Assembly (NCBI RefSeq): GCF_026870155.1
Contig: NZ_CP113975.1
Location: forward strand, 2,542,001 to 2,606,000
DNA length: 64,000 bases
Reading direction: 5' to 3'
Origin: Flavobacterium marginilacus
Lineage (GTDB): Bacteria; Bacteroidota; Bacteroidia; Flavobacteriales; Flavobacteriaceae
In this document: in pieces, positions 1 through 64,000 of the stretch
How the letters are laid out: the number at the start of each line of letters is the position of its first letter
Position numbering within the stretch: the first letter of the stretch is position 1
The notes under the pieces: model-generated
Database searches by the model: none
Seen by the model: the letters and a program-made list of their open reading frames with translations, nothing else
What the model was told of the DNA's origin: nothing
Translations under genes and position numbers: made by a program

Positions 1-1
1 T

Positions 2-319
2 ATCCTTCCAGGAAATAATAACCTGCCAAAAGAATTTAAAAAGAAAACCACAGTCGGTATCCGTATTCCCGATAATTCCATTGCCTTAGAAATTGTACGC
101 CAATTAGGAAATCCAATTGTTTCAACGTCTATTAGGGATGAAGATGAAGTAATTGAATACACCACAGATCCAGAACTTATTTTTGAAAAATGGCAGAATT
201 TGGTTGATATGGTTATTGATGGAGGTTATGGAGATAATATCGGCTCAACTATAATTGATTTATCAGGCGATGAACCAATCGTTGTGAGAGAAGGAAAAGG
301 AGATATTGATATTATATAA
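2..319 (+). CDS. Sua5/YciO/YrdC-family protein, C-terminal part (threonylcarbamoyl-AMP synthase-like)
   Basis: The frame is open from the left edge to TAA at 317-319, giving about 105 residues of C-terminus; the start lies outside the window. The stretch contains GIRIPDNSIALEIVRQLGNP followed by VSTSIR, which is typical of the YrdC fold in YciO-like proteins. It ends with an acidic tail after an EPIVVREGKGD segment that matches the end of this family. Family members make or bind the threonylcarbamoyl adenylate used for tRNA t6A modification; the YciO subgroup may have a different, poorly known role. The product should be cytosolic. A bidirectional terminator follows at 376-404. The family call is fairly sure, but the exact subgroup cannot be decided from a partial protein. 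Confidence 0.75.
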   Translation: MLPGNNNLPKEFKKKTTVGIRIPDNSIALEIVRQLGNPIVSTSIRDEDEVIEYTTDPELIFEKWQNLVDMVIDGGYGDNIGSTIIDLSGDEPIVVREGKGDIDII

Positions 320-375
320 CTTTTATTTAAAATCAGGAGTCAAATTATATTGAACCAAAAAATTAAAACATAAAA

Positions 376-408
376 AAAACGCTTCGAAAATCTCGAAGCG
401 TTTTTTTA
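376..408. terminator. Bidirectional rho-independent terminator
   Basis: ACGCTTCGA at 379-387 pairs with TCGAAGCGT at 393-401 around a 5-nt loop. It is flanked by A-runs on the left and T-runs on the right, so it can end both the plus-strand Sua5-like gene and the convergent OmpA gene. Confidence 0.85.
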
Positions 409-419
409 TGAACTATACC

Positions 420-1280
420 TTATTTTTGAACTGGTGCTGCTCCTGGCTGTTTTTTCATTTCTTTTTCAACCATATCATAGAACTGGTCTATTTTTGGCAT
501 AACGTAGATACGTGTTCTTCTGTTTTTAGATTTATTTTCAGGAGAATCATTTGGTACCAATGGAACGTATGAACTTCTGCCTGCTGCAATTAATTGAGCT
601 GGATTAACCTTTAAATCATTAGATAAAATACGGATAATAGCAGTAGAACGTTTTACACTCAAATCCCAGTTATCAATTAAACAAGCATTTCCTTTAAGTA
701 CATCAGTATCAGTGTGGCCTTCAACCATACATTCAAAATCAGGTTTGTCGTTTACAACTTTTGCAACTTTAGTCAAAACTCCTTTTGCTTTGTCGCTTAC
801 TTCATAACTACCGCTTTTAAAAAGCATTTTATCAGAGATAGAGATGAAAACCACTCCTTTGTCAACATTGATTTCAATGTCCTGATCATCCAGTCCTACT
901 ACAGATTTTAAGCTGGTAACAACTGCAAGCGTAACACTGTCTTTTTTAGTTAAAGCATCCTGCATTCTGCTGATTTTCAAATCTTTTTCTTTGATAGATT
1001 CTAATGCTTTTTCAATATTTTCAGCACCTTTAGTTGACAGAATCGTCATGTCTTTTGAAGTAGAAATCAAATGCTGATTCGTTTCTTTTAATCCATCTAC
1101 AGTCGCTTTAAGACCTGCTTTTTCTTCTAAACAAGAATTTAATTTTACAGTACAAGAATTTAATAAATCTTGTGTTTCCTTGTTTTTAGCTTCCAGAGCT
1201 GCGTATTCTTTTTTAGACACACAAGATGTAAGGAGTGCTAAAGCGGATAGTGTAATCATTATTTTTTTCATAGATCTCAT
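420..1280 (-). CDS. OmpA-family outer-membrane lipoprotein
   Basis: This 286-residue precursor starts with a lipoprotein signal whose lipobox LTSC ends at Cys20. A long Lys/Glu-rich coiled coil follows (about residues 25-115), then a C-terminal OmpA/peptidoglycan-binding domain (about 145-270). That domain contains the EGHTDTD segment, a NWDLSVKRS helix, AAGRSS and NRRTRI, the last including the Arg that binds diaminopimelate in this family. It probably anchors the outer membrane to peptidoglycan. Two in-frame ATGs nine bases apart (1280 and 1271) are possible starts. A perfect -7 element TAACTTTG lies 20 bases upstream of the first. The gene converges on the Sua5-like gene. Confidence 0.88.
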   Translation of the reverse strand: MRSMKKIMITLSALALLTSCVSKKEYAALEAKNKETQDLLNSCTVKLNSCLEEKAGLKATVDGLKETNQHLISTSKDMTILSTKGAENIEKALESIKEKDLKISRMQDALTKKDSVTLAVVTSLKSVVGLDDQDIEINVDKGVVFISISDKMLFKSGSYEVSDKAKGVLTKVAKVVNDKPDFECMVEGHTDTDVLKGNACLIDNWDLSVKRSTAIIRILSNDLKVNPAQLIAAGRSSYVPLVPNDSPENKSKNRRTRIYVMPKIDQFYDMVEKEMKKQPGAAPVQK

Positions 1281-1300
1281 GTTTAATTAAACGTGTTTTA

Positions 1301-1308
1301 CAAAGTTA
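1301..1308 (-). promoter_or_regulatory. -7 promoter element of the OmpA gene
   Basis: TAACTTTG on the minus strand is a perfect match to the Bacteroidota TAnnTTTG element and lies 20 nt upstream of the first ATG. Confidence 0.6.
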
Positions 1309-1342
1309 GTTTTTAAATGTTAATTTTAAATATAAATTATTG

Positions 1343-2335
1343 TTAAATTAGGTCAGCAAAAATCGTGCCACCCTTAACATAATATCCATAAACGATGCTT
1401 TCCGTTTTAAAGTATATTTCAGTCTGATTATTTTCTCTTTTTTTATAATTTTTAAAAAACAGCCTATAAAAAGAAAAATGTGCTCGTATAACTGCCCAGC
1501 AATGAATAAATTGACTTGAAAATACAAATTTAACTCCAGCCACACCGTCTAAAAGCATTCTGATAAAAATCACTTGAAAGAGTTGTTTTTGAGGAAGATT
1601 TTTTGTTAACATCAACAGTGAATTTCTAAAATTCAAGAACGTTTTCTGCGGATTTGCCTGTTTCAAAGTAGCTCCTCCAACATGGTAAACTACTGCCCCT
1701 GAATTGTATTTAATATCGTACCCTCTATTAACAGCCCTCCAGCATAAATCAATTTCTTCCTGATGCGCAAAAAAATCTTCGTCAAAACCTTTTAACTCTT
1801 TATAAACTGAACTTCTGATAAAAAAACAGGCTCCAGATGCCCAAAATATATCTGTCTTATCATTGTACTGCCCATTATCCTTTTCCAGAGTATCAAAAAT
1901 ACGTCCTCTGCAGAACGGATAACCAAACTTATCAATAAAACCGCCGCCTGCGCCCGCATATTCAAAATAATCTTTCTTTTTGAAATCTAATATTTTTGGC
2001 TGAATAATTGCCGTTTTGGGTTCTGCTTCAAAAGTCTCTAATATCGGCTGCAGCCAATTCTCAGTCACTTCTATATCCGAATTTACCAAAGCATAAATTT
2101 CTGCATCAATATGTCCCAAAGCTTCATTATAACCGCCTGCAAAACCCTTATTGGTTTTATTCTGAACAATTTTTACAGAAGGATAATTATTTTTTACAAA
2201 TGCTACCGATTCATCTGTTGAGGCATTATCTGCAACATAAACAGCTGCTTCAGGCGAATATTGAATTACGGAAGGTAAAAATTGTTCTAATAATTTCACA
2301 CCATTCCAATTGAGTATAACTACGGCTATTTTCAT
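1343..2335 (-). CDS. Family 2 glycosyltransferase
   Basis: This 330-residue cytoplasmic or membrane-associated inverting glycosyltransferase has a GT-A fold. The N-terminus VVILNWNG and the nucleotide-binding VADNASTDES (about 34-43) are diagnostic. ALVNSDIEV near residue 85 takes the place of the DxD metal motif, and a region around 165-200 (ASGACFFIR, FDEDFFAHQEEIDLCWR) matches the acceptor/catalytic part of rhamnosyltransferase-like GT2 enzymes. A hydrophobic segment lies toward the C-terminus. The donor and acceptor sugars cannot be read from the sequence. A cell-surface polysaccharide or O-antigen role is only inferred from the subfamily, since no other polysaccharide genes adjoin it. 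Confidence 0.88.
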   Translation of the reverse strand: MKIAVVILNWNGVKLLEQFLPSVIQYSPEAAVYVADNASTDESVAFVKNNYPSVKIVQNKTNKGFAGGYNEALGHIDAEIYALVNSDIEVTENWLQPILETFEAEPKTAIIQPKILDFKKKDYFEYAGAGGGFIDKFGYPFCRGRIFDTLEKDNGQYNDKTDIFWASGACFFIRSSVYKELKGFDEDFFAHQEEIDLCWRAVNRGYDIKYNSGAVVYHVGGATLKQANPQKTFLNFRNSLLMLTKNLPQKQLFQVIFIRMLLDGVAGVKFVFSSQFIHCWAVIRAHFSFYRLFFKNYKKRENNQTEIYFKTESIVYGYYVKGGTIFADLI

Positions 2336-2356
2336 TTAGACTTCTTAGATTCTTAG

Positions 2357-2441
2357 ACTTTTAGATTGTTAGATTTTTGGATTCTTAGATTATTGCGCTA
2401 TCGATTTTAGACTCTAACAATCTATAAAGTCTAAGAATCCA
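2357..2441. repeat. Nested imperfect inverted repeats of the CTTAGATT family
   Basis: TGGATTCTTAGA at 2378-2389 is the exact reverse complement of 2430-2441. The outer ACTTTTAGATTGTTAGA at 2357-2373 nearly matches the reverse complement of 2413-2430. The unit TTAGATT(C/G)TTAGA recurs in the gap 2336-2446 and in the gaps at 15.5 and 47.4 kb. It is probably non-coding. Confidence 0.6.
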
Positions 2442-2446
2442 ATAAT

Positions 2447-2902
2447 CTAAACTTCCAAATCCTTATAATTTGGCAGTTCTTTCAAAAACTCATATTTCTC
2501 ATTTTCGAAATCCATCAGACAAAAATAATGATTTAGTCCATTGGTCACCATCAAAAATTGGGCTTCCATGGTCATATTATATCTTGCAATCTGATCAAAA
2601 ACTGCCTGAGATATTTTTACTTCGGGAGCTTTGCATTCGATCAATATAAAAATTGTTCCGTTTGGATTAAAAACAACGACATCATAACGCTTTCGCAAAC
2701 CGTTGACCATTAAAACTTTTTCAACATTAATAAGCGATTTTGGACATTTTTTTTGTTCCAATAAAAAGCGGACTACATGCTGGCGAACCCATTCTTCGGG
2801 CGTGAGAATGATGAATTTTTTCCTAATTTCGTCGAAAATAGACACTTTATTTTCGCTATTTTTGAAACGAAAAACATAAGAAGGAAAATTGAGTTTTTGC
2901 AT
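2447..2902 (-). CDS. Type I restriction enzyme R N-terminal-like (HSDR_N) nuclease-fold protein
   Basis: A 151-residue protein when started at the ATG at 2902; an upstream in-frame extension to 3007 looks like non-coding sequence rich in Phe and Ile. It contains a PD-(D/E)xK-like core: Asp74 in RYDVVVF, then Glu89-Cys-Lys91 in ILIECKAP, as in the HsdR N-terminal domain. It is a stand-alone protein widely found in Bacteroidota next to holA, with no methylase or specificity subunit nearby, so it is unlikely to be a restriction system. A -7 element (TACTTTTG) ends only four bases before the ATG, which supports this start and suggests a leaderless transcript. It is transcribed divergently from holA. 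Nuclease activity is inferred, not shown. Confidence 0.75.
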   Translation of the reverse strand: MQKLNFPSYVFRFKNSENKVSIFDEIRKKFIILTPEEWVRQHVVRFLLEQKKCPKSLINVEKVLMVNGLRKRYDVVVFNPNGTIFILIECKAPEVKISQAVFDQIARYNMTMEAQFLMVTNGLNHYFCLMDFENEKYEFLKELPNYKDLEV

Positions 2903-2906
2903 GAGG

Positions 2907-2914
2907 CAAAAGTA
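2907..2914 (-). promoter_or_regulatory. -7 element directly abutting the HSDR_N gene start
   Basis: TACTTTTG on the minus strand ends four bases before the ATG at 2902. Transcription would then begin at or next to the start codon, giving a leaderless mRNA. Confidence 0.45.
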
Positions 2915-3036
2915 TAATTTTTTGAAAATAGAAAAAAGAGAAAAGATGATAGACGCGATAAAAGAACATAGAAAAGCAAAAAATGGAGATAGATTTTTTA
3001 AAATCAAAAATCGTTAATCAAAAATCATAAATTTCT

Positions 3037-4041
3037 ATGGACGAAGTTGTAAAGATTGTAAACGACATAAAAGCAGGAAACATCAAACCCATTTATTTTT
3101 TGATGGGAGAAGAGCCTTATTATATTGATAAATTATCTGAATATATTGAAACAAATGTTTTAGCTGAAGAAGAAAAAGGATTTAATCAAACCGTTTTATA
3201 CGGAAGAGATGTAAGCATAGACGATGTGGTTTCTACTGCCAAACGTTATCCAATGATGGCCGACCGTCAGGTAGTAATTATTAAAGAAGCTCAGGAATTA
3301 TCAAGAACTATCGATAAAATTGAAAGTTATGCTGAAAATCCTATGCCTTCAACAGTTTTGGTGTTTTGCTACAAATACAAAACGCTGGATAAACGAAAAA
3401 AAGTTACCAAACTTTTAGCAAAAAACGGAATCGTTTATGAAAGTAAAAAACTGTATGAAAATCAAGTAGGGGATTGGATTAAGCGTGTTTTAGCAGGAAA
3501 AAAATACAGCATTGAGCCCAAAGCTTCTGCCATGCTGGTTGAGTTTTTGGGAACCGATTTGAGCAAAATCAATAACGAACTTGAAAAACTGCAGATTATA
3601 CTGCCCGCAGGAAGTACAATTACTGCCAAGGATATAGAAGAAAATATAGGATTCAGCAAAGACTATAATGTGTTTGAACTGCGAAAAGCAATCGGTGAGC
3701 GCGACCAGCTGAAAGCCTATAAAATTGCTGAGAATTTTGCCCAAAACCCAAAAGATAATCCACTGGTTATGACAACCGGCTTAGTCTTTGGTTTTTTTAT
3801 CCAGTTATTAAAATACCATGGGTTAAAAGATAAAAACCCTAAAAATGTAGCTTCCGTATTAGGAGTCAATCCATTTTTTCTAAAAGATTATGATGTGGCA
3901 GTCAAAAATTACCCAATGAAGAAAGTGAGCCAGATTGTTGCTTCCCTAAGAGATATTGATGTTAAAAGTAAAGGAGTAGGAGTCAACAGTTTATCTCAGG
4001 CCGATTTGTTAAAAGAAATGCTTTATAAAATTTTTAATTAG
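3037..4041 (+). CDS. holA: DNA polymerase III delta subunit
   Basis: This 334-residue protein matches HolA in length and in order of features. The N-terminal PIYFLMGEEPYYIDKL segment is the degenerate P-loop region of delta. A middle AAA+-like domain follows (ILPAGSTITAKDIEENIG), and the C-terminal helical collar domain contains FFLKDYDVAVKNYP and the SLSQADLLKEMLY end. Delta opens the beta sliding clamp in the clamp-loader complex. The ATG follows 29 bases after the ORF extension of the divergent HSDR_N gene. A small membrane-protein gene follows 50 bases downstream on the same strand. Confidence 0.93.
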   Translation: MDEVVKIVNDIKAGNIKPIYFLMGEEPYYIDKLSEYIETNVLAEEEKGFNQTVLYGRDVSIDDVVSTAKRYPMMADRQVVIIKEAQELSRTIDKIESYAENPMPSTVLVFCYKYKTLDKRKKVTKLLAKNGIVYESKKLYENQVGDWIKRVLAGKKYSIEPKASAMLVEFLGTDLSKINNELEKLQIILPAGSTITAKDIEENIGFSKDYNVFELRKAIGERDQLKAYKIAENFAQNPKDNPLVMTTGLVFGFFIQLLKYHGLKDKNPKNVASVLGVNPFFLKDYDVAVKNYPMKKVSQIVASLRDIDVKSKGVGVNSLSQADLLKEMLYKIFN

Positions 4042-4091
4042 TATTAAAATACCGATATTTACTTTCATTAAAAACAAATACCACTACAATT

Positions 4092-4274
4092 ATGGGAATG
4101 AATAAAAACAGTATTTTAGGATGGGCTACGCTCATAATGATACTCATGGGGCTATTACTGATAGGATTAGGAATATTTCGATATAATGATGTTGCCGGCT
4201 GGGGATTTGCAGCTGTAGGAGTAGGTTTTCTAGCAAATGCATGGGTTTTTAGTGCCTTGAAAGGGCGAGTATAA
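4092..4274 (+). CDS. Small two-helix membrane protein, CAL67264 family
   Basis: A 60-residue protein with two hydrophobic segments (about residues 9-27 and 36-53) separated by a short polar turn (FRYNDVAG). This matches a small conserved family of Flavobacteriia named after CAL67264. The function is unknown. It lies downstream of holA with a 50-base gap and is followed by a strong terminator, so it may be the last gene of that transcript. Confidence 0.7.
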   Translation: MGMNKNSILGWATLIMILMGLLLIGLGIFRYNDVAGWGFAAVGVGFLANAWVFSALKGRV

Positions 4275-4299
4275 ATATTTTTCTAAACTTCTTATAAAT

Positions 4300-4338
4300 A
4301 ACGACTGTTGCTTTTTTTCGGCAATGGTCGTTTTTTTA
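4300..4338 (+). terminator. Rho-independent terminator after the small membrane protein
   Basis: AACGACTGTTGC at 4300-4311 pairs with GCAATGGTCGTT at 4321-4332, with two G-U pairs, followed by a run of T. Confidence 0.8.
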
Positions 4339-4388
4339 TTCAATAATTTCAGCTTTTTCAAAACTTGTAATAATCCCATTTTTTTTTA

Positions 4389-4435
4389 TTAACAAAAAAT
4401 TAACTTCTTAATATTTGGGTTAAACAGCCTTAACC
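4389..4435 (+). promoter_or_regulatory. Direct TTAAC repeats upstream of the PhoX-like gene
   Basis: TTAAC occurs at 4389-4393 and again at 4400-4404, exactly 11 bases apart. Related TTAAA and TTAAC units begin at 4420 and 4430. Helically phased TTAAC-type repeats are the form of PhoP/PhoB boxes in other phyla. They lie 54-100 bases upstream of the predicted -7 element, so an operator role is an inference. Confidence 0.35.
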
Positions 4436-4488
4436 TAATGGTCATCATTTCAATAATATCAATTAACCTCTTCACGATTTTAACAGTA

Positions 4489-4496
4489 TAGTTTTG
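4489..4496 (+). promoter_or_regulatory. -7 element of the PhoX-like gene
   Basis: TAGTTTTG is a perfect TAnnTTTG and lies 24 bases before the ATG at 4521. It rules out the alternative TTG start at 4494, which falls inside it. Confidence 0.6.
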
Positions 4497-4520
4497 TCAA
4501 AAACAAAAAAAACAAAAACT

Positions 4521-6005
4521 ATGAAATTTAATTATCTAAAAAGAGCAGGAGTACTGTCTGCATTAAGCTTAGCTGTCTTAGGCTGTCAAAATGATAATAA
4601 CGACAATTCAAAACCAGTAAATTCGACGATTGATTTTAACAACACTTCTTCTGTACCAGCTTTAGTAGTAGCAAAAGAAGGGTTTGAAAACTTGAAAATC
4701 ACATCAATGATCAGCAGTTCGGATGTATTGCCTGGATCTCCTAGTTTTGTTTACGGAGCACAGCCTGACGGTGCCGGTTTTATGAAAGACCCTAACAGTG
4801 ATGGCTATATGATGATTACCAATCACGAAATTCTGCAGTCAGTTTCAAGAGTGTATTTCGATAAAACATTAAAAGCTGTCAAAGGAGAATACATTGTTGA
4901 CGGAATTGGAGGCATGACCAGATTATGTTCTGCAACATTAGCTACGCCAGCAATCAACGGATTTGGACCAATGTTTTTAACAGCTGGAGAAAGCAGTGAA
5001 GAGAGTATGGTTCACGGTATTGATCCACTTGGTTTATCAAGTGAAAAAAGCAGAAAAGACAGAGTTTTACCAGCTTTAGGAAAAGCGAATATGGAAAATG
5101 CCGTTCCGCTTACAAAAGAAGCTTATGAAGGAAAAACAGTTATTTTGATCGGTGAAGATCAGTCTTATTCTACTTCTCACGCTAGTGCGGGTCAGGTAAT
5201 TATGTATGTAAGCAATACTGTTGGGGATTTGACTAATGGCAAATTATATGCCTTGAAAAGAAATGACGGAAATCAGGTAGAAACTTCAATGACTATTGGA
5301 AACTCTTTTGACGTGTCATTTGTTGAAATTCCAAATGCTAAAAACATCACTGGAGCAGAAATCAATACAACTGTAAATAATTTAGGAGCTATCCGTTTTT
5401 CAAGAGTAGAAGATGTTGATTACAGAAAAGGATCTGCAAAAAACAATCGTGAAATCTATTTTACAGCAACAGGGCAATCTCCTGATAAAGCCAATCCTGT
5501 AAGTGGATACACGATGTGGGGAAGAGTTTACAAATTAGTATTAAATGATACTAATCCATTAGCCGGTAAATTAGAATTGATTGTTGAAGGAGATTCAACT
5601 CCAGGTACAGGAATCATCAATCCGGATAACCTTTGCGTAACTGAAAATTATGTTTATATCCAAGAAGATGGGGATTCTTATTATACTGCTGCAAAACACG
5701 ATTCTTATATCTGGCAGTATAACATTGCTGCAAAAACCAACAAACCTTGGCTGACAATGAATCATAAACGTGACGATGTGGCTTGGAATACGACTTATAA
5801 TCCAATAAATGACTTAAGATTAGGAAGCTGGGAATACGGAGCTATGCAGGATATATCAGATGTTATTGGAGTTCCAAATACATTTCTTGTGAATATTCAT
5901 CCTCATACTTGGCAAAAAGAAGCTTTCAAATATGCCGATGGAAGTAAGGTGAATACCAATATGGAAGGCGGACAAACCGTAATTATAAGAAATGTTCAAA
6001 AATAA
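4521..6005 (+). CDS. PhoX-like (DUF839) lipoprotein, putative phosphatase
   Basis: A 494-residue lipoprotein precursor starting at the ATG at 4521; the lipobox VLGC ends at Cys22. The mature part resembles DUF839/PhoX proteins: GFMKDPNSDGYMMITNHE near the N-terminus, GGMTRLCSATLA, a VEDVDYRKG segment, and NPDNLCVTENYVYIQEDG in the second half. PhoX enzymes are Ca2+/Fe3+-dependent beta-propeller alkaline phosphatases that release phosphate from organic esters at the cell surface. The family is broad and divergent, so phosphatase activity is inferred. It is preceded by phased TTAAC repeats and followed, after an attenuator-like terminator, by a diheme peroxidase gene. Confidence 0.7.
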   Translation: MKFNYLKRAGVLSALSLAVLGCQNDNNDNSKPVNSTIDFNNTSSVPALVVAKEGFENLKITSMISSSDVLPGSPSFVYGAQPDGAGFMKDPNSDGYMMITNHEILQSVSRVYFDKTLKAVKGEYIVDGIGGMTRLCSATLATPAINGFGPMFLTAGESSEESMVHGIDPLGLSSEKSRKDRVLPALGKANMENAVPLTKEAYEGKTVILIGEDQSYSTSHASAGQVIMYVSNTVGDLTNGKLYALKRNDGNQVETSMTIGNSFDVSFVEIPNAKNITGAEINTTVNNLGAIRFSRVEDVDYRKGSAKNNREIYFTATGQSPDKANPVSGYTMWGRVYKLVLNDTNPLAGKLELIVEGDSTPGTGIINPDNLCVTENYVYIQEDGDSYYTAAKHDSYIWQYNIAAKTNKPWLTMNHKRDDVAWNTTYNPINDLRLGSWEYGAMQDISDVIGVPNTFLVNIHPHTWQKEAFKYADGSKVNTNMEGGQTVIIRNVQK

Positions 6006-6028
6006 TTTTTTGAAATGGATACATAAAG

Positions 6029-6058
6029 AACAGCCCTTTTTACAGGGTTGTTTTTTGT
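6029..6058 (+). terminator. Terminator between the PhoX-like and peroxidase genes
   Basis: AACAGCCCT at 6029-6037 pairs with AGGGTTGTT at 6044-6052 (one G-U pair) and is followed by TTTTG and more T. It separates the two same-strand genes by 82 bases and may reduce downstream expression. Confidence 0.7.
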
Positions 6059-6087
6059 TTTATTTACCTAAAAAGAGATTACTTAAA

Positions 6088-7884
6088 ATGAATTTTACTA
6101 ATAAAATAATAATTGCCCTGAATCTTGCGCTAGTAATTCTATTATCTGGATGCGAAAAAAAATATAACGAGATAACAATTCAACAGGAATTAATCTCAGA
6201 TATTGAAAAATTAAATCAAAAAGTGATCGAACTTGAAAAAACAATAGAAGAAAGCAATGACGAAAAAAAAATTCAGCAAGCTTTTAATTCCACACGATTA
6301 TCCTACAAAAAGATTGAATGGGCAGTTGAATATTTTACTCCCGATCCGGCACGATTCATAAATGGTCCCGCTTTGGATGAGTTGGAAGTTGCCGAAAATA
6401 CTTTTATTCCGCCAAATGGTTTCCAAGTGATGGAAGAACTTATGTTTCCGAATTACGATATTAAAAACAAAGAAGAATTAGTTAGAACAACCAAAATATT
6501 GAGCGGTAACTTGAAACAAATTAAAGAACATTTGAGTGTTATTACGATTTCAAACGCACACATTCTGGACGCTTCAAAAATGGAGCTTAACAGAGTTCTG
6601 GCTTTGGGAATAACAGGATTCGATTCGCCAATTGCTTTTCAATCCATACCAGAAGCAAAAAACAGTTTGGGTTCAATAGGAAATTTAATTTCGAAAATGG
6701 ATTTTAAAAGTTCTGAATCCGTTCAATGTCAAAAGGAAATTAAAGCTTTAATTAACCAAGCAGGAAATTATTGTGATTCTAATACTGATTTTAAAACATT
6801 TGACAGAGCTCATTTTATTAAAAGCTTTTTAAACCCAATCAGCAAAAAGCTGGTCGCTTTTCAAAAAATAAATAAAATAGAAAAGACAAGCAGAAATACT
6901 GTTGTAAATCCATATTCAGCAACTATTTTCGAAAAAGATGCTTTTGATGTGAATGCTTTTATTCCTTCAAAAGAATATCAATATTCTAAAGAAAAAGCCG
7001 AATTAGGCAAAAAATTATTTTATGAAACTTCCTTTTCTAATAATAAAACCCGAAGCTGTTCCTCTTGTCATATTCCAGAAAAAGCATTTACCGATGGATT
7101 AAAAACAAACCAATCCTTAAAAGGCGGCAACTTGAGCAGAAATACACCTACGCTGACGTATGCTTCACTGCAGAATGCACAGTTTTGGGATATGCGCCAG
7201 CTCGATTTGGAAAAACAAAGCCTTGATGTAATTACTAATAAAGATGAAATGCATGGAAATGTTGCCAATGCAATTCAGATTTTAAATAAAGACAAGGAAT
7301 ACCAAAAGCTATTCAAGAAAGCATTTCCAGATTCAAAGAAAATAGAAGAATGGCAGGTACAAAATTCATTGGCCAGCTACATCCGTTCCTTAAACGCATT
7401 CGACAGCAGATTTGACGAGTATATGAGGGGAGATTCCAATGATTTTACGGCCGAAGAAAAACTTGGATTTAACATCTTTGCAGGAAAAGCAAAATGTGCA
7501 ACCTGTCATTTCATCCCTTTGTTTAATGGCACTGTACCTCCGAGTTATCAAAAAACAGAACAGGAAGTAATAGGAACACCTTCAGATAAAAACGGAAAAA
7601 AAATCAGTCCGGATTTGGGAAGATATCTGCAATACGAAATGCCTCAATTAAAAAACGCCTTCAAAACCCCATCACTGCGAAATGTCGGTATAACCGCACC
7701 GTATATGCATAATGGTGTGTTTTCCACTCTGGAAGAAGTTATTGATTTTTACAATAAAGGCGGAGGAGCTGGATTAGGAATTTCGGTTAAAAATCAAACA
7801 TTGCCTTCTGATAAATTAGAGTTAACACCAAAAGAAGCAAAAGCATTGGTTTCGTTTATGAAAACCTTGACAGATAAACACTAA
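6088..7884 (+). CDS. Diheme cytochrome c peroxidase/MauG-type lipoprotein with N-terminal helical domain
   Basis: Started at the ATG at 6088, the protein has 598 residues and a lipobox LSGC ending at Cys22. Residues about 30-290 form an all-helical region of the kind fused to peroxidases in Bacteroidota. The C-terminal part is a diheme cytochrome c peroxidase/MauG domain with two haem-binding motifs, CSSCH at 324-328 and CATCH at 470-474, plus the conserved TPSLRNVGITAPYMHNG segment. It should act in the periplasm, reducing peroxide or oxidising a partner. The longer ORF starting at 5992 overlaps the previous gene and the terminator and is rejected. The partner of the N-terminal domain is not known. 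Confidence 0.85.
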   Translation: MNFTNKIIIALNLALVILLSGCEKKYNEITIQQELISDIEKLNQKVIELEKTIEESNDEKKIQQAFNSTRLSYKKIEWAVEYFTPDPARFINGPALDELEVAENTFIPPNGFQVMEELMFPNYDIKNKEELVRTTKILSGNLKQIKEHLSVITISNAHILDASKMELNRVLALGITGFDSPIAFQSIPEAKNSLGSIGNLISKMDFKSSESVQCQKEIKALINQAGNYCDSNTDFKTFDRAHFIKSFLNPISKKLVAFQKINKIEKTSRNTVVNPYSATIFEKDAFDVNAFIPSKEYQYSKEKAELGKKLFYETSFSNNKTRSCSSCHIPEKAFTDGLKTNQSLKGGNLSRNTPTLTYASLQNAQFWDMRQLDLEKQSLDVITNKDEMHGNVANAIQILNKDKEYQKLFKKAFPDSKKIEEWQVQNSLASYIRSLNAFDSRFDEYMRGDSNDFTAEEKLGFNIFAGKAKCATCHFIPLFNGTVPPSYQKTEQEVIGTPSDKNGKKISPDLGRYLQYEMPQLKNAFKTPSLRNVGITAPYMHNGVFSTLEEVIDFYNKGGGAGLGISVKNQTLPSDKLELTPKEAKALVSFMKTLTDKH

Positions 7885-8026
7885 AAGAGTTAATATTCTA
7901 AGTTATTTTTTTGATTCAACATTCGAAAGAAACAAAAGAAATAAGCTGACCCACAGTGTGTGTTTTTCTGCTTTATAAACTTTATGACTTTGGACTTTAG
8001 ACTTTTTATTATCTCTCCAATAATGT

Positions 8027-8034
8027 TATATTTG
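8027..8034 (+). promoter_or_regulatory. -7 element of ettA
   Basis: TATATTTG is a perfect TAnnTTTG and lies 28 bases upstream of the ATG. Confidence 0.6.
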
Positions 8035-8062
8035 TATTCTTTAAAAATTAAATCATAATACT

Positions 8063-9754
8063 ATGTCAGACGATAAGAAGGTAATTTTCTCAATGCAGAA
8101 ATTGAGTAAAACCTATCAGGGTGCAGATAAACCAGTACTTAAGAATATTTATCTAAGTTTCTTTTACGGAGCGAAGATTGGTATTTTAGGTCTAAATGGT
8201 TCAGGTAAATCATCTCTTTTAAAAATTATTGCAGGAGTTGATAAAAACTATCAGGGAGATGTTGTTTTTCAGCCGGGTTACACTGTTGGTTATCTAGAGC
8301 AGGAACCAATTCTTGATGATTCGAAAACCGTAATCGAAATCGTTCGTGAAGGTGCTGCCGAAACAATGGCTGTTCTTGAAGAATACAACCAAATCAACGA
8401 TTTATTTGGTCTTGAAGAAAACTATTCAGATCCTGATAAAATGGACAAATTGATGGATCGTCAGGCTGCACTTCAGGATAAAATTGATGCTCTTGGGGCT
8501 TGGGAAATCGACACCAAATTAGAAATCGCAATGGACGCTCTGCGCACGCCGGACGGTGACACGCCAATCAAAAACCTTTCAGGAGGAGAGCGCCGCCGTG
8601 TGGCTTTATGTCGTTTGTTACTGCAGCAGCCAGATGTATTACTTTTGGATGAGCCTACCAACCACTTGGATGCCGAATCTGTACTTTGGTTAGAACAGCA
8701 CTTGGCGCAATATGCCGGAACTGTAATTGCCGTGACGCACGACCGTTATTTCCTGGATAATGTGGCTGGCTGGATTCTGGAACTGGATAGAGGAGAAGGT
8801 ATCCCATGGAAAGGAAATTATTCTTCCTGGCTGGATCAAAAATCAAACCGTTTAGCACAGGAAGAAAAAGTAGCTTCAAAACGCAGAAAAACGTTGGAGC
8901 GTGAGCTGGACTGGGTTCGTCAAGGTGCAAAAGGACGTCAGACAAAACAAAAAGCACGTTTGCAGAACTACGATAAACTTTTGAACGAAGATCAAAAACA
9001 ATTGGATGAAAAATTAGAAATTTACATTCCAAATGGTCCAAGATTGGGAACAAATGTTATTGAAGCAAAAAGTGTTGCCAAAGCTTTTGGTGATAAATTA
9101 TTGTACGACAACTTGAACTTCACTTTGCCACAGGCTGGAATTGTTGGGATTATCGGTCCAAATGGTGCTGGTAAGTCTACCATTTTCAAAATGATTATGG
9201 GAGAGCAAAAAACAGACAGCGGTGAATTTTCTGTGGGTGAAACCGTAAAAATTGCTTACGTAGATCAGTCACATTCAAATATTGATCCAAATAAATCCAT
9301 CTGGGAAAATTTTGCCGACGGTCAGGAATTGATCATGATGGGCGGAAAACAAGTAAATTCAAGAGCATATTTGTCCCGTTTCAACTTTGGAGGAGGTGAG
9401 CAGAATAAGAAAGTATCTATGCTTTCCGGTGGGGAGCGTAACCGTCTGCACTTAGCAATGACTTTGAAAGAGGAAGGAAACGTATTATTGCTGGATGAGC
9501 CAACGAATGACTTGGACGTAAACACGCTTCGTGCATTAGAGGAAGGTCTAGAGAATTTCGCAGGCTGTGCCGTTGTAATTTCGCACGACAGATGGTTCCT
9601 TGACAGAATCTGTACACACATTTTAGCTTTCGAAGGTGACTCTGAAGTATATTTCTTCGAAGGAAGTTTCACTGAATATGAAGAAAACAAAAAGAAACGT
9701 TTAGGCGGTGATTTAACTCCAAAACGTTTAAAATATAGAAAGTTAATTAGATAA
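8063..9754 (+). CDS. ettA: Energy-dependent translational throttle protein EttA (ABC-F ATPase)
   Basis: A 563-residue soluble ABC-F protein, close to the usual 555. The first nucleotide-binding domain has Walker A GLNGSGKSS (about 51-59), signature LSGGERRR (about 173) and LLLDEPTNHLD (about 193). The second has GPNGAGKST (about 365), LSGGERNR (about 455) and LLLDEPTNDLD (about 475). The Lys/Arg-rich linker between them (KRRKTLERELDWVRQGAKGRQTK) and the arm insertion in domain 1 are features of EttA, which binds the ribosomal E site and gates the first peptide bond according to ATP level. It stands alone with its own promoter and terminator. Confidence 0.93.
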   Translation: MSDDKKVIFSMQKLSKTYQGADKPVLKNIYLSFFYGAKIGILGLNGSGKSSLLKIIAGVDKNYQGDVVFQPGYTVGYLEQEPILDDSKTVIEIVREGAAETMAVLEEYNQINDLFGLEENYSDPDKMDKLMDRQAALQDKIDALGAWEIDTKLEIAMDALRTPDGDTPIKNLSGGERRRVALCRLLLQQPDVLLLDEPTNHLDAESVLWLEQHLAQYAGTVIAVTHDRYFLDNVAGWILELDRGEGIPWKGNYSSWLDQKSNRLAQEEKVASKRRKTLERELDWVRQGAKGRQTKQKARLQNYDKLLNEDQKQLDEKLEIYIPNGPRLGTNVIEAKSVAKAFGDKLLYDNLNFTLPQAGIVGIIGPNGAGKSTIFKMIMGEQKTDSGEFSVGETVKIAYVDQSHSNIDPNKSIWENFADGQELIMMGGKQVNSRAYLSRFNFGGGEQNKKVSMLSGGERNRLHLAMTLKEEGNVLLLDEPTNDLDVNTLRALEEGLENFAGCAVVISHDRWFLDRICTHILAFEGDSEVYFFEGSFTEYEENKKKRLGGDLTPKRLKYRKLIR

Positions 9755-9776
9755 TAATTGATTACAAAAATAAGGA

Positions 9777-9810
9777 GCCTCAGATTCTATAATAATTTGA
9801 GGCTTTTTTA
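9777..9810 (+). terminator. ettA terminator
   Basis: AGCCTCAGATT at 9777-9787 pairs with AATTTGAGGCT at 9794-9804 and is followed by TTTTTT. Confidence 0.85.
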
Positions 9811-9841
9811 TGTATCGGTTTGAAAAATATCACAAAACAAA

Positions 9842-9880
9842 AAAAGGATGCTCACAGAAAGGCATCCTCTTTTCTTTTTA
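9842..9880 (-). terminator. Terminator-like hairpin reading best on the minus strand
   Basis: AGGATGC at 9845-9851 pairs with GCATCCT at 9862-9868. On the minus strand it is followed by a run of T, so it can end the DCC transcript, which stops about 215 bases away. The plus side has only broken T-runs. Confidence 0.5.
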
Positions 9881-10082
9881 GACAAAAAAAACTAATCATT
9901 TCATTTTATTAGATTGGAACCTATAAAACACAGTTTTCGTTTAAACCAATAATTACCAACTCGAAAACAACTATGAATATGCGGTTTCTTATGAACGTTC
10001 TCTAATAAAATTTAACTTTTAAGATTAGTCAAATTTACGACAGTAATCCTGCTTAAGAGATGATATTTATCATGTAATTAAA
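9870..10082. other. Non-coding remainder of the gap between ettA and the DCC gene
   Basis: The ettA-DCC gap is 328 bases. Apart from the two hairpins at 9777 and 9842 it is AT-rich and shows no ORF, RNA gene or repeat that can be recognised. Confidence 0.5.
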
Positions 10083-10538
10083 TTATTCTAAAAATTTTTT
10101 TTTCAGTTCCATCGTTGGTATCATACAGCTTTCTTTTTTTCCATACCATTTGTATCTGTTTTTGGCAATATAGTCATAAAACAGATTTCTGATTCCTGTA
10201 GGGATAATTCTGAAAACAGTTCCAAAATGCCAAAAACCTCCAAGACATCGGGCGATCTCAATTGCTGCCGAGGATTTATAGTAATACGCTTTTCCAGATT
10301 CATACAAAACTATGCTGTCAATATTTACTGGATTTACACCAATGTGTTTTAGAATCTGCTGACCCAATTCGGATTGTAAAGCGACGAATCTAAATACATC
10401 TTTCTGGTCGTGCTTTATAACAAACTGCACCGCCGAATTGCAAAGATTACAAACGCCGTCAAAGAGAATTATTTTTTTATTTGCTGCAGTCTTTGCAAGG
10501 AACGAAGCAATCTCACGCTGTTCTTCCATCTTTATCAT
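10083..10538 (-). CDS. DCC-family thiol-disulfide oxidoreductase (DUF393)
   Basis: A 151-residue protein of the DCC family. The signature DGVCNLC is at residues 27-33 with Cys30 and Cys33, followed by FRFVALQSELGQQ and the typical YKSSAAIEIARCLGG and YDYIAKNRYKWYG segments. Family members are thioredoxin-like redox proteins of unclear substrate. ATGs at 10538 or 10529 are both possible; the first lies one base after the stop of the GIY-YIG gene and suggests translational coupling. Residues about 7-16 (QREIASFLAK) are encoded by a dispersed palindromic repeat arm at 10493-10513, so the N-terminus looks recently remodelled. Confidence 0.82.
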   Translation of the reverse strand: MIKMEEQREIASFLAKTAANKKIILFDGVCNLCNSAVQFVIKHDQKDVFRFVALQSELGQQILKHIGVNPVNIDSIVLYESGKAYYYKSSAAIEIARCLGGFWHFGTVFRIIPTGIRNLFYDYIAKNRYKWYGKKESCMIPTMELKKKFLE

Positions 10539-10858
10539 TTTATAGGATCATAACATCTTTAATTTCTTCAAACAAATCTTTCCAAGTTGGATTTATTGAA
10601 CGAATAAGATTGTTTTTGAATTCTCTAGATCCTCCTTTTATTTGTTTTTCTCTCGTTATTGCATCTTCAATCCATTGAAATTGCTCATAATAAACCAGAA
10701 TATTTACATTATAACGAGCAGAAAATGATTGAGGATATTTTTTCTCCTTATGTTCTAAAATTCTTTGAGGCAAATTTGATGTCACACCTGTATAAACAAC
10801 GGTTTGACTTTTATTGGTAATAATATAAACACGTGTTTGCTTCGTACCTCGCAATGAC
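10493..10858. repeat. Inverted repeat arms enclosing the GIY-YIG gene
   Basis: TTGCAAGGAACGAAGCAA at 10493-10510 and the reverse complement of 10837-10854 (TTGCGAGGTACGAAGCAA) agree at 16 of 18 positions. They correspond to the two arms of a dispersed Bacteroidota palindrome of the type TTGCGAGGAACGAAGCAA. The GIY-YIG gene lies between them, its 5' end inside one arm, and the 5' end of the DCC gene is inside the other. Confidence 0.7.
10540..10854 (-). CDS. Small GIY-YIG nuclease-domain protein
   Basis: About 104 residues. The core VYIITNK...VVYTGVTSNLPQRILEHKE holds the paired GIY-YIG-like strands and the catalytic Arg position. A REKQIKGGSREFKNNLI segment with a conserved Glu/Lys pattern follows, as in UvrC/YhbQ-like single-domain proteins. 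There is no in-frame ATG; the best start is TTG at 10854, which lies within a palindromic repeat arm. It sits 35 bases after mutS2 on the same strand, and its stop is one base before the DCC ATG. The biological role is unknown; the fold call is strong, but the exact start is uncertain. Confidence 0.75.
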   Translation of the reverse strand: MRGTKQTRVYIITNKSQTVVYTGVTSNLPQRILEHKEKKYPQSFSARYNVNILVYYEQFQWIEDAITREKQIKGGSREFKNNLIRSINPTWKDLFEEIKDVMIL

Positions 10859-10889
10859 CTAGCCTTGTGTGATAACTGATAAACGAAAA

Positions 10890-13055
10890 CTACTTCTTCC
10901 CAGCCTCAACAAACTCCAATTCTTCCAAGCTTACTTTCGAAGTAAAGAGTCCGTAATTCACAACTGCTTTATTTTTTTCAATTTTATCAATGCTTCCTAT
11001 AGATTTTCCGTCCAGCATTCGCACTCGGTCACCGACTTTTAGAATAGGTTTTGGTTTTTCGATCACCGGTTTGAGTTTCTTCTCTTTTTTCTCAATTCGG
11101 ATTTCTTCAACCTTGATTTCAACCTCCTTGATAATTTCTTTTTTCTTGGCTATAATCGCTTTCGCTTCTTTTGGAGTCGCTTTTTTACGTTTTGAATTTT
11201 CAATTTCAACTATTTTCAAAAATTCTCCAATCAGGTCTTTTTTGTTTTTATTATTAAAATATTTCTCGGCAATATCTTCTATTTTCTGGCCAATGTAAAT
11301 CGTCTTTTGATTGCTGTCATACAATTCCTGATAGCTTTCCAATTTTTGCTTGATTTTGACATTTATATTCTCCATTTTTTTGCTTTCTTCCCGCGCTCTG
11401 GTTTCTTCTTCTTTCAAATTTGTCGAAGTTTTTTCCAGTTTCGAGCGTTCTTTTTGGAGATTAGCAATGGTTTTATCAAAACGTACTTTACCAATTTCAA
11501 TCTTCTTTTTGGCTCGGTTGATTAAGCCAAAAGGAATCCCGTTTTTAAGTGCTACTTCAAACGTAAAAGAACTTCCTGCCTGACCTAAAACCAGTTTATA
11601 CATTGGTTCCAATGATTTTTCGTCGAAAAGCATATTCGCATTAGTAGCATACGGCAGTTCATTTGCCAAAATCTTAAGATTCGAATAATGCGTAGTAATC
11701 AATCCAAAAGCTTCACGATGATAGAATTCTTCCAAGAAAATTTCAGCCAAAGCACCGCCTAACTCAGGATCCGAACCTGTACCGAATTCATCAATCAGGA
11801 ACATGGTTCTTTTATTACACTTCTTCAGGAAGTAGTTCATGTTCTTTAAGCGGTAACTATACGTACTTAAATGATTTTCAATCGATTGATTATCTCCGAT
11901 ATCTGTAAGTATTCTGTCAAAAAGGAAAGTTTCACTTCTTTCATGTACCGGAATAAGCATACCCGACTGAAGCATCAATTGAAGCAGACCAACAGTTTTC
12001 ATCGAAATGGTTTTACCGCCGGCATTTGGTCCTGAAATTACAATAATCCGGTTTTCCTGACTTAATTCTATTGTCTGCGGATGCGTAACTTCCTTTTTCT
12101 GTTTGTTGTTTAAATACAAAATCGGGTGGAAAGCTTCTCTAAAATACAGACGGCGTTCGTCTGTAATTGCAGGTAAAATACCGTTGATTTTGTTCGCATA
12201 TTTTGCCTTGGCGGCAATAACATCAATATCGCTGAGAAAATCCTGATATTGAATCAATAAAGGCAAAAACGGACGGACAGCATTCGTCAGCTGTTTTAAA
12301 ATCTTTGTGATTTCTTCTTTTTCCTCATATTCCAAATTTGCAAGTTCACGGGAATATTTCAATGTATTTTCGGGTTCAATATAAGCAATGCTTCCGGTCT
12401 TGGAACTTCCAAGGATAGAACCTTTCACTTTTCGGCGGTACATGGCCAAAACGGCCAAAACACGGCGGTTTTGTACAAAACTTTCTTTGATATCGTCCAA
12501 ATAACCCAAACTGTTGTACTGCGTCAAAGCCGAACCAAAACTCTGGTTTACTTTCCCGCGAACCAGATTCATTTCACGGCGGATTTCCAAAAGACGGGGA
12601 GAGGCATTGTCTTTTATTTCACCATATTTATCGGCTACGGCATCTACCAGCGTAATGATTGCTTTGGTTAATTGGATAACTGAGCTTTTGGCGCAAAGAT
12701 TTGGATAATAATCATTGAATTTATTTAAAAATGCCAAAAGCACATTGGTAGTTTCAGATATAGTCGCAATTTTTCTGAAACTGCCCACTTCAAGAAAACT
12801 GTCTTCGATTGCCAAAAACTTGATTTCATGCGTTATAGCATCAAAACCATGGTTAGGAATCGCATTATTATTTTGAAAAGAAGAGACATATTCTGAAGTC
12901 TGCATTAATGCACTCATCAAAGATTCTTTTTCTCTAAAAGGAGTTATTTCCAAGGCTTTCTGCTTTCCTATATCGGTATTACAAATTTCGGATATTGTTT
13001 CAAGAACCGTTGGAAATTGTAAGTCCTGTAATGTTTTTTCGGTAATGGAGATCAT
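10890..13055 (-). CDS. mutS2: MutS2-family ATPase without Smr domain
   Basis: A 721-residue MutS2 homologue. An N-terminal core/lever domain (residues 1-300) is followed by the MutS ATPase with Walker A GPNAGGKT (about 340), DEFGTGSDPELGGALAE (about 425) and THYSNLK. Then comes a long Lys/Glu-rich coiled region (about 520-670) and a KOW-like beta domain (VGDRVRMLDGKSIGSIDKI). The protein ends there: the C-terminal Smr nuclease domain found in Bacillus MutS2 (about 785 residues) is absent. MutS2 proteins act on branched DNA or on collided ribosomes rather than in mismatch repair. A TAACTTTG element lies 26 bases upstream of the start. Confidence 0.9.
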   Translation of the reverse strand: MISITEKTLQDLQFPTVLETISEICNTDIGKQKALEITPFREKESLMSALMQTSEYVSSFQNNNAIPNHGFDAITHEIKFLAIEDSFLEVGSFRKIATISETTNVLLAFLNKFNDYYPNLCAKSSVIQLTKAIITLVDAVADKYGEIKDNASPRLLEIRREMNLVRGKVNQSFGSALTQYNSLGYLDDIKESFVQNRRVLAVLAMYRRKVKGSILGSSKTGSIAYIEPENTLKYSRELANLEYEEKEEITKILKQLTNAVRPFLPLLIQYQDFLSDIDVIAAKAKYANKINGILPAITDERRLYFREAFHPILYLNNKQKKEVTHPQTIELSQENRIIVISGPNAGGKTISMKTVGLLQLMLQSGMLIPVHERSETFLFDRILTDIGDNQSIENHLSTYSYRLKNMNYFLKKCNKRTMFLIDEFGTGSDPELGGALAEIFLEEFYHREAFGLITTHYSNLKILANELPYATNANMLFDEKSLEPMYKLVLGQAGSSFTFEVALKNGIPFGLINRAKKKIEIGKVRFDKTIANLQKERSKLEKTSTNLKEEETRAREESKKMENINVKIKQKLESYQELYDSNQKTIYIGQKIEDIAEKYFNNKNKKDLIGEFLKIVEIENSKRKKATPKEAKAIIAKKKEIIKEVEIKVEEIRIEKKEKKLKPVIEKPKPILKVGDRVRMLDGKSIGSIDKIEKNKAVVNYGLFTSKVSLEELEFVEAGKK

Positions 13056-13080
13056 TATTATATATCAATTGTCAAAAGTC

Positions 13081-13088
13081 CAAAGTTA
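13081..13088 (-). promoter_or_regulatory. -7 element of mutS2
   Basis: TAACTTTG on the minus strand, 26 bases before the mutS2 ATG. A second, weaker TTACTTTG lies at 13090-13097. Confidence 0.5.
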
Positions 13089-13163
13089 CAAAGTAAAAAG
13101 TCAAAAACCATTTTCTTTACACTCTTTCCAAAATCTTTCCGAACTTTACAGCAAAATATTTTT

Positions 13164-13835
13164 ATGAATCTCAATTTAAACCCTTCATGGCAGACTATTT
13201 TAGCCAATGAAATTGAAAAAACTTATTTCATCAAATTAATGGAAGATGTGAATGAAGAATATCAAAACTTCATTTGTTTTCCTCCAAAAGAACTGATTTT
13301 TTCGGCTTTTAATAATTGTTCATTTGAAGATATAAAAGTGGTGATTATCGGGCAGGATCCGTATCACGGGGATGGAGAAGCCAATGGTTTGGCTTTTTCG
13401 GTGAATGATTCGGTTAAAATTCCACCTTCACTCCGCAATATTTTTAGGGAAATCAATACCGATCTGGATTCTATTTTTATACCAAGTTCAGGAAATTTGG
13501 AATCATGGGCAAAACAAGGCGTTTTGTTGCTTAATGCGTCCTTGACTGTTAGAAGAGATAATCCAAACAGCCACAAACACCTTAAATGGAATCTTTTTAC
13601 TGATGCAGTTATCCAAAAAATATCAGACGAAAAAGAGAATGTGGTTTTTATGCTTTGGGGGAGTTTTGCACAAAAAAAAGGAGCAAAGATTGACAGAAGT
13701 AAACATTTGGTTTTAGAATCAGGGCATCCTTCGCCAATGAGCGCCAATCAGGGAAAATGGTTTGGTAATAAACATTTTAGCAAAGCAAATTTATATTTGG
13801 AAGAAAATAGCATGAAGAAAATTGATTGGTTGTGA
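13164..13835 (+). CDS. ung: Uracil-DNA glycosylase, family 1
   Basis: This 223-residue enzyme removes uracil from DNA at the first step of base excision repair. The catalytic motif GQDPYHGDGEANGLAFSV starts near residue 63 with the general-base Asp, and the HPSPMSA motif near residue 188 carries the catalytic His. The length is typical of bacterial Ung. It is transcribed divergently from mutS2 with 108 bases between the starts. The 3' side carries an IS200/IS605-type insertion 52 bases after the stop; the gene itself is intact. Confidence 0.95.
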   Translation: MNLNLNPSWQTILANEIEKTYFIKLMEDVNEEYQNFICFPPKELIFSAFNNCSFEDIKVVIIGQDPYHGDGEANGLAFSVNDSVKIPPSLRNIFREINTDLDSIFIPSSGNLESWAKQGVLLLNASLTVRRDNPNSHKHLKWNLFTDAVIQKISDEKENVVFMLWGSFAQKKGAKIDRSKHLVLESGHPSPMSANQGKWFGNKHFSKANLYLEENSMKKIDWL

Positions 13836-13936
13836 TTTTTTAAACTTCCTGTGCAGAAGATTATATTTCATTTAGTTAACCTTTTAATCAAAAGAATTCC
13901 TCGAGGCTCTGCCTCGGGGTGATGCGCAAAGATTAG

Positions 13937-13944
13937 TATATTTG
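13937..13944 (+). promoter_or_regulatory. -7 element of the IS200/IS605 transposase
   Basis: TATATTTG ends four bases before the ATG at 13949. It is inside the element, so each copy carries its own promoter, and the transcript would be nearly leaderless. Confidence 0.5.
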
Positions 13945-13948
13945 TTTG

Positions 13949-14404
13949 ATGAGTGAACATATTTTCAAACGGCATAATAAAAGCTTGTTGCTTTATCATT
14001 TGGTTTGTCCGATAAAATATCGAAGAAATGTTTTATCGGAGGATGTAGAACTGAGTTTGGTAGAAGTTTGTAGAAATATTTCGGAACGATATGAAATTCA
14101 TTTTGTTGAGATAGGAGCAGATGAAAATCATGTACATTTTTTGATACAAAGCGTGCCAAAGATTTCTGTTGAAATTATTGTCAGGACAGTAAAAAGTATT
14201 ACAGCAAAAGAGCTCTTTCGTTTACATCCAGAAGTTAAAAGTAAGTTATGGGGAGGTAATTTTTGGACGAGTGGATATTATGTAAATACGGTTGGTCAGT
14301 ATGGTAATGAGAATGTGATTCAGAAATACATTCAAAATCAAGGAGAAGAAAAGACTGTTTACAAATCGTTTAACAAAAATCAGCTACGGTTGTCTTTTGA
14401 GTAA
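13949..14404 (+). CDS. tnpA: IS200/IS605-family transposase TnpA (Y1 HUH)
   Basis: A 151-residue single-strand DNA transposase. The HUH motif is H61-V-H63 in DENHVHFL, and the catalytic Tyr is most likely Y127 in NENVIQKYIQNQ; the spacing matches that of characterised Y1 transposases. The WGGNFWTSGYYVNT segment is also conserved in the family. No TnpB/IscB-like gene is linked. The encoded protein is identical to the copy at 56779-57234, which suggests a recent transposition. The ATG at 13949 was chosen because the preceding TTG lies directly behind the promoter element. Confidence 0.9.
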   Translation: MSEHIFKRHNKSLLLYHLVCPIKYRRNVLSEDVELSLVEVCRNISERYEIHFVEIGADENHVHFLIQSVPKISVEIIVRTVKSITAKELFRLHPEVKSKLWGGNFWTSGYYVNTVGQYGNENVIQKYIQNQGEEKTVYKSFNKNQLRLSFE

Positions 14405-14446
14405 TGCGATACCTCGAGGCTCTGCCTCGGGGTAATTCATTTCACT

Positions 14447-14510
14447 CTCGCAAAGGCGCGAAGACGCAAAGAAATCAGATTCAAACTTTGCGTCTTCGCG
14501 TCACTGCGAG
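14447..14510. repeat. Strong intergenic palindrome (CGCAAAG family)
   Basis: CGCGAAGACGCAAAG at 14457-14471 is perfectly complementary to 14486-14500, extended outward by CTCGCA (14447-14452) with TGCGAG (14505-14510). It lies between the IS and the 3' end of the transglutaminase-like gene. The same CGCAAAG-type words occur near 18.25 and 33.85 kb. Confidence 0.65.
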
Positions 14511-14562
14511 AATTATATTTGGGAAACTATAGCAAGAAAATCCTAATTCAATCACATTAGAA

Positions 14563-15504
14563 TTACTCCAATGTCAAAGCCCCTAATATTTCTTCGGACA
14601 AGAAAGGGCCTCCAGGATATTTGGCTGTATAATCGAGGTTCAGCCATACTTGACCATGTTCGTCAATGTGATAATTAAGCTGTTTATTTTTGCTTTCCTC
14701 GACGAACAAAACATTCTTAATTAAAAAATTGGCTTTCTCAAGATCACTTTTGCTTCCAATTAAAATTTCGGGATAGATATGTCCTTTGGTATGAATGAGT
14801 CTAGGCGTTCCTCCAATAGAGCGGACGCAGGCCGCCATCAAAATGGAATGATCGTCGCAGTCTCCCGAAAAATAAAGCAGTGATTCGTGTGCTGTGGCGA
14901 TATAATCTCCGTTTTTAGGATCGTTAACGTAGTTCCAACGGCTGTTAATTTCCTTAAAAACAGCAAAGCACTGAATTAAATTCCTGTAATCCGAATATCC
15001 TCGAATGCCTTTAAAATGCTTGGTTGTAGCCATTATGGCAAAATTCCTAACTTTTGGATTTTTATATTCGATTGCCATTAAAATCTCAGATTTATTAGGG
15101 AACGGCAGTAATTTGGCAATGATAATATCCTGAGGAAACGGATCGTTATTCATTGTGTAGAGCATTGTATTATAGTCTTCAAAAACAGAATTGAAACTAA
15201 AATTTCCAAACATGCTTCCATAAACAAGAACTAACAAATACAGCGCAAAACAAACGATAATTATAGTTCGTAAAGCATATAAAGCAAAGTAAATAATCCC
15301 CAAAACAAGAATAAAAAGAAGCACTCTGTCCAAACCAAAATACCATTGCGGGTCGATTAGATTTTGGTGAAGCACGATAAATAAAGGAATCGTAATGAGT
15401 GTGCTCAATAAAAAGATAACAAAACGATCCCAAGGCTTTTTCAACTGAAACTTGGATTTTACGAGATGAAAATTCGTTTTGTTAATTTGTACCATAACAC
15501 CCAA
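14563..15504 (-). CDS. Membrane protein with transglutaminase-like domain
   Basis: A 313-residue protein with about three to four transmembrane segments between residues 28 and 100 (ATGs at 15504 or 15495). The C-terminal soluble domain has a transglutaminase-like catalytic arrangement. Cys near 215 lies in SGDCDDHSILMAACVRSIGG, a His in HTKGHIYPE, and an Asp in VWLNLDYTAKYPGG. This fold covers proteases and peptide ligases, and the substrate cannot be deduced. It is flanked on both sides by palindromic repeats and shows no operon partners. Confidence 0.75.
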   Translation of the reverse strand: MGVMVQINKTNFHLVKSKFQLKKPWDRFVIFLLSTLITIPLFIVLHQNLIDPQWYFGLDRVLLFILVLGIIYFALYALRTIIIVCFALYLLVLVYGSMFGNFSFNSVFEDYNTMLYTMNNDPFPQDIIIAKLLPFPNKSEILMAIEYKNPKVRNFAIMATTKHFKGIRGYSDYRNLIQCFAVFKEINSRWNYVNDPKNGDYIATAHESLLYFSGDCDDHSILMAACVRSIGGTPRLIHTKGHIYPEILIGSKSDLEKANFLIKNVLFVEESKNKQLNYHIDEHGQVWLNLDYTAKYPGGPFLSEEILGALTLE

Positions 15505-15532
15505 AAGCAGGGAATTGTTTTTTTAAGCCACT

Positions 15533-15628
15533 AAGATACTAAGTTTCTAAGTTTCTAAGATGCTAATTTTTTTAAGTTTCAAAGTTTTTTTTAAATCTCT
15601 TAGCGACTTAGAATCTTAGAAACTTAGC
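15533..15628. repeat. CTAAG(A/T)-type short repeats
   Basis: The gap is filled with units such as ACTAAGATACTAAGTTTCT and the opposite-sense ACTTAGAATCTTAGAAACTT, able to fold into an imperfect long hairpin. They resemble the repeats at 2357-2441 and 47384-47470. Confidence 0.55.
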
Positions 15629-15634
15629 AGCTTT

Positions 15635-16759
15635 TTACACATTGATGTCCTTAAAATCATTAGAAATGGCATAGCGGATCATATTGGTAAATGCCTCATT
15701 ATCCAATTTTGGTATTTCCAGAATAGAATTCAGCAAAGTAGTATCGTATTCGTTTGGATTGGTAATAAAATAAGGTTTTAAATGCTTGCCGATACTTTCG
15801 TAATACAGTTTCTCGATAGTGTTTTTGTATTTGAAATCAAGCGGATTCTTGATTAAGGTAAAATTGGTATAACCCACTTCTTTCATAATCAGCTGAAGTC
15901 CTTTTACGATATTGAAACTTTTGTCATTTACAATATTCAACTGTTCAATATCGTCACGCTCAAAGGTATTTACAATCACTTTAGACACATAATCGACCGG
16001 AATAATATTCAAACCTGTTTCTTCATTGATGATGAAACGAACATTTTCCTGTTCTCCTTTTCGCTGGGAGGTAAAGTGGAAAAATTTGGCCAAAAGATAA
16101 AAAACCATATATTTCGGAATGAAATAAGGGCTTTCGGTTCCCAGCATTTTCCCTCCGATTACGCTAGGGCGCAGAATTTGAAAAGGCAGTCCAAGTTTTT
16201 TGCATTCCTGTGCAATGAAATTCTCCGAATGAAATTTAGCATTTTCATAAGCATTGCGATGCTTTGGCTTGAAACCAAGATTATGGAAATCATTACCTAT
16301 CAATCCAGCTCGTATTCCTGATGAAAACGCCGTCCCAATGTAAATAAATTTCTTAATGAATGGATGAAAAGTATTGAAAAGTGCCTGAGTGATTTTGGCA
16401 TTTTCATCAAAAATTTTGCCTTTTAGTTTTTCATCCGTGGAAAGATTTACATAACCTGCCGAATGGATAAAGTAAGCGCCTTTTATTTTTTCGGAAAAAG
16501 TATCCTGAAGGTTCGCTAAATCGGAATCTATGATTTCGATGTATTTATGCAGTTCTTCCAATCCGCTTTTACGCAAAATTTCGGGAGTGTAATCACTGGT
16601 CAAAAGTTCATTGACACGCTCGACAGCACTAACTTTTCCTTTGTTTCTGGCAATTATAAAAAGTTTTCCGCTGTTATTATTTTTGATAAAAAGCTCCAGA
16701 AGGTCATACATAATGTGCGATCCCAAAACTCCAGTTGCTCCCGTAAGAATTATTTTCAT
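15635..16759 (-). CDS. Extended SDR-family NAD(P)-dependent reductase/epimerase
   Basis: A 374-residue protein when started at the ATG at 16759; the longer frame begins with a TTG. The N-terminal ILTGATGVLGSH is the Rossmann nucleotide-binding loop, and AYENAKFHSE carries the YxxxK catalytic pair near residue 185. The long insert and the ILRPSVIGG segment resemble the thioester-reductase/fatty-acyl-CoA-reductase branch of extended SDRs. The substrate is unknown. A TATATTTG element lies 19 bases upstream of the ATG. It is probably a single-gene transcript. Confidence 0.78.
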   Translation of the reverse strand: MKIILTGATGVLGSHIMYDLLELFIKNNNSGKLFIIARNKGKVSAVERVNELLTSDYTPEILRKSGLEELHKYIEIIDSDLANLQDTFSEKIKGAYFIHSAGYVNLSTDEKLKGKIFDENAKITQALFNTFHPFIKKFIYIGTAFSSGIRAGLIGNDFHNLGFKPKHRNAYENAKFHSENFIAQECKKLGLPFQILRPSVIGGKMLGTESPYFIPKYMVFYLLAKFFHFTSQRKGEQENVRFIINEETGLNIIPVDYVSKVIVNTFERDDIEQLNIVNDKSFNIVKGLQLIMKEVGYTNFTLIKNPLDFKYKNTIEKLYYESIGKHLKPYFITNPNEYDTTLLNSILEIPKLDNEAFTNMIRYAISNDFKDINV

Positions 16760-16778
16760 TGGTTTATTTTTCAAAACA

Positions 16779-16786
16779 CAAATATA
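16779..16786 (-). promoter_or_regulatory. -7 element of the SDR gene
   Basis: TATATTTG on the minus strand, 19 bases upstream of the ATG at 16759. Confidence 0.55.
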
Positions 16787-16813
16787 GTTTTAAAAAAGAA
16801 TGAGAGAGCTAAA

Positions 16814-16864
16814 AAAATCTGCTAAATCTGTGTGAAAAATTGACGCCCAGATTTAGCAGATTTT
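16814..16864. repeat. Perfect 17-bp intergenic palindrome
   Basis: AAAATCTGCTAAATCTG at 16814-16830 is the exact reverse complement of 16848-16864, with a 17-base loop. It lies 18 bases beyond the stop of the DUF4265 gene and could end its transcript, although the T-run is short. The AATCTGC word recurs in the gap near 46.4 kb. Confidence 0.6.
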
Positions 16865-16881
16865 CGCAGATGGTAATAAAG

Positions 16882-17352
16882 TTATTTTAATAAATCGTCA
16901 CTATGTTTTTTAGACAGGCAAGGTTCAGCAAAATCTAATAAACCTAATTCCGAATATTCATTTAAAAATTGCTTTACCGCTGAATAATCGCAGGCTCTCT
17001 TTATTTCAGCAACAAAATACTTTTCATTCAAAACTTCAGAAACACAATCCATTTCATTAAGTTTTTCTCTAATGATTACGTTGTCAAAATTGTCTTTTAA
17101 AATGACAATCTGAATTATGGAGTTTCCAGAAGCGGCGATTGTTTCTTTATAAACAATACTTCCTTCTTTTTCATCAAATTTTGCATAGAAAATGTCATCT
17201 GTTGCAATAAGCGGTCCAAAAAACGGAATGTTGTCTAATTTGTATATTCCTTTTTCGGCATCAATTATATCCGACCACATAGTTTCAGTTATTTCTTCAT
17301 CTAAAATAGCACTGTGGAATCGAAATAAGACTTTTTGTTGATTTTCTGTCAT
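16882..17352 (-). CDS. DUF4265-domain protein
   Basis: A 156-residue protein of the DUF4265 family. KVLFRFHSAILDEEITETMWSDIIDAEKGIYKLDNIPFFGPLIATDDIF matches the family pattern of an N-terminal beta-rich domain with a YxLDNIPFF motif. The second half is predicted to be alpha/beta, with no catalytic motif that I can recognise. Members are often implicated loosely in toxin or immunity loci but have no established function. It starts 3 bases after the stop of the upstream nucleoside phosphorylase gene on the same strand, so the two are co-transcribed. Confidence 0.7.
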   Translation of the reverse strand: MTENQQKVLFRFHSAILDEEITETMWSDIIDAEKGIYKLDNIPFFGPLIATDDIFYAKFDEKEGSIVYKETIAASGNSIIQIVILKDNFDNVIIREKLNEMDCVSEVLNEKYFVAEIKRACDYSAVKQFLNEYSELGLLDFAEPCLSKKHSDDLLK

Positions 17353-17355
17353 AGT

Positions 17356-18228
17356 TTAATTTTCTGCCAATTTATTCAAAGTATATTCAATTAATTCATC
17401 AACCGCTTTGTACGGATCACTGCTGAAAGTACCATTCGCACGATTAGCAATAATAGCATTTAAAGATAAAGCCTGATGTCCTAAAAGAGCCGAAAGCCCA
17501 TAAATAGCGGAAGTTTCCATTTCAAGATTAGTGATTCGGTTTCCTTCAAAAAGGAAATTATCCATTTTAGAATTCAGCTCATTGTCTTGAATATTTAAAC
17601 GCAGAATACGTCCCTGAGGTCCATAGAAACCTCCCGCAGTAGCCGTGATTCCTTTATGAATTCTGTCGCTTTCTATTTTTTTCTCCAAGATGGAAGAGCC
17701 AGCAACAACAATAGGCCTTCCTTTTCTCAAATCCCAATTGGTATGAGCAATAAAAGCGTCTTCGATTTCAATATTAGAAATGGAATCAGCCAAATAGGAG
17801 CGGAGCATATTGTCAAGTCCCAATCCAAATTTTGACATCACAAAACTGTCCACGGGAATATCGGCGTGCAAAGAGCCCGAAGTTCCTATTCGGATAATGT
17901 TTAATGAAGTTAGATTTTCTTTTGGTATTCGGGTTTCCAAATCAATATTGACAAGTGCATCGAGTTCGTTAACCACAATATCAATATTATCCGGACCAAT
18001 TCCTGTTGACATTACCGTTATGCGTTTGCCTTTATAAATTCCGGTTTCAGTTTTGAATTCTCGTTTTTGAGTAGAAAACTCAACCGAATCAAAATGTTTG
18101 GTGATTTTTGATACCCTATCCTGATCGCCTACAAAAATGATATCGTGGGCAATATTTTCAGGTTTCAGGTTAAGATGATACACACTCCCGTCAGGATTGA
18201 GTATTAATTCGGATTGCTGTATAGCCAT
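17356..18228 (-). CDS. Nucleoside phosphorylase (uridine phosphorylase-like)
   Basis: A 290-residue member of the PNP/UDP family. HDIIFVGDQDRV contains the phosphate-binding region. STGIGPDNIDIVVNELDAL and IRIGTSGSLHADIPV form the base-binding area, and NLEMETSAIYGLSALLGH includes the ribose-binding Met-Glu pair. It would cleave a nucleoside with phosphate to give a free base and sugar-1-phosphate in salvage. Uridine is the likely substrate from the overall pattern, but purine nucleosides cannot be excluded. It is the first gene of a pair with the DUF4265 gene. Confidence 0.85.
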   Translation of the reverse strand: MAIQQSELILNPDGSVYHLNLKPENIAHDIIFVGDQDRVSKITKHFDSVEFSTQKREFKTETGIYKGKRITVMSTGIGPDNIDIVVNELDALVNIDLETRIPKENLTSLNIIRIGTSGSLHADIPVDSFVMSKFGLGLDNMLRSYLADSISNIEIEDAFIAHTNWDLRKGRPIVVAGSSILEKKIESDRIHKGITATAGGFYGPQGRILRLNIQDNELNSKMDNFLFEGNRITNLEMETSAIYGLSALLGHQALSLNAIIANRANGTFSSDPYKAVDELIEYTLNKLAEN

Positions 18229-18332
18229 TTTTTATAATTATTTAACCGCAAAGAGCGCAAAGATTTACGCAAAGTTCACTAAGTTTCTGAGTAATCTGAA
18301 ATCTAAATTCTAAAATCTGCATTCTAAAATCT

Positions 18333-18662
18333 TTATCCTCCCACACGTTTTACCTTGAATCCTTTTTCTTTTAAAATGTTCATTATTTTATCACGATAAT
18401 CGCCTTGAATAATAATGGAATCGTCTTTGAAAGTACCGCCAACACTCAGTTTTGTTTTGATTTCTTTGGCAAGAATTTTAAAATCCTCATCAGATCCTTC
18501 GTAGCCTTCAATTATGGTGGTTGCCTTTCCTTTTCTTTTTTCAAATTTGCAGATCATAGGTTCTTTCTGAACATATAATTGGTGCGGTTCTTTTTCGATT
18601 GCTTCTTCTGGAGCCATTTCATGGTCTGGAAAAAGATTTTTTAATTGGTCTTGTAAATCCAT
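18333..18662 (-). CDS. SUI1/YciH-like translation initiation factor
   Basis: A 109-residue protein whose C-terminal 80 residues form the SUI1 (eIF1-like) domain: KRKGKATTIIEGYEGSDEDFKILAKEIKTKLSVGGTFKDDSIIIQGDYRDKI. Bacterial YciH can influence start-site fidelity, but its physiological role is not settled. It is a short stand-alone gene between the phosphorylase pair and the dioxygenase gene. The ATG at 18662 is the only good start. Confidence 0.88.
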   Translation of the reverse strand: MDLQDQLKNLFPDHEMAPEEAIEKEPHQLYVQKEPMICKFEKRKGKATTIIEGYEGSDEDFKILAKEIKTKLSVGGTFKDDSIIIQGDYRDKIMNILKEKGFKVKRVGG

Positions 18663-18738
18663 TTTTTTTCAAATTATAAAAAACAGAATCCAAATCCCAA
18701 AAGTGAAGCTTTGGAATTTGGATTTTAAAATTTGTTAT

Positions 18739-19689
18739 TTATTTTTTTATTAAACCTAAATCAACGAGGCGTTCATATAAATAATCGCCTGCAGTTATAT
18801 CTTCAAATTTCTTAGGATTTTCAGCATCGATGCAGTTTTCAAGGCAGTTTAATTTCATATCACTTACCGGATGCATAAAAAATGGAATAGAATAACGTGA
18901 AGTACCCCATAATTCCCTCGGTGGATTTACCACTTGATGAATCGTAGATTTCAGCTTATTATTGGTGTGTCTGGATAACATGTCTCCAACATTAATCACC
19001 AGTTCGTCCGGTTCTGCAACAGCATCAATCCAATCGCCATTATGGTTTTGAACCTGCAATCCTTTGCCCTGAGCCCCCATCAACAAAGTAATTAAGTTGA
19101 TGTCACCATGTGCAGCCGCACGAATAGCATTCTCAGGTTCAGTTGTAATAGGAGGGTAGTGAATAGGTCTTAGGATTGAATTTCCGTCTTTGGCAAATTC
19201 GTCAAAATAGAATTCATCCAATCCAAGATGCAATGCCAAAGCTCTCAATACATAAACACCCGTTTTTTCAAGCATTTTGTAGGCTTCTTTCCCCACTTCA
19301 TTAAAACGGGGCAATTCTTTTACCTCAACATTTTCAGGATATTCTGAAGCGTATTTTGAATCTTTATCAACATACTGTCCAAAATGCCAAAATTCTTTCA
19401 AATCCCCTTCTTTACGGCCTTTGGCGTGTTCTTTTCCAAAAGAAACATAACCTCTTTGTCCGCCGATTCCAGGAATTTCATAGCTGTGTTTTGTTTCTAA
19501 CGGCAGTGAAAAGAAATTTCGAATTTCGCCATACAATTCATCAACTAATTGATCGTTTAAAAAATGCCCTTTGAGTGCTACGAAGCCTATATCTTCGAAT
19601 GCACTTCCGATTTCATTTACAAATTTTTGTTTACGTTTCGGGTCGTCCGAAAGGAAATCACGCAAGTCAACACTAGGAATGTTTTGCAT
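18739..19689 (-). CDS. Isopenicillin-N-synthase-like 2-oxoglutarate/Fe(II) dioxygenase
   Basis: A 316-residue non-haem iron oxygenase with an N-terminal DIOX_N domain (PSVDLRDFLSDDPKRK...FVALKGH) and a C-terminal 2OG-Fe(II) domain. The iron ligands are HGD (AAHGDINLITLL) and the distal His in KSTIHQVVNP. RYSIPFF supplies the RxS motif that binds 2-oxoglutarate. The substrate is unknown; family members act on amino acids, flavonoids or antibiotics. It is divergent from the E1 dehydrogenase gene, and both have perfect TATATTTG elements in the intervening region. Confidence 0.83.
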   Translation of the reverse strand: MQNIPSVDLRDFLSDDPKRKQKFVNEIGSAFEDIGFVALKGHFLNDQLVDELYGEIRNFFSLPLETKHSYEIPGIGGQRGYVSFGKEHAKGRKEGDLKEFWHFGQYVDKDSKYASEYPENVEVKELPRFNEVGKEAYKMLEKTGVYVLRALALHLGLDEFYFDEFAKDGNSILRPIHYPPITTEPENAIRAAAHGDINLITLLMGAQGKGLQVQNHNGDWIDAVAEPDELVINVGDMLSRHTNNKLKSTIHQVVNPPRELWGTSRYSIPFFMHPVSDMKLNCLENCIDAENPKKFEDITAGDYLYERLVDLGLIKK

Positions 19690-19735
19690 ATTATGAATGT
19701 ATTTAATACTTTAGAAGCCTAAAACTTCGTAACCA

Positions 19736-19743
19736 CAAATATA
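19736..19743 (-). promoter_or_regulatory. -7 element of the dioxygenase gene
   Basis: TATATTTG on the minus strand, 46 bases before the ATG at 19689. Confidence 0.55.
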
Positions 19744-19827
19744 GAGAATAAAATAATTAACTCTTTTTAAAAATTATTCAAAATTACAACAAATACAACA
19801 TTTCGCTTTCATACTGTTATATTTATC

Positions 19828-19835
19828 TATATTTG
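19828..19835 (+). promoter_or_regulatory. -7 element of the E1 dehydrogenase gene
   Basis: TATATTTG, 26 bases before the ATG at 19862. It is divergent to the dioxygenase promoter. Confidence 0.55.
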
Positions 19836-19861
19836 AAATACGTAATAAACACCCCTAAAAA

Positions 19862-21838
19862 ATGAACTTTGACCCAAAAAATCTCTCGAACGAAACATTA
19901 TTAAATCTCTACAAAAGAATTCTGAAACCAAGGCTGGTAGAAGAAAAAATGTTAATCCTTATCCGTCAGGGAAAAGTATCCAAATGGTTTTCCGGAATTG
20001 GACAGGAAGCAATTGCTGCAGGAGTGACTGCAGTTTTGGATACTGACGAATACATTCTGCCGATGCACCGCAACTTAGGCGTATTTACAGGAAGAGATAT
20101 TCCGTTACAGCGTCTTTTTTCGCAATGGCAGGGCAAAGCCAATGGTTTTACCAAAGGAAGAGACCGCAGTTTTCACTTTGGGACACAAGATTATAAAATC
20201 ATTGGAATGATTTCGCATCTTGGACCGCAGCTGGGTGTAGCCGATGGAATAGCATTAGCCAATAAATTAAAGAAAAACGGAAAAATAACAGCCGTTTTTA
20301 CTGGTGAAGGCGCAACGAGCGAGGGCGATTTTCACGAAGCCTTGAATATTGCTGCAGTTTGGGATTTACCAGTTTTGTTCATAATTGAAAATAACGGTTA
20401 TGGTTTATCAACACCAACGAATGAGCAATACCGCTGCGAAAACCTTGCCGACAAAGGAATAGGTTACGGAATTGAAAGCCACATCGTGGACGGAAACAAT
20501 ATTTTGGAGATTTTTAATCTTTTGACTGAATTAAAAGCTTCGATGATTGAAAGACCAAGATCAATTTTGCTCGAATTCAAAACGTTCCGAATGCGCGGTC
20601 ATGAAGAGGCGAGCGGCACCAAATATGTCCCGCAGGAATTAATGAATTCTTGGGCTTCCAAAGACCCTGTAGACAACTACAGAAGCTTTTTGTACCAAAA
20701 TCATATCTTAACTGCAGAATATGATGCCGAAGTCCAGCAGGAAATAAAAAAAGACATTGATCAAAGCTGGGCTTCAGCCAATGAAGAACCTGAAATTGAG
20801 CCAACTCTTGAAGGAGAATTAAATGATGTTTACAAACCGTATGACTACGAAGATTTTCCTCCGAATACAGCAACAGAAAACATCCGTTTTATAGATGCCA
20901 TTTCAGCAGGTTTGAAACAATCAATGGAAAGGCATGAAAAATCCGTTATTATGGGTCAGGATATAGCTGAATATGGCGGTGCGTTCAAGATTACAGATGG
21001 TTTTGTGGAGCAGTTTGGTAAAGAACGCGTTCGCAATACACCTATTTGTGAAAGCGCTGTCGTTTCTACCGCCATGGGATTATCCATTAACGGCTACAAA
21101 GCAATTGTCGAAATGCAGTTTGCCGATTTTGTTTCCACAGGATTTAACCCAATTGTGAATCTATTAGCCAAATCACACTACCGCTGGTTAGAAAAAGCGG
21201 ATGTAGTCGTTCGAATGCCTTGTGGCGGCGGAACGCAGGCTGGTCCTTTCCATTCTCAGACCAATGAAGCCTGGTTTACCAAAACTCCAGGTCTAAAAGT
21301 AGTTTATCCTGCTTTTCCGCTTGACGCAAAAGGTTTGCTGAATGCTTCAATAAACGATCCAAATCCTGTACTTTTCTTCGAACATAAACAATTATATAGA
21401 AGTTTATCACAAGATGTACCGACCGATTATTACACTATTCCGCTGGGGAAAGCTGCTTTGCTGAGAGAAGGAAACGATGTTACAATTATATCTTTTGGCG
21501 CAGCGGTGCATTGGGCTTTGGAAACTTTAGATAATAACCCTGAAATGCAAGCAGATCTTTTGGATTTAAGAACTTTACAGCCTTTAGATACTGAAACGAT
21601 ATTTGCTTCGGTAAAAAAAACAGGAAAAGTTATTATTTATCAGGAAGATTCAATGTTTGGAGGTGTTGCCAGCGATATTTCAGCGTTGATTATGGAAAAC
21701 TGTTTTGAATATCTTGATGCGCCTGTAAAACGTGTGGCGAGTCTGGATTCTCCAATCCCGTTCACAAAAGCACTGGAAGATCAATATTTGCCGAAAGGCC
21801 GATTCGAAAAAGAATTAAAATCTCTTTTGGCATATTAA
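19862..21838 (+). CDS. 2-oxoacid dehydrogenase E1, fused alpha and beta subunits (branched-chain type)
   Basis: A 658-residue fusion. Residues about 1-330 are the alpha part with the thiamine-diphosphate motif, here FTGEGATSEGDFHEALN...IENNGYGLSTPT, and the phosphorylation-loop-like segment MRGHEEASGT. Residues about 340-658 are the beta part (MGQDIAEYGGAFKITDGF, CESAVVSTAMGLSINGYKAIVEMQFADF, C-terminal transketolase domain). It decarboxylates a 2-oxoacid and passes the acyl group to an E2 lipoyl protein. The single-chain form is common in Bacteroidota and usually assigned to 2-oxoisovalerate. E2 and E3 are not nearby. Confidence 0.9.
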   Translation: MNFDPKNLSNETLLNLYKRILKPRLVEEKMLILIRQGKVSKWFSGIGQEAIAAGVTAVLDTDEYILPMHRNLGVFTGRDIPLQRLFSQWQGKANGFTKGRDRSFHFGTQDYKIIGMISHLGPQLGVADGIALANKLKKNGKITAVFTGEGATSEGDFHEALNIAAVWDLPVLFIIENNGYGLSTPTNEQYRCENLADKGIGYGIESHIVDGNNILEIFNLLTELKASMIERPRSILLEFKTFRMRGHEEASGTKYVPQELMNSWASKDPVDNYRSFLYQNHILTAEYDAEVQQEIKKDIDQSWASANEEPEIEPTLEGELNDVYKPYDYEDFPPNTATENIRFIDAISAGLKQSMERHEKSVIMGQDIAEYGGAFKITDGFVEQFGKERVRNTPICESAVVSTAMGLSINGYKAIVEMQFADFVSTGFNPIVNLLAKSHYRWLEKADVVVRMPCGGGTQAGPFHSQTNEAWFTKTPGLKVVYPAFPLDAKGLLNASINDPNPVLFFEHKQLYRSLSQDVPTDYYTIPLGKAALLREGNDVTIISFGAAVHWALETLDNNPEMQADLLDLRTLQPLDTETIFASVKKTGKVIIYQEDSMFGGVASDISALIMENCFEYLDAPVKRVASLDSPIPFTKALEDQYLPKGRFEKELKSLLAY

Positions 21839-21867
21839 TAACAATGTAAACATTTATTTTTTTTGAA

Positions 21868-21946
21868 CCATTAAGACATTAAGGTTCATTAAGGTTCATT
21901 AAGAAAATACTAAACCTTAATTTTTCTTAATATCTTAATGGTTAAA
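21868..21946. repeat. Imperfect palindrome of ATTAAGGTT units
   Basis: ACCATTAAGACATTAAGGTT at 21868-21887 corresponds to the reverse complement of the segment ending at 21946, with tandem CATTAAGGTT units in between. It lies between convergent genes (E1 and transporter) and could act as a terminator for both. Confidence 0.55.
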
Positions 21947-21960
21947 ATTAAATTACTGCA

Positions 21961-23661
21961 TCAGCTTGCTAATAGCAATATCAGCAGCTGTGCAACTAGA
22001 ATTCGGCTGATGGTTACTAAAGGATACACTGTTGCATATGATTGATTAGGAATATCCGAATCTAAATATTTGGTACTAAAAGCCAATGCGGCAGGATCTG
22101 TATAAGAACCGCTCATAATACCAACCATTTGATAAAAATTAAGCTTAAATACGAATCGGCTGACTAAAACCAAGACAGTCAAAGGTATAAACGTAATATA
22201 GCATCCATAGTAAATCCACATCCAGCCGTCATTTGAAACAAAATTATCATAGAAACCGTGTCCAGCTTTAATACCAACTGCAGCAAAGAACATACATATT
22301 CCGAAATCCTTCATAAAATGAATGGCTCCATTATTAATGTACGAATGAATTACTCCAACACCGCCATATCTGCTGATAAACAAAGCCGCCAGAAGCGGTC
22401 CCGCAGCCAATCCTAATTTCAGCGGAACCGGTAATGACGGAATCATTATTGGAATTGAACCAATAACAACCCCAAAAATCAAACCGCCGAAAAGAGAAAG
22501 AAAATCAGGTTCTAAAAGTATTTTTTTTGAGTTTCCAATGATTTTTTCAGCTTCTTCAATAGCTTCTTTATTTCCAACAATCAATAAAGTATCACCATAA
22601 AAAAGCTCTAATGTGGGCTGTGCCAGAATTTCCAGACCCGAACGGACTACACGGGTAACTTTTAATCCAAACTGATTGTATAAATCCAATTGCGCCAGTG
22701 TTTTATGTGTGGCAGTTTTTTTAGTAACACTTAGAACTTTGGCTGTAACATCATTTTCAGATTCAATAAATAAATCCGTCGATACTTTTCCAACAATATC
22801 AATAAACTTATTTATGTTTTTTTGTTTGGCAACCACCATTAGAACGTCTTTTTCTTTTAGAACCGAATCCAATGACGGCGAAAACACCACTTTTGTACCG
22901 CTTTGCTTTTGTCTGGAAATAATAACACCGTCAAGAGCAAACTCTCTGAATACCTGACGGATAGTTTTTCCTATCACTTCGGGCTGAGTAACTCTGCATT
23001 TTTGGCGCACAATTTTATTTTCTGAATCTTTATTCTTTTTGTTTAGAAGCACAACTTCATTTGACAAATCAATTTTCAAGAAGTTTTTGGCCAAAATTAT
23101 AATCAGAATTATTCCAAAAACACCTATGGGATATGTAATAGCATAAGCAATAGCTGGATCTGAAAAATGATCCGCAGGAAGATTCAATTGTTTTTGGATT
23201 TCAATAAGAGTTGACTTTGCAGCACCAAGCCCTGGAGTATTTGTCACTGAACCGGACATTAAACCAACAGCATTTTCAATTTTTACATTAGCAGCCAAAT
23301 ATAGCAGCCAAGTAATAATTCCTCCTAAAAATACGGTTCCGACTCCCAATGCATTGAAAATTAAACCTTCTTTTTTGAAAGAAGAAAAGAATGTAGGGCC
23401 AACCTGAATTCCGATGCCATAGACAAACAGAATTAAACCAAATTCTCTCACAAACTGTATCAATTCTGGTTCCATGCTAAATCCCAAATGTCCCAAAAAC
23501 AGTCCCACAAACATTACAGCGGAAACTCCCAGCGAAACTTTGCCAATTTTTATTTTACCAGCAAAAAAACCAATACTTATAGCCATAAACAATACTATTA
23601 ATGACTGTGTCATTTCCGGCGTATCTGTCGGAGTAAACAAAACGTTAAACCATTCAAACAT
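21961..23661 (-). CDS. AspT/YidE/YbjL-family transporter with RCK_C domains
   Basis: A 566-residue membrane protein when started at the ATG at 23661 (MFEWFN); the frame extends upstream to 23796 but codes for an implausible charged leader. Two membrane domains (about 10-200 and 390-566), each with GSVTNTPGL- or GSYTDPAAL-type loops as in the AspT_Mem duplication, flank two TrkA_C/RCK_C regulatory domains (about 205-375; DGVIISRQKQSG, FYGDTLLIVG). Proteins of this type are anion or amino-acid exchangers, or are of unknown substrate. It is divergent from pckA. Confidence 0.85.
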   Translation of the reverse strand: MFEWFNVLFTPTDTPEMTQSLIVLFMAISIGFFAGKIKIGKVSLGVSAVMFVGLFLGHLGFSMEPELIQFVREFGLILFVYGIGIQVGPTFFSSFKKEGLIFNALGVGTVFLGGIITWLLYLAANVKIENAVGLMSGSVTNTPGLGAAKSTLIEIQKQLNLPADHFSDPAIAYAITYPIGVFGIILIIILAKNFLKIDLSNEVVLLNKKNKDSENKIVRQKCRVTQPEVIGKTIRQVFREFALDGVIISRQKQSGTKVVFSPSLDSVLKEKDVLMVVAKQKNINKFIDIVGKVSTDLFIESENDVTAKVLSVTKKTATHKTLAQLDLYNQFGLKVTRVVRSGLEILAQPTLELFYGDTLLIVGNKEAIEEAEKIIGNSKKILLEPDFLSLFGGLIFGVVIGSIPIMIPSLPVPLKLGLAAGPLLAALFISRYGGVGVIHSYINNGAIHFMKDFGICMFFAAVGIKAGHGFYDNFVSNDGWMWIYYGCYITFIPLTVLVLVSRFVFKLNFYQMVGIMSGSYTDPAALAFSTKYLDSDIPNQSYATVYPLVTISRILVAQLLILLLAS

Positions 23662-23890
23662 AATTGTAGCTTTTTTAATGAAAATATAACGTAAATGAAT
23701 TATTTTTTTTGGTAATTTTATATGACAAAAATCAGGTTTAATTTTTATTTCTTTCCTATAAAACCAAAATACATCTTCAATAAAAAAGATAATCATATCT
23801 CTTTGTAAAACAGCGCTAAAATCGAAAACGTTTGCGCATATTTTTCTTCAAAACATGATAAAAATCAGGTTTTTTAGTCACTAACTGGAG

Positions 23891-23898
23891 TAATTTTG
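23891..23898 (+). promoter_or_regulatory. -7 element of pckA
   Basis: TAATTTTG, 44 bases upstream of the ATG at 23942. Confidence 0.5.
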
Positions 23899-23941
23899 AT
23901 AAAGAAAATAACGCATAAAACTATAATAAAATACACACATT

Positions 23942-25561
23942 ATGAAGAACATTAAAATCATTCAGGAATTACATAACTTGGGAATTACAGGCTACCATGA
24001 AGTAGTATACAATCCATCTTATGAAGAATTATATCAGGCAGAAATTTCACACAAAAGAAAAGGATATGAAAAAGGAGCATTAACAGATACAGGTGCAGTT
24101 GCAGTAAAAACAGGTGTTTTTACAGGCCGTTCACCAAAAGACAGATATATCGTTAAAGATGCCGTTTCAAAAGACACTATCTACTGGGATGATAAAGTGA
24201 ATTTCCCTACAACACAATCAGTTTATGATGATTTGAAAGGATTAGTATTGAAACAGCTTTCTACTTCTCCAAAATTATATGTAGTAGATGCTTTCTGCGG
24301 AACAAATGCAGACACAAGACTTAAAGTCCGTTTCGTAATGGAAGTTGCCTGGCAAGCTCACTTTGTTACTAATATGTTTATCAGACCTTCAAATTATGAA
24401 TTGGAAAACTTTGGAAAACCTGATTTCATTGTAATGAACGGTTCAAAAACAGTGAATCCAAACTGGAGAGAACAAGGATTGAACTCAGAAAACTTCGTAG
24501 TATTCAATCTTACTGAAAGAATTCAGCTTATTGGAGGTACTTGGTATGGAGGCGAAATGAAAAAAGGAATGTTCGCGATGATGAACTACTACTTGCCTTT
24601 GAAAGGAATGGCTTCAATGCACTGTTCTGCTAACGTAGGCGAAAAAGGAGATGTTGCTGTATTCTTCGGACTTTCAGGAACAGGAAAAACAACACTTTCT
24701 GCAGATCCAAAAAGATACTTAATTGGTGATGACGAACACGGATGGGATAACAACGGAGTATTTAACTATGAAGGAGGCTGTTATGCTAAAGTAATTGATT
24801 TATCAGAAGAAAATGAACCAGATATTTGGAGAGCTATTAAAAGAGATGCATTATTAGAAAATGTTATCGTCGATGAGTATGGAGAAATTGATTATTATGA
24901 CCATTCAATCACCGAAAACTCAAGAGTATCTTACCCAATTTATCATATTAATAAAATTGTATTACCGTCAAAAGCTGGACACGCTAAGAAAATCATCTAT
25001 CTTTCTGCTGATGCATTTGGAGTACTGCCTCCAGTATCTATACTTGATGATGATCAGGCACAATACCACTTTTTATGCGGATATACATCCAAATTAGCAG
25101 GAACTGAAAGAGGAATTACTACTCCAGAGCCATCTTTCTCTCCAGCATTTGGTGAAGCTTTCTTAACATTACACCCAACAATGTATTCTAAAACATTAAT
25201 TGGAAAAATGAGAGAGCACGGAGCAAAAGCATATTTAGTTAATACAGGTTGGAATGGAACAGGGAAAAGAATTTCTCTTAAAAACACAAGAGCAATTATT
25301 GATGCAATTATTAACAGTGAGATCGATACCGCAGAAACAGCCACTGTTCCATTTTTAAACCTAACAATTCCAACAGCATTAACAAATGTAAGCGAAGGAA
25401 TTTTAGACCCAAGAGACACTTACAGAGATGTTGAGGAATGGGAAACTAAAGCAAAAGACTTATCTGCACGTTATATCAAAAATTTTGAGCAGTACACTGA
25501 TACCGAAGAAGGAAAACGCTTAGTCGCAGCCGGACCTTCTTTGGAACCAGTATTAAGCTAA
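23942..25561 (+). CDS. pckA: Phosphoenolpyruvate carboxykinase (ATP)
   Basis: A 539-residue gluconeogenic enzyme converting oxaloacetate and ATP to PEP, CO2 and ADP. The kinase-type P-loop [13 protein letters not shown] is near residue 235, followed by the metal-binding [37 protein letters not shown] and the C-terminal [22 protein letters not shown] are conserved substrate-binding segments. The length is typical of the ATP-dependent family. It is monocistronic with its own promoter and a strong terminator before the histidine region. Confidence 0.96.
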
Positions 25562-25594
25562 CCGTTTAGTAGTAATTATTTTAAAGTTGATTTT

Positions 25595-25650
25595 GAAACA
25601 CCTGTTTGGTATTGTCTGATAAGCAATTCCAAATAGGTGTTTCTGTTTCT
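25595..25650 (+). terminator. pckA terminator
   Basis: GAAACACCTGTTTGG at 25595-25609 pairs with CCAAATAGGTGTTTC at 25629-25643 with one mismatch, and T-rich sequence follows. Confidence 0.75.
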
Positions 25651-25716
25651 CAGTAATTAAATATCTTCCGTGTTTTTTTAATTTAACAAATACTTGACGA
25701 AACGTTAAAATAAAAA

Positions 25717-25748
25717 TTGGATTATTATTAATTTATACCCTATCTTTG
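25717..25748 (+). promoter_or_regulatory. Promoter of the histidine operon
   Basis: The -7 element TATCTTTG is at 25741-25748, and a TTG at 25717-25719 is in the place of the -33 element. Transcription would start about 30 bases before the His leader peptide. Confidence 0.6.
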
Positions 25749-25784
25749 CAAAAGAAACAAAGAGTTATCTAATTTTATAAAGTT

Positions 25785-25844
25785 ATGTTATCAATTCAAT
25801 TACATCATCATCATTCTCATAATTGCTCTCAAGCGATGTGTTAA
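25785..25844 (+). CDS. hisL: Histidine operon leader peptide
   Basis: A 19-residue ORF, MLSIQLHHHHSHNCSQAMC, with five His codons (four consecutive at 25803-25814, one at 25818). It starts 37 bases after the -7 element and is followed 28 bases after its stop by a rho-independent terminator, 117 bases before hisG. This is the arrangement of ribosome-mediated attenuation: scarcity of charged His-tRNA would stall the ribosome in the leader and prevent the terminator from folding. No homologous search was possible; the call rests on codon content and position. Confidence 0.85.
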   Translation: MLSIQLHHHHSHNCSQAMC

Positions 25845-25871
25845 TGGTATGCGTGTAAATCACAATAATCT

Positions 25872-25907
25872 AAACCCGTTTGAGTACATCAAGCGGGTTT
25901 TTTATTA
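25872..25907 (+). terminator. Attenuator terminator of the histidine operon
   Basis: AAACCCGTTTGA at 25872-25883 pairs with TCAAGCGGGTTT at 25889-25900 with one G-U-type change, followed by TTTTATT. It lies between the leader peptide and hisG, so it is a conditional terminator. Confidence 0.85.
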
Positions 25908-25961
25908 CCCATTCTTTGTACTCAGGCATTAACTCAAAACAACAAACTAAAAAAAACTAAA

Positions 25962-26819
25962 ATGAGTACACTTAAAATTGCAATTCAAAAATCGGGACGT
26001 TTAAACGAAGAAAGCATCCAAATCCTAAAAGACTGCGGTATTTCAATAGACAACGGAAACGACCAGTTAAAAGCCGAAGCAACTAACTTCCCCTTAGAAG
26101 TTTTATTTCTTAGAAATTCTGACATCCCGCAATACTTAATTGACGGTGTTGTTGATGCAGCTATCGTGGGAGATAATCTTTTGGTAGAAAAAGGAAAAGG
26201 GATTGAAGTAGCCCAAAAATTAGGTTTTTCAAAATGCAGAGTCTCTGTTGCAGTTCCCAAAACCTTCGAATACAATTCTATAAAAGATTTAGACGGACTA
26301 AGAATCGCTACATCTTACCCTAATACAGTTGTTGACTATTTTGCTTCCTTTGGAATGACGGTTGATATTCACCAAATTTCAGGATCAGTTGAAATTGCAC
26401 CAAATATTGGCCTTGCCGATGCTATTGTAGATATCGTTTCAAGCGGAAGCACTTTATTCAAAAACAACTTGAAAGAAGTTGAAGTTATCCTGAAAAGTGA
26501 AGCGGTTTTGGCAGTTTCTCCAAAAATAAACCCAGAAAACCAAAAGTTAATCGACACTCTGAAATTCCGAATCGAATCGGTTTTGAGAGCCAGAAAATCG
26601 AGGTATATTTTGATGAATGTGCCAAACGACAAAATTGATGAAGTTGGAAAGATTCTTCCAGTGTTACGAAGCTTAACTGTTCTGCCTTTGGCGCAGGAAG
26701 GATGGAGCAGCGTACACTCGGTGATTGACAAAGATACTTTCTGGGAAGTAATCGACAAATTGAAGGATGCCGGTGCCGAAGGAATTTTAGTTTGTCCTAT
26801 TGAAAAAATGGTACTTTAA
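25962..26819 (+). CDS. hisG: ATP phosphoribosyltransferase (long form)
   Basis: A 285-residue HisG, the first and feedback-controlled step of histidine synthesis (PRPP + ATP to PR-ATP). LKIAIQKSGRLNEESIQILKDCG opens the catalytic domain, and ADAIVDIVSSGSTLFKNNLKEVE carries the PRPP-binding loop. The C-terminal about 70 residues (EVGKILPVLRSLTVLPLAQEGWSSVHSVI) form the ACT-like regulatory domain of the long, HisZ-independent form. It is the first structural gene after the attenuator. Confidence 0.96.
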   Translation: MSTLKIAIQKSGRLNEESIQILKDCGISIDNGNDQLKAEATNFPLEVLFLRNSDIPQYLIDGVVDAAIVGDNLLVEKGKGIEVAQKLGFSKCRVSVAVPKTFEYNSIKDLDGLRIATSYPNTVVDYFASFGMTVDIHQISGSVEIAPNIGLADAIVDIVSSGSTLFKNNLKEVEVILKSEAVLAVSPKINPENQKLIDTLKFRIESVLRARKSRYILMNVPNDKIDEVGKILPVLRSLTVLPLAQEGWSSVHSVIDKDTFWEVIDKLKDAGAEGILVCPIEKMVL

Positions 26820-26915
26820 GTTTCGCGCTTTAGGCTGTAAGCAATACGCTTTAAGCCTCAAAACATATCGTAAATTAACTTATAGTATACCGCTTAAAGC
26901 TTAAAGCATAAAAAA

Positions 26916-28199
26916 ATGAATAAAATATACAATCCAAAACCAGAAACCTGGTCCTCAATTTTAGAAAGACCAACTAAAACAGTTGACGATATAGAAGCAA
27001 CGGTGAAAGGAATTTTCAAAGAAGTGCAGTCAAAAGGAGATTTTGCAGTAGCAAAATACACTTCACTTTTTGACGGAGCTTCAGTTCCTGAACTGGAAGT
27101 TTCACAAACCGAAATAGCCACGGCAATCGCAACTATTTCAAAAGAATTAAAAGAAGCCATCCAATTGGCAAAATCAAATATTGAAAAATTCCACTTAGCC
27201 CAAAAAACAAATCGCATTGAAGTTGAAACCATCGAAGGCGTAAACTGCTGGCAGGAAAAAAGACCTATTCAAAAAATCGGTTTGTATATTCCGGGCGGAA
27301 CCGCTCCTTTGTTTTCGACTGTGCTAATGCTGGCAGTTCCAGCAAATCTTGCAGGATGCAGCGAAATCGTACTATGTTCGCCTCCTGACAAAAACGGAAA
27401 CATCAATCCTGCCATTTTATATGCCGCTTATTTATGCGGTGTGACCAAAATCCTGAAAGTGGGAGGGATTCAGGCGATTGCCGGAATGACTTTTGGAACT
27501 GTTAGTATTCCAAAAGTGTATAAAATATTCGGACCGGGAAATCAGTTTGTAACTGTTGCTAAGCAATTAGCAACTCAATTTGGCGTTGCAATCGATATGC
27601 CGGCAGGACCATCTGAATTATTGATTGTAGCCGATGACAGTGCCGTTCCTGCATTCGTTGCATCCGACTTACTTTCTCAGGCCGAACACGGAACTGACAG
27701 TCAGGTGATTTTGGTTTCCACTTCAAAAACATTGATCGATGAGGTTGAAAAAGAAGTACAATCTCAAATGGATGTTTTACCACGAAAAGCTATCGCAGAA
27801 AAGGCTATTGCAAATTCCAAATTAATTTTTGTTGAAAATGATGCCATCGCTTTAGAATTAATCAATGAATACGGCCCTGAACATTTTATTATTTGTACCA
27901 AAGAAGAAGCTTTCTATGTAGATAATATTGCAAACGCAGGTTCTGTTTTTATTGGGAACTACACTCCTGAAAGTGCAGGAGATTACGCATCGGGAACTAA
28001 TCATACCTTGCCAACAAATGGTTATGCCAAAAATTACAGCGGTGTAAACCTTGATAGTTTTACCAAATCAATGACTTTCCAAAAAATATCCGAAAAAGGT
28101 ATTCAAAACATTGGAAAAGCGATTGAAATAATGGCTGAAGCCGAGGGATTACAGGCGCATAAGAATGCAGTTACCTTGAGATTGAAGAATTTAAAATAG
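26916..28199 (+). CDS. hisD: Histidinol dehydrogenase
   Basis: A 427-residue zinc enzyme for the last two oxidations, histidinol to histidine. QKIGLYIPGGTAPLFSTVLMLAVPA, GVTKILKVGGIQAIAGMTFG, KIFGPGNQFVTVAK and PAGPSELL are family hallmarks. SQAEHGTDSQVIL holds a catalytic/zinc-binding region, and the C-terminal ASGTNHTLPTNGYAKNYSGV contains another conserved His. It is separated from hisG by about 96 bases containing GCTTTAAGC-type words. Confidence 0.96.
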   Translation: MNKIYNPKPETWSSILERPTKTVDDIEATVKGIFKEVQSKGDFAVAKYTSLFDGASVPELEVSQTEIATAIATISKELKEAIQLAKSNIEKFHLAQKTNRIEVETIEGVNCWQEKRPIQKIGLYIPGGTAPLFSTVLMLAVPANLAGCSEIVLCSPPDKNGNINPAILYAAYLCGVTKILKVGGIQAIAGMTFGTVSIPKVYKIFGPGNQFVTVAKQLATQFGVAIDMPAGPSELLIVADDSAVPAFVASDLLSQAEHGTDSQVILVSTSKTLIDEVEKEVQSQMDVLPRKAIAEKAIANSKLIFVENDAIALELINEYGPEHFIICTKEEAFYVDNIANAGSVFIGNYTPESAGDYASGTNHTLPTNGYAKNYSGVNLDSFTKSMTFQKISEKGIQNIGKAIEIMAEAEGLQAHKNAVTLRLKNLK

Positions 28200-28300
28200 A
28201 GACAAGAAACAAGAGCAAAGACAAAGATTAAAAGAATTGCAGAACTGAACACAAAGTCTTTCTTCTTGCATCTTTTTTCTTTTCTCAAAAAAAATAAAAA

Positions 28301-29341
28301 ATGACTTTCGATATAAACACTATAGTACGTGAAAACGTCAAGAAATTAAAGCCTTATTCTTCGGCTCGTGATGAGTTTGAAGATTTCGATACAGCTGATA
28401 TGATTTTTTTGGATGCCAATGAAAATCCATATCAAAACGGCGTAAACCGCTATCCAGATCCACAGCAAGGCAATGTAAAAGTAGTTTTGGGGAAAATGAA
28501 AAACGTAAACCCAAAACAAATTCTGTTAGGAAACGGAAGCGATGAGGTTTTGGACTTATTATTCAGAGCTTTCTGTGAGCCAAAAGTTGACAACGTAATT
28601 TCGTTACCTCCAACTTACGGTATGTACGGTGTATTGGCCAACATCAATGCCGTTGAAAACAGAGAAGTATTGCTTTCGAATGATTTTCAGCCACAAGTGG
28701 AGAAAATTTTAGAAGCAGTTGATACTAATTCTAAAATCATCTTTTTGTGTTCGCCAAATAATCCTACTGGGAATTCTTTTTCAGAGGAAAGTGTTAGAAC
28801 ATTATTGGAAAGTTTCAATGGATTTGTCGTTATTGACGAAGCTTATATTGATTTTTCAGATAAAGAAGGCTGGTTGAAAAAATTAGATCAATATCCAAAT
28901 TTAATTATTACACAGACTTTATCTAAAGCTTATGGTCTGGCAGGAATCCGTTTAGGAGTTTGCTATGCTTCTACAGAAGTAATTTCAGTTTTAAATAAAA
29001 TCAAACCGCCTTATAACGTAAACGAATTGACACAGCTTCGTGCTTTGGAACGCTTGAGTGATGAAGTGAAAATTGCGAGTGAAATCACCTCAATTATAGC
29101 ACAAAGAACAGAATTACTTTCAGTTTTAGATGAAGTATCTTTCGTAGAAAAAATCTATCCGACAGAGGCTAATTTTATCCTAATAAAAGTAGATGATGCC
29201 AACAAACGTTACGATGAATTAATTGCCAAAGGAATTGTGATTCGCAATAGAACGACTCAGCCACTGTGTGAAAATACCTTGCGTTTGACTATTGGAACTG
29301 AAGAAGAAAATAAAAAATTAATTGAAGCATTACAAAATTAA
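28301..29341 (+). CDS. hisC: Histidinol-phosphate aminotransferase
   Basis: A 346-residue PLP enzyme of fold type I. LDANENPYQNGVNRYPDPQQG binds the substrate region, GNGSDEVLDLLFRAFC begins the large domain, SPNNPTGN is diagnostic for the family, and the PLP Lys lies in TQTLSKAYGLAGIRLG near residue 209. It converts imidazole-acetol phosphate to histidinol phosphate. It is in the his operon, with a 101-base gap after hisD. Confidence 0.95.
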   Translation: MTFDINTIVRENVKKLKPYSSARDEFEDFDTADMIFLDANENPYQNGVNRYPDPQQGNVKVVLGKMKNVNPKQILLGNGSDEVLDLLFRAFCEPKVDNVISLPPTYGMYGVLANINAVENREVLLSNDFQPQVEKILEAVDTNSKIIFLCSPNNPTGNSFSEESVRTLLESFNGFVVIDEAYIDFSDKEGWLKKLDQYPNLIITQTLSKAYGLAGIRLGVCYASTEVISVLNKIKPPYNVNELTQLRALERLSDEVKIASEITSIIAQRTELLSVLDEVSFVEKIYPTEANFILIKVDDANKRYDELIAKGIVIRNRTTQPLCENTLRLTIGTEEENKKLIEALQN

Positions 29342-29349
29342 TCAACTAA

Positions 29350-29380
29350 GACCTAACAGGTTTTAGAAACCTGTTAGGTC
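29350..29380. repeat. Perfect 14-bp palindrome between hisC and hisB
   Basis: GACCTAACAGGTTT at 29350-29363 and AAACCTGTTAGGTC at 29367-29380 form a perfect hairpin with a 3-base loop. The unit AACAGGTTT...AAACCTGTT is a dispersed intergenic repeat type; it is not followed by a T-run, so it need not terminate the operon. Confidence 0.6.
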
Positions 29381-29396
29381 TAGAATAAAATAACTT

Positions 29397-30533
29397 ATGA
29401 AGAAAGTACTTTTTATAGATCGTGATGGAACGATTGTATTGGAACCGGAAGGATATCAATTAGACAGTTTAGAAAAACTGGAATTTTACCCAAAAGCATT
29501 TCAGTATTTGGCAAAAATCGCCAAAGAAATGGATTACGAATTGGTTATGGTTACCAATCAGGATGGACTGGGAACCGATAGTTTTCCGGAAGATACATTT
29601 TGGCCAACACAAAACTTTATTTTAAGAGCTTTTGAAAACGAAGGTGTTCTTTTTGATGATATTTTTATAGATCGTTCTTTCCCTGAAGACAATGCGCCAA
29701 CGCGTAAGCCTCGCACAGGAATGCTTACCAAATACATTGATAATCCAAATTACGATTTGGCTAACTCATTTGTTTTAGGCGATCGCATTACCGATGTGGA
29801 ATTGGCTAAAAACCTAGGCGCAAAAGCTATTTTCTTAAAATCGGAAGATGATTTGGGAATTGCTGAAATCTCAAGCAAAAAAGAAGAATTAGACGAAATC
29901 ATTGTCTTGCATTCTACCGATTGGAAAGTGATTTACGAGTTTTTAAAACTAGAAGCGCGTTCGGCATCGATTTCAAGAAAAACAAACGAGACAGATATTT
30001 ACATCAACCTGAACCTGGACGGAACAGGAAAAAGCAAAATCGAAACAGGAATTGCCTTTTTTGACCACATGCTTGACCAAATCGCACGCCACGGACAAAT
30101 GGACTTGGAGATTTTGGTAAAAGGCGACCTTGAAGTTGATGAACACCATACGATAGAAGACACAGCAATTGCTTTGGGAGAAGTTTTTGCGAAAGCTTTA
30201 GGAAACAAATTAGGAATTGAGCGTTATGGCTTCTGTTTGCCAATGGATGATTGCTTATCACAAGTAGCAATTGATTTTGGCGGTAGAAACTGGCTAGTTT
30301 GGGAAACCGAATTCAAACGCGAAATGGTAGGTAAAATGCCAACGGAAATGTTTTATCATTTCTTTAAATCTTTCTCTGACGGAGCCAAAGCTAATATTAA
30401 CATCAAAGCAGAGGGAACGAACGAACATCACAAAATAGAAGCTATTTTTAAGGCTTTTGCGAAAGCGATTAAAGTAGCCGTAAAACGTGATACCGAGAAA
30501 ATGATTTTGCCTTCAACAAAAGGAATGCTTTAA
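29397..30533 (+). CDS. hisB: Bifunctional histidinol-phosphatase / imidazoleglycerol-phosphate dehydratase
   Basis: A 378-residue fusion. The N-terminal HAD phosphatase (about 1-170) has FIDRDGT with the nucleophile Asp, TNQDGLG, and [18 protein letters not shown]. The C-terminal dehydratase (about 185-378) has the metal-binding histidine repeats [28 protein letters not shown] and [17 protein letters not shown]. The enzyme supplies two non-consecutive pathway steps. It is in the his operon. Confidence 0.96.
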
Positions 30534-30544
30534 TATTACCAATT

Positions 30545-30892
30545 ATGGATGCTCAAAAATTTGCTTCAGAATGGATTGAATCCTGGAATTCTCACGATTT
30601 GGATGATATTTTAAATCATTATTCAGAGGATATCGAAATTACTACTCCAATGATAAAATTGGCTGGAGGAATTGAAAGCGGTTCTCTTGTTGGAAAAGCC
30701 TTGGTTAAAGATTATTGGAATAAGGCTTTAACTAAATTTCCTGATTTACATTTTGAGCTGATTGAAGTTACATCTGGCGTCAATTCAGTCGCTTTATATT
30801 ACAAATCTATTATGGGAAAAATGGCAATTGAAGTTATGTTTTTCAATGATAAAGGATTGGTAAATAAAATGATAGCGCATTATACTAATTAA
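30545..30892 (+). CDS. NTF2/SnoaL-like small protein inside the his operon
   Basis: A 115-residue protein with the NTF2-like cone fold pattern: FASEWIESWNSHDLDDILNHYSEDIEITTPMI, a LVGKALVKDYWNKALTKFPDLHFELIEV segment and a C-terminal beta strand. No catalytic residues can be assigned with confidence. It lies 11 bases after hisB and 5 bases before hisH, so it is co-transcribed with histidine genes, but it is not a known enzyme of the pathway. Confidence 0.75.
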   Translation: MDAQKFASEWIESWNSHDLDDILNHYSEDIEITTPMIKLAGGIESGSLVGKALVKDYWNKALTKFPDLHFELIEVTSGVNSVALYYKSIMGKMAIEVMFFNDKGLVNKMIAHYTN

Positions 30893-30897
30893 GAAAA

Positions 30898-31479
30898 ATG
30901 AAAATAGTAATCATAAATTACGGAGCAGGAAATATCCAAAGCATTATGTTTGCCATCGAGAGATTGGGATTCAAAGCCGTTTTGAGTAATGATCCTGAGG
31001 AAATAAAAAAGGCAGACAAAGTGATTTTCCCTGGAGTGGGAGAGGCGAGTTATGCTATGATGATGCTCAAAAAAAGTGGATTAGACACTTTGATTCCGAC
31101 ACTACAACAACCCGTTTTGGGAATTTGTTTAGGAATGCAGTTGATGTGTAACCGTTCTGAAGAAGGAAACACAGAAGGTTTGGGAATCTTTGATGTAGAT
31201 GTTATTAAATTTTCGCCAAAAGTAAAAGTGCCTCAAATGGGTTGGAATATCATTTACAACCTAAAATCGGATTTATTCAAAGATGTGGCCGAAAAGGAAT
31301 ATATGTATTTGGTTCATAGTTTTTATGCGCCTATTTGCAAAGAAACCATTGCAACCACTGATTATGACGTTGAGTATTCTTCGGCTCTGGAAAATAACAA
31401 TTTCTACGGAACGCAATTTCACCCTGAAAAAAGCGGTGATGTTGGCGAGCAAATCCTTGGAAATTTTCTGAAGCTATAA
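30898..31479 (+). CDS. hisH: Imidazole glycerol phosphate synthase, glutaminase subunit
   Basis: A 193-residue class I glutamine amidotransferase. NYGAGNIQSIMFAIERLG is the HisH N-terminus, the nucleophile Cys lies in GICLGMQLM near residue 78, and the His-Glu pair in FHPEKSGDVGEQIL completes the triad. It feeds ammonia to HisF. The start is five bases after the NTF2-like gene. Confidence 0.96.
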   Translation: MKIVIINYGAGNIQSIMFAIERLGFKAVLSNDPEEIKKADKVIFPGVGEASYAMMMLKKSGLDTLIPTLQQPVLGICLGMQLMCNRSEEGNTEGLGIFDVDVIKFSPKVKVPQMGWNIIYNLKSDLFKDVAEKEYMYLVHSFYAPICKETIATTDYDVEYSSALENNNFYGTQFHPEKSGDVGEQILGNFLKL

Positions 31480-31556
31480 AAGGTAATGACAATTTCAAAA
31501 ATCAATTTCAATAGCAATCTGAAATCAAAAATCGTTAATCTACAATCAAAAATTAA

Positions 31557-32279
31557 ATGAGAATAATACCCGCAATAGACATCATCGAAGGAAAATGTGT
31601 TCGCTTATCCAAAGGCGATTACAATACCAAAATCATATATAACGAAAATCCGCTGGAAGTAGCAAAATCATTCGAAGCGCACGGAATAGAATATTTGCAT
31701 TTGGTAGATTTGGATGGGGCAAAATCAAGCAAGATTGTCAATTATAAAATATTGGAACAAATCGCCACGCAAACCAAATTGAAAATTGATTTTGGCGGAG
31801 GTTTAAAAGCCGATTCTGATCTGAAAATCGCTTTTGAAAGTGGTGCGAACCAAATCACAGGCGGAAGTATTGCCGTAAAAAACAGACCAATTTTCGAAAA
31901 ATGGATTGCAGAATATGGTTCGGACAAAATCATTCTAGGAGCCGATGCCACTAATGAAAAAGTAGCGGTTTCCGGTTGGCTGGAAGATTCAAACGAAGAT
32001 TTGGTTCCGTTTATACAAAATTATCAGTTAAAAGGGATTCAATACGTAATTTGTACCGATATTGCCAAAGACGGGATGCTCGAAGGACCAAGTTTTGATT
32101 TGTATGCCAAAATTTTAGATCAGGCGAAAGGTGTAAAATTAATCGCCTCTGGTGGAATTTCTACTTTTGATGAATTACCTAAACTGGCCGAATTGGGTTG
32201 TGAAGGAACCATCATCGGAAAAGCCATTTACGAAGGCAGAATTTCGTTGAAACAATTGGAAAATTATATCATATCGTAG
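31557..32279 (+). CDS. hisA: ProFAR isomerase
   Basis: A 240-residue TIM barrel that isomerises ProFAR to [26 protein letters not shown] carries the first catalytic Asp, and [17 protein letters not shown] the second. [13 protein letters not shown] forms a phosphate-binding loop. The TAG stop codon lies inside the left arm of a palindromic repeat (32276-32357). Confidence 0.95.
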
Positions 32280-32357
32280 AGACGTTGCAGTGCTACGTCT
32301 AACCCAATCAAAATAAAAACACCGAATAGTTTAGACGTTGCAGTGCAACGTCTCTAC
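32276..32357. repeat. GTAGAGACGTTGCA-type palindrome between hisA and hisF
   Basis: The 26-base arm 32276-32301 matches the reverse complement of 32332-32357 at 24 positions. Each arm also contains an internal palindrome around TTGCA(G/C)TGC. The left arm includes the hisA stop codon. Confidence 0.7.
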
Positions 32358-32373
32358 CGTAACAATAATAAAA

Positions 32374-33129
32374 ATGTTAACAAAAAGAATAATACCCTGT
32401 CTGGACATTAAAAACGGAAGAACCGTAAAAGGCGTTAATTTCGTAGATTTGCGGGATGCAGGTGATCCTGTGGAATTGGCAAAAATCTATTCGGATGAAG
32501 GAGCTGACGAATTGGTTTTTCTGGATATTTCGGCAACAGAAGAAAGAAGAAGAACTCTAGTTGATTTGGTTCGGAAAGTGGCGGCAACAATTAACATCCC
32601 GTTTACTGTAGGCGGCGGAATTTCAGCAGTGAGTGACGTTGAAGTTTTGCTTCAGAATGGAGCTGACAAGGTTTCTATCAATTCATCGGCGGTGAAAAAC
32701 CCACAGTTGATTAATGATTTGGCACAAAAATTCGGAAGCCAATGTGTAGTAGTTGCAATTGATGCTAAGCAAATTGAAGGTGAATGGATTGTACATTTGG
32801 TAGGAGGAAAAGTTCCGACGGAAATAAAATTGTTTGACTGGGCAAAAGAAGTAGAACAAAGAGGGGCGGGAGAAATCCTTTTCACTTCGATGGATCACGA
32901 CGGAACCAAAAACGGCTTTGCCAATGAAGCTTTGGCAAAATTATCGCAATTGGTAAATATTCCAATAATCGCTTCTGGAGGTGCTGGAAATATGCAGCAT
33001 TTCACAGATACCTTTATCAATGGAAAAGCAGACGCAGCATTGGCAGCGAGTGTATTTCATTTCAAAGAAATTGAAATCAAAACCCTGAAAAAAGAATTAA
33101 AAAACAATAATATAGAAGTTCGAATATAG
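32374..33129 (+). CDS. hisF: Imidazole glycerol phosphate synthase, cyclase subunit
   Basis: A 251-residue TIM barrel when started at the ATG at 32374 ([16 protein letters not shown]), the standard HisF N-terminus; the upstream extension lies in the palindromic repeat. Catalytic Asp residues are in [12 protein letters not shown] and [40 protein letters not shown] and [13 protein letters not shown] are phosphate-binding loops. It pairs with HisH. Confidence 0.96.
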
Positions 33130-33173
33130 TTTTATCTTTAAGACTTTCGACTTTCAAACTTTAGACCAAAAAT

Positions 33174-33770
33174 ATGAACATAGATATCAAAAGCGCACAC
33201 GGATTAATTCCGGCAATTATTCAGGATTCAGAAACCAAAAATGTCCTGATGTTGGGGTATATGAACGAAGAATCACTTCAAAAAACAATTGAAACTCAAA
33301 AAGTAACTTTCTTCAGCCGTTCCAAACAAAGACTTTGGACAAAAGGTGAGGAAAGCGGTAACTTCTTGGAACTTGTAGATATTAAAAATGATTGTGACGG
33401 CGATACGCTTTTGATTCAGGCAAAACCAGTGGGACCAACTTGCCACACGGGAGCTGACACCTGCTGGCAAGAGCCTAATGCGCAGGAATATGGATTCATT
33501 TCACATTTGGAAAATACAATCAAAACCAGAAGAGAAAATGCTGATTCTGAAAAAAGTTATGTGGCTTCTTTATTTGAAAAAGGAATTAACAAAATTGCAC
33601 AGAAAGTAGGTGAGGAAGCAGTCGAAGTAGTTATTGAGGCAAAAGATGATAATGATGATCTGTTCTTAAGCGAAAGTGCTGATTTACTTTTTCACTACCT
33701 TATTTTGCTACAGGCAAAAGGATATCAATTGAATGATGTTGTGAATGTTTTGAAAGGGCGTCAGAAGTAA
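33174..33770 (+). CDS. hisIE: Bifunctional PR-AMP cyclohydrolase / PR-ATP pyrophosphatase
   Basis: A 198-residue fusion. The HisI part (about 1-105) has FFSRSKQRLWTKGEESGN and the metal-binding Asp/Cys cluster in DCDGDTLL and CHTGADTCW. The HisE part (about 110-198) has GINKIAQKVGEEAVEVVIEAKD. It catalyses the second and third steps and is the last gene of the histidine operon. Confidence 0.95.
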   Translation: MNIDIKSAHGLIPAIIQDSETKNVLMLGYMNEESLQKTIETQKVTFFSRSKQRLWTKGEESGNFLELVDIKNDCDGDTLLIQAKPVGPTCHTGADTCWQEPNAQEYGFISHLENTIKTRRENADSEKSYVASLFEKGINKIAQKVGEEAVEVVIEAKDDNDDLFLSESADLLFHYLILLQAKGYQLNDVVNVLKGRQK

Positions 33771-33837
33771 GTTTTAGACCACGAATTACGGGGATGAAAC
33801 AGATTTTTTTAATCTATCCCTATCTAAGGACCAATTT

Positions 33838-33916
33838 AACCGCAAGGTTCGCGAAGGAAAATCGCAAAGTCCGCAAAGTGCTGCGTTCATAGCTTTTCTT
33901 TGTGAACCTTGCGGTT
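33838..33916. repeat. Palindromic repeat of the CGCAAGGTTC/CGCAAAG family
   Basis: AACCGCAAGGTTC at 33838-33850 is perfectly complementary to 33904-33916, with CGCAAAG words between. It lies in the gap after hisIE and could terminate the operon. Confidence 0.6.
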
Positions 33917-34020
33917 GTTATTTTATTTAGTTTTTAAAGAGAAAGAAAATCCATGAAATTGGTATAATTCGTAGCCTATACAATTTCTTTTTTATTTATG
34001 AAAAACTCATAAAAAGTATG

Positions 34021-34028
34021 TAATTTTG
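34021..34028 (+). promoter_or_regulatory. -7 element of the M1 peptidase gene
   Basis: TAATTTTG, 20 bases upstream of the ATG at 34048. Confidence 0.55.
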
Positions 34029-34047
34029 ATACAAAATTTATAAATCC

Positions 34048-35700
34048 ATGAAGAAACACCTAAAAACGTTATTAATTGTATTCTTAATTTCCAGTGGAAT
34101 TCAGGCACAGGGACTTCTCAGTAAATCCGAGACTCATTTTAGCCGACAGGATTCTCTTAGGGGCAGTATTACTAAAGAAAGATCGTGGTGGGATCTGAAA
34201 CATTATGACCTTGCAATAAAAGTAAATCCAGCAGACAGCACAATTACAGGGTCTAATACCATTCAGTATAAAGTTTTGCAGCCATATAAAACAATGCAGA
34301 TAGACCTGCAGGAGCCTATGAAAATCACGAAGGTTACCCAAGACGGAGGAGCTTTGAAATACAAACGAGATGGAAATGTATTTTATATTTCATTGGTTTC
34401 AGCCCAAAATAAAGGAGAACTAAAAGAAATAACGATATTTTATCAAGGGAAACCAAAAATAGCAGTAAATCCGCCTTGGGATGGGGGTATTACCTGGAAA
34501 AAAGATAAAAACGGAAATAATTTTATTGCGTCTTCCTGCCAAGGATTAGGCGCTAGTGTCTGGTGGCCGAACAAAGACCACATGTATGATGAAGCAGAAG
34601 GAATAAAAATCAGCGTGAACGTTCCCGGAAATTTAACTGATGTTTCCAATGGCCGTCTTCAAAATGTAAAAACATTAAAAGACGGAACGAAAACCTATAC
34701 CTGGGCTGTAAAAAATCCAATTAACAACTATGGTGTAAATATTAATATCGGTGATTACGTTACTTTTTCAGAAAAATACAAAGGAGAAAAAGGAGATCTG
34801 GACTGTACTTATTATGTTTTGAAAGATAATCTGGCCAAAGCCAAAGAACAATTCAAAGATGTTTCTAGAATGCTGAAAGCTTTTGAATACTGGTTTGGAC
34901 CGTATCCTTTTTATGAAGACAGCTACAAACTGGTTGAAACTCCTTATTTAGGAATGGAACACCAAAGCTGTGTTACCTACGGAAACGGATACCAAAACGG
35001 TTATCTCGGACGCGATTTGAGCGGAACAGGCTGGGGATTAAAATTTGATTTTATTATTGTTCATGAATCCGGACATGAATGGTTTGCCAATAACATTACC
35101 TACAAAGATATCGCCGATATGTGGATCCATGAGAGTTTCACTAATTATTCCGAAAGTCTTTTTCTGGAATATTACTATGGAAAAGAAGCAGGCCTTGAAT
35201 ATGTCCGCGGTACCCGAAAAAACATTCAAAATGATATCCCGATCATTGGCCATTATGATGTAAACAGTGAGGGTTCCGGCGATATGTACTACAAAGGCGG
35301 TAATATGCTTAATACACTGCGCCAGCTGGTTAATGATGATGCAAAATGGAGAAATATCCTGAGAGGCCTGAACAGTACTTTTTACCATCAAACGGTAACG
35401 ACCAAGCAGATTGAAGATTACCTAAGCCAGCAGTCCGGCTTGGATTTAAATCCATTTTTTAACCAATATCTGCGAGATGTTCGAATTCCGACATTAGAAT
35501 ATACTGTTCAGGACAATACCTTGAAATACCGCTGGACAAATATTGTTGCCGGTTTTGAAATGCCTGTAAAAGTTTCTCTTAATGGAAAAGAAATCACTTT
35601 AAAACCAAAAGCAGACTGGAGTAAATTTAACAATGATTCTAAAATTGAAAAAGTCGAGGTAAATAAAGATTTTTATGTTCTCTCTAAAAATGTGAATTAA
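34048..35700 (+). CDS. Secreted M1-family zinc metallopeptidase
   Basis: A 550-residue exported protein (signal peptide about 1-20, ending IQAQG). The N-terminal beta domain is followed by the substrate motif LGMEHQS (about 308, the GxMEN-like motif with His) and the zinc site HESGHEW beginning at residue 339. The third ligand Glu lies in WIHESFTNYSES. It lacks the large C-terminal helical domain of full-length aminopeptidase N, as do many Bacteroidota M1 proteins. The predicted role is aminopeptidase activity in the periplasm or at the surface. It ends 35 bases before a bidirectional terminator. Confidence 0.9.
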   Translation: MKKHLKTLLIVFLISSGIQAQGLLSKSETHFSRQDSLRGSITKERSWWDLKHYDLAIKVNPADSTITGSNTIQYKVLQPYKTMQIDLQEPMKITKVTQDGGALKYKRDGNVFYISLVSAQNKGELKEITIFYQGKPKIAVNPPWDGGITWKKDKNGNNFIASSCQGLGASVWWPNKDHMYDEAEGIKISVNVPGNLTDVSNGRLQNVKTLKDGTKTYTWAVKNPINNYGVNINIGDYVTFSEKYKGEKGDLDCTYYVLKDNLAKAKEQFKDVSRMLKAFEYWFGPYPFYEDSYKLVETPYLGMEHQSCVTYGNGYQNGYLGRDLSGTGWGLKFDFIIVHESGHEWFANNITYKDIADMWIHESFTNYSESLFLEYYYGKEAGLEYVRGTRKNIQNDIPIIGHYDVNSEGSGDMYYKGGNMLNTLRQLVNDDAKWRNILRGLNSTFYHQTVTTKQIEDYLSQQSGLDLNPFFNQYLRDVRIPTLEYTVQDNTLKYRWTNIVAGFEMPVKVSLNGKEITLKPKADWSKFNNDSKIEKVEVNKDFYVLSKNVN

Positions 35701-35724
35701 ATCATTTTACATTCTTCAAAAAAC

Positions 35725-35758
35725 AAAAATACCAGCGGCTTGCTGGTATTTTATTTTT
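35725..35758. terminator. Bidirectional terminator between convergent genes
   Basis: AATACCAGC at 35728-35736 pairs with GCTGGTATT at 35742-35750, with T-runs on both strands. It closes the M1 gene and the minus-strand carbohydrate operon. Confidence 0.8.
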
Positions 35759-35834
35759 TATAAACTTATAGCTATTCAATTTCTTTCAAAATTGCAGCAG
35801 AAGTCAGTCTTTAAGTAAGAACCTATTAAAATAA

Positions 35835-36707
35835 TTATAGTAAATGTTTGGAAACATATTCAAAACTTGTTTTAATCGAATCAGCTGGGGTTGGAGAATA
35901 ATTGGTTTCCTGCTCTACAAAAAAGTGCTGCATTCCTGAGAGTTTAGCTTCAGTAAAAATGGTTTTGAAGTTGATACTTCCTTCTCCAATTTCGGTATTC
36001 CATTCTGCTTTGGACTTATCCATATCTTTTACATGCCACATTGTAAATCGGCCGGGATTAGCTTTAAACATCTGCAAAGGATCATTTCCTGAACGGACTG
36101 CCCAATATATATCCAATTCAAAATCAACTAACTTTTTATCCGTTTCCTGCAGTAAAATATCATAACCTGTCAGATTTCCAAACTTTTTAAATTCAAAATC
36201 ATGATTGTGATAAGCTAATTTTAGTCCGGATTGTTTACATAAAACGGCTACTTCATTTACTTTTTGCGCAATTCGTTTAAAACCATCTAGATCGCTTCTT
36301 AATTTTTCATCTAAATAAGGAACGGTTATGTATTCACTTCCTAATTGATTAGCGCATTCAATAGAAGCTTTCAGAAAATCAGCGTTATTGTCTTTTATAA
36401 AAGAATTAAAATCATAATGTCCGCTAGGTGCTTTTAGACCATTATCGGCAAGTATTTTTTTGAAATCTTTTGCTGAAGTGCCAAAAAAACCTTTATCACT
36501 GGAGTAGCCATAGGTTTCCACTTCTTTATAACCTGACTTAGCCACATGTTCTAAAACTCCTTTCACATCGTTAGAAAATGCTGCCCTCAAAGTATACAAT
36601 TGAATACCGATATTTTTTTGTTTTGAAGTAAAGGCAAGGGAAGGAGCAATTGCCAATGCGCCCAATGCCAAACCACTGTTAATTATAAAATCTCTTCTCT
36701 TTATCAT
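35835..36707 (-). CDS. Exported sugar phosphate isomerase/epimerase-like TIM barrel
   Basis: A 290-residue protein with an N-terminal signal that fits Tat export (IKRRDFIINSGLALGALAIAP). The body is an AP-endonuclease-2-type xylose isomerase-like barrel. IGIQLYTLR opens it, LAYHNHDFEF and DFELDIYWAVRSG carry metal ligands, and FVEQE the last. It is the last gene of a ten-gene minus-strand operon for oxidised sugars. The exact reaction is not determinable; isomerisation, epimerisation or lyase activity on 3-keto sugars is possible. Confidence 0.82.
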   Translation of the reverse strand: MIKRRDFIINSGLALGALAIAPSLAFTSKQKNIGIQLYTLRAAFSNDVKGVLEHVAKSGYKEVETYGYSSDKGFFGTSAKDFKKILADNGLKAPSGHYDFNSFIKDNNADFLKASIECANQLGSEYITVPYLDEKLRSDLDGFKRIAQKVNEVAVLCKQSGLKLAYHNHDFEFKKFGNLTGYDILLQETDKKLVDFELDIYWAVRSGNDPLQMFKANPGRFTMWHVKDMDKSKAEWNTEIGEGSINFKTIFTEAKLSGMQHFFVEQETNYSPTPADSIKTSFEYVSKHLL

Positions 36708-36722
36708 TTTTACTTTATTAAA

Positions 36723-37613
36723 TTAAATATCACAAATTGCTATTGCTTTTTTCAAAGAGGCAATTTTATCTTTTTGTTTTGGGATAAACTCTTGCCCTAC
36801 AAATCCCGTAAAACCAGTTTGAGCAATTGCTTTCATTATGGCGCTGTAATTAAGCTCTTGGGTTTCATCAATTTCATTGCGTCCCGGAACTCCTCCTGTG
36901 TGGTAATGAGCAATGTGGGTGTAATTTTCGTTTATGGTACGAATAACGTCACCTTCATCTATCTGCATATGGTAAATATCATAAAGCAGTTTGAAATTTT
37001 TAGAATTGACTCGTTTCACCAATTCGACGCCCCAATAGGTTCTGTCGCATTGATAATCTTTATGGTTAATTTTACTATTTAGTAATTCCATAACCAAGGT
37101 GACCTGGTACTTTTCAGCCAATGGTATTAATTTTTGCAGCCCAAGCACACAATTATTCCAGCCTTCTTCATCTGTTTTCCCTCTTCTGTTTCCACTAAAA
37201 CAAATCAGATTTTTGTAGCCTGCTTCGGCAACGAGCGGAATCATTTCCGTGTAATTTTTAATCAGCTGTTCATGAAATTTTGGATCATTAAAACCATCCA
37301 CTAGATTTAATTCGGCACCATTACACATTGTAGAAGTAAGATTATGTTTTTTCAATATTGGCCAATCTTGCGGGCCTACTAAATCAATTCCTGTGATTCC
37401 AATCTTTTTTGCTTCCACACAAAGCGTTTCTATATCAAAATCTTTAAAGCACCAGCGGGCTACAGAATGGTTAATTTTTCCTTTCAGCATATTCGGATTT
37501 GATTTAAGTTCTTCTTTAGTTTCAGCCAAAGCTAATAAATCTGCTGGAACTCCTAATGTCAAAGTTCCGGCAAGAATACCTTTTATAGCAGTTCTTCTAT
37601 CTGTTGCACTCAT
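36723..37613 (-). CDS. Exported hydroxypyruvate-isomerase-like TIM barrel
   Basis: A 296-residue protein with a Tat-like start (MSATDRRTAIKGILAGTLTLG). The TIM barrel resembles hydroxypyruvate isomerase: KINHSVARWCF at the start of the barrel, LVMELLN with a metal-binding Glu, LLYDIYHMQIDEG with Asp and His, and FVGQEFIPK with the last Glu. It is 15 bases upstream of the next TIM-barrel gene, in the same operon. The substrate is unknown. Confidence 0.82.
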   Translation of the reverse strand: MSATDRRTAIKGILAGTLTLGVPADLLALAETKEELKSNPNMLKGKINHSVARWCFKDFDIETLCVEAKKIGITGIDLVGPQDWPILKKHNLTSTMCNGAELNLVDGFNDPKFHEQLIKNYTEMIPLVAEAGYKNLICFSGNRRGKTDEEGWNNCVLGLQKLIPLAEKYQVTLVMELLNSKINHKDYQCDRTYWGVELVKRVNSKNFKLLYDIYHMQIDEGDVIRTINENYTHIAHYHTGGVPGRNEIDETQELNYSAIMKAIAQTGFTGFVGQEFIPKQKDKIASLKKAIAICDI

Positions 37614-37633
37614 AATCGTTATTTTTAAATTGC

Positions 37634-38863
37634 TTAAATTTCATCAGCCAATTTATTTTTATCCTGAAATAAAAGAGCAAAAATCAAAAATACAGCAAAA
37701 GCGATTCCCGCAGGAATTATCCAAACCATCTGCCAATCGACCGCTCCTTCAGCTGTTTTATAATTATCCGTAATCCAGCCTGCAACTGCAAACCCAATTA
37801 ACATTCCGATGCCGTAAGTAGCTAACGTAATCAGCCCTTGAGCGGCACTTTTATATTTTTCGCCTGCTTTTGAATTGGTATAAATCTGCCCTGAAACAAA
37901 GAAAAAATCATAACATATTCCGTGCAGAGCAATTCCTATTATAAGCATAAAACTCAAATCACTGCCATTGCCGTAAGCAAATAAAATATATCGGACTGCC
38001 CAAGCAAGCATTCCCACCAAAATTGTTTTTTTAAATCCAAAACGGGCAAAAAACACAGGAATTAATAATAAAAAAAGTGCTTCGGATATTTGACCAACAG
38101 CCATTTTTCCTGTCGGATTTTCAACTCCGGAAGCAGTCAGAAAAGGATGTGCATTCTGATAATAAAAAGCTAATGGAATACAAATTAAAATTGATGAAAT
38201 AAAAAATATAAAGAAATTTTTATCCTTCAAAAGTTTTAAAGCATCAAGACCAATAATATCTCCTATTTTAATATTCCCTTCACTAACTTTTGGAGGCGTT
38301 TTAGGCAGATTAAAACTTAATAAGCCTAAAACCAAAGCAGCAGTTCCTGCTAAAAGAAATGTATTTTTTAGCAATCCATTTGAAACAGCTTCTGCAGCAT
38401 CCCAATGAAACAGAAAACTAATGGACAATCCTGCTAAAATCCAGCCTATAGTACCCCAGACTCTGATATTTGCAAATTCTTTCTCCGCATCTTTCATCTG
38501 ATTGAATGCCACTGAATTTACCAAAGCTAATGTTGGCATATACAAAATCATATAACTCAATACATAAATATAAAACATACCAATGTCTGCAGATTGATAC
38601 ATTTGATACATTAAAAATGCACCTGCTAAATGCAAAATACCCAAAATTTTCTCAGCATTAAAATAACGGTCTGCAATCAAACCAATAATGAAAGGCGCGA
38701 TGATGGCTCCCCACGATTGGGTAGAAAAAATAGCCGCCGTTTCTGAACCAGATGCCTTTAAATTGTTTCCTAAAAATGTACCAAGAGTGACAAACCAAGC
38801 TCCCCAGATAAAAAATTCGAGAAACATCATTACAGATAATTTAATGCGGATAGTTGTATTCAT
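37634..38863 (-). CDS. MFS permease of the nucleoside:H+ symporter type
   Basis: A 409-residue inner-membrane protein with about 12 transmembrane segments, resembling NupG/XapB-type permeases (KLSVMMFLEFFIWGAWFVTLGTFL at the start, RVWGTIGWI in the middle). Within this operon it more likely carries a sugar or keto-sugar product across the inner membrane than a nucleoside. The role is inferred from context. Confidence 0.85.
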   Translation of the reverse strand: MNTTIRIKLSVMMFLEFFIWGAWFVTLGTFLGNNLKASGSETAAIFSTQSWGAIIAPFIIGLIADRYFNAEKILGILHLAGAFLMYQMYQSADIGMFYIYVLSYMILYMPTLALVNSVAFNQMKDAEKEFANIRVWGTIGWILAGLSISFLFHWDAAEAVSNGLLKNTFLLAGTAALVLGLLSFNLPKTPPKVSEGNIKIGDIIGLDALKLLKDKNFFIFFISSILICIPLAFYYQNAHPFLTASGVENPTGKMAVGQISEALFLLLIPVFFARFGFKKTILVGMLAWAVRYILFAYGNGSDLSFMLIIGIALHGICYDFFFVSGQIYTNSKAGEKYKSAAQGLITLATYGIGMLIGFAVAGWITDNYKTAEGAVDWQMVWIIPAGIAFAVFLIFALLFQDKNKLADEI

Positions 38864-38899
38864 AAAGTGGGTTGATTTATAAAAAATGTTTCGAATCTA

Positions 38900-39610
38900 T
38901 TATTTACAGCCTGTTGTAGTTTCCATTGTATTCCATTCCTTAATAATAATGTTGCGGTACCATACATTATTACCATGATCCTGCAAAGCAATTTTTCCTT
39001 TTTTGAAAGTTCCAAAACCTGGCCAGCTGGCAAATTTGCTTCCTGCAACCAATGCTTTAAAATTATCATCCCAAAGTGTCGTCTCAACAACAATAACTCC
39101 GTTTAAAACAAAAGTCAGTTTACCGTTTTTGCAGACAACTTCAGCTGTATTCCATTCTCCAACAGGTTTTACTGGTTCTGATTTGCTTTGAATTAAATCA
39201 TACAGATCTCCTGCTCGGTGCTTAGTAATTTTACCATCAGGATGACCGTCATTGTCCAAAACCTGCATTTCTAAACCCGTCTCATAAGTGTTTTTATATT
39301 TCTGTGCATTTTCATTTACATAAAATATAATACCGCTATTCGCTTTAGGAGCAACTTTCCAGTCCAATTTTAAATGAAAATTTTCATATTCGGCATCAGT
39401 TACTAAATCTCCTCCCTGACCATTTTTCGCAGCTTCTGGATCAAAATGTAAAACACCGTCTTCAACCTTCCATCCGCCGCTAACAGAAGTTTTGCCATAA
39501 GTATGCCAGCCTGTTGTCGTTTTTCCGTCAAAAATGGGTTTAAATCCTTTTTGCGCCTGAAGGTTTTGGAATAAAGTGAATACTAATACTGCTGTAATAA
39601 TCTTTTTCAT
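38900..39610 (-). CDS. 3-keto-disaccharide hydrolase-like (DUF1080) secreted protein
   Basis: A 236-residue protein with a signal peptide (about 1-19, ending LQAQ). A laminin-G/concanavalin-like DUF1080 domain covers the rest: FKPIFDGKTTTGWHTYG, GDLVTDAEYENFHLKLDWKVAPKANSGIIFYV and TYETGLEMQVLDNDGHPDGK are the conserved blocks. Members of this family have been shown to hydrolyse 3-keto-glycosides. It is expected in the periplasm, acting after oxidation by the GMC-type dehydrogenase in the same operon. Confidence 0.87.
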   Translation of the reverse strand: MKKIITAVLVFTLFQNLQAQKGFKPIFDGKTTTGWHTYGKTSVSGGWKVEDGVLHFDPEAAKNGQGGDLVTDAEYENFHLKLDWKVAPKANSGIIFYVNENAQKYKNTYETGLEMQVLDNDGHPDGKITKHRAGDLYDLIQSKSEPVKPVGEWNTAEVVCKNGKLTFVLNGVIVVETTLWDDNFKALVAGSKFASWPGFGTFKKGKIALQDHGNNVWYRNIIIKEWNTMETTTGCK

Positions 39611-39637
39611 GGTTATAATCTTTAATTTTAATATTTT

Positions 39638-41101
39638 TTAAAAACTTAGGTTTTTCCAGCCTTCTCTATAATTGCGTTTTACAAATTGATTTACATCATC
39701 AACATTGGTTACTTTCTTAGCATTGTTGTCCCAAAGCATTTTAACTGAACGTCCTGGATATACATCTTCTCCCAAATATTCTTTGTGAAAATCATAGCCT
39801 CTTACTGCAAGATTTGCCATTAATAAAGCTTCTGTTAATGGACCCGCAATTTCAAAAGGAGAACTGAGCTCTTTCTTACCATATCCAGCAATACAGCCCT
39901 CTATCCACTGTTTTTGATGCCCATTGGCTCCATCTTTTACACGAGGGTATTTTTGAGTAATTTTTAAGTTTTCATTACGGCTTAAAGGCAATAATCTTGG
40001 ATTTTCACTATAAGTATCACAAATCATTTTTCCTTTTGTTCCAATGAATAATGTGCCGTTGCCGCCATCGCCAAAGATTTCGTTTGCACCTAATTCTTCA
40101 GGACGATCCGGCTGAATACCGCCGTCCATCCAGTGCAATTTAATATCGCCTTTTGTTTTATTAGTTTTTGGAAACGTTAATGTTACATGACTCGAAGGCG
40201 GACAGCTTTCTGGAAAATATCCTCTCCTGAATTCATCAACATAAACTGAACCAACACTGCACTGCACATCTTTTGCATATTTTAGATTCAATACAGAAAA
40301 TGGTGCTTCCATCAAATGACAGCCCATATCACCCAACGCACCAGTTCCATAATCCCACCAGCCACGCCAGTTGAATGGTACTAACTTATTTATATAATTT
40401 TTATAAGGAGCGGTTCCCAGCCATAAATCCCAGTCTAATTCTTTAGGAATTTCGGTTTTAGCTGTTGGCCAGGGAATTCCTTGGGGCCATACAGGCCTGT
40501 CTGTCCATGCATAAACAGTATGTACATCGCCGATTAAATCAGCATCATACCATTCTTTTAGAATTCGTGTGCCATCATTCGAAGATCCTTGATTTCCCAT
40601 CTGTGTAACGACTTTATAACGGGCAGCCGCCTGAGTCATCATGTGCGCCTCGTAAATATCATGTGCCATTGGCTTTTGCACATACACGTGCTTGCCTAAC
40701 TGCATAGCCGAAAAAGCTTGTATGGCATGATTATGATCGGGTGTAGAAACGGAAACCGCATCGAAATTTTTATGCTCTTTGTCTAACATTTCGCGCCAGT
40801 CTTTGTAAAACTTGGCTTTTGGTAAAGCTTTAACACTATCTGAAGCTCTTCTAGTATCAACATCACACAAATAAGCAACATTTGCAAGACCGCTTTTTTC
40901 AAAAGAACCAATGTCTGATCTTCCTTTTCCGCCAACACCAATACCGGCAATTACTAATTTATCACTGGGAGCTACAAAACCCCTTCCCATGACATGTCTG
41001 GGAATTATCATTAACCCAGCTGTTGCCAGTACACCTTTTTTAAGAAAATCTCTGCGAAGAGCAGATTCTGGCTCTTTTTTTTGATTAAAATCTTGATCCA
41101 T
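39638..41101 (-). CDS. Exported Gfo/Idh/MocA oxidoreductase (long form)
   Basis: A 487-residue protein with a Tat-type leader (LRRDFLKKGVLATAGLMIIP). The Rossmann domain has VIAGIGVGGKGRSDIGSFEK, and SVSTPDHNHAIQAFSAMQLGKHVYVQKPMAHDIYEA carries the EKP-like QKP motif. The long C-terminal domain (PESCPPSSHVTLTFP, DGGIQPDRP) is that of the periplasmic Bacteroidota subfamily. It likely oxidises or reduces a sugar ring hydroxyl with a bound nicotinamide cofactor. The exact substrate is not seen. Confidence 0.88.
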   Translation of the reverse strand: MDQDFNQKKEPESALRRDFLKKGVLATAGLMIIPRHVMGRGFVAPSDKLVIAGIGVGGKGRSDIGSFEKSGLANVAYLCDVDTRRASDSVKALPKAKFYKDWREMLDKEHKNFDAVSVSTPDHNHAIQAFSAMQLGKHVYVQKPMAHDIYEAHMMTQAAARYKVVTQMGNQGSSNDGTRILKEWYDADLIGDVHTVYAWTDRPVWPQGIPWPTAKTEIPKELDWDLWLGTAPYKNYINKLVPFNWRGWWDYGTGALGDMGCHLMEAPFSVLNLKYAKDVQCSVGSVYVDEFRRGYFPESCPPSSHVTLTFPKTNKTKGDIKLHWMDGGIQPDRPEELGANEIFGDGGNGTLFIGTKGKMICDTYSENPRLLPLSRNENLKITQKYPRVKDGANGHQKQWIEGCIAGYGKKELSSPFEIAGPLTEALLMANLAVRGYDFHKEYLGEDVYPGRSVKMLWDNNAKKVTNVDDVNQFVKRNYREGWKNLSF

Positions 41102-41118
41102 AAATAGATTTTACAATT

Positions 41119-41481
41119 TTATTTGTTCAATGACAGAATGTATTTTGCAATTTTTTTTGCATCCTCTTTCTTTAATGTGCCATGTGAAGCCATAGGTACA
41201 GCCCCCCAGACTCCAGAACCTCCTTTGATAATCTTATCTGATAAATAGCTGATACTTTTGTCATTCATTGGGTATTTTTTGGCGATATCCAAATAAGAAG
41301 GACCAATTACCTTTTTGTCTATTTTATGACAAGTTGCACAATCTAACTTTTTAATTATTAGCTCTCCTTCAGAAGGCTGGACTTCTTCAGTATCACTATA
41401 TCCCGTTGGAATTGATTCGTATTTTGAGAAAGAGCTCAAAGCGCCCAGCATTAGTATTGCTGCTAAAATTTTAATTTTCAT
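41119..41481 (-). CDS. Small secreted c-type cytochrome
   Basis: A 120-residue precursor with a signal peptide (about 1-18) and one haem motif, CATCH at residues 48-52. The likely axial Met is near residue 99 in VPMASHG. It belongs to the c551/c552-like group (class I). Situated between a Gfo/Idh gene and an isomerase gene, it is the natural electron acceptor for the FAD-dependent dehydrogenase of this operon. Confidence 0.9.
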   Translation of the reverse strand: MKIKILAAILMLGALSSFSKYESIPTGYSDTEEVQPSEGELIIKKLDCATCHKIDKKVIGPSYLDIAKKYPMNDKSISYLSDKIIKGGSGVWGAVPMASHGTLKKEDAKKIAKYILSLNK

Positions 41482-41500
41482 TATTTACTGTTTATGTTTT

Positions 41501-42553
41501 TTAAAGACCTAAATTTTTTCTATTAAGCTGTGTATTTGTTTCTACCGAGGCAAAATCATCAAAAGCTTTATCGGTAACTTTAATAATATGCTTTTTTATA
41601 AATTCGGCTCCCTCTCGGGCTCCGTCTTCCTGATTTTTTAAACAGCATTCCCATTCCATAACTGCCCAGCCTTTATAATCATATTGTGCTAATTTGCTGA
41701 AAATGGTTTTAAAATCAATCTGACCATCGCCAGGCGAGCGATAACGGCCTGCGCGGTTTATCCAGCTTTGATAACCGCCAAAAGTACCTTGTTTTCCTGT
41801 TGGATTAAATTCGGCATCTTTAACATGGAAAGCTTTGATCCGTTCATGATAAAAATCGATGTACTGAATATAATCTAACTGCTGCAGCACAAAATGTGAA
41901 GGATCATAAAGCAGGCAGGCACGCTGATGATTGTTTACCGCTTTGAGAAACATTTCGTAAGTTTCGCCATCAAATAAATCTTCTCCCGGATGGATTTCAT
42001 AGCAGACATCTACACCGTTTTTATCAAATTCATTCAGGATAGGTAACCAGCGATTTGCTAATTCTTTGAATCCCTCTTCAATTAAACCTGGGGGACGCTG
42101 TGGCCAAGGATGAAAATACTGCCACAATAACGAACCACTGAAAGTAGCGTGTGCATTAAGTCCTAAATTTTGTGAAGCTTTTGCAGCATAATGTAATTGC
42201 CGAACTGCCCATTCTTGTCTTGCTTTTGGATTTCCGCGCAAAGCCTGCGGTGCAAATCCATCAAAAAAATCATCATACGCAGGATGAACAGCAACCAGCT
42301 GACCTTGTAAATGAGTAGAGAGTTCAGATATTTTTAAGCCGTATGAACCAACAATTCCAGTTAGCTCATCAGCATAAGTCTTGCTTTCGGCAGCTTTTTG
42401 CAGATCAATAAATCGAGAATCCAGAGTTGGAATCTGTATTCCTTTAAAACCCAGATTGGCAGCCCATTGGCAAATTCCCTCCAAAGAATTAAAAGGGGCT
42501 TCATCAGATATAAATTGTGCTAAAAAAACCGCAGGTCCTTGTATTTTGGTCAT
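41501..42553 (-). CDS. Sugar phosphate isomerase/epimerase-like TIM barrel (cytoplasmic)
   Basis: A 350-residue protein when started at the ATG at 42553 (MTKIQGPAVFLAQF); the longer frame uses a TTG at 42610 and overlaps the upstream gene. It lacks a signal peptide, unlike the other two barrels of the operon. Metal ligands are suggested in VCYEIHPGEDLFD, LLYDPSHF, FHVKDAEF and AVMEWEC. The subfamily includes epimerases and isomerases of inositol or keto-sugar catabolism. The reaction is not determinable. Confidence 0.85.
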   Translation of the reverse strand: MTKIQGPAVFLAQFISDEAPFNSLEGICQWAANLGFKGIQIPTLDSRFIDLQKAAESKTYADELTGIVGSYGLKISELSTHLQGQLVAVHPAYDDFFDGFAPQALRGNPKARQEWAVRQLHYAAKASQNLGLNAHATFSGSLLWQYFHPWPQRPPGLIEEGFKELANRWLPILNEFDKNGVDVCYEIHPGEDLFDGETYEMFLKAVNNHQRACLLYDPSHFVLQQLDYIQYIDFYHERIKAFHVKDAEFNPTGKQGTFGGYQSWINRAGRYRSPGDGQIDFKTIFSKLAQYDYKGWAVMEWECCLKNQEDGAREGAEFIKKHIIKVTDKAFDDFASVETNTQLNRKNLGL

Positions 42554-42563
42554 TTGTGATACT

Positions 42564-43718
42564 TTAAAATTTAAATTCAGTCCATTTTTGAGATGATTTA
42601 CCCGAAGCAATTACATTTTCTATAAAAGCCATTCCTCTAACACCATCTTCTACCGTTGGAAAATCAAGCATATTTGCTGTTGGTTCTTTACCTTCTAATT
42701 TTGACTGCAAAGTCAAAGCAAAGTTTTTATATAAATTTCCGAAAGCTTCCAAGTAACCTTCCGGGTGTCCGCTAGGAGTCCGGGTATTGAAAGCGACAAT
42801 TGGTGATAAATATCCGTTTCCGGTTCGGTACAATTGAGCAGGGGAGTCCAGCCATTTTACAATTAAGGTATTTGGTTCCATCTGATGCCATTCTAAACCG
42901 CCTTTTTCGCCATAAACCTTAATTTTTAAGCTGTTTTCTTCACCAGCTGCAATTTGGCTGGCTACCAGAATTCCGTTGGCACCATTATCAAATTTAAGCA
43001 GTACATTTCCATCATCATCGAGTCTTCTATTATCAACAACGGTATTAATATCAGCGCAAAGCTGTGTGATTTTCAATCCTGAAATATATTCTGCCAAATG
43101 TGCAGCGTGAGTTCCGATATCTCCCATACAGCCACTGATTCCGCTTTTGGAAGGATCAGTTCTCCAAGCGGCCTGTTTGTTGCCGCCATTTTCAAAGTCA
43201 GTACTCAGCCAGCCCTGCGGATATTCAACCATTATTTTCCGAATATTTCCAAAATGATTTTCAGCAACCATATTCTTTGCCTGTTTTACCATCGGATAAC
43301 CGGCATAAGTATGTGTTAAACACAAATAAAGCCCAGTTTCATTAACTTTTTGTTCCAATAATCTGGCTTCCGCCAAAGTCAAAGTCATAGGTTTGTCCAA
43401 AACCACATGGAAACCATTTTCTAATGCTAACATAGCAGGAGCAAAGTGGGCATGATTTGGAGTAACTATCGAAACAAAATCCATTCTTTCCTCAGGAGAT
43501 AATTTTGCTTCGGTCTCTATCATTTTGGTATAGGATTCATAACATTTCTCTTCTGCTAAGCCTAATTCTTTACCAGATTCAAGGGATACTTCAGGATTAG
43601 AACTGAAAGCACCGCAATGCAGTTCGATTAATCCGTCCATATTTGCAGCAATGCGGTGAACTGCACCGATAAAAGCATTTTTGCCACCGCCGATCATTCC
43701 CATTTTTAATTTTCTCAT
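42564..43718 (-). CDS. Gfo/Idh/MocA oxidoreductase (cytoplasmic)
   Basis: A 384-residue protein without a signal peptide. KMGMIGGGKNAFIGAVHR is the Rossmann motif, and FVSIVTPNHAHFAPAMLALENGFHVVLDKPMTLTLAEA carries the catalytic Lys of the DKP (EKP-type) motif. GCMGDIGTHAAHLAEYI includes the conserved GxHxxD-like block. It is 10 bases upstream of the cytoplasmic TIM-barrel gene, suggesting these two work in sequence on an imported oxidised sugar. Confidence 0.9.
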   Translation of the reverse strand: MRKLKMGMIGGGKNAFIGAVHRIAANMDGLIELHCGAFSSNPEVSLESGKELGLAEEKCYESYTKMIETEAKLSPEERMDFVSIVTPNHAHFAPAMLALENGFHVVLDKPMTLTLAEARLLEQKVNETGLYLCLTHTYAGYPMVKQAKNMVAENHFGNIRKIMVEYPQGWLSTDFENGGNKQAAWRTDPSKSGISGCMGDIGTHAAHLAEYISGLKITQLCADINTVVDNRRLDDDGNVLLKFDNGANGILVASQIAAGEENSLKIKVYGEKGGLEWHQMEPNTLIVKWLDSPAQLYRTGNGYLSPIVAFNTRTPSGHPEGYLEAFGNLYKNFALTLQSKLEGKEPTANMLDFPTVEDGVRGMAFIENVIASGKSSQKWTEFKF

Positions 43719-43736
43719 AATTGAATAATCCTATAT

Positions 43737-45458
43737 CTAGATATTTTTTTTCTTTAATTCTTTTACAGCGTAATCAACAGCTCTAGCAGTTAAGGCCATA
43801 TAGGTCAGTGAAGGATTTTGACAGGCACTTGATGGCATGCAGGAACCATCAGTTACAAATACATTTTTTACTTCATGCATCTGATTCCATTTGTTCAATA
43901 CTGATTCTTTTGGATCGTTCCCCATACGGGCAGTGCCCATTTCATGAATTGTCATTCCCGGATAACAGCCGTTATCATACGCTTTTACATTCTTGACACC
44001 AGCCGCTTCCAGCATTTCGGCCGCATCATACATCATATCCTCACGCATTTTGGCTTCATTTTCCTTGTATTCACAGTCAATTGCCAATACAGGCTGTCCC
44101 CATTTGTCTTTTTTAGAATGATCGATGTACACTTTATTTTCATAATAAGGAAGCATTTCTCCAAAACCGCCTAATCCCATCGTCCATGATTCTGCAGGTC
44201 TGGATAAAATTTCTTTAAAATCCCCTCCAAAATCCAATTCAGCCACTTCTTTGTGCCAATTTCCTCTGCTTGCTGCGCCCTGATATCCAAACCCTCGTAA
44301 ATAATCTCTCTTGTCGTCTTTAAAATTCTGATACCTTGGAATATAAATACCATTAGCTCTTCGTCCGTAAGTATATTTGTCTTCAAAACCTTCAACAGTT
44401 CCTTCGGCACCGCATCTAAAATGATGATCCATTAAATTGTGCCCAAGCTGTCCGCTGCCGTTACCTAAACCATTCGGATGTACTTCTGAAGTTGAATTTA
44501 ATAAAACAAAAGTGGAACCTAGCGTTGATCCGTTTACAAAAACAATTTTGGCATAAAACTCCATGCTTTCATTTGTCTGTGCATCAATAACCATAACACC
44601 TTTGGCTTTCTTTGTTTCTTTATCATAAATTATATGATTAACAATCGAGTAGGGGCGGACGGTTATTTTTTTAGTAGCCATGGCTGCCGGCAGAGTTGAG
44701 GATTGCGTACTGAAATAAGCTCCAAAAGGACATCCTCTACTACATAAATTTCTATATTGACAGCTTCCTCTTCCTAAATGCGGAACAGTTAAATTTGCTG
44801 TACGGCCAATAGTCATTATTCTGGATTTGTTATAATGCTTCTCAATTCGCTCTTTCACTGATTTTTCAACACAGTTCATATCCATTGGGGGTAAAAATTG
44901 TCCATCAGGTAGTAAAGGCCAGCTTTCAGTCTGACCGCTGATTCCTGCAAATTTTTCAACATAATCGTACCAGGGTGCGATATCTTTATAACGGATTGGC
45001 CAGTCATTTCCATGGCCGTCTTTAAGATTATCTTCAAAATTATGGTCACTGAAACGATAACTCTGGCGTCCCCACATCAAGGATTTTCCGCCAACATGAA
45101 AACCTCTGTACCAGTCAAAACGTTTATCTTCGGTATACGGACATTCTAAGTCATTTACCCACCATTTTTCGTTTGCCTGCTGGTATGGATAATCTCTGGT
45201 CTGTACAGGATGCGTCCGCTTTTGCTCTTCGGTTAATTTGCCGCAATAAGCTATTTCCCAAGGAGCTTTCATCGCCGAATCATAATCTTTTATATGCTCA
45301 ATGTTTTCTCCACGCTCCAGCAATAGTACTTTTAATCCTTTTTCGGTTAATTCCTTGGCTGCCCATCCGCCGCTTATTCCAGATCCTATGACAATTGCGT
45401 CATAGGTATTTTGCTTTTTAAAATCGGTATTGATATTCACTTGTTTCTTTTTAATCAA
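43737..45458 (-). CDS. GMC-family FAD oxidoreductase, large subunit of a sugar dehydrogenase
   Basis: A 573-residue flavoprotein. The FAD-binding Rossmann motif AIVIGSGISGGWAAKEL begins near residue 22. FHVGGKSLMWGRQSYRFSD, CQYRNLCSRGCPFGAYFSTQSSTLP (Cys-rich segment), and the C-terminal MGTARMG and PTYM-like segment SLTYMALTARA match gluconate 2-dehydrogenase/glucoside 3-dehydrogenase large subunits. It has no signal peptide of its own; export with its Tat-signal partner is inferred. It should oxidise a sugar hydroxyl (C3 is most likely) and pass electrons to the operon's cytochrome c. Confidence 0.9.
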   Translation of the reverse strand: MIKKKQVNINTDFKKQNTYDAIVIGSGISGGWAAKELTEKGLKVLLLERGENIEHIKDYDSAMKAPWEIAYCGKLTEEQKRTHPVQTRDYPYQQANEKWWVNDLECPYTEDKRFDWYRGFHVGGKSLMWGRQSYRFSDHNFEDNLKDGHGNDWPIRYKDIAPWYDYVEKFAGISGQTESWPLLPDGQFLPPMDMNCVEKSVKERIEKHYNKSRIMTIGRTANLTVPHLGRGSCQYRNLCSRGCPFGAYFSTQSSTLPAAMATKKITVRPYSIVNHIIYDKETKKAKGVMVIDAQTNESMEFYAKIVFVNGSTLGSTFVLLNSTSEVHPNGLGNGSGQLGHNLMDHHFRCGAEGTVEGFEDKYTYGRRANGIYIPRYQNFKDDKRDYLRGFGYQGAASRGNWHKEVAELDFGGDFKEILSRPAESWTMGLGGFGEMLPYYENKVYIDHSKKDKWGQPVLAIDCEYKENEAKMREDMMYDAAEMLEAAGVKNVKAYDNGCYPGMTIHEMGTARMGNDPKESVLNKWNQMHEVKNVFVTDGSCMPSSACQNPSLTYMALTARAVDYAVKELKKKNI

Positions 45459-45488
45459 TTAATAAAAATAATTAAAACGGTCAGACAC

Positions 45489-46046
45489 TTATGTTGCCCA
45501 TGCTTTCTGTCCAGGAATGTAATCTGCATTTCCATCATATTTACCTGGAATTGGCAGATATTCTCTAGCCATTGTACAGCCAATCTCTGAAGAAAAATAA
45601 CCTAATATTGTCAAATCTCTGGCAATCAAAAAGAAAGAAGGCTCATGATTATTATCAATTGACTGCTGTTTTAATTCATTCACAAGCTGTTTTTTTTCTT
45701 CGTCATTCAGACTTAAAAATTCTTTATTAAATTTAGTCTTAGACAGAACTAACATCTCATCAAAACCTTTTTTAAAAACAGCCTGCAGATTTGCCGGGTA
45801 ACAATCTTTGATAATTAATGGAATCAATGTGCCAACACCCGCAGCTTTTGCGCCTGGTGATTTTACAGTAGAGGGCAAAATGATTTCCGAAAATTCAGCT
45901 AGAATTTCCTCATCAGATACAGAATAAAGATGGGAGCTGTTTTCAGGCAAAACAGTAAAACTTTCAAATAATACCCCGATAGTTGTAGCAGAAACTGCTC
46001 CTCCCATTAAAAATGCTATTTTTTTTAGAGCTTCACGTCTTTCCAT
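45489..46046 (-). CDS. Gluconate 2-dehydrogenase subunit 3-family protein (Tat-exported)
   Basis: A 185-residue small subunit with a Tat-like leader (MERREALKKIAFLMGGAVSATTIG). The FSEIILPSTVKSPGAKAAGVGTLIPLIIKDCYP segment and the C-terminal YEPIPG-like REYLPIPGKYDGNADYIPGQKAWAT match the family. This subunit carries the twin-arginine signal that takes the flavoprotein partner to the periplasm. It is the first gene of the operon, 30 bases ahead of the GMC gene. Confidence 0.9.
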   Translation of the reverse strand: MERREALKKIAFLMGGAVSATTIGVLFESFTVLPENSSHLYSVSDEEILAEFSEIILPSTVKSPGAKAAGVGTLIPLIIKDCYPANLQAVFKKGFDEMLVLSKTKFNKEFLSLNDEEKKQLVNELKQQSIDNNHEPSFFLIARDLTILGYFSSEIGCTMAREYLPIPGKYDGNADYIPGQKAWAT

Positions 46047-46524
46047 TTATTTTTATTTAAAATATTACACTTTATTTACAAATAATGCAATTATCAATTA
46101 ATTACAATAATAGGCAAAAAACAGATATATTAATCTTTTTAATGTTAATTAATAAAAAAAATAATATTTCACATTTAATAAACGCTTTAGTGTTATTTAA
46201 AAAAACAAATAGCAATCTGTAATGAGTTGAAAAAAAATGCAAAGTTTTGACAATCTATTTCAATTAAAAATAGAATAAAAGAAATCATTAATGAATAAAA
46301 TTCTTGTTAAATATTTAAATTTAAGCCAAGAAATGTGCAATCGGATATAAAAAAGAAAATATGACTGTCCGCAAATAATACCTTGTATTTTTTCGCCGCT
46401 GATTACACCGATTCTCACAGATTTCTTTACTATTTTTTAAAAAAAATCTGCGTAATATTTTTAATCTGTTGCTAATTCGAACAGTTTAGTATTAGTTAAG
46501 GATAATCATAAAAAAATAAAGAAG
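46047..46524. other. Long AT-rich non-coding gap upstream of the sugar operon
   Basis: About 480 bases between the starts of the subunit-3 gene and the end of the next minus-strand gene. It should contain the operon promoter, but no perfect TAnnTTTG element is seen on the minus strand. Near 46.38-46.48 kb there are degenerate AGATTT/AAATCTGCG words of the dispersed-repeat type found at 16.8 kb. No ORF or RNA gene is recognisable. Confidence 0.5.
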
Positions 46525-46923
46525 TTAATTTCCCTGATCAAACAGCTGCACCTGGCTTTTTAATCTTTCAATCAATAAGTTCATCATTCTTTTGTTGAGA
46601 CTAGAGGAATTTTGAATATAAAGTGCATACTCATCAGTTGTAAATAGGGCAATAACCATTCCTTTCAAAGCATTTCGGAATTTGATGTCTTTTTGAATGG
46701 CGTTTTCGATGACAGCCAATTTGCTTTCAACCGATTTTGCGTAAAAATCCCTTTTGTATTTACTGATATAATTTAGAAAAGAAGCAATAAACAAATCGTT
46801 CTGCAATTTTAAAATCGGCCTAATAACCTCATTTTGAAATAACTCTTCCGAAGACGACTGAATATTTGATTCTCCCAATGATTCTCCGCGAAGTTCCTTG
46901 ATTAATTTATCTCTCTGATCCAT
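46525..46923 (-). CDS. Conserved hypothetical protein of Bacteroidota
   Basis: A 132-residue soluble, mostly helical protein (MDQRDKLIKELRGESLGESN...RPILKLQNDLFIASFLNYISKYKRDFY). Similar short proteins occur in flavobacteria, sometimes labelled glyoxalase, but no glyoxalase metal ligands are visible and I do not assign that function. It is divergent from the thioesterase gene. Confidence 0.6.
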   Translation of the reverse strand: MDQRDKLIKELRGESLGESNIQSSSEELFQNEVIRPILKLQNDLFIASFLNYISKYKRDFYAKSVESKLAVIENAIQKDIKFRNALKGMVIALFTTDEYALYIQNSSSLNKRMMNLLIERLKSQVQLFDQGN

Positions 46924-46993
46924 CTTTTTTTCTTTAAAAATATAAAAATTACTGTTAGCAATGTCTTATTTTAGCATTATTAAATAAAAATTT

Positions 46994-47383
46994 ATGCGAT
47001 TTCATACTAGAAAATGGGTAAAACCTGAAGACTTAAACCCAAATGGCTCTTTATTTGGAGGTAAATTATTAGCTTGGCTGGACGAAGAACTGGCTCTATA
47101 TTCTATTATACAATTAGAAAACCCCAGAATTGTTACAAAACATATGTCCGAAATCAATTTTAGAAGCTCTGCAAGACAAGGTGATATAGTTGAAATCGGG
47201 ATCGATGTGGTAAAATTTGGCCATACTTCGTTAGTGTTAAAATGCGAAGCACGAAATATGATGACCAGAGAAACCATTATTACTATTGATGAAACTGTCA
47301 TGGTAAACTTAGGCGAAGATGGAAAACCCAAAGCACATGGAAAAACCGAAATTGAATTTGTAAAAGACAGATTAGGTTTTTAA
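46994..47383 (+). CDS. Acyl-CoA thioesterase, hotdog fold
   Basis: A 129-residue protein of the YciA/cytosolic acyl-CoA hydrolase group. DLNPNGSLFGGKLLAWLDEELALYSIIQ contains the hotdog helix with the catalytic Asp region. MSEINFRSSARQGDIVEIGIDVVKFGHTSLVLKCEARNM covers the beta strands typical of the family. It hydrolyses an acyl-CoA; the chain length is unknown. It is the only gene on its transcript. Confidence 0.85.
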   Translation: MRFHTRKWVKPEDLNPNGSLFGGKLLAWLDEELALYSIIQLENPRIVTKHMSEINFRSSARQGDIVEIGIDVVKFGHTSLVLKCEARNMMTRETIITIDETVMVNLGEDGKPKAHGKTEIEFVKDRLGF

Positions 47384-47470
47384 GAAGATTCTAAGACACT
47401 AAGATTCTAAGTACCAAAGACACTTGGAATCTTAGATACTTAAAAAATTTAGCTGCTCGGAATCTTAGAA
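47384..47470. repeat. CTAAGATTCTAAG-type repeats
   Basis: The gap between the convergent thioesterase and MscS genes is filled with GATTCTAAG(A/T) and CTTAGAAT units in both orientations, overlapping the last codons of the MscS gene. It is the same family as at 2357-2441 and 15533-15628. Confidence 0.55.
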
Positions 47471-48711
47471 TCATCAGAAGACATTGAAAAAATTTCCAAA
47501 CCAAAATAAGGAACAGAAGCAATAATGTGGTCAAATATATCGGCCATGATATATTCGTAATTCTCAAAACGCTTGTCTTTTGAAAAAGTATAAACTTCAA
47601 GAGGAACACCGTAAGGAGTAGACTGCAGCTGACGGCAGACCATCGTCATATCACGATTTAAGCCCGGATACTGCTGCAGATACTGAATTATATATTTTCG
47701 GAACAATCCCAAATTAGTTAGGTTTCTGCCATTTATGGCCAAACTTTTATCAATCTTATTGCCAAGATTATAATTATCAATTTCTATTTTTCGGGTATCA
47801 ATATAAGCACTCAGAAGGCTGATTTTCTTTAAATCGTTAAGTTCATGATCTTCCAGAAACCGGATGCTGCTTGTTTTTATTATTATATGTCTTTTAATCC
47901 TTCTTCCGTTAGAATTTAGCATTCCGCGCCAGTTCTGGAAAGAATCCGAACTCAGGCTGTACGTTGGAATAGTGGTTGTAGTATTGTCAAAATTTCGGAC
48001 TTTTACCGTGGCCAGATTAATTTCTATCACATCGCCGTCAGCGCCATAACGATCCATCGTAATCCAGTCGCCAATGCGCACCATATCGTTTATAGCTACC
48101 TGAACACTCGCAACAAAACCCAAAATAGTATCTCTGAATATCAAGATAATTACTGCCGAAACAGCTCCCAGAATAGTCAGCATTTCCTTTTGATCAATAT
48201 CAAACAATTTTGAAATAATCAATGTGATCCCAAGCATCCACAGTATAATCATAATAACCTGAATGAAACTGTCGATTGGTTTATCGCTGTATCTCGGAAT
48301 TAATTTTAAATAATCACGAAGTGAATTAAAAATGGTACGGATAATCCATAAAATCAGCAAAACGATATAAGTAGCAACAGCCTTGCCGAAAATATCTTCC
48401 CAATATTCGAACTTATCCAAAATCACCGGAACCGATTTGAATACAAAAAACAGCGGAACCAAATACGAGATGTATTTTGCAGTTTTATTACTTACCAGCA
48501 AATCGTCAAACCTGCTTTTGGTTCTTTGGGCAACAACTGCCATAAGGGTCACCAGTATAAAACGAGAAATTGCATACAAGGCATAAGCCAAAAAACAGAG
48601 CAAAATGGTATTGAGTACCAAACTCGTATAAGTCGACAAAGACCTGCTCATGCCCCAATGTCTGAAAATAGGGTAGAGGAAACTAAAAATAAAATGTACC
48701 AGTTTATCCAT
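47449..48711 (-). CDS. MscS-family mechanosensitive channel
   Basis: A 420-residue membrane protein with about five transmembrane segments in the first 210 residues. The pore-lining and beta-domain region follows (ILGAVSAVIILIFRDTILGFVASVQVAINDMVRIGDWITMDRYGADGDVIEINLATVKVRNFDNTTTTIPTY), the hallmark of MscS. It releases solutes on osmotic downshift. The 3' end runs into the CTAAG repeats. It is a single-gene transcript. Confidence 0.9.
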   Translation of the reverse strand: MDKLVHFIFSFLYPIFRHWGMSRSLSTYTSLVLNTILLCFLAYALYAISRFILVTLMAVVAQRTKSRFDDLLVSNKTAKYISYLVPLFFVFKSVPVILDKFEYWEDIFGKAVATYIVLLILWIIRTIFNSLRDYLKLIPRYSDKPIDSFIQVIMIILWMLGITLIISKLFDIDQKEMLTILGAVSAVIILIFRDTILGFVASVQVAINDMVRIGDWITMDRYGADGDVIEINLATVKVRNFDNTTTTIPTYSLSSDSFQNWRGMLNSNGRRIKRHIIIKTSSIRFLEDHELNDLKKISLLSAYIDTRKIEIDNYNLGNKIDKSLAINGRNLTNLGLFRKYIIQYLQQYPGLNRDMTMVCRQLQSTPYGVPLEVYTFSKDKRFENYEYIMADIFDHIIASVPYFGLEIFSMSSDDSKIPSS

Positions 48712-49012
48712 TTTGATACCTATTAAATGAGATTAACCGCAAAGCTGATAAAGAATTAGATTTAACCCAAGAGATATACTGCGGTACATCTTCATAATTT
48801 AGACAACATGTTTTAGCCACGGCATTCGCATTTAAAAAAAGATAAACACTAATTTCACCAATTAGCACTAATTCTTATCAAAATTGAAACCAAATTTTAC
48901 AAATTTTATAGTTTCGAATATTTTGTGTAATTGAAAGCAACCTTAATTCGTGCAAATTAGTGTAATTCGTGTCAGAAACTTTTAAAAGTGAATGCCGTGG
49001 TTTTAGGCGTTA
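48712..49012. other. Intergenic region with nested palindromes
   Basis: CCACGGCATTC at 48817-48827 is complementary to GAATGCCGTGG at 48990-49000. Between them, CACTAATTTCACCAATTAGCACTAATT and a segment rich in ATTCGTG and ATTAGTG form a second, inner inverted arrangement. No gene is seen; it is probably an expanded dispersed repeat between the MscS and DUF3817 genes. Confidence 0.5.
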
Positions 49013-49297
49013 TTAAACTGCTTTCAAATATTTTTTCTCCATATAAAAAGTTCCGAACGGCAGCAAAGAAGCTGCTAAAATAAATCCGAAATCTTTGACA
49101 TTCCAATTTTGTGAATTCTTCAGCAAGAAAGCTAAAATAACATAACCAATAAATAATACACCGTGACTCATCCCGATAGGGTACAATAATGTTTTATAAA
49201 GTTCGATATTTGATGGTTTGATAAAGAGCATATTCGAAAATAAAACCAAATAGGAAATCCCTTCTAAAATAGCGGTAATCTTAAAAATCTTAAGCAT
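49013..49297 (-). CDS. DUF3817 integral membrane protein
   Basis: A 94-residue protein with three hydrophobic segments (about 5-24, 38-59 and 68-86). ILEGISYLVLFSNMLFIKP and HGVLFIGYVILAF match the DUF3817 family of small membrane proteins of unknown function. It has its own -7 element at 49326-49333 and is divergent from the DUF6155 gene. Confidence 0.8.
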   Translation of the reverse strand: MLKIFKITAILEGISYLVLFSNMLFIKPSNIELYKTLLYPIGMSHGVLFIGYVILAFLLKNSQNWNVKDFGFILAASLLPFGTFYMEKKYLKAV

Positions 49298-49325
49298 TTG
49301 TAGTTGTTTTTTTTGAATTAAGAGG

Positions 49326-49333
49326 CAAAATTA
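49326..49333 (-). promoter_or_regulatory. -7 element of the DUF3817 gene
   Basis: TAATTTTG on the minus strand, 28 bases upstream of the ATG. Confidence 0.5.
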
Positions 49334-49376
49334 GTCAATATCAATGATTATCGGTGTATACATTAGAAAACTAAAT

Positions 49377-49384
49377 TACTTTTG
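49377..49384 (+). promoter_or_regulatory. -7 element of the DUF6155 gene
   Basis: TACTTTTG, 19 bases upstream of the ATG at 49404. Confidence 0.5.
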
Positions 49385-49403
49385 TTATTCTTAAACATTT
49401 ATA

Positions 49404-49931
49404 ATGAGCAAGCGCGATTTAAAAAAATACCTGAACGATCTCAACAAAGAACAGCTGGAAGAGCAGATTATTGAATTGTATGAAAAATTCAGTCTGGTAA
49501 AAGTTTATTATGATTTTGTATTCAACCCAAAAGAAGACAGACTATTACAGGAATGCAAACTCAAAATTTCCCATGAGTATTTTCCGTTGCAGACAAAAGG
49601 CAAAAGAAAAAAGCCAAAAATGAGACGGTCAGTAGCTCAAAAATACATCAAACATTTTCTAACATTGGGTGTAGATCCGTTTGTCATTGCCGATGTAATG
49701 CTTTACAACATCGAAATTGCACAGACATTTGCTTCAGAAAACATCATAAAACAGGAATTATTTTACAAAAGCATGTTTAATTCATTTGAACAAGCCATAA
49801 AATTCATAATTTCAAATGGAATTATAACCGAATTTAATTCACGGCTGACTGGTATTTATGAAGAAGTTTTACGCCAAAAATGGCACAATCTCGCTGATTT
49901 CAAAGCAGGTATTGCTGTTTTAGAAGAATAA
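49404..49931 (+). CDS. DUF6155-family protein
   Basis: A 175-residue soluble helical protein. MSKRDLKKYLNDLNKEQLEEQIIELYEKFSLVKVYYDFVFNPKEDRLLQECKLKISHEYFP matches the DUF6155 pattern. No motif suggests a catalytic role. It precedes a helicase gene by 109 bases, which has its own promoter element. Confidence 0.7.
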   Translation: MSKRDLKKYLNDLNKEQLEEQIIELYEKFSLVKVYYDFVFNPKEDRLLQECKLKISHEYFPLQTKGKRKKPKMRRSVAQKYIKHFLTLGVDPFVIADVMLYNIEIAQTFASENIIKQELFYKSMFNSFEQAIKFIISNGIITEFNSRLTGIYEEVLRQKWHNLADFKAGIAVLEE

Positions 49932-50012
49932 AATGCTGTTTGAAAAATCATTTTAATTTAATTCCAAGGATATTTTTTTAAAAAACATGGCTTAATAACT
50001 GTTTTTTAGGCG

Positions 50013-50020
50013 TATTTTTG
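50013..50020 (+). promoter_or_regulatory. -7 element of the SF2 helicase gene
   Basis: TATTTTTG, 20 bases upstream of the ATG at 50041. Confidence 0.5.
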
Positions 50021-50040
50021 CAAAAATCCAAAAATACACA

Positions 50041-51579
50041 ATGCACCAAGAGAATTTAGAAATTGAAATTGAATCGAGAAAAGAACTTTACGCTTATCAG
50101 CAGGGAGATATTGATGCCATCTTTGACCGTATAGACAATGCTCCGGCACAGCATCATTTGCTGTATCAATTGCCTACAGGCGGTGGAAAAACTGTAATTT
50201 TTTCTGAAATCGTACGCCGTTATCTGTCTCAGCACGACAAAAAAGTTGTGGTATTAACACACCGTATCGAGCTGTGCAAGCAAACATCAAAAATGCTAAA
50301 AGGCTTTGAGGTAAAAAATAAAATCATCAACAGTAAAGTAAAGGAACTTCCAGACCAAAACGATTATTCCTGTTTTGTTGCGATGGTAGAAACCTTAAAA
50401 AACCGTATCAATGACGAAAAACTGCATTTGGATAACATCGGTTTGGTTATTATCGATGAGGCACATTATAATTCTTTCCGAAAATTATTAAAATCATTCA
50501 AAAATGCATTCATCCTTGGAGTAACGGCAACTCCATTGAGTTCCAATATAAAACTGCCAATGCACCAGAGCTATGATGAACTGATCGTGGGAGATACCAT
50601 CAGCTCATTAATCGACAATGGTTTCTTGGCAAGAGCAATAACTTACAGCTATGACGTTGGGCTAACATCGCTAAAAGTAGGTATCAACGGAGATTACACC
50701 GTAAAATCCTCAGACGATTTATATACAAACATGGCCATGCAGGAAAAATTACTGCATGCCTACACCGAAAAATCATTGGGCAAAAAGACTCTGATTTTCA
50801 ATAACGGAATCAACACCTCCTTATATGTTTATGAAACGTTCAGGGAAGCAGGCTACGGCATCCGCCACTTGGACAACACCAGCAGTAACGAAGAACGAAA
50901 AGAAATCCTTCATTGGTTCAAACATACACCGGATGCAATTTTAACCTCTGTCGGAATCCTTACAACGGGTTTTGACGAGCCTACTGTTGAAACCATCATT
51001 TTGAACAGAGCTACCAAATCATTAACGCTTTATTTCCAGATGATTGGTCGTGGTTCCCGAAAATTACCTGGAAAAGATGAATTTACCGTGATTGATTTAG
51101 GAAATAACGCCGCCCGTTTCGGTCTATGGAGCGATCCTGTAAACTGGCAGCATATCTTTAAATCACCTGAATTTTACCTGGAGAATTTAAGAGACGACAG
51201 CGAAATCGAACTGCATTTCAAATATGCAATGCCTCCTGAATTGCGGGCCAAATTCAGCAAAACTGCCGATGTAACTTTTGATGTAGATGAAGAACACAAA
51301 CTAGCTATAGCTCAGAACTTAAGATCAAAGGTAGTTTTAGACAAATCAATTGATCAGCACGCAGCAATGTGTGTCGATAATACTGAAGAACTGCAGGAAG
51401 CCAAAGCGCTTTCAAAAGAATTGGAGGCAGATATTGAAGACCGCGTTAAACGTTTCTCAAAATGTCTCAGCCAATGCAGTAAAAATTACAGAGAATGGCT
51501 GTTAGATGATTACAAACAGAAACTTCTGTTGCTGATAGGTAAAAAATACCGTGAAAAGGTAATGAACGAACTAGATTAA
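50041..51579 (+). CDS. DEAD/DEAH-box superfamily 2 helicase (SSL2/RadD-like)
   Basis: A 512-residue SF2 ATPase. LPTGGGKT (Walker A, about 41), VVVLTHRIELCKQT (motif Ia), IDEAH (motif II), LGVTATP (motif III) and the second RecA-like domain with TGFDEPTVETIILNRATKSLTLYFQMIGRGSRKLPGK (motifs V-VI). The C-terminal helical part has no recognisable domain. It resembles RadD-type and restriction-type helicases used in DNA repair. The role is inferred; no restriction or defence partner is next to it. Confidence 0.85.
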   Translation: MHQENLEIEIESRKELYAYQQGDIDAIFDRIDNAPAQHHLLYQLPTGGGKTVIFSEIVRRYLSQHDKKVVVLTHRIELCKQTSKMLKGFEVKNKIINSKVKELPDQNDYSCFVAMVETLKNRINDEKLHLDNIGLVIIDEAHYNSFRKLLKSFKNAFILGVTATPLSSNIKLPMHQSYDELIVGDTISSLIDNGFLARAITYSYDVGLTSLKVGINGDYTVKSSDDLYTNMAMQEKLLHAYTEKSLGKKTLIFNNGINTSLYVYETFREAGYGIRHLDNTSSNEERKEILHWFKHTPDAILTSVGILTTGFDEPTVETIILNRATKSLTLYFQMIGRGSRKLPGKDEFTVIDLGNNAARFGLWSDPVNWQHIFKSPEFYLENLRDDSEIELHFKYAMPPELRAKFSKTADVTFDVDEEHKLAIAQNLRSKVVLDKSIDQHAAMCVDNTEELQEAKALSKELEADIEDRVKRFSKCLSQCSKNYREWLLDDYKQKLLLLIGKKYREKVMNELD

Positions 51580-51616
51580 TATAGTATCAGATATAAGCAA
51601 TAAAACCAAACGTCAA

Positions 51617-51650
51617 CGCTCCCCTTTCTTTTAGAGAGGGGCTGGAAGTG
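51617..51650. repeat. CTCCCCTTTCT-type palindrome
   Basis: CCCCTTTC and AGAGAGGGG form a short hairpin around TTTTAG in the gap between the two helicase genes. It is a common dispersed intergenic word in flavobacteria and is not followed by a T-run. Confidence 0.45.
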
Positions 51651-51669
51651 AGGTCTAAAAACAAAAAGC

Positions 51670-53004
51670 ATGTCAAAACAATTCTCAGATTTAGGAATTT
51701 CAGCAGGAATTCTAAAAGCAATTACCGAAATGGGAATTGAAACCCCAACCGAAATCCAGCAAAAAACAATTCCGTTATTATTATCAAATACTACTGATAT
51801 TGTTGGGCTTGCGAAAACAGGAACAGGAAAAACGGCAGCTTTTGGATTGCCTTTATTACAATTGGTCGATACACAATCACCAACAGTTCAGGCTGTAATT
51901 TTAGTTCCTACAAGAGAATTAGGGCAGCAGATTTTTAATAATCTGGAAAGTTTTGCAAAATACCTTCCCGAAGTTTCAATCGCAGCAGTTTGCGGTGGAA
52001 TTCCGATCAAGCCACAAATAGAAAGATTAAAAGAACCAACACATATAGTTGTTGCAACACCTGGCCGTTTGATTGATTTGCTGCAGCGTTCAGCCATTAG
52101 CCTAAAGGAAACGAAATTCTTGGTTCTTGATGAAGCCGACGAAATGGTTTCTATTTTGAAAGAAGGTTTAGACGAAATCATTACTGAATTACCAAAAACA
52201 TATAGAACCTTTTTGTTCTCGGCAACAATGCCAGGAACCATCAAGCAGTTAATCCAGAATTACTTAAATAAAAATGTAGTTCAGGTAAACGCCAGCATGG
52301 AAACTGTAGGCAATCAAGGGATTGACCACAATTATATTGTGGTTGAACCGATTGAAAAACTGGATGTTTTAATGCATTTTCTGAATTCGAAAGAAGGGGA
52401 GAGAGGTATTATTTTTTGCAAAACCAAAGCAGCTGTCAATAAACTGGCAAAAAACTTAGCGATAAATAGATTTTCATCAGGAGCATTACATGGAAGTCTG
52501 TCGCAGGGAATCCGTGACCGAATCATGGAGCAGTTTCGCGAAGGTCACATCAATATTCTGGTAGCAACCGATTTGGCTGCGCGGGGAATTGACGTGGCAG
52601 CAATCTCTTATGTTGTTAATTATCATTTGCCAGACGTTTATGAAGTGTATGTTCACCGCAGCGGAAGAACGGCTAGGGCAGGGGCTAAAGGGCTTTCTTT
52701 GACCGTTTTACAGCCCGAAGAAGAAACTGAAATTGCTGATTTCGAAAGAGAATTGGGAATCCAGTTTTCTAAATACAAAAAACCATCTGTCGCTAGTATT
52801 GAAGAAAATAATACACTTTTATGGGCGAAACAAATCTTCAAAACCAAACCCAACCACGACGTGGATGCCGAATTAAAAACAAAAATAAAAACTATTTTTC
52901 ATCACCTCACCAAAGACGAACTCATAGAAAAATTACTAGCCAATTATCTGCTGCAGAACAAAACTGAAGTTACGGAAAAGCCTGTTAAAAAATTCAAAAA
53001 CTAA
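51670..53004 (+). CDS. DEAD-box ATP-dependent RNA helicase
   Basis: A 444-residue protein with all DEAD-box motifs: the Q motif (GIETPTEIQQKTIP), GLAKTGTGKT (about 44), PTRELGQQ, LDEADEM (about 154), SAT (185), and in the second domain ATDLAARGIDVAAISYVVNYHLPD and YVHRSGRTARAG. The C-terminal extension is short. Proteins of this type act in ribosome assembly or RNA decay at low temperature. The paralogue cannot be specified. Confidence 0.92.
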   Translation: MSKQFSDLGISAGILKAITEMGIETPTEIQQKTIPLLLSNTTDIVGLAKTGTGKTAAFGLPLLQLVDTQSPTVQAVILVPTRELGQQIFNNLESFAKYLPEVSIAAVCGGIPIKPQIERLKEPTHIVVATPGRLIDLLQRSAISLKETKFLVLDEADEMVSILKEGLDEIITELPKTYRTFLFSATMPGTIKQLIQNYLNKNVVQVNASMETVGNQGIDHNYIVVEPIEKLDVLMHFLNSKEGERGIIFCKTKAAVNKLAKNLAINRFSSGALHGSLSQGIRDRIMEQFREGHINILVATDLAARGIDVAAISYVVNYHLPDVYEVYVHRSGRTARAGAKGLSLTVLQPEEETEIADFERELGIQFSKYKKPSVASIEENNTLLWAKQIFKTKPNHDVDAELKTKIKTIFHHLTKDELIEKLLANYLLQNKTEVTEKPVKKFKN

Positions 53005-53097
53005 ATTTTTGCTCCTAATATAAATTGTACTTTTATAGATAGCAACAATTAGCTGTTAGTAATTAGTCATTAACCTCTAACGGGAGATAAAAGACCA

Positions 53098-53225
53098 CCG
53101 CAAATTCGCAAATTAATTTTTTAAAAAACTGAATTCAGTAATTTTACAAGAATTAATTTGCTCTAATTCCGCAGAAAGTGGTTAATTTCAAGATGATTTT
53201 TTTAGTAAAATTTGCGAATTTGCGG
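53098..53225. repeat. Perfect 17-bp inverted repeat around a 94-base spacer
   Basis: CCGCAAATTCGCAAATT at 53098-53114 and AATTTGCGAATTTGCGG at 53209-53225 are exact reverse complements. The gap 53005-53308 is otherwise AT-rich and carries no gene that I recognise. Confidence 0.7.
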
Positions 53226-53308
53226 TAAAACATTTTCAACGTTTTCCTGAATTAATCTCGTAGCCACTACTCACTACAGCTATTCACTAATCACTAAAAA
53301 AAGTCAAT

Positions 53309-54580
53309 ATGCAAATAGTAATCATAGGCGGAGGTTTCGCCGGCATTAATTTAGCCAAAGAACTTACCAATCAAAAAGGAATCGAGGTAACTCTTGTAGA
53401 CAAAAACAATTATAATTTCTTTCCGCCGCTCATTTATCAAGTAGCAACAGCCTTTCTAGAGCCTTCAAGCATCAGTTATCCTTTCCGAAAATTCTTTGCA
53501 GGCAAAAAAAATCTGCAGTTTCGTTTGGGCGAATTGGAAAAAGTAATTCCAGCAGAGAACAAAATCATCCTCAATAACGGCGAATTAAATTACGATTACC
53601 TGGTTTTTGCAACGGGAGCCGAAACGAGTTATTTTGGAATGGAAAATGTCAAAAAAAATGCCATTCCGATGAAAACACTCAATGATGCTATCGAAATGCG
53701 CAATACATTACTGAAAAATCTGGAAAAAGCAGCCATTTGCAAGGACATTCATAAGCGAAGAAAACTTTTGACGATAGTTGTTGCTGGTGGAGGTCCTACT
53801 GGAGTGGAAGTATCGGGAATGTTTGCCGAAATGCGAAAAAACATATTGCTAAAAGAATATCCTGAACTGCAAACATCTGCCAGTAATATTTATTTGGTCG
53901 ATGGAGGAGATGCCTTACTGTCGCCAATGAGCGAAGAATCCCAAAAAGACACCTTGGATGCAGTGACCAAACTCGGAGTGGTCGTAAAATTAAATACCCG
54001 AGTAGTTGATTATAAAGATGATACGGTTTTCTTTGCTGATGGAAACACCATTCAGACCAAAAATTTAATCTGGGCAGCAGGAGTTTCAGCCAAAGAATTT
54101 GAAGGAATTCCGGCAGAAAGTTACGGACGCGGCAAGCGCATGGCAACCGATACCTTCAACAAAGTCAACGGAACCGAAAACATCTATGCCATCGGCGATA
54201 CCTGCATACAGCTGAGTGACACCGATTTTCCCGGCGGTCATCCGCAGGTGGCGCAGGTAGCAATCCAGCAGGGTGTAAACTTAGCCGAAAATTTTAAACT
54301 AATGCTTCAAAACAAAGCCTTAAAACCATTCAAATACAACGACAAAGGTTCTATGGCAATCATTGGAAAAAACAAAGCGGTTGTCGATTTGCCCAAACCC
54401 AAAATGCATTTCAAAGGTTTTTTTGCCTGGATGATCTGGTTATTTGTCCACCTGATGTCCTTGATAACCTACCGCAACCGAATCAATACTTTCTACCATT
54501 GGATGATTGCATATTTTTCAAAAGATCAATCGTTGCGAATGATTATCAGACCTGAGAAGAGGGTAAAAGAGGAGGTGTAA
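53309..54580 (+). CDS. NDH-2-type NAD(P)/FAD-dependent dehydrogenase
   Basis: A 423-residue flavoprotein of the type II NADH dehydrogenase family. The FAD-binding IIGGGFAGINLAKEL is at the N-terminus. The NADH-binding VVAGGGPTGVEVSGMFAEM begins near residue 153. AIGDTCIQ and GGHPQVAQVAIQQG carry the second FAD contact and the quinone-site region. A C-terminal hydrophobic/amphipathic stretch (FFAWMIWLFVHLMSLITYRNR) attaches it to the membrane. It would pass electrons from NADH to menaquinone without pumping protons. Confidence 0.88.
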   Translation: MQIVIIGGGFAGINLAKELTNQKGIEVTLVDKNNYNFFPPLIYQVATAFLEPSSISYPFRKFFAGKKNLQFRLGELEKVIPAENKIILNNGELNYDYLVFATGAETSYFGMENVKKNAIPMKTLNDAIEMRNTLLKNLEKAAICKDIHKRRKLLTIVVAGGGPTGVEVSGMFAEMRKNILLKEYPELQTSASNIYLVDGGDALLSPMSEESQKDTLDAVTKLGVVVKLNTRVVDYKDDTVFFADGNTIQTKNLIWAAGVSAKEFEGIPAESYGRGKRMATDTFNKVNGTENIYAIGDTCIQLSDTDFPGGHPQVAQVAIQQGVNLAENFKLMLQNKALKPFKYNDKGSMAIIGKNKAVVDLPKPKMHFKGFFAWMIWLFVHLMSLITYRNRINTFYHWMIAYFSKDQSLRMIIRPEKRVKEEV

Positions 54581-54621
54581 CTTACGAAAAAAATCATATT
54601 GTGAATAATCTAGATTATAAA

Positions 54622-54849
54622 ATGACACAATTGAAAAATCGATTCAAAATGAAATTTATAGCAAAACTTATATTTTTATTTATAACAATTTATCTATTTA
54701 TACCCTATTGTATTGGTTTAATGGAAAAAATTCAGAAACCAGCTTTTAAAAATCTTCCAATGAAAGATTATATTTTAATCGGAATAATTTTGATGATTAT
54801 GATTAGCCTAAATATAAAGTGGTTTTATTTTGATAAAAAAAGAAAATAA
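54622..54849 (+). CDS. Small hypothetical two-helix membrane protein
   Basis: About 75 residues from the ATG at 54622 (other starts: GTG at 54601 or ATG at 54649). Two hydrophobic segments (about residues 12-32 and 45-65) are joined by a Lys-rich loop. I do not recognise a family. It lies 41 bases after the NDH-2 gene and is the last gene before the cassette array. Confidence 0.5.
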   Translation: MTQLKNRFKMKFIAKLIFLFITIYLFIPYCIGLMEKIQKPAFKNLPMKDYILIGIILMIMISLNIKWFYFDKKRK

Positions 54850-54929
54850 CGTGTATCTATTTAGTTTTTATTAAGACATAATTTCTGATAAAAAAACTAT
54901 ACATTTGAAAAAAAAAACCTTCATATAAC

Positions 54930-54983
54930 ATTCCGATTTGGGTCAATTTACGATGGGTTGTTTCTTGTATAAACTAGTTAGGC
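54930..54983 (+). other. Candidate attI-like site at the left end of the cassette array
   Basis: The sequence ahead of the first cassette (CCGATTTGGGTCAATTTACG and following, ending CTAGTTAGGC) resembles one arm of the attC-like sites (GGATTTGGGCAATT) but is not part of a palindrome. It ends in a GTTAGGC core at 54977-54983, where cassette A begins. It could be a primary (attI) site or the remnant of an attC site. No integrase gene adjoins it. Confidence 0.35.
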
Positions 54984-55037
54984 GTAATATTAACAACCCA
55001 ACCAACCAGACTATAATAAATTCTTAACATAAACAAT

Positions 55038-55220
55038 ATGACGACAAACAAAAAATTTAGAGCAATTTGTATTCATGGTATTTCCATGACACTCATTTGG
55101 AGAGGACCTATTAGAGCTGACCGAAATTTAGCTGAAATCGACATGGAAGAACATTTAACGTCTTGTAATATTTCTCAAGACCATTCTATCATTCAAGAAG
55201 GTGACCCACTTTGGGAATAA
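55038..55220 (+). CDS. Small hypothetical protein of cassette A
   Basis: A 60-residue ORF (MTTNKKFRAICIHGISMTLIW...) starting 61 bases inside cassette A and ending 29 bases before the ATG of the next gene. It has no signal peptide and no motif that I know. Its reality is uncertain, but in a cassette the first ORF normally begins close to the cassette start, as here. Confidence 0.4.
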   Translation: MTTNKKFRAICIHGISMTLIWRGPIRADRNLAEIDMEEHLTSCNISQDHSIIQEGDPLWE

Positions 55221-55249
55221 ATTTATTAACTCTTAAAAACAAAATAAAA

Positions 55250-56458
55250 ATGAAACAATTAATTTTAATTTCAGTTCTATTTCTAACATCGTTAGAAACA
55301 TTTTCACAAGACTGTCCATGCAACAAGGCGCTAGAAACTAATACACAGAACGAATTTACAACTCAAACAGGTAGAGACTTTAAACAAGCTACAACAACGT
55401 TCTTTTCACAAGACTATACTTTTTGGGAAAATTATAGTTCCTATCAAAATAAAACTACAGACCTCGATGCTGGCTTTTCAATCTTTTCATCAAGTTTTTC
55501 AGATAATATGACGAAAGAAGAAAAAAAAGCCAAGTTTGAAAATATGAAGTCCACATTTCAAGCAACAAATAACATATCGCAAAATGATTATTTATTTATC
55601 TCACAAAAAATTGCATCTGAGACTGTTTATAATACTTGGATCAAATGCGTTGAAGTACAATGCTCAAACCAAGACAGAATGGTAATAAGCTATACGATAT
55701 CTGGAGATATGATTAATGTTACTTTAAAATGGTATGCAAAAACAAACCAACGATATACAAAAATTGGAACCATTCAACCATTAAACGCAGAATATCAATC
55801 AGGTGATTTATGTCAATATTATAATATTAAATCTCAAAATGCTTTAACTAGCACTTATAAAAGGATAAATGCAAATCAAGACGTAGTTATTACCGTTAAT
55901 GTCAAAGATTATGATGCTTTACAAGTTGTTATTCCAAGAGTAGAAGTAGAAAACAACTCTTCAGGTATGCCTGTTGGGACTATTGTAACTTCAGTATTAG
56001 ATTATCCAACATTTTGTAAATTAAATAATCAATCAGAAGTTTTGAATCTTAAAAAAAGTAAATGGGCTCCATGTGACGGTAGAAGTGTTGCAGGAAGTGA
56101 CTATGCAAACTACGATGCAGTCGTTCCTGATTTACGAGGTGTTTTTTTACGAGGATTAAATGACTTCAAAGTACCTTTAGCGCCAAGTATAAATCCCCAA
56201 CAAGCCGACCCAGACCCTGATGTAAAAGGAAATCCAAGAAAGGAAAAGAGTTTTCAAAATGACGCTATTCAGACACACACACATAACTTTAACACTGGCG
56301 GTTGGTACAATAATGGTAATAAAGGCTCTGGCATTGGATATGTTGGTGTTAATTGGGATCAAGGCAGGACAACAACGGGACCAACAGGTAATGTTTCAGA
56401 AAAAGAAACTAGACCGAAAAATGTAGCAGTTTATTACTATATAAGAATTAACAAATAA
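55250..56458 (+). CDS. Secreted protein with C-terminal phage tail-collar-like domain
   Basis: A 402-residue precursor starting at the ATG at 55250, with a signal peptide (about 1-20, ending ETFSQ). Residues about 20-230 are of no recognised family. The C-terminal about 150 residues resemble the tail-collar/microcystin-dependent-protein region: VGTIVTSVLDYPTFCKLN, KWAPCDGRSVAGSDYA, VPDLRGVFLRGLND, HTHNF and TRPKNVAVYYYIRI. Its stop is 5 bases before the attC-like box, as expected for a cassette gene. The function is unknown; surface or adhesion roles are possible. Confidence 0.65.
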   Translation: MKQLILISVLFLTSLETFSQDCPCNKALETNTQNEFTTQTGRDFKQATTTFFSQDYTFWENYSSYQNKTTDLDAGFSIFSSSFSDNMTKEEKKAKFENMKSTFQATNNISQNDYLFISQKIASETVYNTWIKCVEVQCSNQDRMVISYTISGDMINVTLKWYAKTNQRYTKIGTIQPLNAEYQSGDLCQYYNIKSQNALTSTYKRINANQDVVITVNVKDYDALQVVIPRVEVENNSSGMPVGTIVTSVLDYPTFCKLNNQSEVLNLKKSKWAPCDGRSVAGSDYANYDAVVPDLRGVFLRGLNDFKVPLAPSINPQQADPDPDVKGNPRKEKSFQNDAIQTHTHNFNTGGWYNNGNKGSGIGYVGVNWDQGRTTTGPTGNVSEKETRPKNVAVYYYIRINK

Positions 56459-56462
56459 ATAC

Positions 56463-56597
56463 TACGCCTAACAGCGGTTTGGCAAAAGTGGCGGTTCAGT
56501 GCTCCGCAGACACATTTGTGGTTAATCAAAGTTTGGTTCTCCGCATCTACATTTGTGGTGAAAATCGCCACCTTCGCCAAGCCGCAAAACGTTAGCA
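56463..56597 (+). other. attC-like site 1 (end of cassette A)
   Basis: It begins with TACGCCTAAC (56463-56472) and ends with GTTAGCA (56591-56597). The arms GCGGTTTGGCAAAAGTGGCG (left) and CGCCACCTTCGCCAAGCCGC (right) fold into a long imperfect stem. The top of the stem contains a direct near-repeat CTCCGCA...ACATTTGTGGT. The length is 135 bases. The core positions fit R''/R' boxes, although GTTAGCA departs from the strict GTTRRRY consensus. Confidence 0.65.
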
Positions 56598-56742
56598 AAC
56601 AGCTTCAAAAAGCATAACGAAAAACATGGAAACCGAAAATATAAAGAATAAAAATCTACTAGAAACTGTAACGGAGTTAACGAGCTTTTTGCAAGCAAGC
56701 GGTGAGGTCGATTTTGATTTTTTCTATAGAGCATATGAAATA

Positions 56743-57295
56743 ATGAATTACCCCGAGGCAGAGCCTCGAGGTATCGCATTACTCAAAAGACAACCGTAGC
56801 TGATTTTTGTTAAACGATTTGTAAACAGTCTTTTCTTCTCCTTGATTTTGAATGTATTTCTGAATCACATTCTCATTACCATACTGACCAACCGTATTTA
56901 CATAATATCCACTCGTCCAAAAATTACCTCCCCATAACTTACTTTTAACTTCTGGATGTAAACGAAAGAGCTCTTTTGCTGTAATACTTTTTACTGTCCT
57001 GACAATAATTTCAACAGAAATCTTTGGCACGCTTTGTATCAAAAAATGTACATGATTTTCATCTGCTCCTATCTCAACAAAATGAATTTCATATCGTTCC
57101 GAAATATTTCTACAAACTTCTACCAAACTCAGTTCTACATCCTCCGATAAAACATTTCTTCGATATTTTATCGGACAAACCAAATGATAAAGCAACAAGC
57201 TTTTATTATGCCGTTTGAAAATATGTTCACTCATCAAACAAATATACTAATCTTTGCGCATCACCCCGAGGCAGAGCCTCGAGGAATTCTTTTGA
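56743..57295 (-). mobile_element. IS200/IS605-type insertion sequence, copy 2
   Basis: The same 560-base unit as at 13882-14441 in reverse orientation (shared segment 56742-57301), with the same terminal 21-nt palindromes and an identical transposase. It lies inside the cassette B gene. Choosing the left junction after TTTTAA and the right end at TTCAT restores an uninterrupted gene on excision, which supports the boundaries; a 547-base alternative also restores frame. Confidence 0.85.
56779..57234 (-). CDS. tnpA: IS200/IS605-family transposase TnpA, copy 2
   Basis: A 151-residue Y1 HUH transposase identical in protein sequence to the copy at 13949-14404 (H61-V-H63 and the Tyr near 127 in QKYIQNQ). 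It has the same promoter element TATATTTG directly before its ATG. It lies in antisense to the host cassette gene. It should be able to mobilise both copies. Confidence 0.9.
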   Translation of the reverse strand: MSEHIFKRHNKSLLLYHLVCPIKYRRNVLSEDVELSLVEVCRNISERYEIHFVEIGADENHVHFLIQSVPKISVEIIVRTVKSITAKELFRLHPEVKSKLWGGNFWTSGYYVNTVGQYGNENVIQKYIQNQGEEKTVYKSFNKNQLRLSFE

Positions 57296-57649
57296 TTAAA
57301 AACCTTCACAATAAAAGATTGGAATCATTTAAAAAATGAATTACCAAAATGGAGTGAAGACCAATTAGATGTTTTAGTTAATACTTTACATGACGAACAT
57401 GGCGATGGTAATAAAATTATTGACAACTTCTTCATTGGGTATATTTTTAGCATATCTCCTGACAACTTAGCTAGTACTATTTTAGATTGCTTTTTATATT
57501 ATTTTATGAGTGAAAATAAAATTGAGTCTATTGAATTGCTTAATTTAATTGAAGCAAAGGTTAATCTTCTTTACAATAAAAAATATATCAAAGAAGAATC
57601 AGAATACATATATTGGGTGAATTTAATTGAGGATGCTAGAAAAAAAGCC

Positions 57650-57785
57650 GTTTGCTGACAGCTATTACAACGGATTTGGACAATTGGCTTAATGGAAGTA
57701 TGGTTTTGTACTTGGAATAATTTGACAAATCCGAAGAATGGGCTTAATTTAGTCTCAAACCCGCTGTAGTACCAGAACGTTAGCA
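57650..57785 (+). other. attC-like site 2 (end of cassette B)
   Basis: It runs from GTTTGCTGAC (57650-57659) to GTTAGCA (57779-57785), 136 bases. ACAACGGATTTGG near the left end pairs with CAAACCCGCTGT near the right end. An inner stem CGGATTTGGACAATT pairs with AATTTGACAAATCCG. Its sequence is closely similar to the sites at 61983 and 62697. Confidence 0.65.
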
Positions 57786-58031
57786 GTAATCCCTCATAGT
57801 CCGCCTGCCTTACCTCCCGAAGCTAACGGCCATTGCATAAAAAATCAAAAAAACATAAATTAGCTACGCTCATTGCAAGGCCGATTTGTAAACTGTTGCG
57901 TAATAGCACGAGTGTAATCCTGGTTGGGAAGTGTGTGATACCTCCAGTGGTGGTACATTTTTTTTGTAACCCCGATTAGAATATTTTATTTATCCGAAAG
58001 AACTTCCTCTTTGAGTATTTTTTTAATTTAA
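57786..58031 (+). other. Non-coding region between attC-like site 2 and the IS110 gene
   Basis: It contains GGCCATTGCA (from about 57830) facing TGCAAGGCC (about 57883), and a hairpin TACCTCC/GGTGGTA at 57939-57955 followed by eight T. This may be the left end of the IS110 element. In the IS110 group such a long 5' non-coding end encodes the bridge RNA that specifies target and donor. No ORF is seen. Confidence 0.4.
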
Positions 58032-59161
58032 ATGTTCAGAATCAGAATGAAAGAACAAAATCAAATTTTGATGGAGATTGTCAATCCTCAAGCAGCAGGA
58101 ATAGACATCGGAAGCAGGAGTCATTTTGTAGCTATTGGTCAAAAAGAAGAACACGTAAGAGAGTTTGGTGTTTATAATGAAGACCTCAAAGCAATATCAG
58201 ATTGGCTCAAAGGAAATGGCATCCAAACTGTAGCAATGGAAAGTACAGGCACTTATTGGCAAGCATTATATGCTGTTTTGATAAACGATGGTTTTCAAGT
58301 GATATTGTGCAATGGAAAATTTACCAAAAACATCAAAGGAAAGAAAACCGATGTACAAGACTGCCAATGGATACAAAAATTACATTCCATAGGCCTATTA
58401 TCTGGAAGTTTTTTGCCAGATTTACAAACTGAACAACTCCGAACTTATTGCCGACACAGAGCCGGTTTAATTGATGTTGCTGCTGACACAAGCAAGAAAA
58501 TGCAAAAATACCTTCGTTTACTCAACCTTCGTCTGGATATAATTGTTAAAGATATTTGTGGTTTGACAGGACTTAAGATGATAGAAGCCATTTGTAATGG
58601 CGAAACTGATTCTCAGAAATTACACCTAAAAATATTGATTTAAACCTCATTGGCTATCAATACTTCGAAGGAGTAGATTTATTAAAGATAGAAGGATTCA
58701 GCCATCAAACCTTACTTACATTAATGAGCGAAGTGGGGTTAGAAGGGATTAAAAAATTCGGTACAGCCAAACAATTTGCAAGCTGGCTCAGACTTACTCC
58801 GAACAATAAAATAAGTGGCGGAAAAGTACTCAGTTCTCGCGTGCCAAAAGGGAGTAACCGCTTGAAAATAGCCCTGAGGAATGCTGCCAATGCCATCGGA
58901 AATTTAAAAGAATCAACACCTCTGAGAGACTTTTTTCATCGAATTAATTTTCGAAAAGGAAGAGTATCTGCCATAAGCGCAACAGCAAGAAAATTAGGTA
59001 TAATCATTTGGAATATGATTGTAAAAAACACCTCCTACTATAATCCGGAAAATTACTTATATTTAGACGAAAAAAGAAAACTAGCGGTACAAAGAAGAAT
59101 ACAAAAACAAATGGAAAAACATCAATTCAAAGTCGATGATTTTAACTTTGTAACAATTTAG
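58032..59161 (+). pseudogene. IS110-family transposase, internally deleted and frameshifted
   Basis: The N-terminal part (58032-58643, 203 codons; second start at 58047) has the RuvC-like DEDD pattern: AGIDIGSRSHFVAIG, TVAMESTGTYW and GKKTDVQDCQW. It ends in a premature stop after NGETDSQKLHLKI. The C-terminal part resumes in another frame at about 58630 (KNIDLNLIGYQYF) and continues through LLTLMSEVG, the TAKQFASWLRLTPNNKISGGK region with the catalytic Ser area, to 59161. About 50-65 residues of the linker between the halves, present in IS110 transposases of normal length (about 430-460), are missing. It is not expected to be active. Confidence 0.8.
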
Positions 59162-59257
59162 TTTTTAGATATTTACAAAAACGTTAGTTAGAACCAATCG
59201 GCAGAAGTGTAAAACAACAACTTATATTTGAGAAAAAACCTTGAAAAAAACATATAA

Positions 59258-59797
59258 ATGGAACTTCTTCTTCTTTTAATCTTAACATTCATCCTAATTA
59301 TTGGAGTTCCAATCGTTATAAGTTATTTTATTTATCGTAAGTTAAGAAAAACAGAATTTAGAAAATATGCTTTTATTATTCCATCTCTCATTTTAGGAAC
59401 TTTAACTTACTTTATTTACACTGCCTTTTATCCAACAGACAGTTTTTACAAAGAAGATTTTGAATCAAATACAAATATCAAATTACCAGCTACAGCAAAA
59501 ATTTTAACTAAAGATGCTACATATCCTGACCAATTTGGAGATTATTGGTCGTCGGCAATTATTGAGCTAAATGAAGATGAATATGTAAAGTTGCAATCAG
59601 ACCTTTCAAAGTCTAAAAATTTTGCAATTGACACTTCAAATCAGAAAATGGGAATTACAAAAGAATATTATAACTTAACAGAGAATGTATCTGAAAAGGA
59701 AATTAAAATTGTGTATTACAATAAAAATGAACAATGGTTTAAAGTTGCATTTTTAAAGGATAAAAAAAGAATAATATTTGAACGAAGTAGCTCATAA
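59258..59797 (+). CDS. Hypothetical membrane-anchored protein of cassette C
   Basis: A 179-residue protein with two N-terminal hydrophobic segments (about 2-25 and 38-57) and a soluble C-terminal domain (TKDATYPDQFGDYWSSAIIELNEDEYVKL...IKIVYYNKNEQWFKVAFLKDKKRIIFERS) of mixed alpha/beta prediction. I do not recognise a family. It lies upstream of the intron-disrupted attC-like site and is probably the original cassette gene. Confidence 0.6.
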   Translation: MELLLLLILTFILIIGVPIVISYFIYRKLRKTEFRKYAFIIPSLILGTLTYFIYTAFYPTDSFYKEDFESNTNIKLPATAKILTKDATYPDQFGDYWSSAIIELNEDEYVKLQSDLSKSKNFAIDTSNQKMGITKEYYNLTENVSEKEIKIVYYNKNEQWFKVAFLKDKKRIIFERSSS

Positions 59798-59903
59798 AGC
59801 AATTCAGTATTATAGTTTTGTAATTGCGCTTATTTGAAGAATATGTAACAACATCGCACTAAAATTGGCTACTGCTAATCGAGTAGACGGCTCCGCCCCA
59901 AAC

Positions 59904-61352
59904 CTACCGTGTGGACACAAATACAATTTCGTTATTTTTATCACTAAATAAAGATATAATATGCGAAGATATTTTACAGACATTGATGATTCTCGACTAT
60001 TAAAAAGGAGTAATTTAATATTAGATAGTTTATTTCATAATTGTGTTCATTCGATACGTCAGCTTACACAAAGCGATTCAGAATGTAAAGCAGTTTATCG
60101 TTTCTTGCAGAACAAAAGAGTTTCAGAATCGAAATTAATTAAAAACATGTCAGCAAACTGCTGTTTTTCAGCTCAAGACAAAACAGTTTTATGTATACAG
60201 GACACAAGTGAGGTCAATTTATATAATCATAAAAACAGAGTTAAAAAAGACGAATTTATAGGATTGACTAATGCTGCAGCAAAAGGAGGAATTGGATTTT
60301 TACTGCATCCTAGTTTCGTTATAGATGCTTATAGTTTTGTTCCGTATGGCTTTTCAGATGTAAAAATATGGAACAGGCCTTTAGAGAAACTTACAAAAAA
60401 GGAAAGGAATTATAATTTGCTTCCAATTGAAGAAAAGGAATCTTATAAATGGATAGAATCTTCCCAAAAATCCAAGGAACTTTTAGAGAAATCAAAAAAA
60501 GTCATCATCATTCAGGATCGAGAAGGTGATATTTATGAGCAATTTGCAATGATTCCAGATCAAAAGACGGAATTATTGGTAAGAGCAAGAGCAAACAGAA
60601 CGCTACTAAACAAGGTTAAATTGTTTAGTTTTATAGCCAATGAACCTCTTAAAGGGAAATATACGATAGAATTAGAAGGTGATAAAAGAAGAAATATAAA
60701 CAAACGGGAAGCTACCTTAGAAGTTAGATTTTCTGAAGTAACTATCCAAAAAAATGATTTAGTTTCAAAGAATGCACCCAAAAGCCTTGATTTATATATC
60801 ATCGAAGCAAAAGAAATTGGCGATAACATTGATAATCCAATATGCTGGAGATTACTAACAACCATTAAAGTCTTAGACCTAGACACAGCCTTAAAATGTA
60901 TCGAATGGTATACTTGTAGATGGATTATAGAAGAGGTTTTTAGAATTCTAAAAAAGGAAGGATTTAATATAGAAGCAAGCGAATTAGGTTCTGCAAAATC
61001 TATTCGAAAATTGTCTTTAATGATGATGGAGACAATTGTCAAACTATTTTTAATGCAAATAGCATATAGTATTCCAGAGGAAGAAATAGAAGCGAGAAGT
61101 TGTTTTTCAGATCAAGAACTTGAATGTTTAGAATATCAAATGATAAAATTAGAAGGAAAAACAGAAAAATTAAAAAATCCTCATATCCAAAAGGATTTAA
61201 AAAGATATGTTTGGGTTATTGCAAGGCTTGGTGGATGGAAAGGATATGCAAGTGGGAGAAAACCAGGAATAACCACTTTCTCTATCGGAATACAGAAATT
61301 TGCTTCAATAATGGAGGGATGGCAATTGTTTTTAGATGTGTCCACACGGTAG
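59904..61352 (+). mobile_element. IS4-family insertion sequence inside the group II intron
   Basis: A 1449-base element with 16-bp perfect terminal inverted repeats (CTACCGTGTGGACACA) and a 9-bp target duplication GCCCCAAAC at 59895-59903 and 61353-61361. Both the duplication size and the transposase agree with the IS4 family. It splits domain VI of the intron. Confidence 0.92.
59961..61352 (+). CDS. IS4-family (Tn5/IS50-like) transposase
   Basis: A 463-residue DDE transposase. The N-terminal DNA-binding region (SIRQLTQSDSECKAVYRFLQN) is Tn5-like. The catalytic residues are suggested by LCIQDTSEVN (first D), IIIQDREGDIYEQF (second D) and the YREK signature in EWYTCRWIIEEVFRILKKEGF (about residues 315-332). 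The TAG stop codon is formed by the last three bases of the element, within the right inverted repeat. The ORF is complete, so the element may be active. Confidence 0.92.
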   Translation: MRRYFTDIDDSRLLKRSNLILDSLFHNCVHSIRQLTQSDSECKAVYRFLQNKRVSESKLIKNMSANCCFSAQDKTVLCIQDTSEVNLYNHKNRVKKDEFIGLTNAAAKGGIGFLLHPSFVIDAYSFVPYGFSDVKIWNRPLEKLTKKERNYNLLPIEEKESYKWIESSQKSKELLEKSKKVIIIQDREGDIYEQFAMIPDQKTELLVRARANRTLLNKVKLFSFIANEPLKGKYTIELEGDKRRNINKREATLEVRFSEVTIQKNDLVSKNAPKSLDLYIIEAKEIGDNIDNPICWRLLTTIKVLDLDTALKCIEWYTCRWIIEEVFRILKKEGFNIEASELGSAKSIRKLSLMMMETIVKLFLMQIAYSIPEEEIEARSCFSDQELECLEYQMIKLEGKTEKLKNPHIQKDLKRYVWVIARLGGWKGYASGRKPGITTFSIGIQKFASIMEGWQLFLDVSTR

Positions 61353-61982
61353 GCCCCAAACGGAACGGAGTGCGCCTCTCACACCACCGAGCGTACGGGT
61401 CACGTACTCGGCGGTTCGCAAATCATCATCCAAAAGCTCTTTACACCTTTTGGGCTATCCATAATTTACTTTAAGATTAGGCTAAGTAAACTTTCCTAAT
61501 CGAATTTCTTGGAGATTTGCGTTCAGTCCTTCCTTGTTTGTGAGTCCTGTGCGGTATCTATTCGCAACTCGTTGCCCCAAGTACTATGACCTCTGCTGAC
61601 TTCTCTTTCTAATGTTCTCGACATTTAAGAGACCTCCCCTGGTAAGAGCTTTTTCCTTCATCCAATTCCTGCGCCATCTACAAATCAACGATTTTGGTAA
61701 TCTTCGGACGTTGCGTTGGTGTGGACGCTTATCCTCGCTGACTTGCCTCCTATGACGTTTCTGTTCGTCAGTACCGGATTTTGCCGTTTCGCTTCCTTCA
61801 CTGCATACCTCACGGTAAACCAGCTTGCGACGTACTAATGGTTCGGGTTTTCAATCCGCCCATAAGGGACTTGCACCCTCTGGAAAAATAACACGCTGTA
61901 AGATTTGTTTTCTAATTGGAAATTTGTATTTTTCAATTTTTATCAAAGCTTACAGCGTGTGTCCTGCTCATGCAGGACACAC

Positions 61983-62108
61983 ACTTGCTACAATAGATTT
62001 GGGCATTTGGCTAAATTTAAAAATGGTCTTGTATTTGGGAAGTTTAGGCAAATCCGAAGATAAGGCTTAATTTAATCCCAAACCTCTTGTAGCAAGGGGA
62101 CGTTATGC
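61983..62108 (+). other. attC-like site 3, main part (end of cassette C)
   Basis: TTGCTACAATAGATTTGGG near the left end pairs with CCCAAACCTCTTGTAGCAA near the right end (17 of 19 positions). The site ends with GTTATGC at 62102-62108. Its first box is completed by TACTGCTA ending at 59877 on the other side of the intron; excision of the intron would restore TACTGCTAACTTGCTACAAT. Confidence 0.65.
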
Positions 62109-62824
62109 GTCAGCCAAGAGCAAATACCCCTAAAAGTTATATGAAAAAAATAAGCTTAATTTTACTTATACTCGTTCCATTTTTTTGCTATCCACAATTC
62201 GAAAAAGCTAATAATGAAATGATAAAAGATACAAACCCAGACTTTGAAAATTATGAAAATTTATTACTTCAAGCAACAGATTATATTTTGAGTAACACTC
62301 TTGATGTAAAAGACCCAGACTTTATTGGTGCTTCTAAAATCGTTGCTTTTTGGATGGATAGAGATACTTGGTTTGGAATACCGATAGGCACAAAATTTCA
62401 TCAAACATTAAGTAAAGATAAGAATCAAAAATTCCTTAATATTATTTCAATGATTAATTATATTTTGCATCAAAAAGAATCAAATCAAAGGTCACTAAAG
62501 AATAAACCTGTCAAAGGGCAAATTTATAAAGACCAAGATGATGTCCGAGAAGTACAACTTGAAGGTGCCAAAATATTTTTAACATATGCCATAAAGCCTG
62601 AAAACAAAATTACTTTGAGCACAGAAACCCAAATTTATTTGGAAGCATATAAAAATGGAAGCTTAAAAGAAGAGTTATTGAAAAACTAAAGGCCGAACGC
62701 ATAACAGCTACTACAACGGATTTGGGCAATTGGCTTAATCGAAAGATGGTTTTGTATTTGAATGATTTGGCAAATCCGAAGAATGAGCTTAATTTAGTCC
62801 CAAACCCGCTGTAGTAGCAACACG
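62103..62824 (+). other. Integron-like cassette D
   Basis: The cassette starts with GTTATGCGT at 62102-62110, and its complement ACGCATAAC is at 62697-62705, a perfect 9-base match. It is a compact 722-base cassette with a single plus-strand gene that fills most of it. Confidence 0.65.
62141..62689 (+). CDS. Secreted hypothetical protein of cassette D
   Basis: A 182-residue precursor from the ATG at 62141 (MKKISLILLILVPFFCYPQ), a clear signal peptide cleaved near residue 19-20. An upstream ATG at 62105 would include the cassette core and is rejected. The mature part is mostly helical (DFENYENLLLQATDYILSNTLD..., LSTETQIYLEAYKNGSLKEELLKN). I do not recognise a family. The stop is 7 bases before the attC-like box. 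Confidence 0.65.
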   Translation: MKKISLILLILVPFFCYPQFEKANNEMIKDTNPDFENYENLLLQATDYILSNTLDVKDPDFIGASKIVAFWMDRDTWFGIPIGTKFHQTLSKDKNQKFLNIISMINYILHQKESNQRSLKNKPVKGQIYKDQDDVREVQLEGAKIFLTYAIKPENKITLSTETQIYLEAYKNGSLKEELLKN

Positions 62825-62830
62825 TTAGCC
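62697..62830 (+). other. attC-like site 4 (end of cassette D)
   Basis: It runs from ACGCATAAC (62697-62705) to GTTAGCC (62824-62830), 134 bases. GCTACTACAACGGATTTGGG pairs with CCCAAACCCGCTGTAGTAGC at 18 of 20 positions. It also contains CAAATCCG, which pairs with CGGATTTG in an alternative inner stem. It is almost the same as sites 2 and 3. Confidence 0.7.
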
Positions 62831-62874
62831 GTCATTGCAGAGCAACACTGTACACGTAGATATCTTATCAAAAA

Positions 62875-63639
62875 ATGAACTTCAAAACTTTAAACCCTGA
62901 TAAATCAATTGCTCTTTTTGTAAAGAGTATTTTGGTATTTGAAGAAGCTGAACCGAATCTAAAAACAGTGCTTCCATTTTTTGCTGACGGTTATCCCGGA
63001 TTAATGTTACAAGATACCGAAAATGGGTTATTTGTAAACCCATACAATAAACAAATGCCTTTTTTATTCCTTTACGGACAAACCATAAAGCCAATAGAAT
63101 TAGTCATAAATGGATCATATAATCTCATAATTTTTCAATTATATCCATTTGTTCTAAAAAGTTTTTTCAATGTTACAGCAAAAGATATTAATGACGGTTG
63201 CTATGACTTGCAACAATTAGAGAGTGCCAGCAAAATAACAAGACAACTCATTGAAAGTAAGGGACATGAAAAAAGAATTACTATTTTATCAAATCTGCTT
63301 TTCAAAATCTTCCAAGACAAAAAAGAAACACTTGATTTTCAAATCAAACAAGCCGTTCAAATTATTATCGAAAACAAAGGACAAATTGCAATAGGAAGCA
63401 TTTGTAAGCAAATAAATTTGACAGAACGAACTTTTGAAAGAAGATTTAAAGAAGAAGTTGGAGTTCCACCGAAGCAATTCTCTTCCATTATTCAATTCCA
63501 ACTTTCAATGGAACAATTAACTCAAAAGGATTTTTCTAAACTAACTGATGTCGTTTACAAAAATGGTTATGCCGATCAGTCTCATTTTGTGAAGGTTTTT
63601 AAATCATTCACAGGCAAAACGCCAAAGGCTTTTAAGTAG
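62875..63639 (+). CDS. AraC-family transcriptional regulator
   Basis: A 254-residue protein. The N-terminal half (about 1-150) is a sensor domain of the type found in Bacteroidota AraC proteins (LFVKSILVFEEAEP, PFFADGYPGLMLQD). The C-terminal half is the AraC DNA-binding domain with two helix-turn-helix motifs: IAIGSICKQINLTERTFERRFKEEVGVPPKQFSSI and LTDVVYKNGYADQSHFVKVFKSFTGKTPKAF. It lies 82 bases upstream of an NmrA-like gene and probably controls it. Both appear to be in cassette E. Confidence 0.9.
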   Translation: MNFKTLNPDKSIALFVKSILVFEEAEPNLKTVLPFFADGYPGLMLQDTENGLFVNPYNKQMPFLFLYGQTIKPIELVINGSYNLIIFQLYPFVLKSFFNVTAKDINDGCYDLQQLESASKITRQLIESKGHEKRITILSNLLFKIFQDKKETLDFQIKQAVQIIIENKGQIAIGSICKQINLTERTFERRFKEEVGVPPKQFSSIIQFQLSMEQLTQKDFSKLTDVVYKNGYADQSHFVKVFKSFTGKTPKAFK

Positions 63640-63687
63640 AAAAACCACTTTGTCGGTTTTATACAATTCTATGACTTAACCCTATCT

Positions 63688-63695
63688 TAATTTTG
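63688..63695 (+). promoter_or_regulatory. -7 element of the NmrA-like gene
   Basis: TAATTTTG, 25 bases before the ATG at 63721. The gene therefore has its own promoter downstream of the AraC gene. Confidence 0.5.
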
Positions 63696-63720
63696 CATCA
63701 TACTTTTAAACAATAAAAAT

Positions 63721-64000
63721 ATGAGCAATTCCATTTTAGTTTTAGGTAGTACAGGTAAAACAGGCAAACGAGTTGCCGAGCGTTTACAAAATCTTCAATT
63801 ACCCATTCGTTTAGGTTCAAGAAACGGACAACCATCTTTTAATTGGGATGAACCGAGCAATTGGCACGAAGTCCTTACTGGAATTCAAAGTGTTTACATC
63901 ACCTTTCAACCTGATTTAGCCGTACCGCAATCCATAGAAAAAATCAAACAATTTACTGAAATTGCCAAACAACACAATGTAAAGCAATTGGTGCTTTTGT
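63721..64000 (+). CDS. NmrA-like NAD(P)-binding protein, N-terminal part
   Basis: The frame is open from the ATG at 63721 to the end of the window, 93 residues. SILVLGSTGKTGKRVAERL is a GxTGxxG Rossmann motif of the NmrA/atypical-SDR type, followed by a sugar-free nucleotide region (LPIRLGSRNGQ) and a WHEVLTGIQSVYITFQP segment typical of NmrA-like reductases. The C-terminus is outside. It is the second gene after the AraC-type regulator. Confidence 0.8.
   Translation, partial: MSNSILVLGSTGKTGKRVAERLQNLQLPIRLGSRNGQPSFNWDEPSNWHEVLTGIQSVYITFQPDLAVPQSIEKIKQFTEIAKQHNVKQLVLL

Follow-up and report, generated by a model that had tools for sequence, protein, structure and literature searches.

Within the Bacteroidetes, Salinibacter ruber M1 is the complete integron named in an excerpt of PMC9024848, and a passage of the IntegronFinder 2.0 paper gives one complete integron in Bacteroidetes proper. 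The insertion found in the integrase IntI is described in part of PMC8138268 as essential for integron function, and the same part states that it is not fully conserved even within the integron-like subgroup. In the open-access literature surveyed, titles and openings of abstracts announce no integron of this kind in Flavobacteriaceae, which does not show that there is none. The attC sites presented below measure 121-124 nt from core to core, and the length of the VCR is similar.

The locus described here lies in a 64,000-nucleotide stretch of the Flavobacterium marginilacus genome (the window) and is an integron-type cassette array, with an attI-like edge, attC sites and complementary cassette ends. 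We consider it around 90% probable that this array is among several that make up a chromosomal integron system, whose cassettes are handled by a recombinase encoded 1.13 Mb away, acting here in trans. The array starts at 54977 and does not stop at 64000, as the earlier note had it, but runs around 5.9 kb beyond the window, to approximately window coordinate 69890 (C1:2611890). Its left edge is an attI-like site (54920..54979, plus strand, core GTT at 54977-54979), which has no adjoining recombinase and matches, by alignment, the attI at the recombinase locus and those of relatives. With six attC sites over C1:2598464-2610000 and no adjoining integron integrase, the locus is a CALIN (at least two attC sites), and in a profile search all TIGR02249 matches of the genome fall outside it. 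The earlier note was right that the window holds no integrase, and its idea of a CALIN-type cluster with a distant recombinase fits the locus; that this recombinase is used here is what we infer.

Cassette A (54977..56472, plus strand) carries one ORF of 60 aa (55038-55220) and another of up to 415 aa (55211-56458), and is followed by an attC of divergent type that forms a hairpin (56464..56599, plus strand, 82.3 bits). The ORF of cassette B (56591..57659, plus strand) is apparently broken by an IS200-like element, and its attC (57651..57787, plus strand) scores 120.7 bits. Cassette C (57779..59877 up to an intron, plus strand) contains an IS110-type transposase in two ORFs (58032-59161) and a 179-aa ORF (59258-59797); its attC has an R'' part at 59870-59877 and a remainder at 61981..62110 (plus strand), and reaches 135 bits over 61974-62110. 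Cassette D (62102..62705, plus strand) carries an ORF of 182-194 aa and its attC (62697..62832, plus strand) scores 135.7 bits. At E 0.01 neither the cassette A ORFs nor the cassette D ORF has a Pfam match. The in-window part of cassette E (62824..64000, plus strand) encodes an AraC-type regulator (62875-63639) and, from 63721, an NmrA-like protein; beyond the window the cassette continues to around 66501 with an IS transposase and a cytochrome-c-like protein, and its attC is split by an intron. The attC sites in the window are 121-122 bases long from core to core and 136-137 over R1, a covariance model based on 21 attC sites from this genome; all four are among its training sites, thus their scores of 82-136 bits are not independent evidence taken alone. 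The earlier statement that all genes point the same way is not correct: the IS200-like transposase and the intron are on the minus strand.

Pairing between the two ends of a cassette had been reported for A to D, and it was found at the places given for cassettes A (10/10 bases), B (9/10) and D (9/10). For cassette C the uninterrupted DNA reads TACTGCTAAT and not TACTGCTAAC, R'' being broken after 59877 by a group II intron; once the flanks are joined across the intron, TACTGCTA followed by ACACTTGC gives the expected box. This intron (59878..61980, minus strand; Rfam RF02001 and RF01998) measures around 645 nt without the insertion sequence it contains, and no long ORF of its own was seen on the minus strand in the ORF list of the window. 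The inner insertion sequence (59903..61353, plus strand) encodes a 463-aa DDE transposase (PF14706 and PF01609) and has inverted repeats and a 7-base direct repeat, CCCCAAA. All nine intron copies found among the loci analysed occupy R'' in the bottom strand of an attC; two of these copies represent a single insertion shared by two strains. The 3' junction is visible in eight and the ninth runs off its contig. Six copies, including the window copy without its insertion sequence, measure approximately 644-650 nt, one 384 and one 1888. The Rfam D1-D4-3 and D1-D4-1 matches are present in the window and in locus L010, with none at gathering score in locus L158. An attC arm followed by a 30-base cassette was considered for 61894-61990 and rejected, the nine-copy comparison identifying this segment as belonging to the 5' portion of the intron.

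The state of the array could be taken to mean that it is a remnant whose cassettes are no longer exchanged: it has no adjoining recombinase, insertion sequences break cassettes B and C (in B, the IS200-like (Y1) transposase at 56779..57237, minus strand, PF01797 E 3.7e-35, flanked by two copies of a 21-base palindrome), and two of the attC sites are split by introns. A comparison with strain HJJ, marked as the same species, speaks against this. The flanks of the window locus are 97.9% and 98.9% identical in the two strains and the cassettes between them are different, identity ending on the left at the attI core; the right break lies within a gene and not at an attC. Such a strain break at the attI core was observed at two loci between the two strains compared, which shows gain and loss of cassettes. 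Cassettes that differ between flanks 98-99% identical, together with a full-length recombinase gene in the genome, make the remnant reading unlikely. Cassette content is thus not fixed across strains, and shuffling, raised in the earlier note, was seen in the form of differences between strains alone.

The candidate tyrosine recombinase is encoded at C1:3735795-3736832, and its gene is followed by an attI, with the core 120 bp past the stop codon, and by a 36-site array. Against TIGR02249, the profile of canonical IntI, it scores 202 bits, below the 265-bit cut-off, and its top family score is for NF040815 (XerA/XerC-type), 219.9 against a cut-off of 220. Between two motifs there are 58-60 residues in all 79 proteins measured from 80 loci, compared with 100 in 12/12 canonical IntI, and the alignment likewise lacks the insertion, around 40 residues being missing. 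Judged by its sequence, the protein falls outside canonical IntI and is a relative in which the IntI insertion is missing. A canonical IntI elsewhere in the genome had been the first expectation, and the IntI-type recombinase proposed earlier was given up, the best match of the genome being this insertion-less protein. Its catalytic domain is short, as in the XerA/XerC-type, and an additional domain of around 60 residues is present at the N-terminus. The predicted structure of the whole protein (mean pLDDT 73, pTM 0.49) has its best fold matches with XerA and then IntI4. From its sequence we suspect the N-terminal domain to be HARP-like (SMARCAL1); the top Foldseek row is HARP 4o66 with a weak match (E 0.93, TM 0.40/0.44), the best VIA-align result (Z 4.1) is to a protein other than HARP 4o66, and Pfam HARP gives no match at E 5. 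In some relatives this domain is seemingly tripled. In the recombinase tree canonical IntI sits on a long branch and joins recombinases of 584 aa with support 84/89, a grouping flagged as long branches meeting; therefore the tree does not settle an independent origin.

A second alternative is that a canonical IntI, carried by a mobile element or formerly present in the genome, moves the cassettes and that the insertion-less recombinase is a bystander. Clusters without IntI are already known as CALIN (in an excerpt of PMC9024848), and canonical IntI exceeds the cut-off in 105 of 395 genomes of the wider phylum; within the genus, however, it was found in none of 150 genomes (TIGR02249, E 1e-60). 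The attC sites follow the other recombinase: at 80 loci of its relatives all 114 attC matches are downstream and on the same strand, with none in 676 kb upstream, and no R1 match appears at 11 of the 39 loci whose downstream sequence reaches 2 kb or more. A core matching the first cassette is located 103-163 bp past the recombinase stop codon in 22/34 loci, with a common upstream motif, the best core falling outside this interval in the remaining 12/34. Among the 395 phylum genomes, attC sites and recombinase occur together in 67 (odds ratio 7.7, p 8e-17), whereas R1 sites are depleted (odds ratio 0.41, p 0.002) in genomes where canonical IntI occurs. The association is not strict, since 46/113 recombinase-positive genomes have no R1 match and 45/112 R1-positive genomes have no recombinase match. 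The bystander explanation is highly improbable. In the genus sample attC matches occur in 129/150 genomes; of 64 genomes of the genus without a recombinase match at E 1e-40, 47 have attC matches. The search of the present genome with an attC model, suggested in the earlier note, gave 126 matches when run with the covariance model trained on these sites, and 115 of the matches fall into 13 clusters.

The attC sites are arranged in tandem and have R'', L'', L' and R'. In an alignment fitted to the model, 18 of 19 stem pairs change on both sides, and 92.9% of cells are paired compared with 64.7% after shuffling. An A-C mismatch is present in 148/150 sites, and the spacer is asymmetric, 1 vs 5 nt. 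Extrahelical bases are nearly absent, with stem insert columns filled in 1-4 of 150 sites and a one-sided gap at one pair in around three more, as counted in an alignment fitted to the model from 21 sites of this genome; the pair of one-sided extrahelical bases in the folded attC, which canonical IntI reads, was not found. The bottom strand is not clearly the better-folding one: it is more stable than the top strand in 89/146 sites overall (p 0.012) and in 43/79 of this genome, a weak test of strand choice. In the second array of the genome, 36 cassettes, six of which look like copies of one, pair at a mean of 9.58/10 end bases, a value reached in 0 of 20,000 permutations (maximum 7.19); over 74 cassettes at 21 further loci, pairing of the seven bases that follow GTT comes to 6.18/7 (permutation maximum 3.49). 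Chance pairing of cassette ends is excluded by these permutations. Cassette 26 of the 36-site array pairs at merely 6/10, probably owing to a damaged attC near C1:3761224, thought so because the core there begins with the matching bases. The view of these repeats as a dispersed hairpin element, or as targets of introns and insertion sequences, instead of recombination sites can be dismissed almost entirely, given that, even with IS200-like, IS110-type and other insertion sequences and a group II intron sitting in the array, it predicts neither the complementary first and last ten cassette bases, nor the fixed orientation after one recombinase, nor the strain breaks at the core.

In the chromosomal integron system that we favor, the recombinase at C1:3735795-3736832 would excise and insert cassettes, working in trans on the window array and in cis on the array that follows its gene, through recombination between folded attC hairpins and double-stranded attI; its role in moving cassettes is inferred from sequence. 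The A-C mismatch, the 1-vs-5-nt spacer and the extra N-terminal domain may be the likely substitute for strand and site recognition. Tentatively, and with more doubt than conviction, we propose a separate Bacteroidota integron lineage, either with a Xer-like origin of its own or split off before the insertion was acquired, which would have bulge-free attC sites, strand choice by mismatch and spacer, and a HARP-like, fork-binding N-terminal domain replacing the insertion in the recognition of the hairpin; it would be widespread in Flavobacterium and overlooked as searches select for the IntI insertion. A cassette system without that insertion or the attC bases read by IntI would represent a second way in which folded single-stranded DNA can be recombined, would bear on integron origins and would reveal a large Bacteroidota pool of cassette genes.

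Compared with known systems, the one described here resembles the sedentary chromosomal integrons of the Vibrio type in its tens of small cassettes, VCR-like attC length, and recombinase and attI at one end. It differs from them in having a recombinase without the IntI insertion that runs in the same direction as the array, stems nearly free of extrahelical bases, and further recombinase-less arrays on the same chromosome, some with attI-like copies. The window locus is like a CALIN in its six attC sites without an adjoining integrase, and differs by its attI-like edge and stem features. Canonical IntI (TIGR02249) belongs to the same superfamily as the recombinase, from which the insertion of around 40 residues is missing; the XerA/XerC-type (NF040815) has a similarly short catalytic domain, whereas the recombinase has around 60 extra N-terminal residues and adjoins an attC array. 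Finally, the insertion of all nine intron copies in R'' on the bottom strand is as described for group IIC-attC introns in part of PMC7923331.

The genome comprises 5.32 Mb in two contigs, and in the window (C1:2542001-2606000, on contig C1) cassettes A to E start from a GTT core at window position 54977, with inter-cassette sites of 121-122 nt from core to core. The complementarity between the ends of each cassette that the earlier note had described was borne out in this array, and a covariance-model search of the genome for attC sites, which it had proposed, gave 126 matches, using a model (R1) made from 21 such sites of the same genome. Four of these matches lie inside the window and two shortly past its end (C1:2609142 and 2609864). 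All four window sites were used to train R1, so their score cannot by itself serve as independent evidence, whereas the pairing of the cassette ends can. Across the genome, the matches fall into 13 clusters (115 matches) and 11 singles, with 150 of 6073 candidates scored; further attC sites may be missed by this count, and its weakest matches may be due to chance. A weak match on the minus strand at window 36124-36241 (28 bits), away from any array, is probably a chance hit.

In the large array (C1:3738093-3768535) the pairing is not due to chance: its 36 cassettes pair at a mean of 9.58 of 10 bases, and none of 20,000 permutations scored as high. The same 404-base cassette apparently occurs six times in this array (cassettes 2, 4, 6, 12, 29 and 36, C1:3738220-3768406; extracted loci L009, L012 and L013), the copies being recognized by their common length and ends. 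In other genomes, the seven bases 3' of GTT pair at 6.18 of 7, against a permutation mean of 2.90 and maximum of 3.49 (74 consecutive-site intervals from 21 loci, after exclusion of intervals with an unplaceable GTT or AAC and of those whose gap fell outside 40-3500 bases). An alignment of the best 150 of 181 matches from 22 chosen sources, with 148 distinct rows, displays covariation along the stem: both sides change in 18 of 19 pairs, with 701 cells compared to 184 after shuffling, and three imperfect pairs are unpaired in 36 to 46 sites.

A group II intron, whose domains were identified with Rfam at window 61526-61819 (minus strand), is present in nine copies in the loci examined: five in this genome, distributed over three arrays with two in the window's array, three in Flavobacterium sp. 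HJJ and one in another genome (G113). One HJJ copy represents the same insertion as one of this genome, and another of the nine has its 3' end past the end of its contig. The window copy contains a 1451-bp IS, without which it measures 645 nt, like most other copies. R1 matches adjoin the intron copies, and all nine are inserted in the R'' box of attC, on the bottom strand; given that such an element is known from other systems for a bottom-strand preference in attC, it treats these sites as attC.

Cassette content differs between the two strains compared, a comparison that the earlier note had proposed; fixed content, one of its refuting results, was not found. In HJJ (G349, labelled as the same species; window locus counterpart on its contig C13), the left flank, window 53287 to 54980, is 97.9% identical up to the attI core, the final common bases being GTTA. 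Within the cassette region no BLAST piece of at least 150 bases was found except attC-like and intron pieces, and identity returns at window coordinate 69890 (98.9%), the right break lying not at an attC but within a gene whose HJJ version is longer. The HJJ cassettes at this locus encode different proteins (TIR, Imm26 and PIN-domain); the TIR gene (L158, 11210-12271, minus strand) matches the PADLOC model spbK.

The window holds no integrase, as the earlier note had stated, and the best IntI-like protein of the full genome is a tyrosine recombinase of 345 aa (C1:3735795-3736832) that lacks the IntI insertion and is not a canonical IntI, judging from its sequence. Its closest relative among those listed is that of HJJ (98% identical), and the two loci share 98.75% identity across recombinase and attI, stopping three bases into the core. 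The core of the attI-like site lies 120 bp past the recombinase stop and is followed by the large array, all on one strand. Copies of the attI-like site were found at C1:3736869, 2325096 and 2963341, and another lies at the window edge, which was not among the matches of that search. The third large array (L132, 28 R1 sites, minus strand) begins at C1:2325096-2325296, where an attI 94% similar to the one at the recombinase locus accompanies a short stretch matching the recombinase gene's 3' end, a pattern that would fit the loss of a recombinase.

The best 80 of 529 recombinase relatives from named genomes were taken as loci, and R1 matches occur at 33 of them, all 114 downstream and on the same strand (310 kb), with none in 676 kb upstream. 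A contig ends less than 3 kb downstream in 48 of the 80 loci vs 8 upstream, which fits repeats breaking assemblies; where the downstream sequence extends for 2 kb or more (39 loci), 28 carry a match. A core like that of the first cassette lies 103-163 bp past the stop in 22 of 34 loci. Considering that in the remaining 12 it lies elsewhere, often behind an apparent further attC, R1 probably misses some attC types. Six spaced copies of a gene for a more distant tyrosine recombinase are embedded in an attC array, their orientation opposing that of its sites (L126 and the start of L127; G139:C1:997039-1014823).

In the genus, 86 of 150 genomes carry the recombinase (E 1e-40) and 129 carry R1 matches (E 1e-3): 82 of the 86 with recombinase and 47 of the 64 without, so that arrays lacking a recombinase are common. 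The median is 12 vs 2 matches per genome, respectively, among the matches listed (at most 22 per genome). Over 395 genomes of the phylum, R1 matches and the recombinase tend to co-occur (odds ratio 7.7), and the association of R1 matches with canonical IntI is negative (0.41; 108 genomes matching at E 1e-45), both statistics ignoring relatedness. The sites, the end pairing, the attI, the linkage, the strain differences and the missing insertion are demonstrated directly by sequence, and the recombinase without insertion is the likely agent of cassette movement, acting in trans at the window array.

The recombinase scores 202 bits with the canonical IntI model TIGR02249 (cut-off 265) and 219.9 with the XerA/XerC-type model NF040815 (cut-off 220). 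No genome of the 150 in the genus matches TIGR02249 at E 1e-60; the search itself works, since with the same profile 105 of the 395 phylum genomes lie above cut-off. The 108 matching genomes comprise one marked as of the same class, all others being of the same phylum. All 12 canonical IntI examined from the phylum carry the insertion, which is missing from each of nine aligned recombinase relatives and from all 79 proteins measured across the 80 loci, one locus yielding no measurement. For the N-terminal domain (about 60 residues) the structure model gives the order strand-strand-helix-strand-strand-helix (mean pLDDT 76), and its top Foldseek row, the SMARCAL1 HARP domain, is not a significant match. 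Two recombinases of 584 aa (L125, 4111-5865; L130, 1542-3296), with attC sites 3' of both genes, apparently contain, by eye, three tandem copies of this domain, and open frames of ~564-614 aa occur in further genomes.

As aligned, 149 of 150 sites have a spacer of 1 nt from AAC to the stem, and 146 have one of 5 nt from the stem to GTT; an A faces a C at one position within the covarying stem in 148, and bulge columns are occupied in just 1 to 4. We infer a single-stranded attC substrate, as well as roles for the A-C mismatch, the spacer and the N-terminal domain. In canonical integrons, IntI reads two extrahelical bases, including one in the alpha-I2 helix region (PMC3053210). In contrast, the system described here lacks both the IntI insertion and nearly all extrahelical bases, which may constitute one coordinated difference from the canonical integrons.
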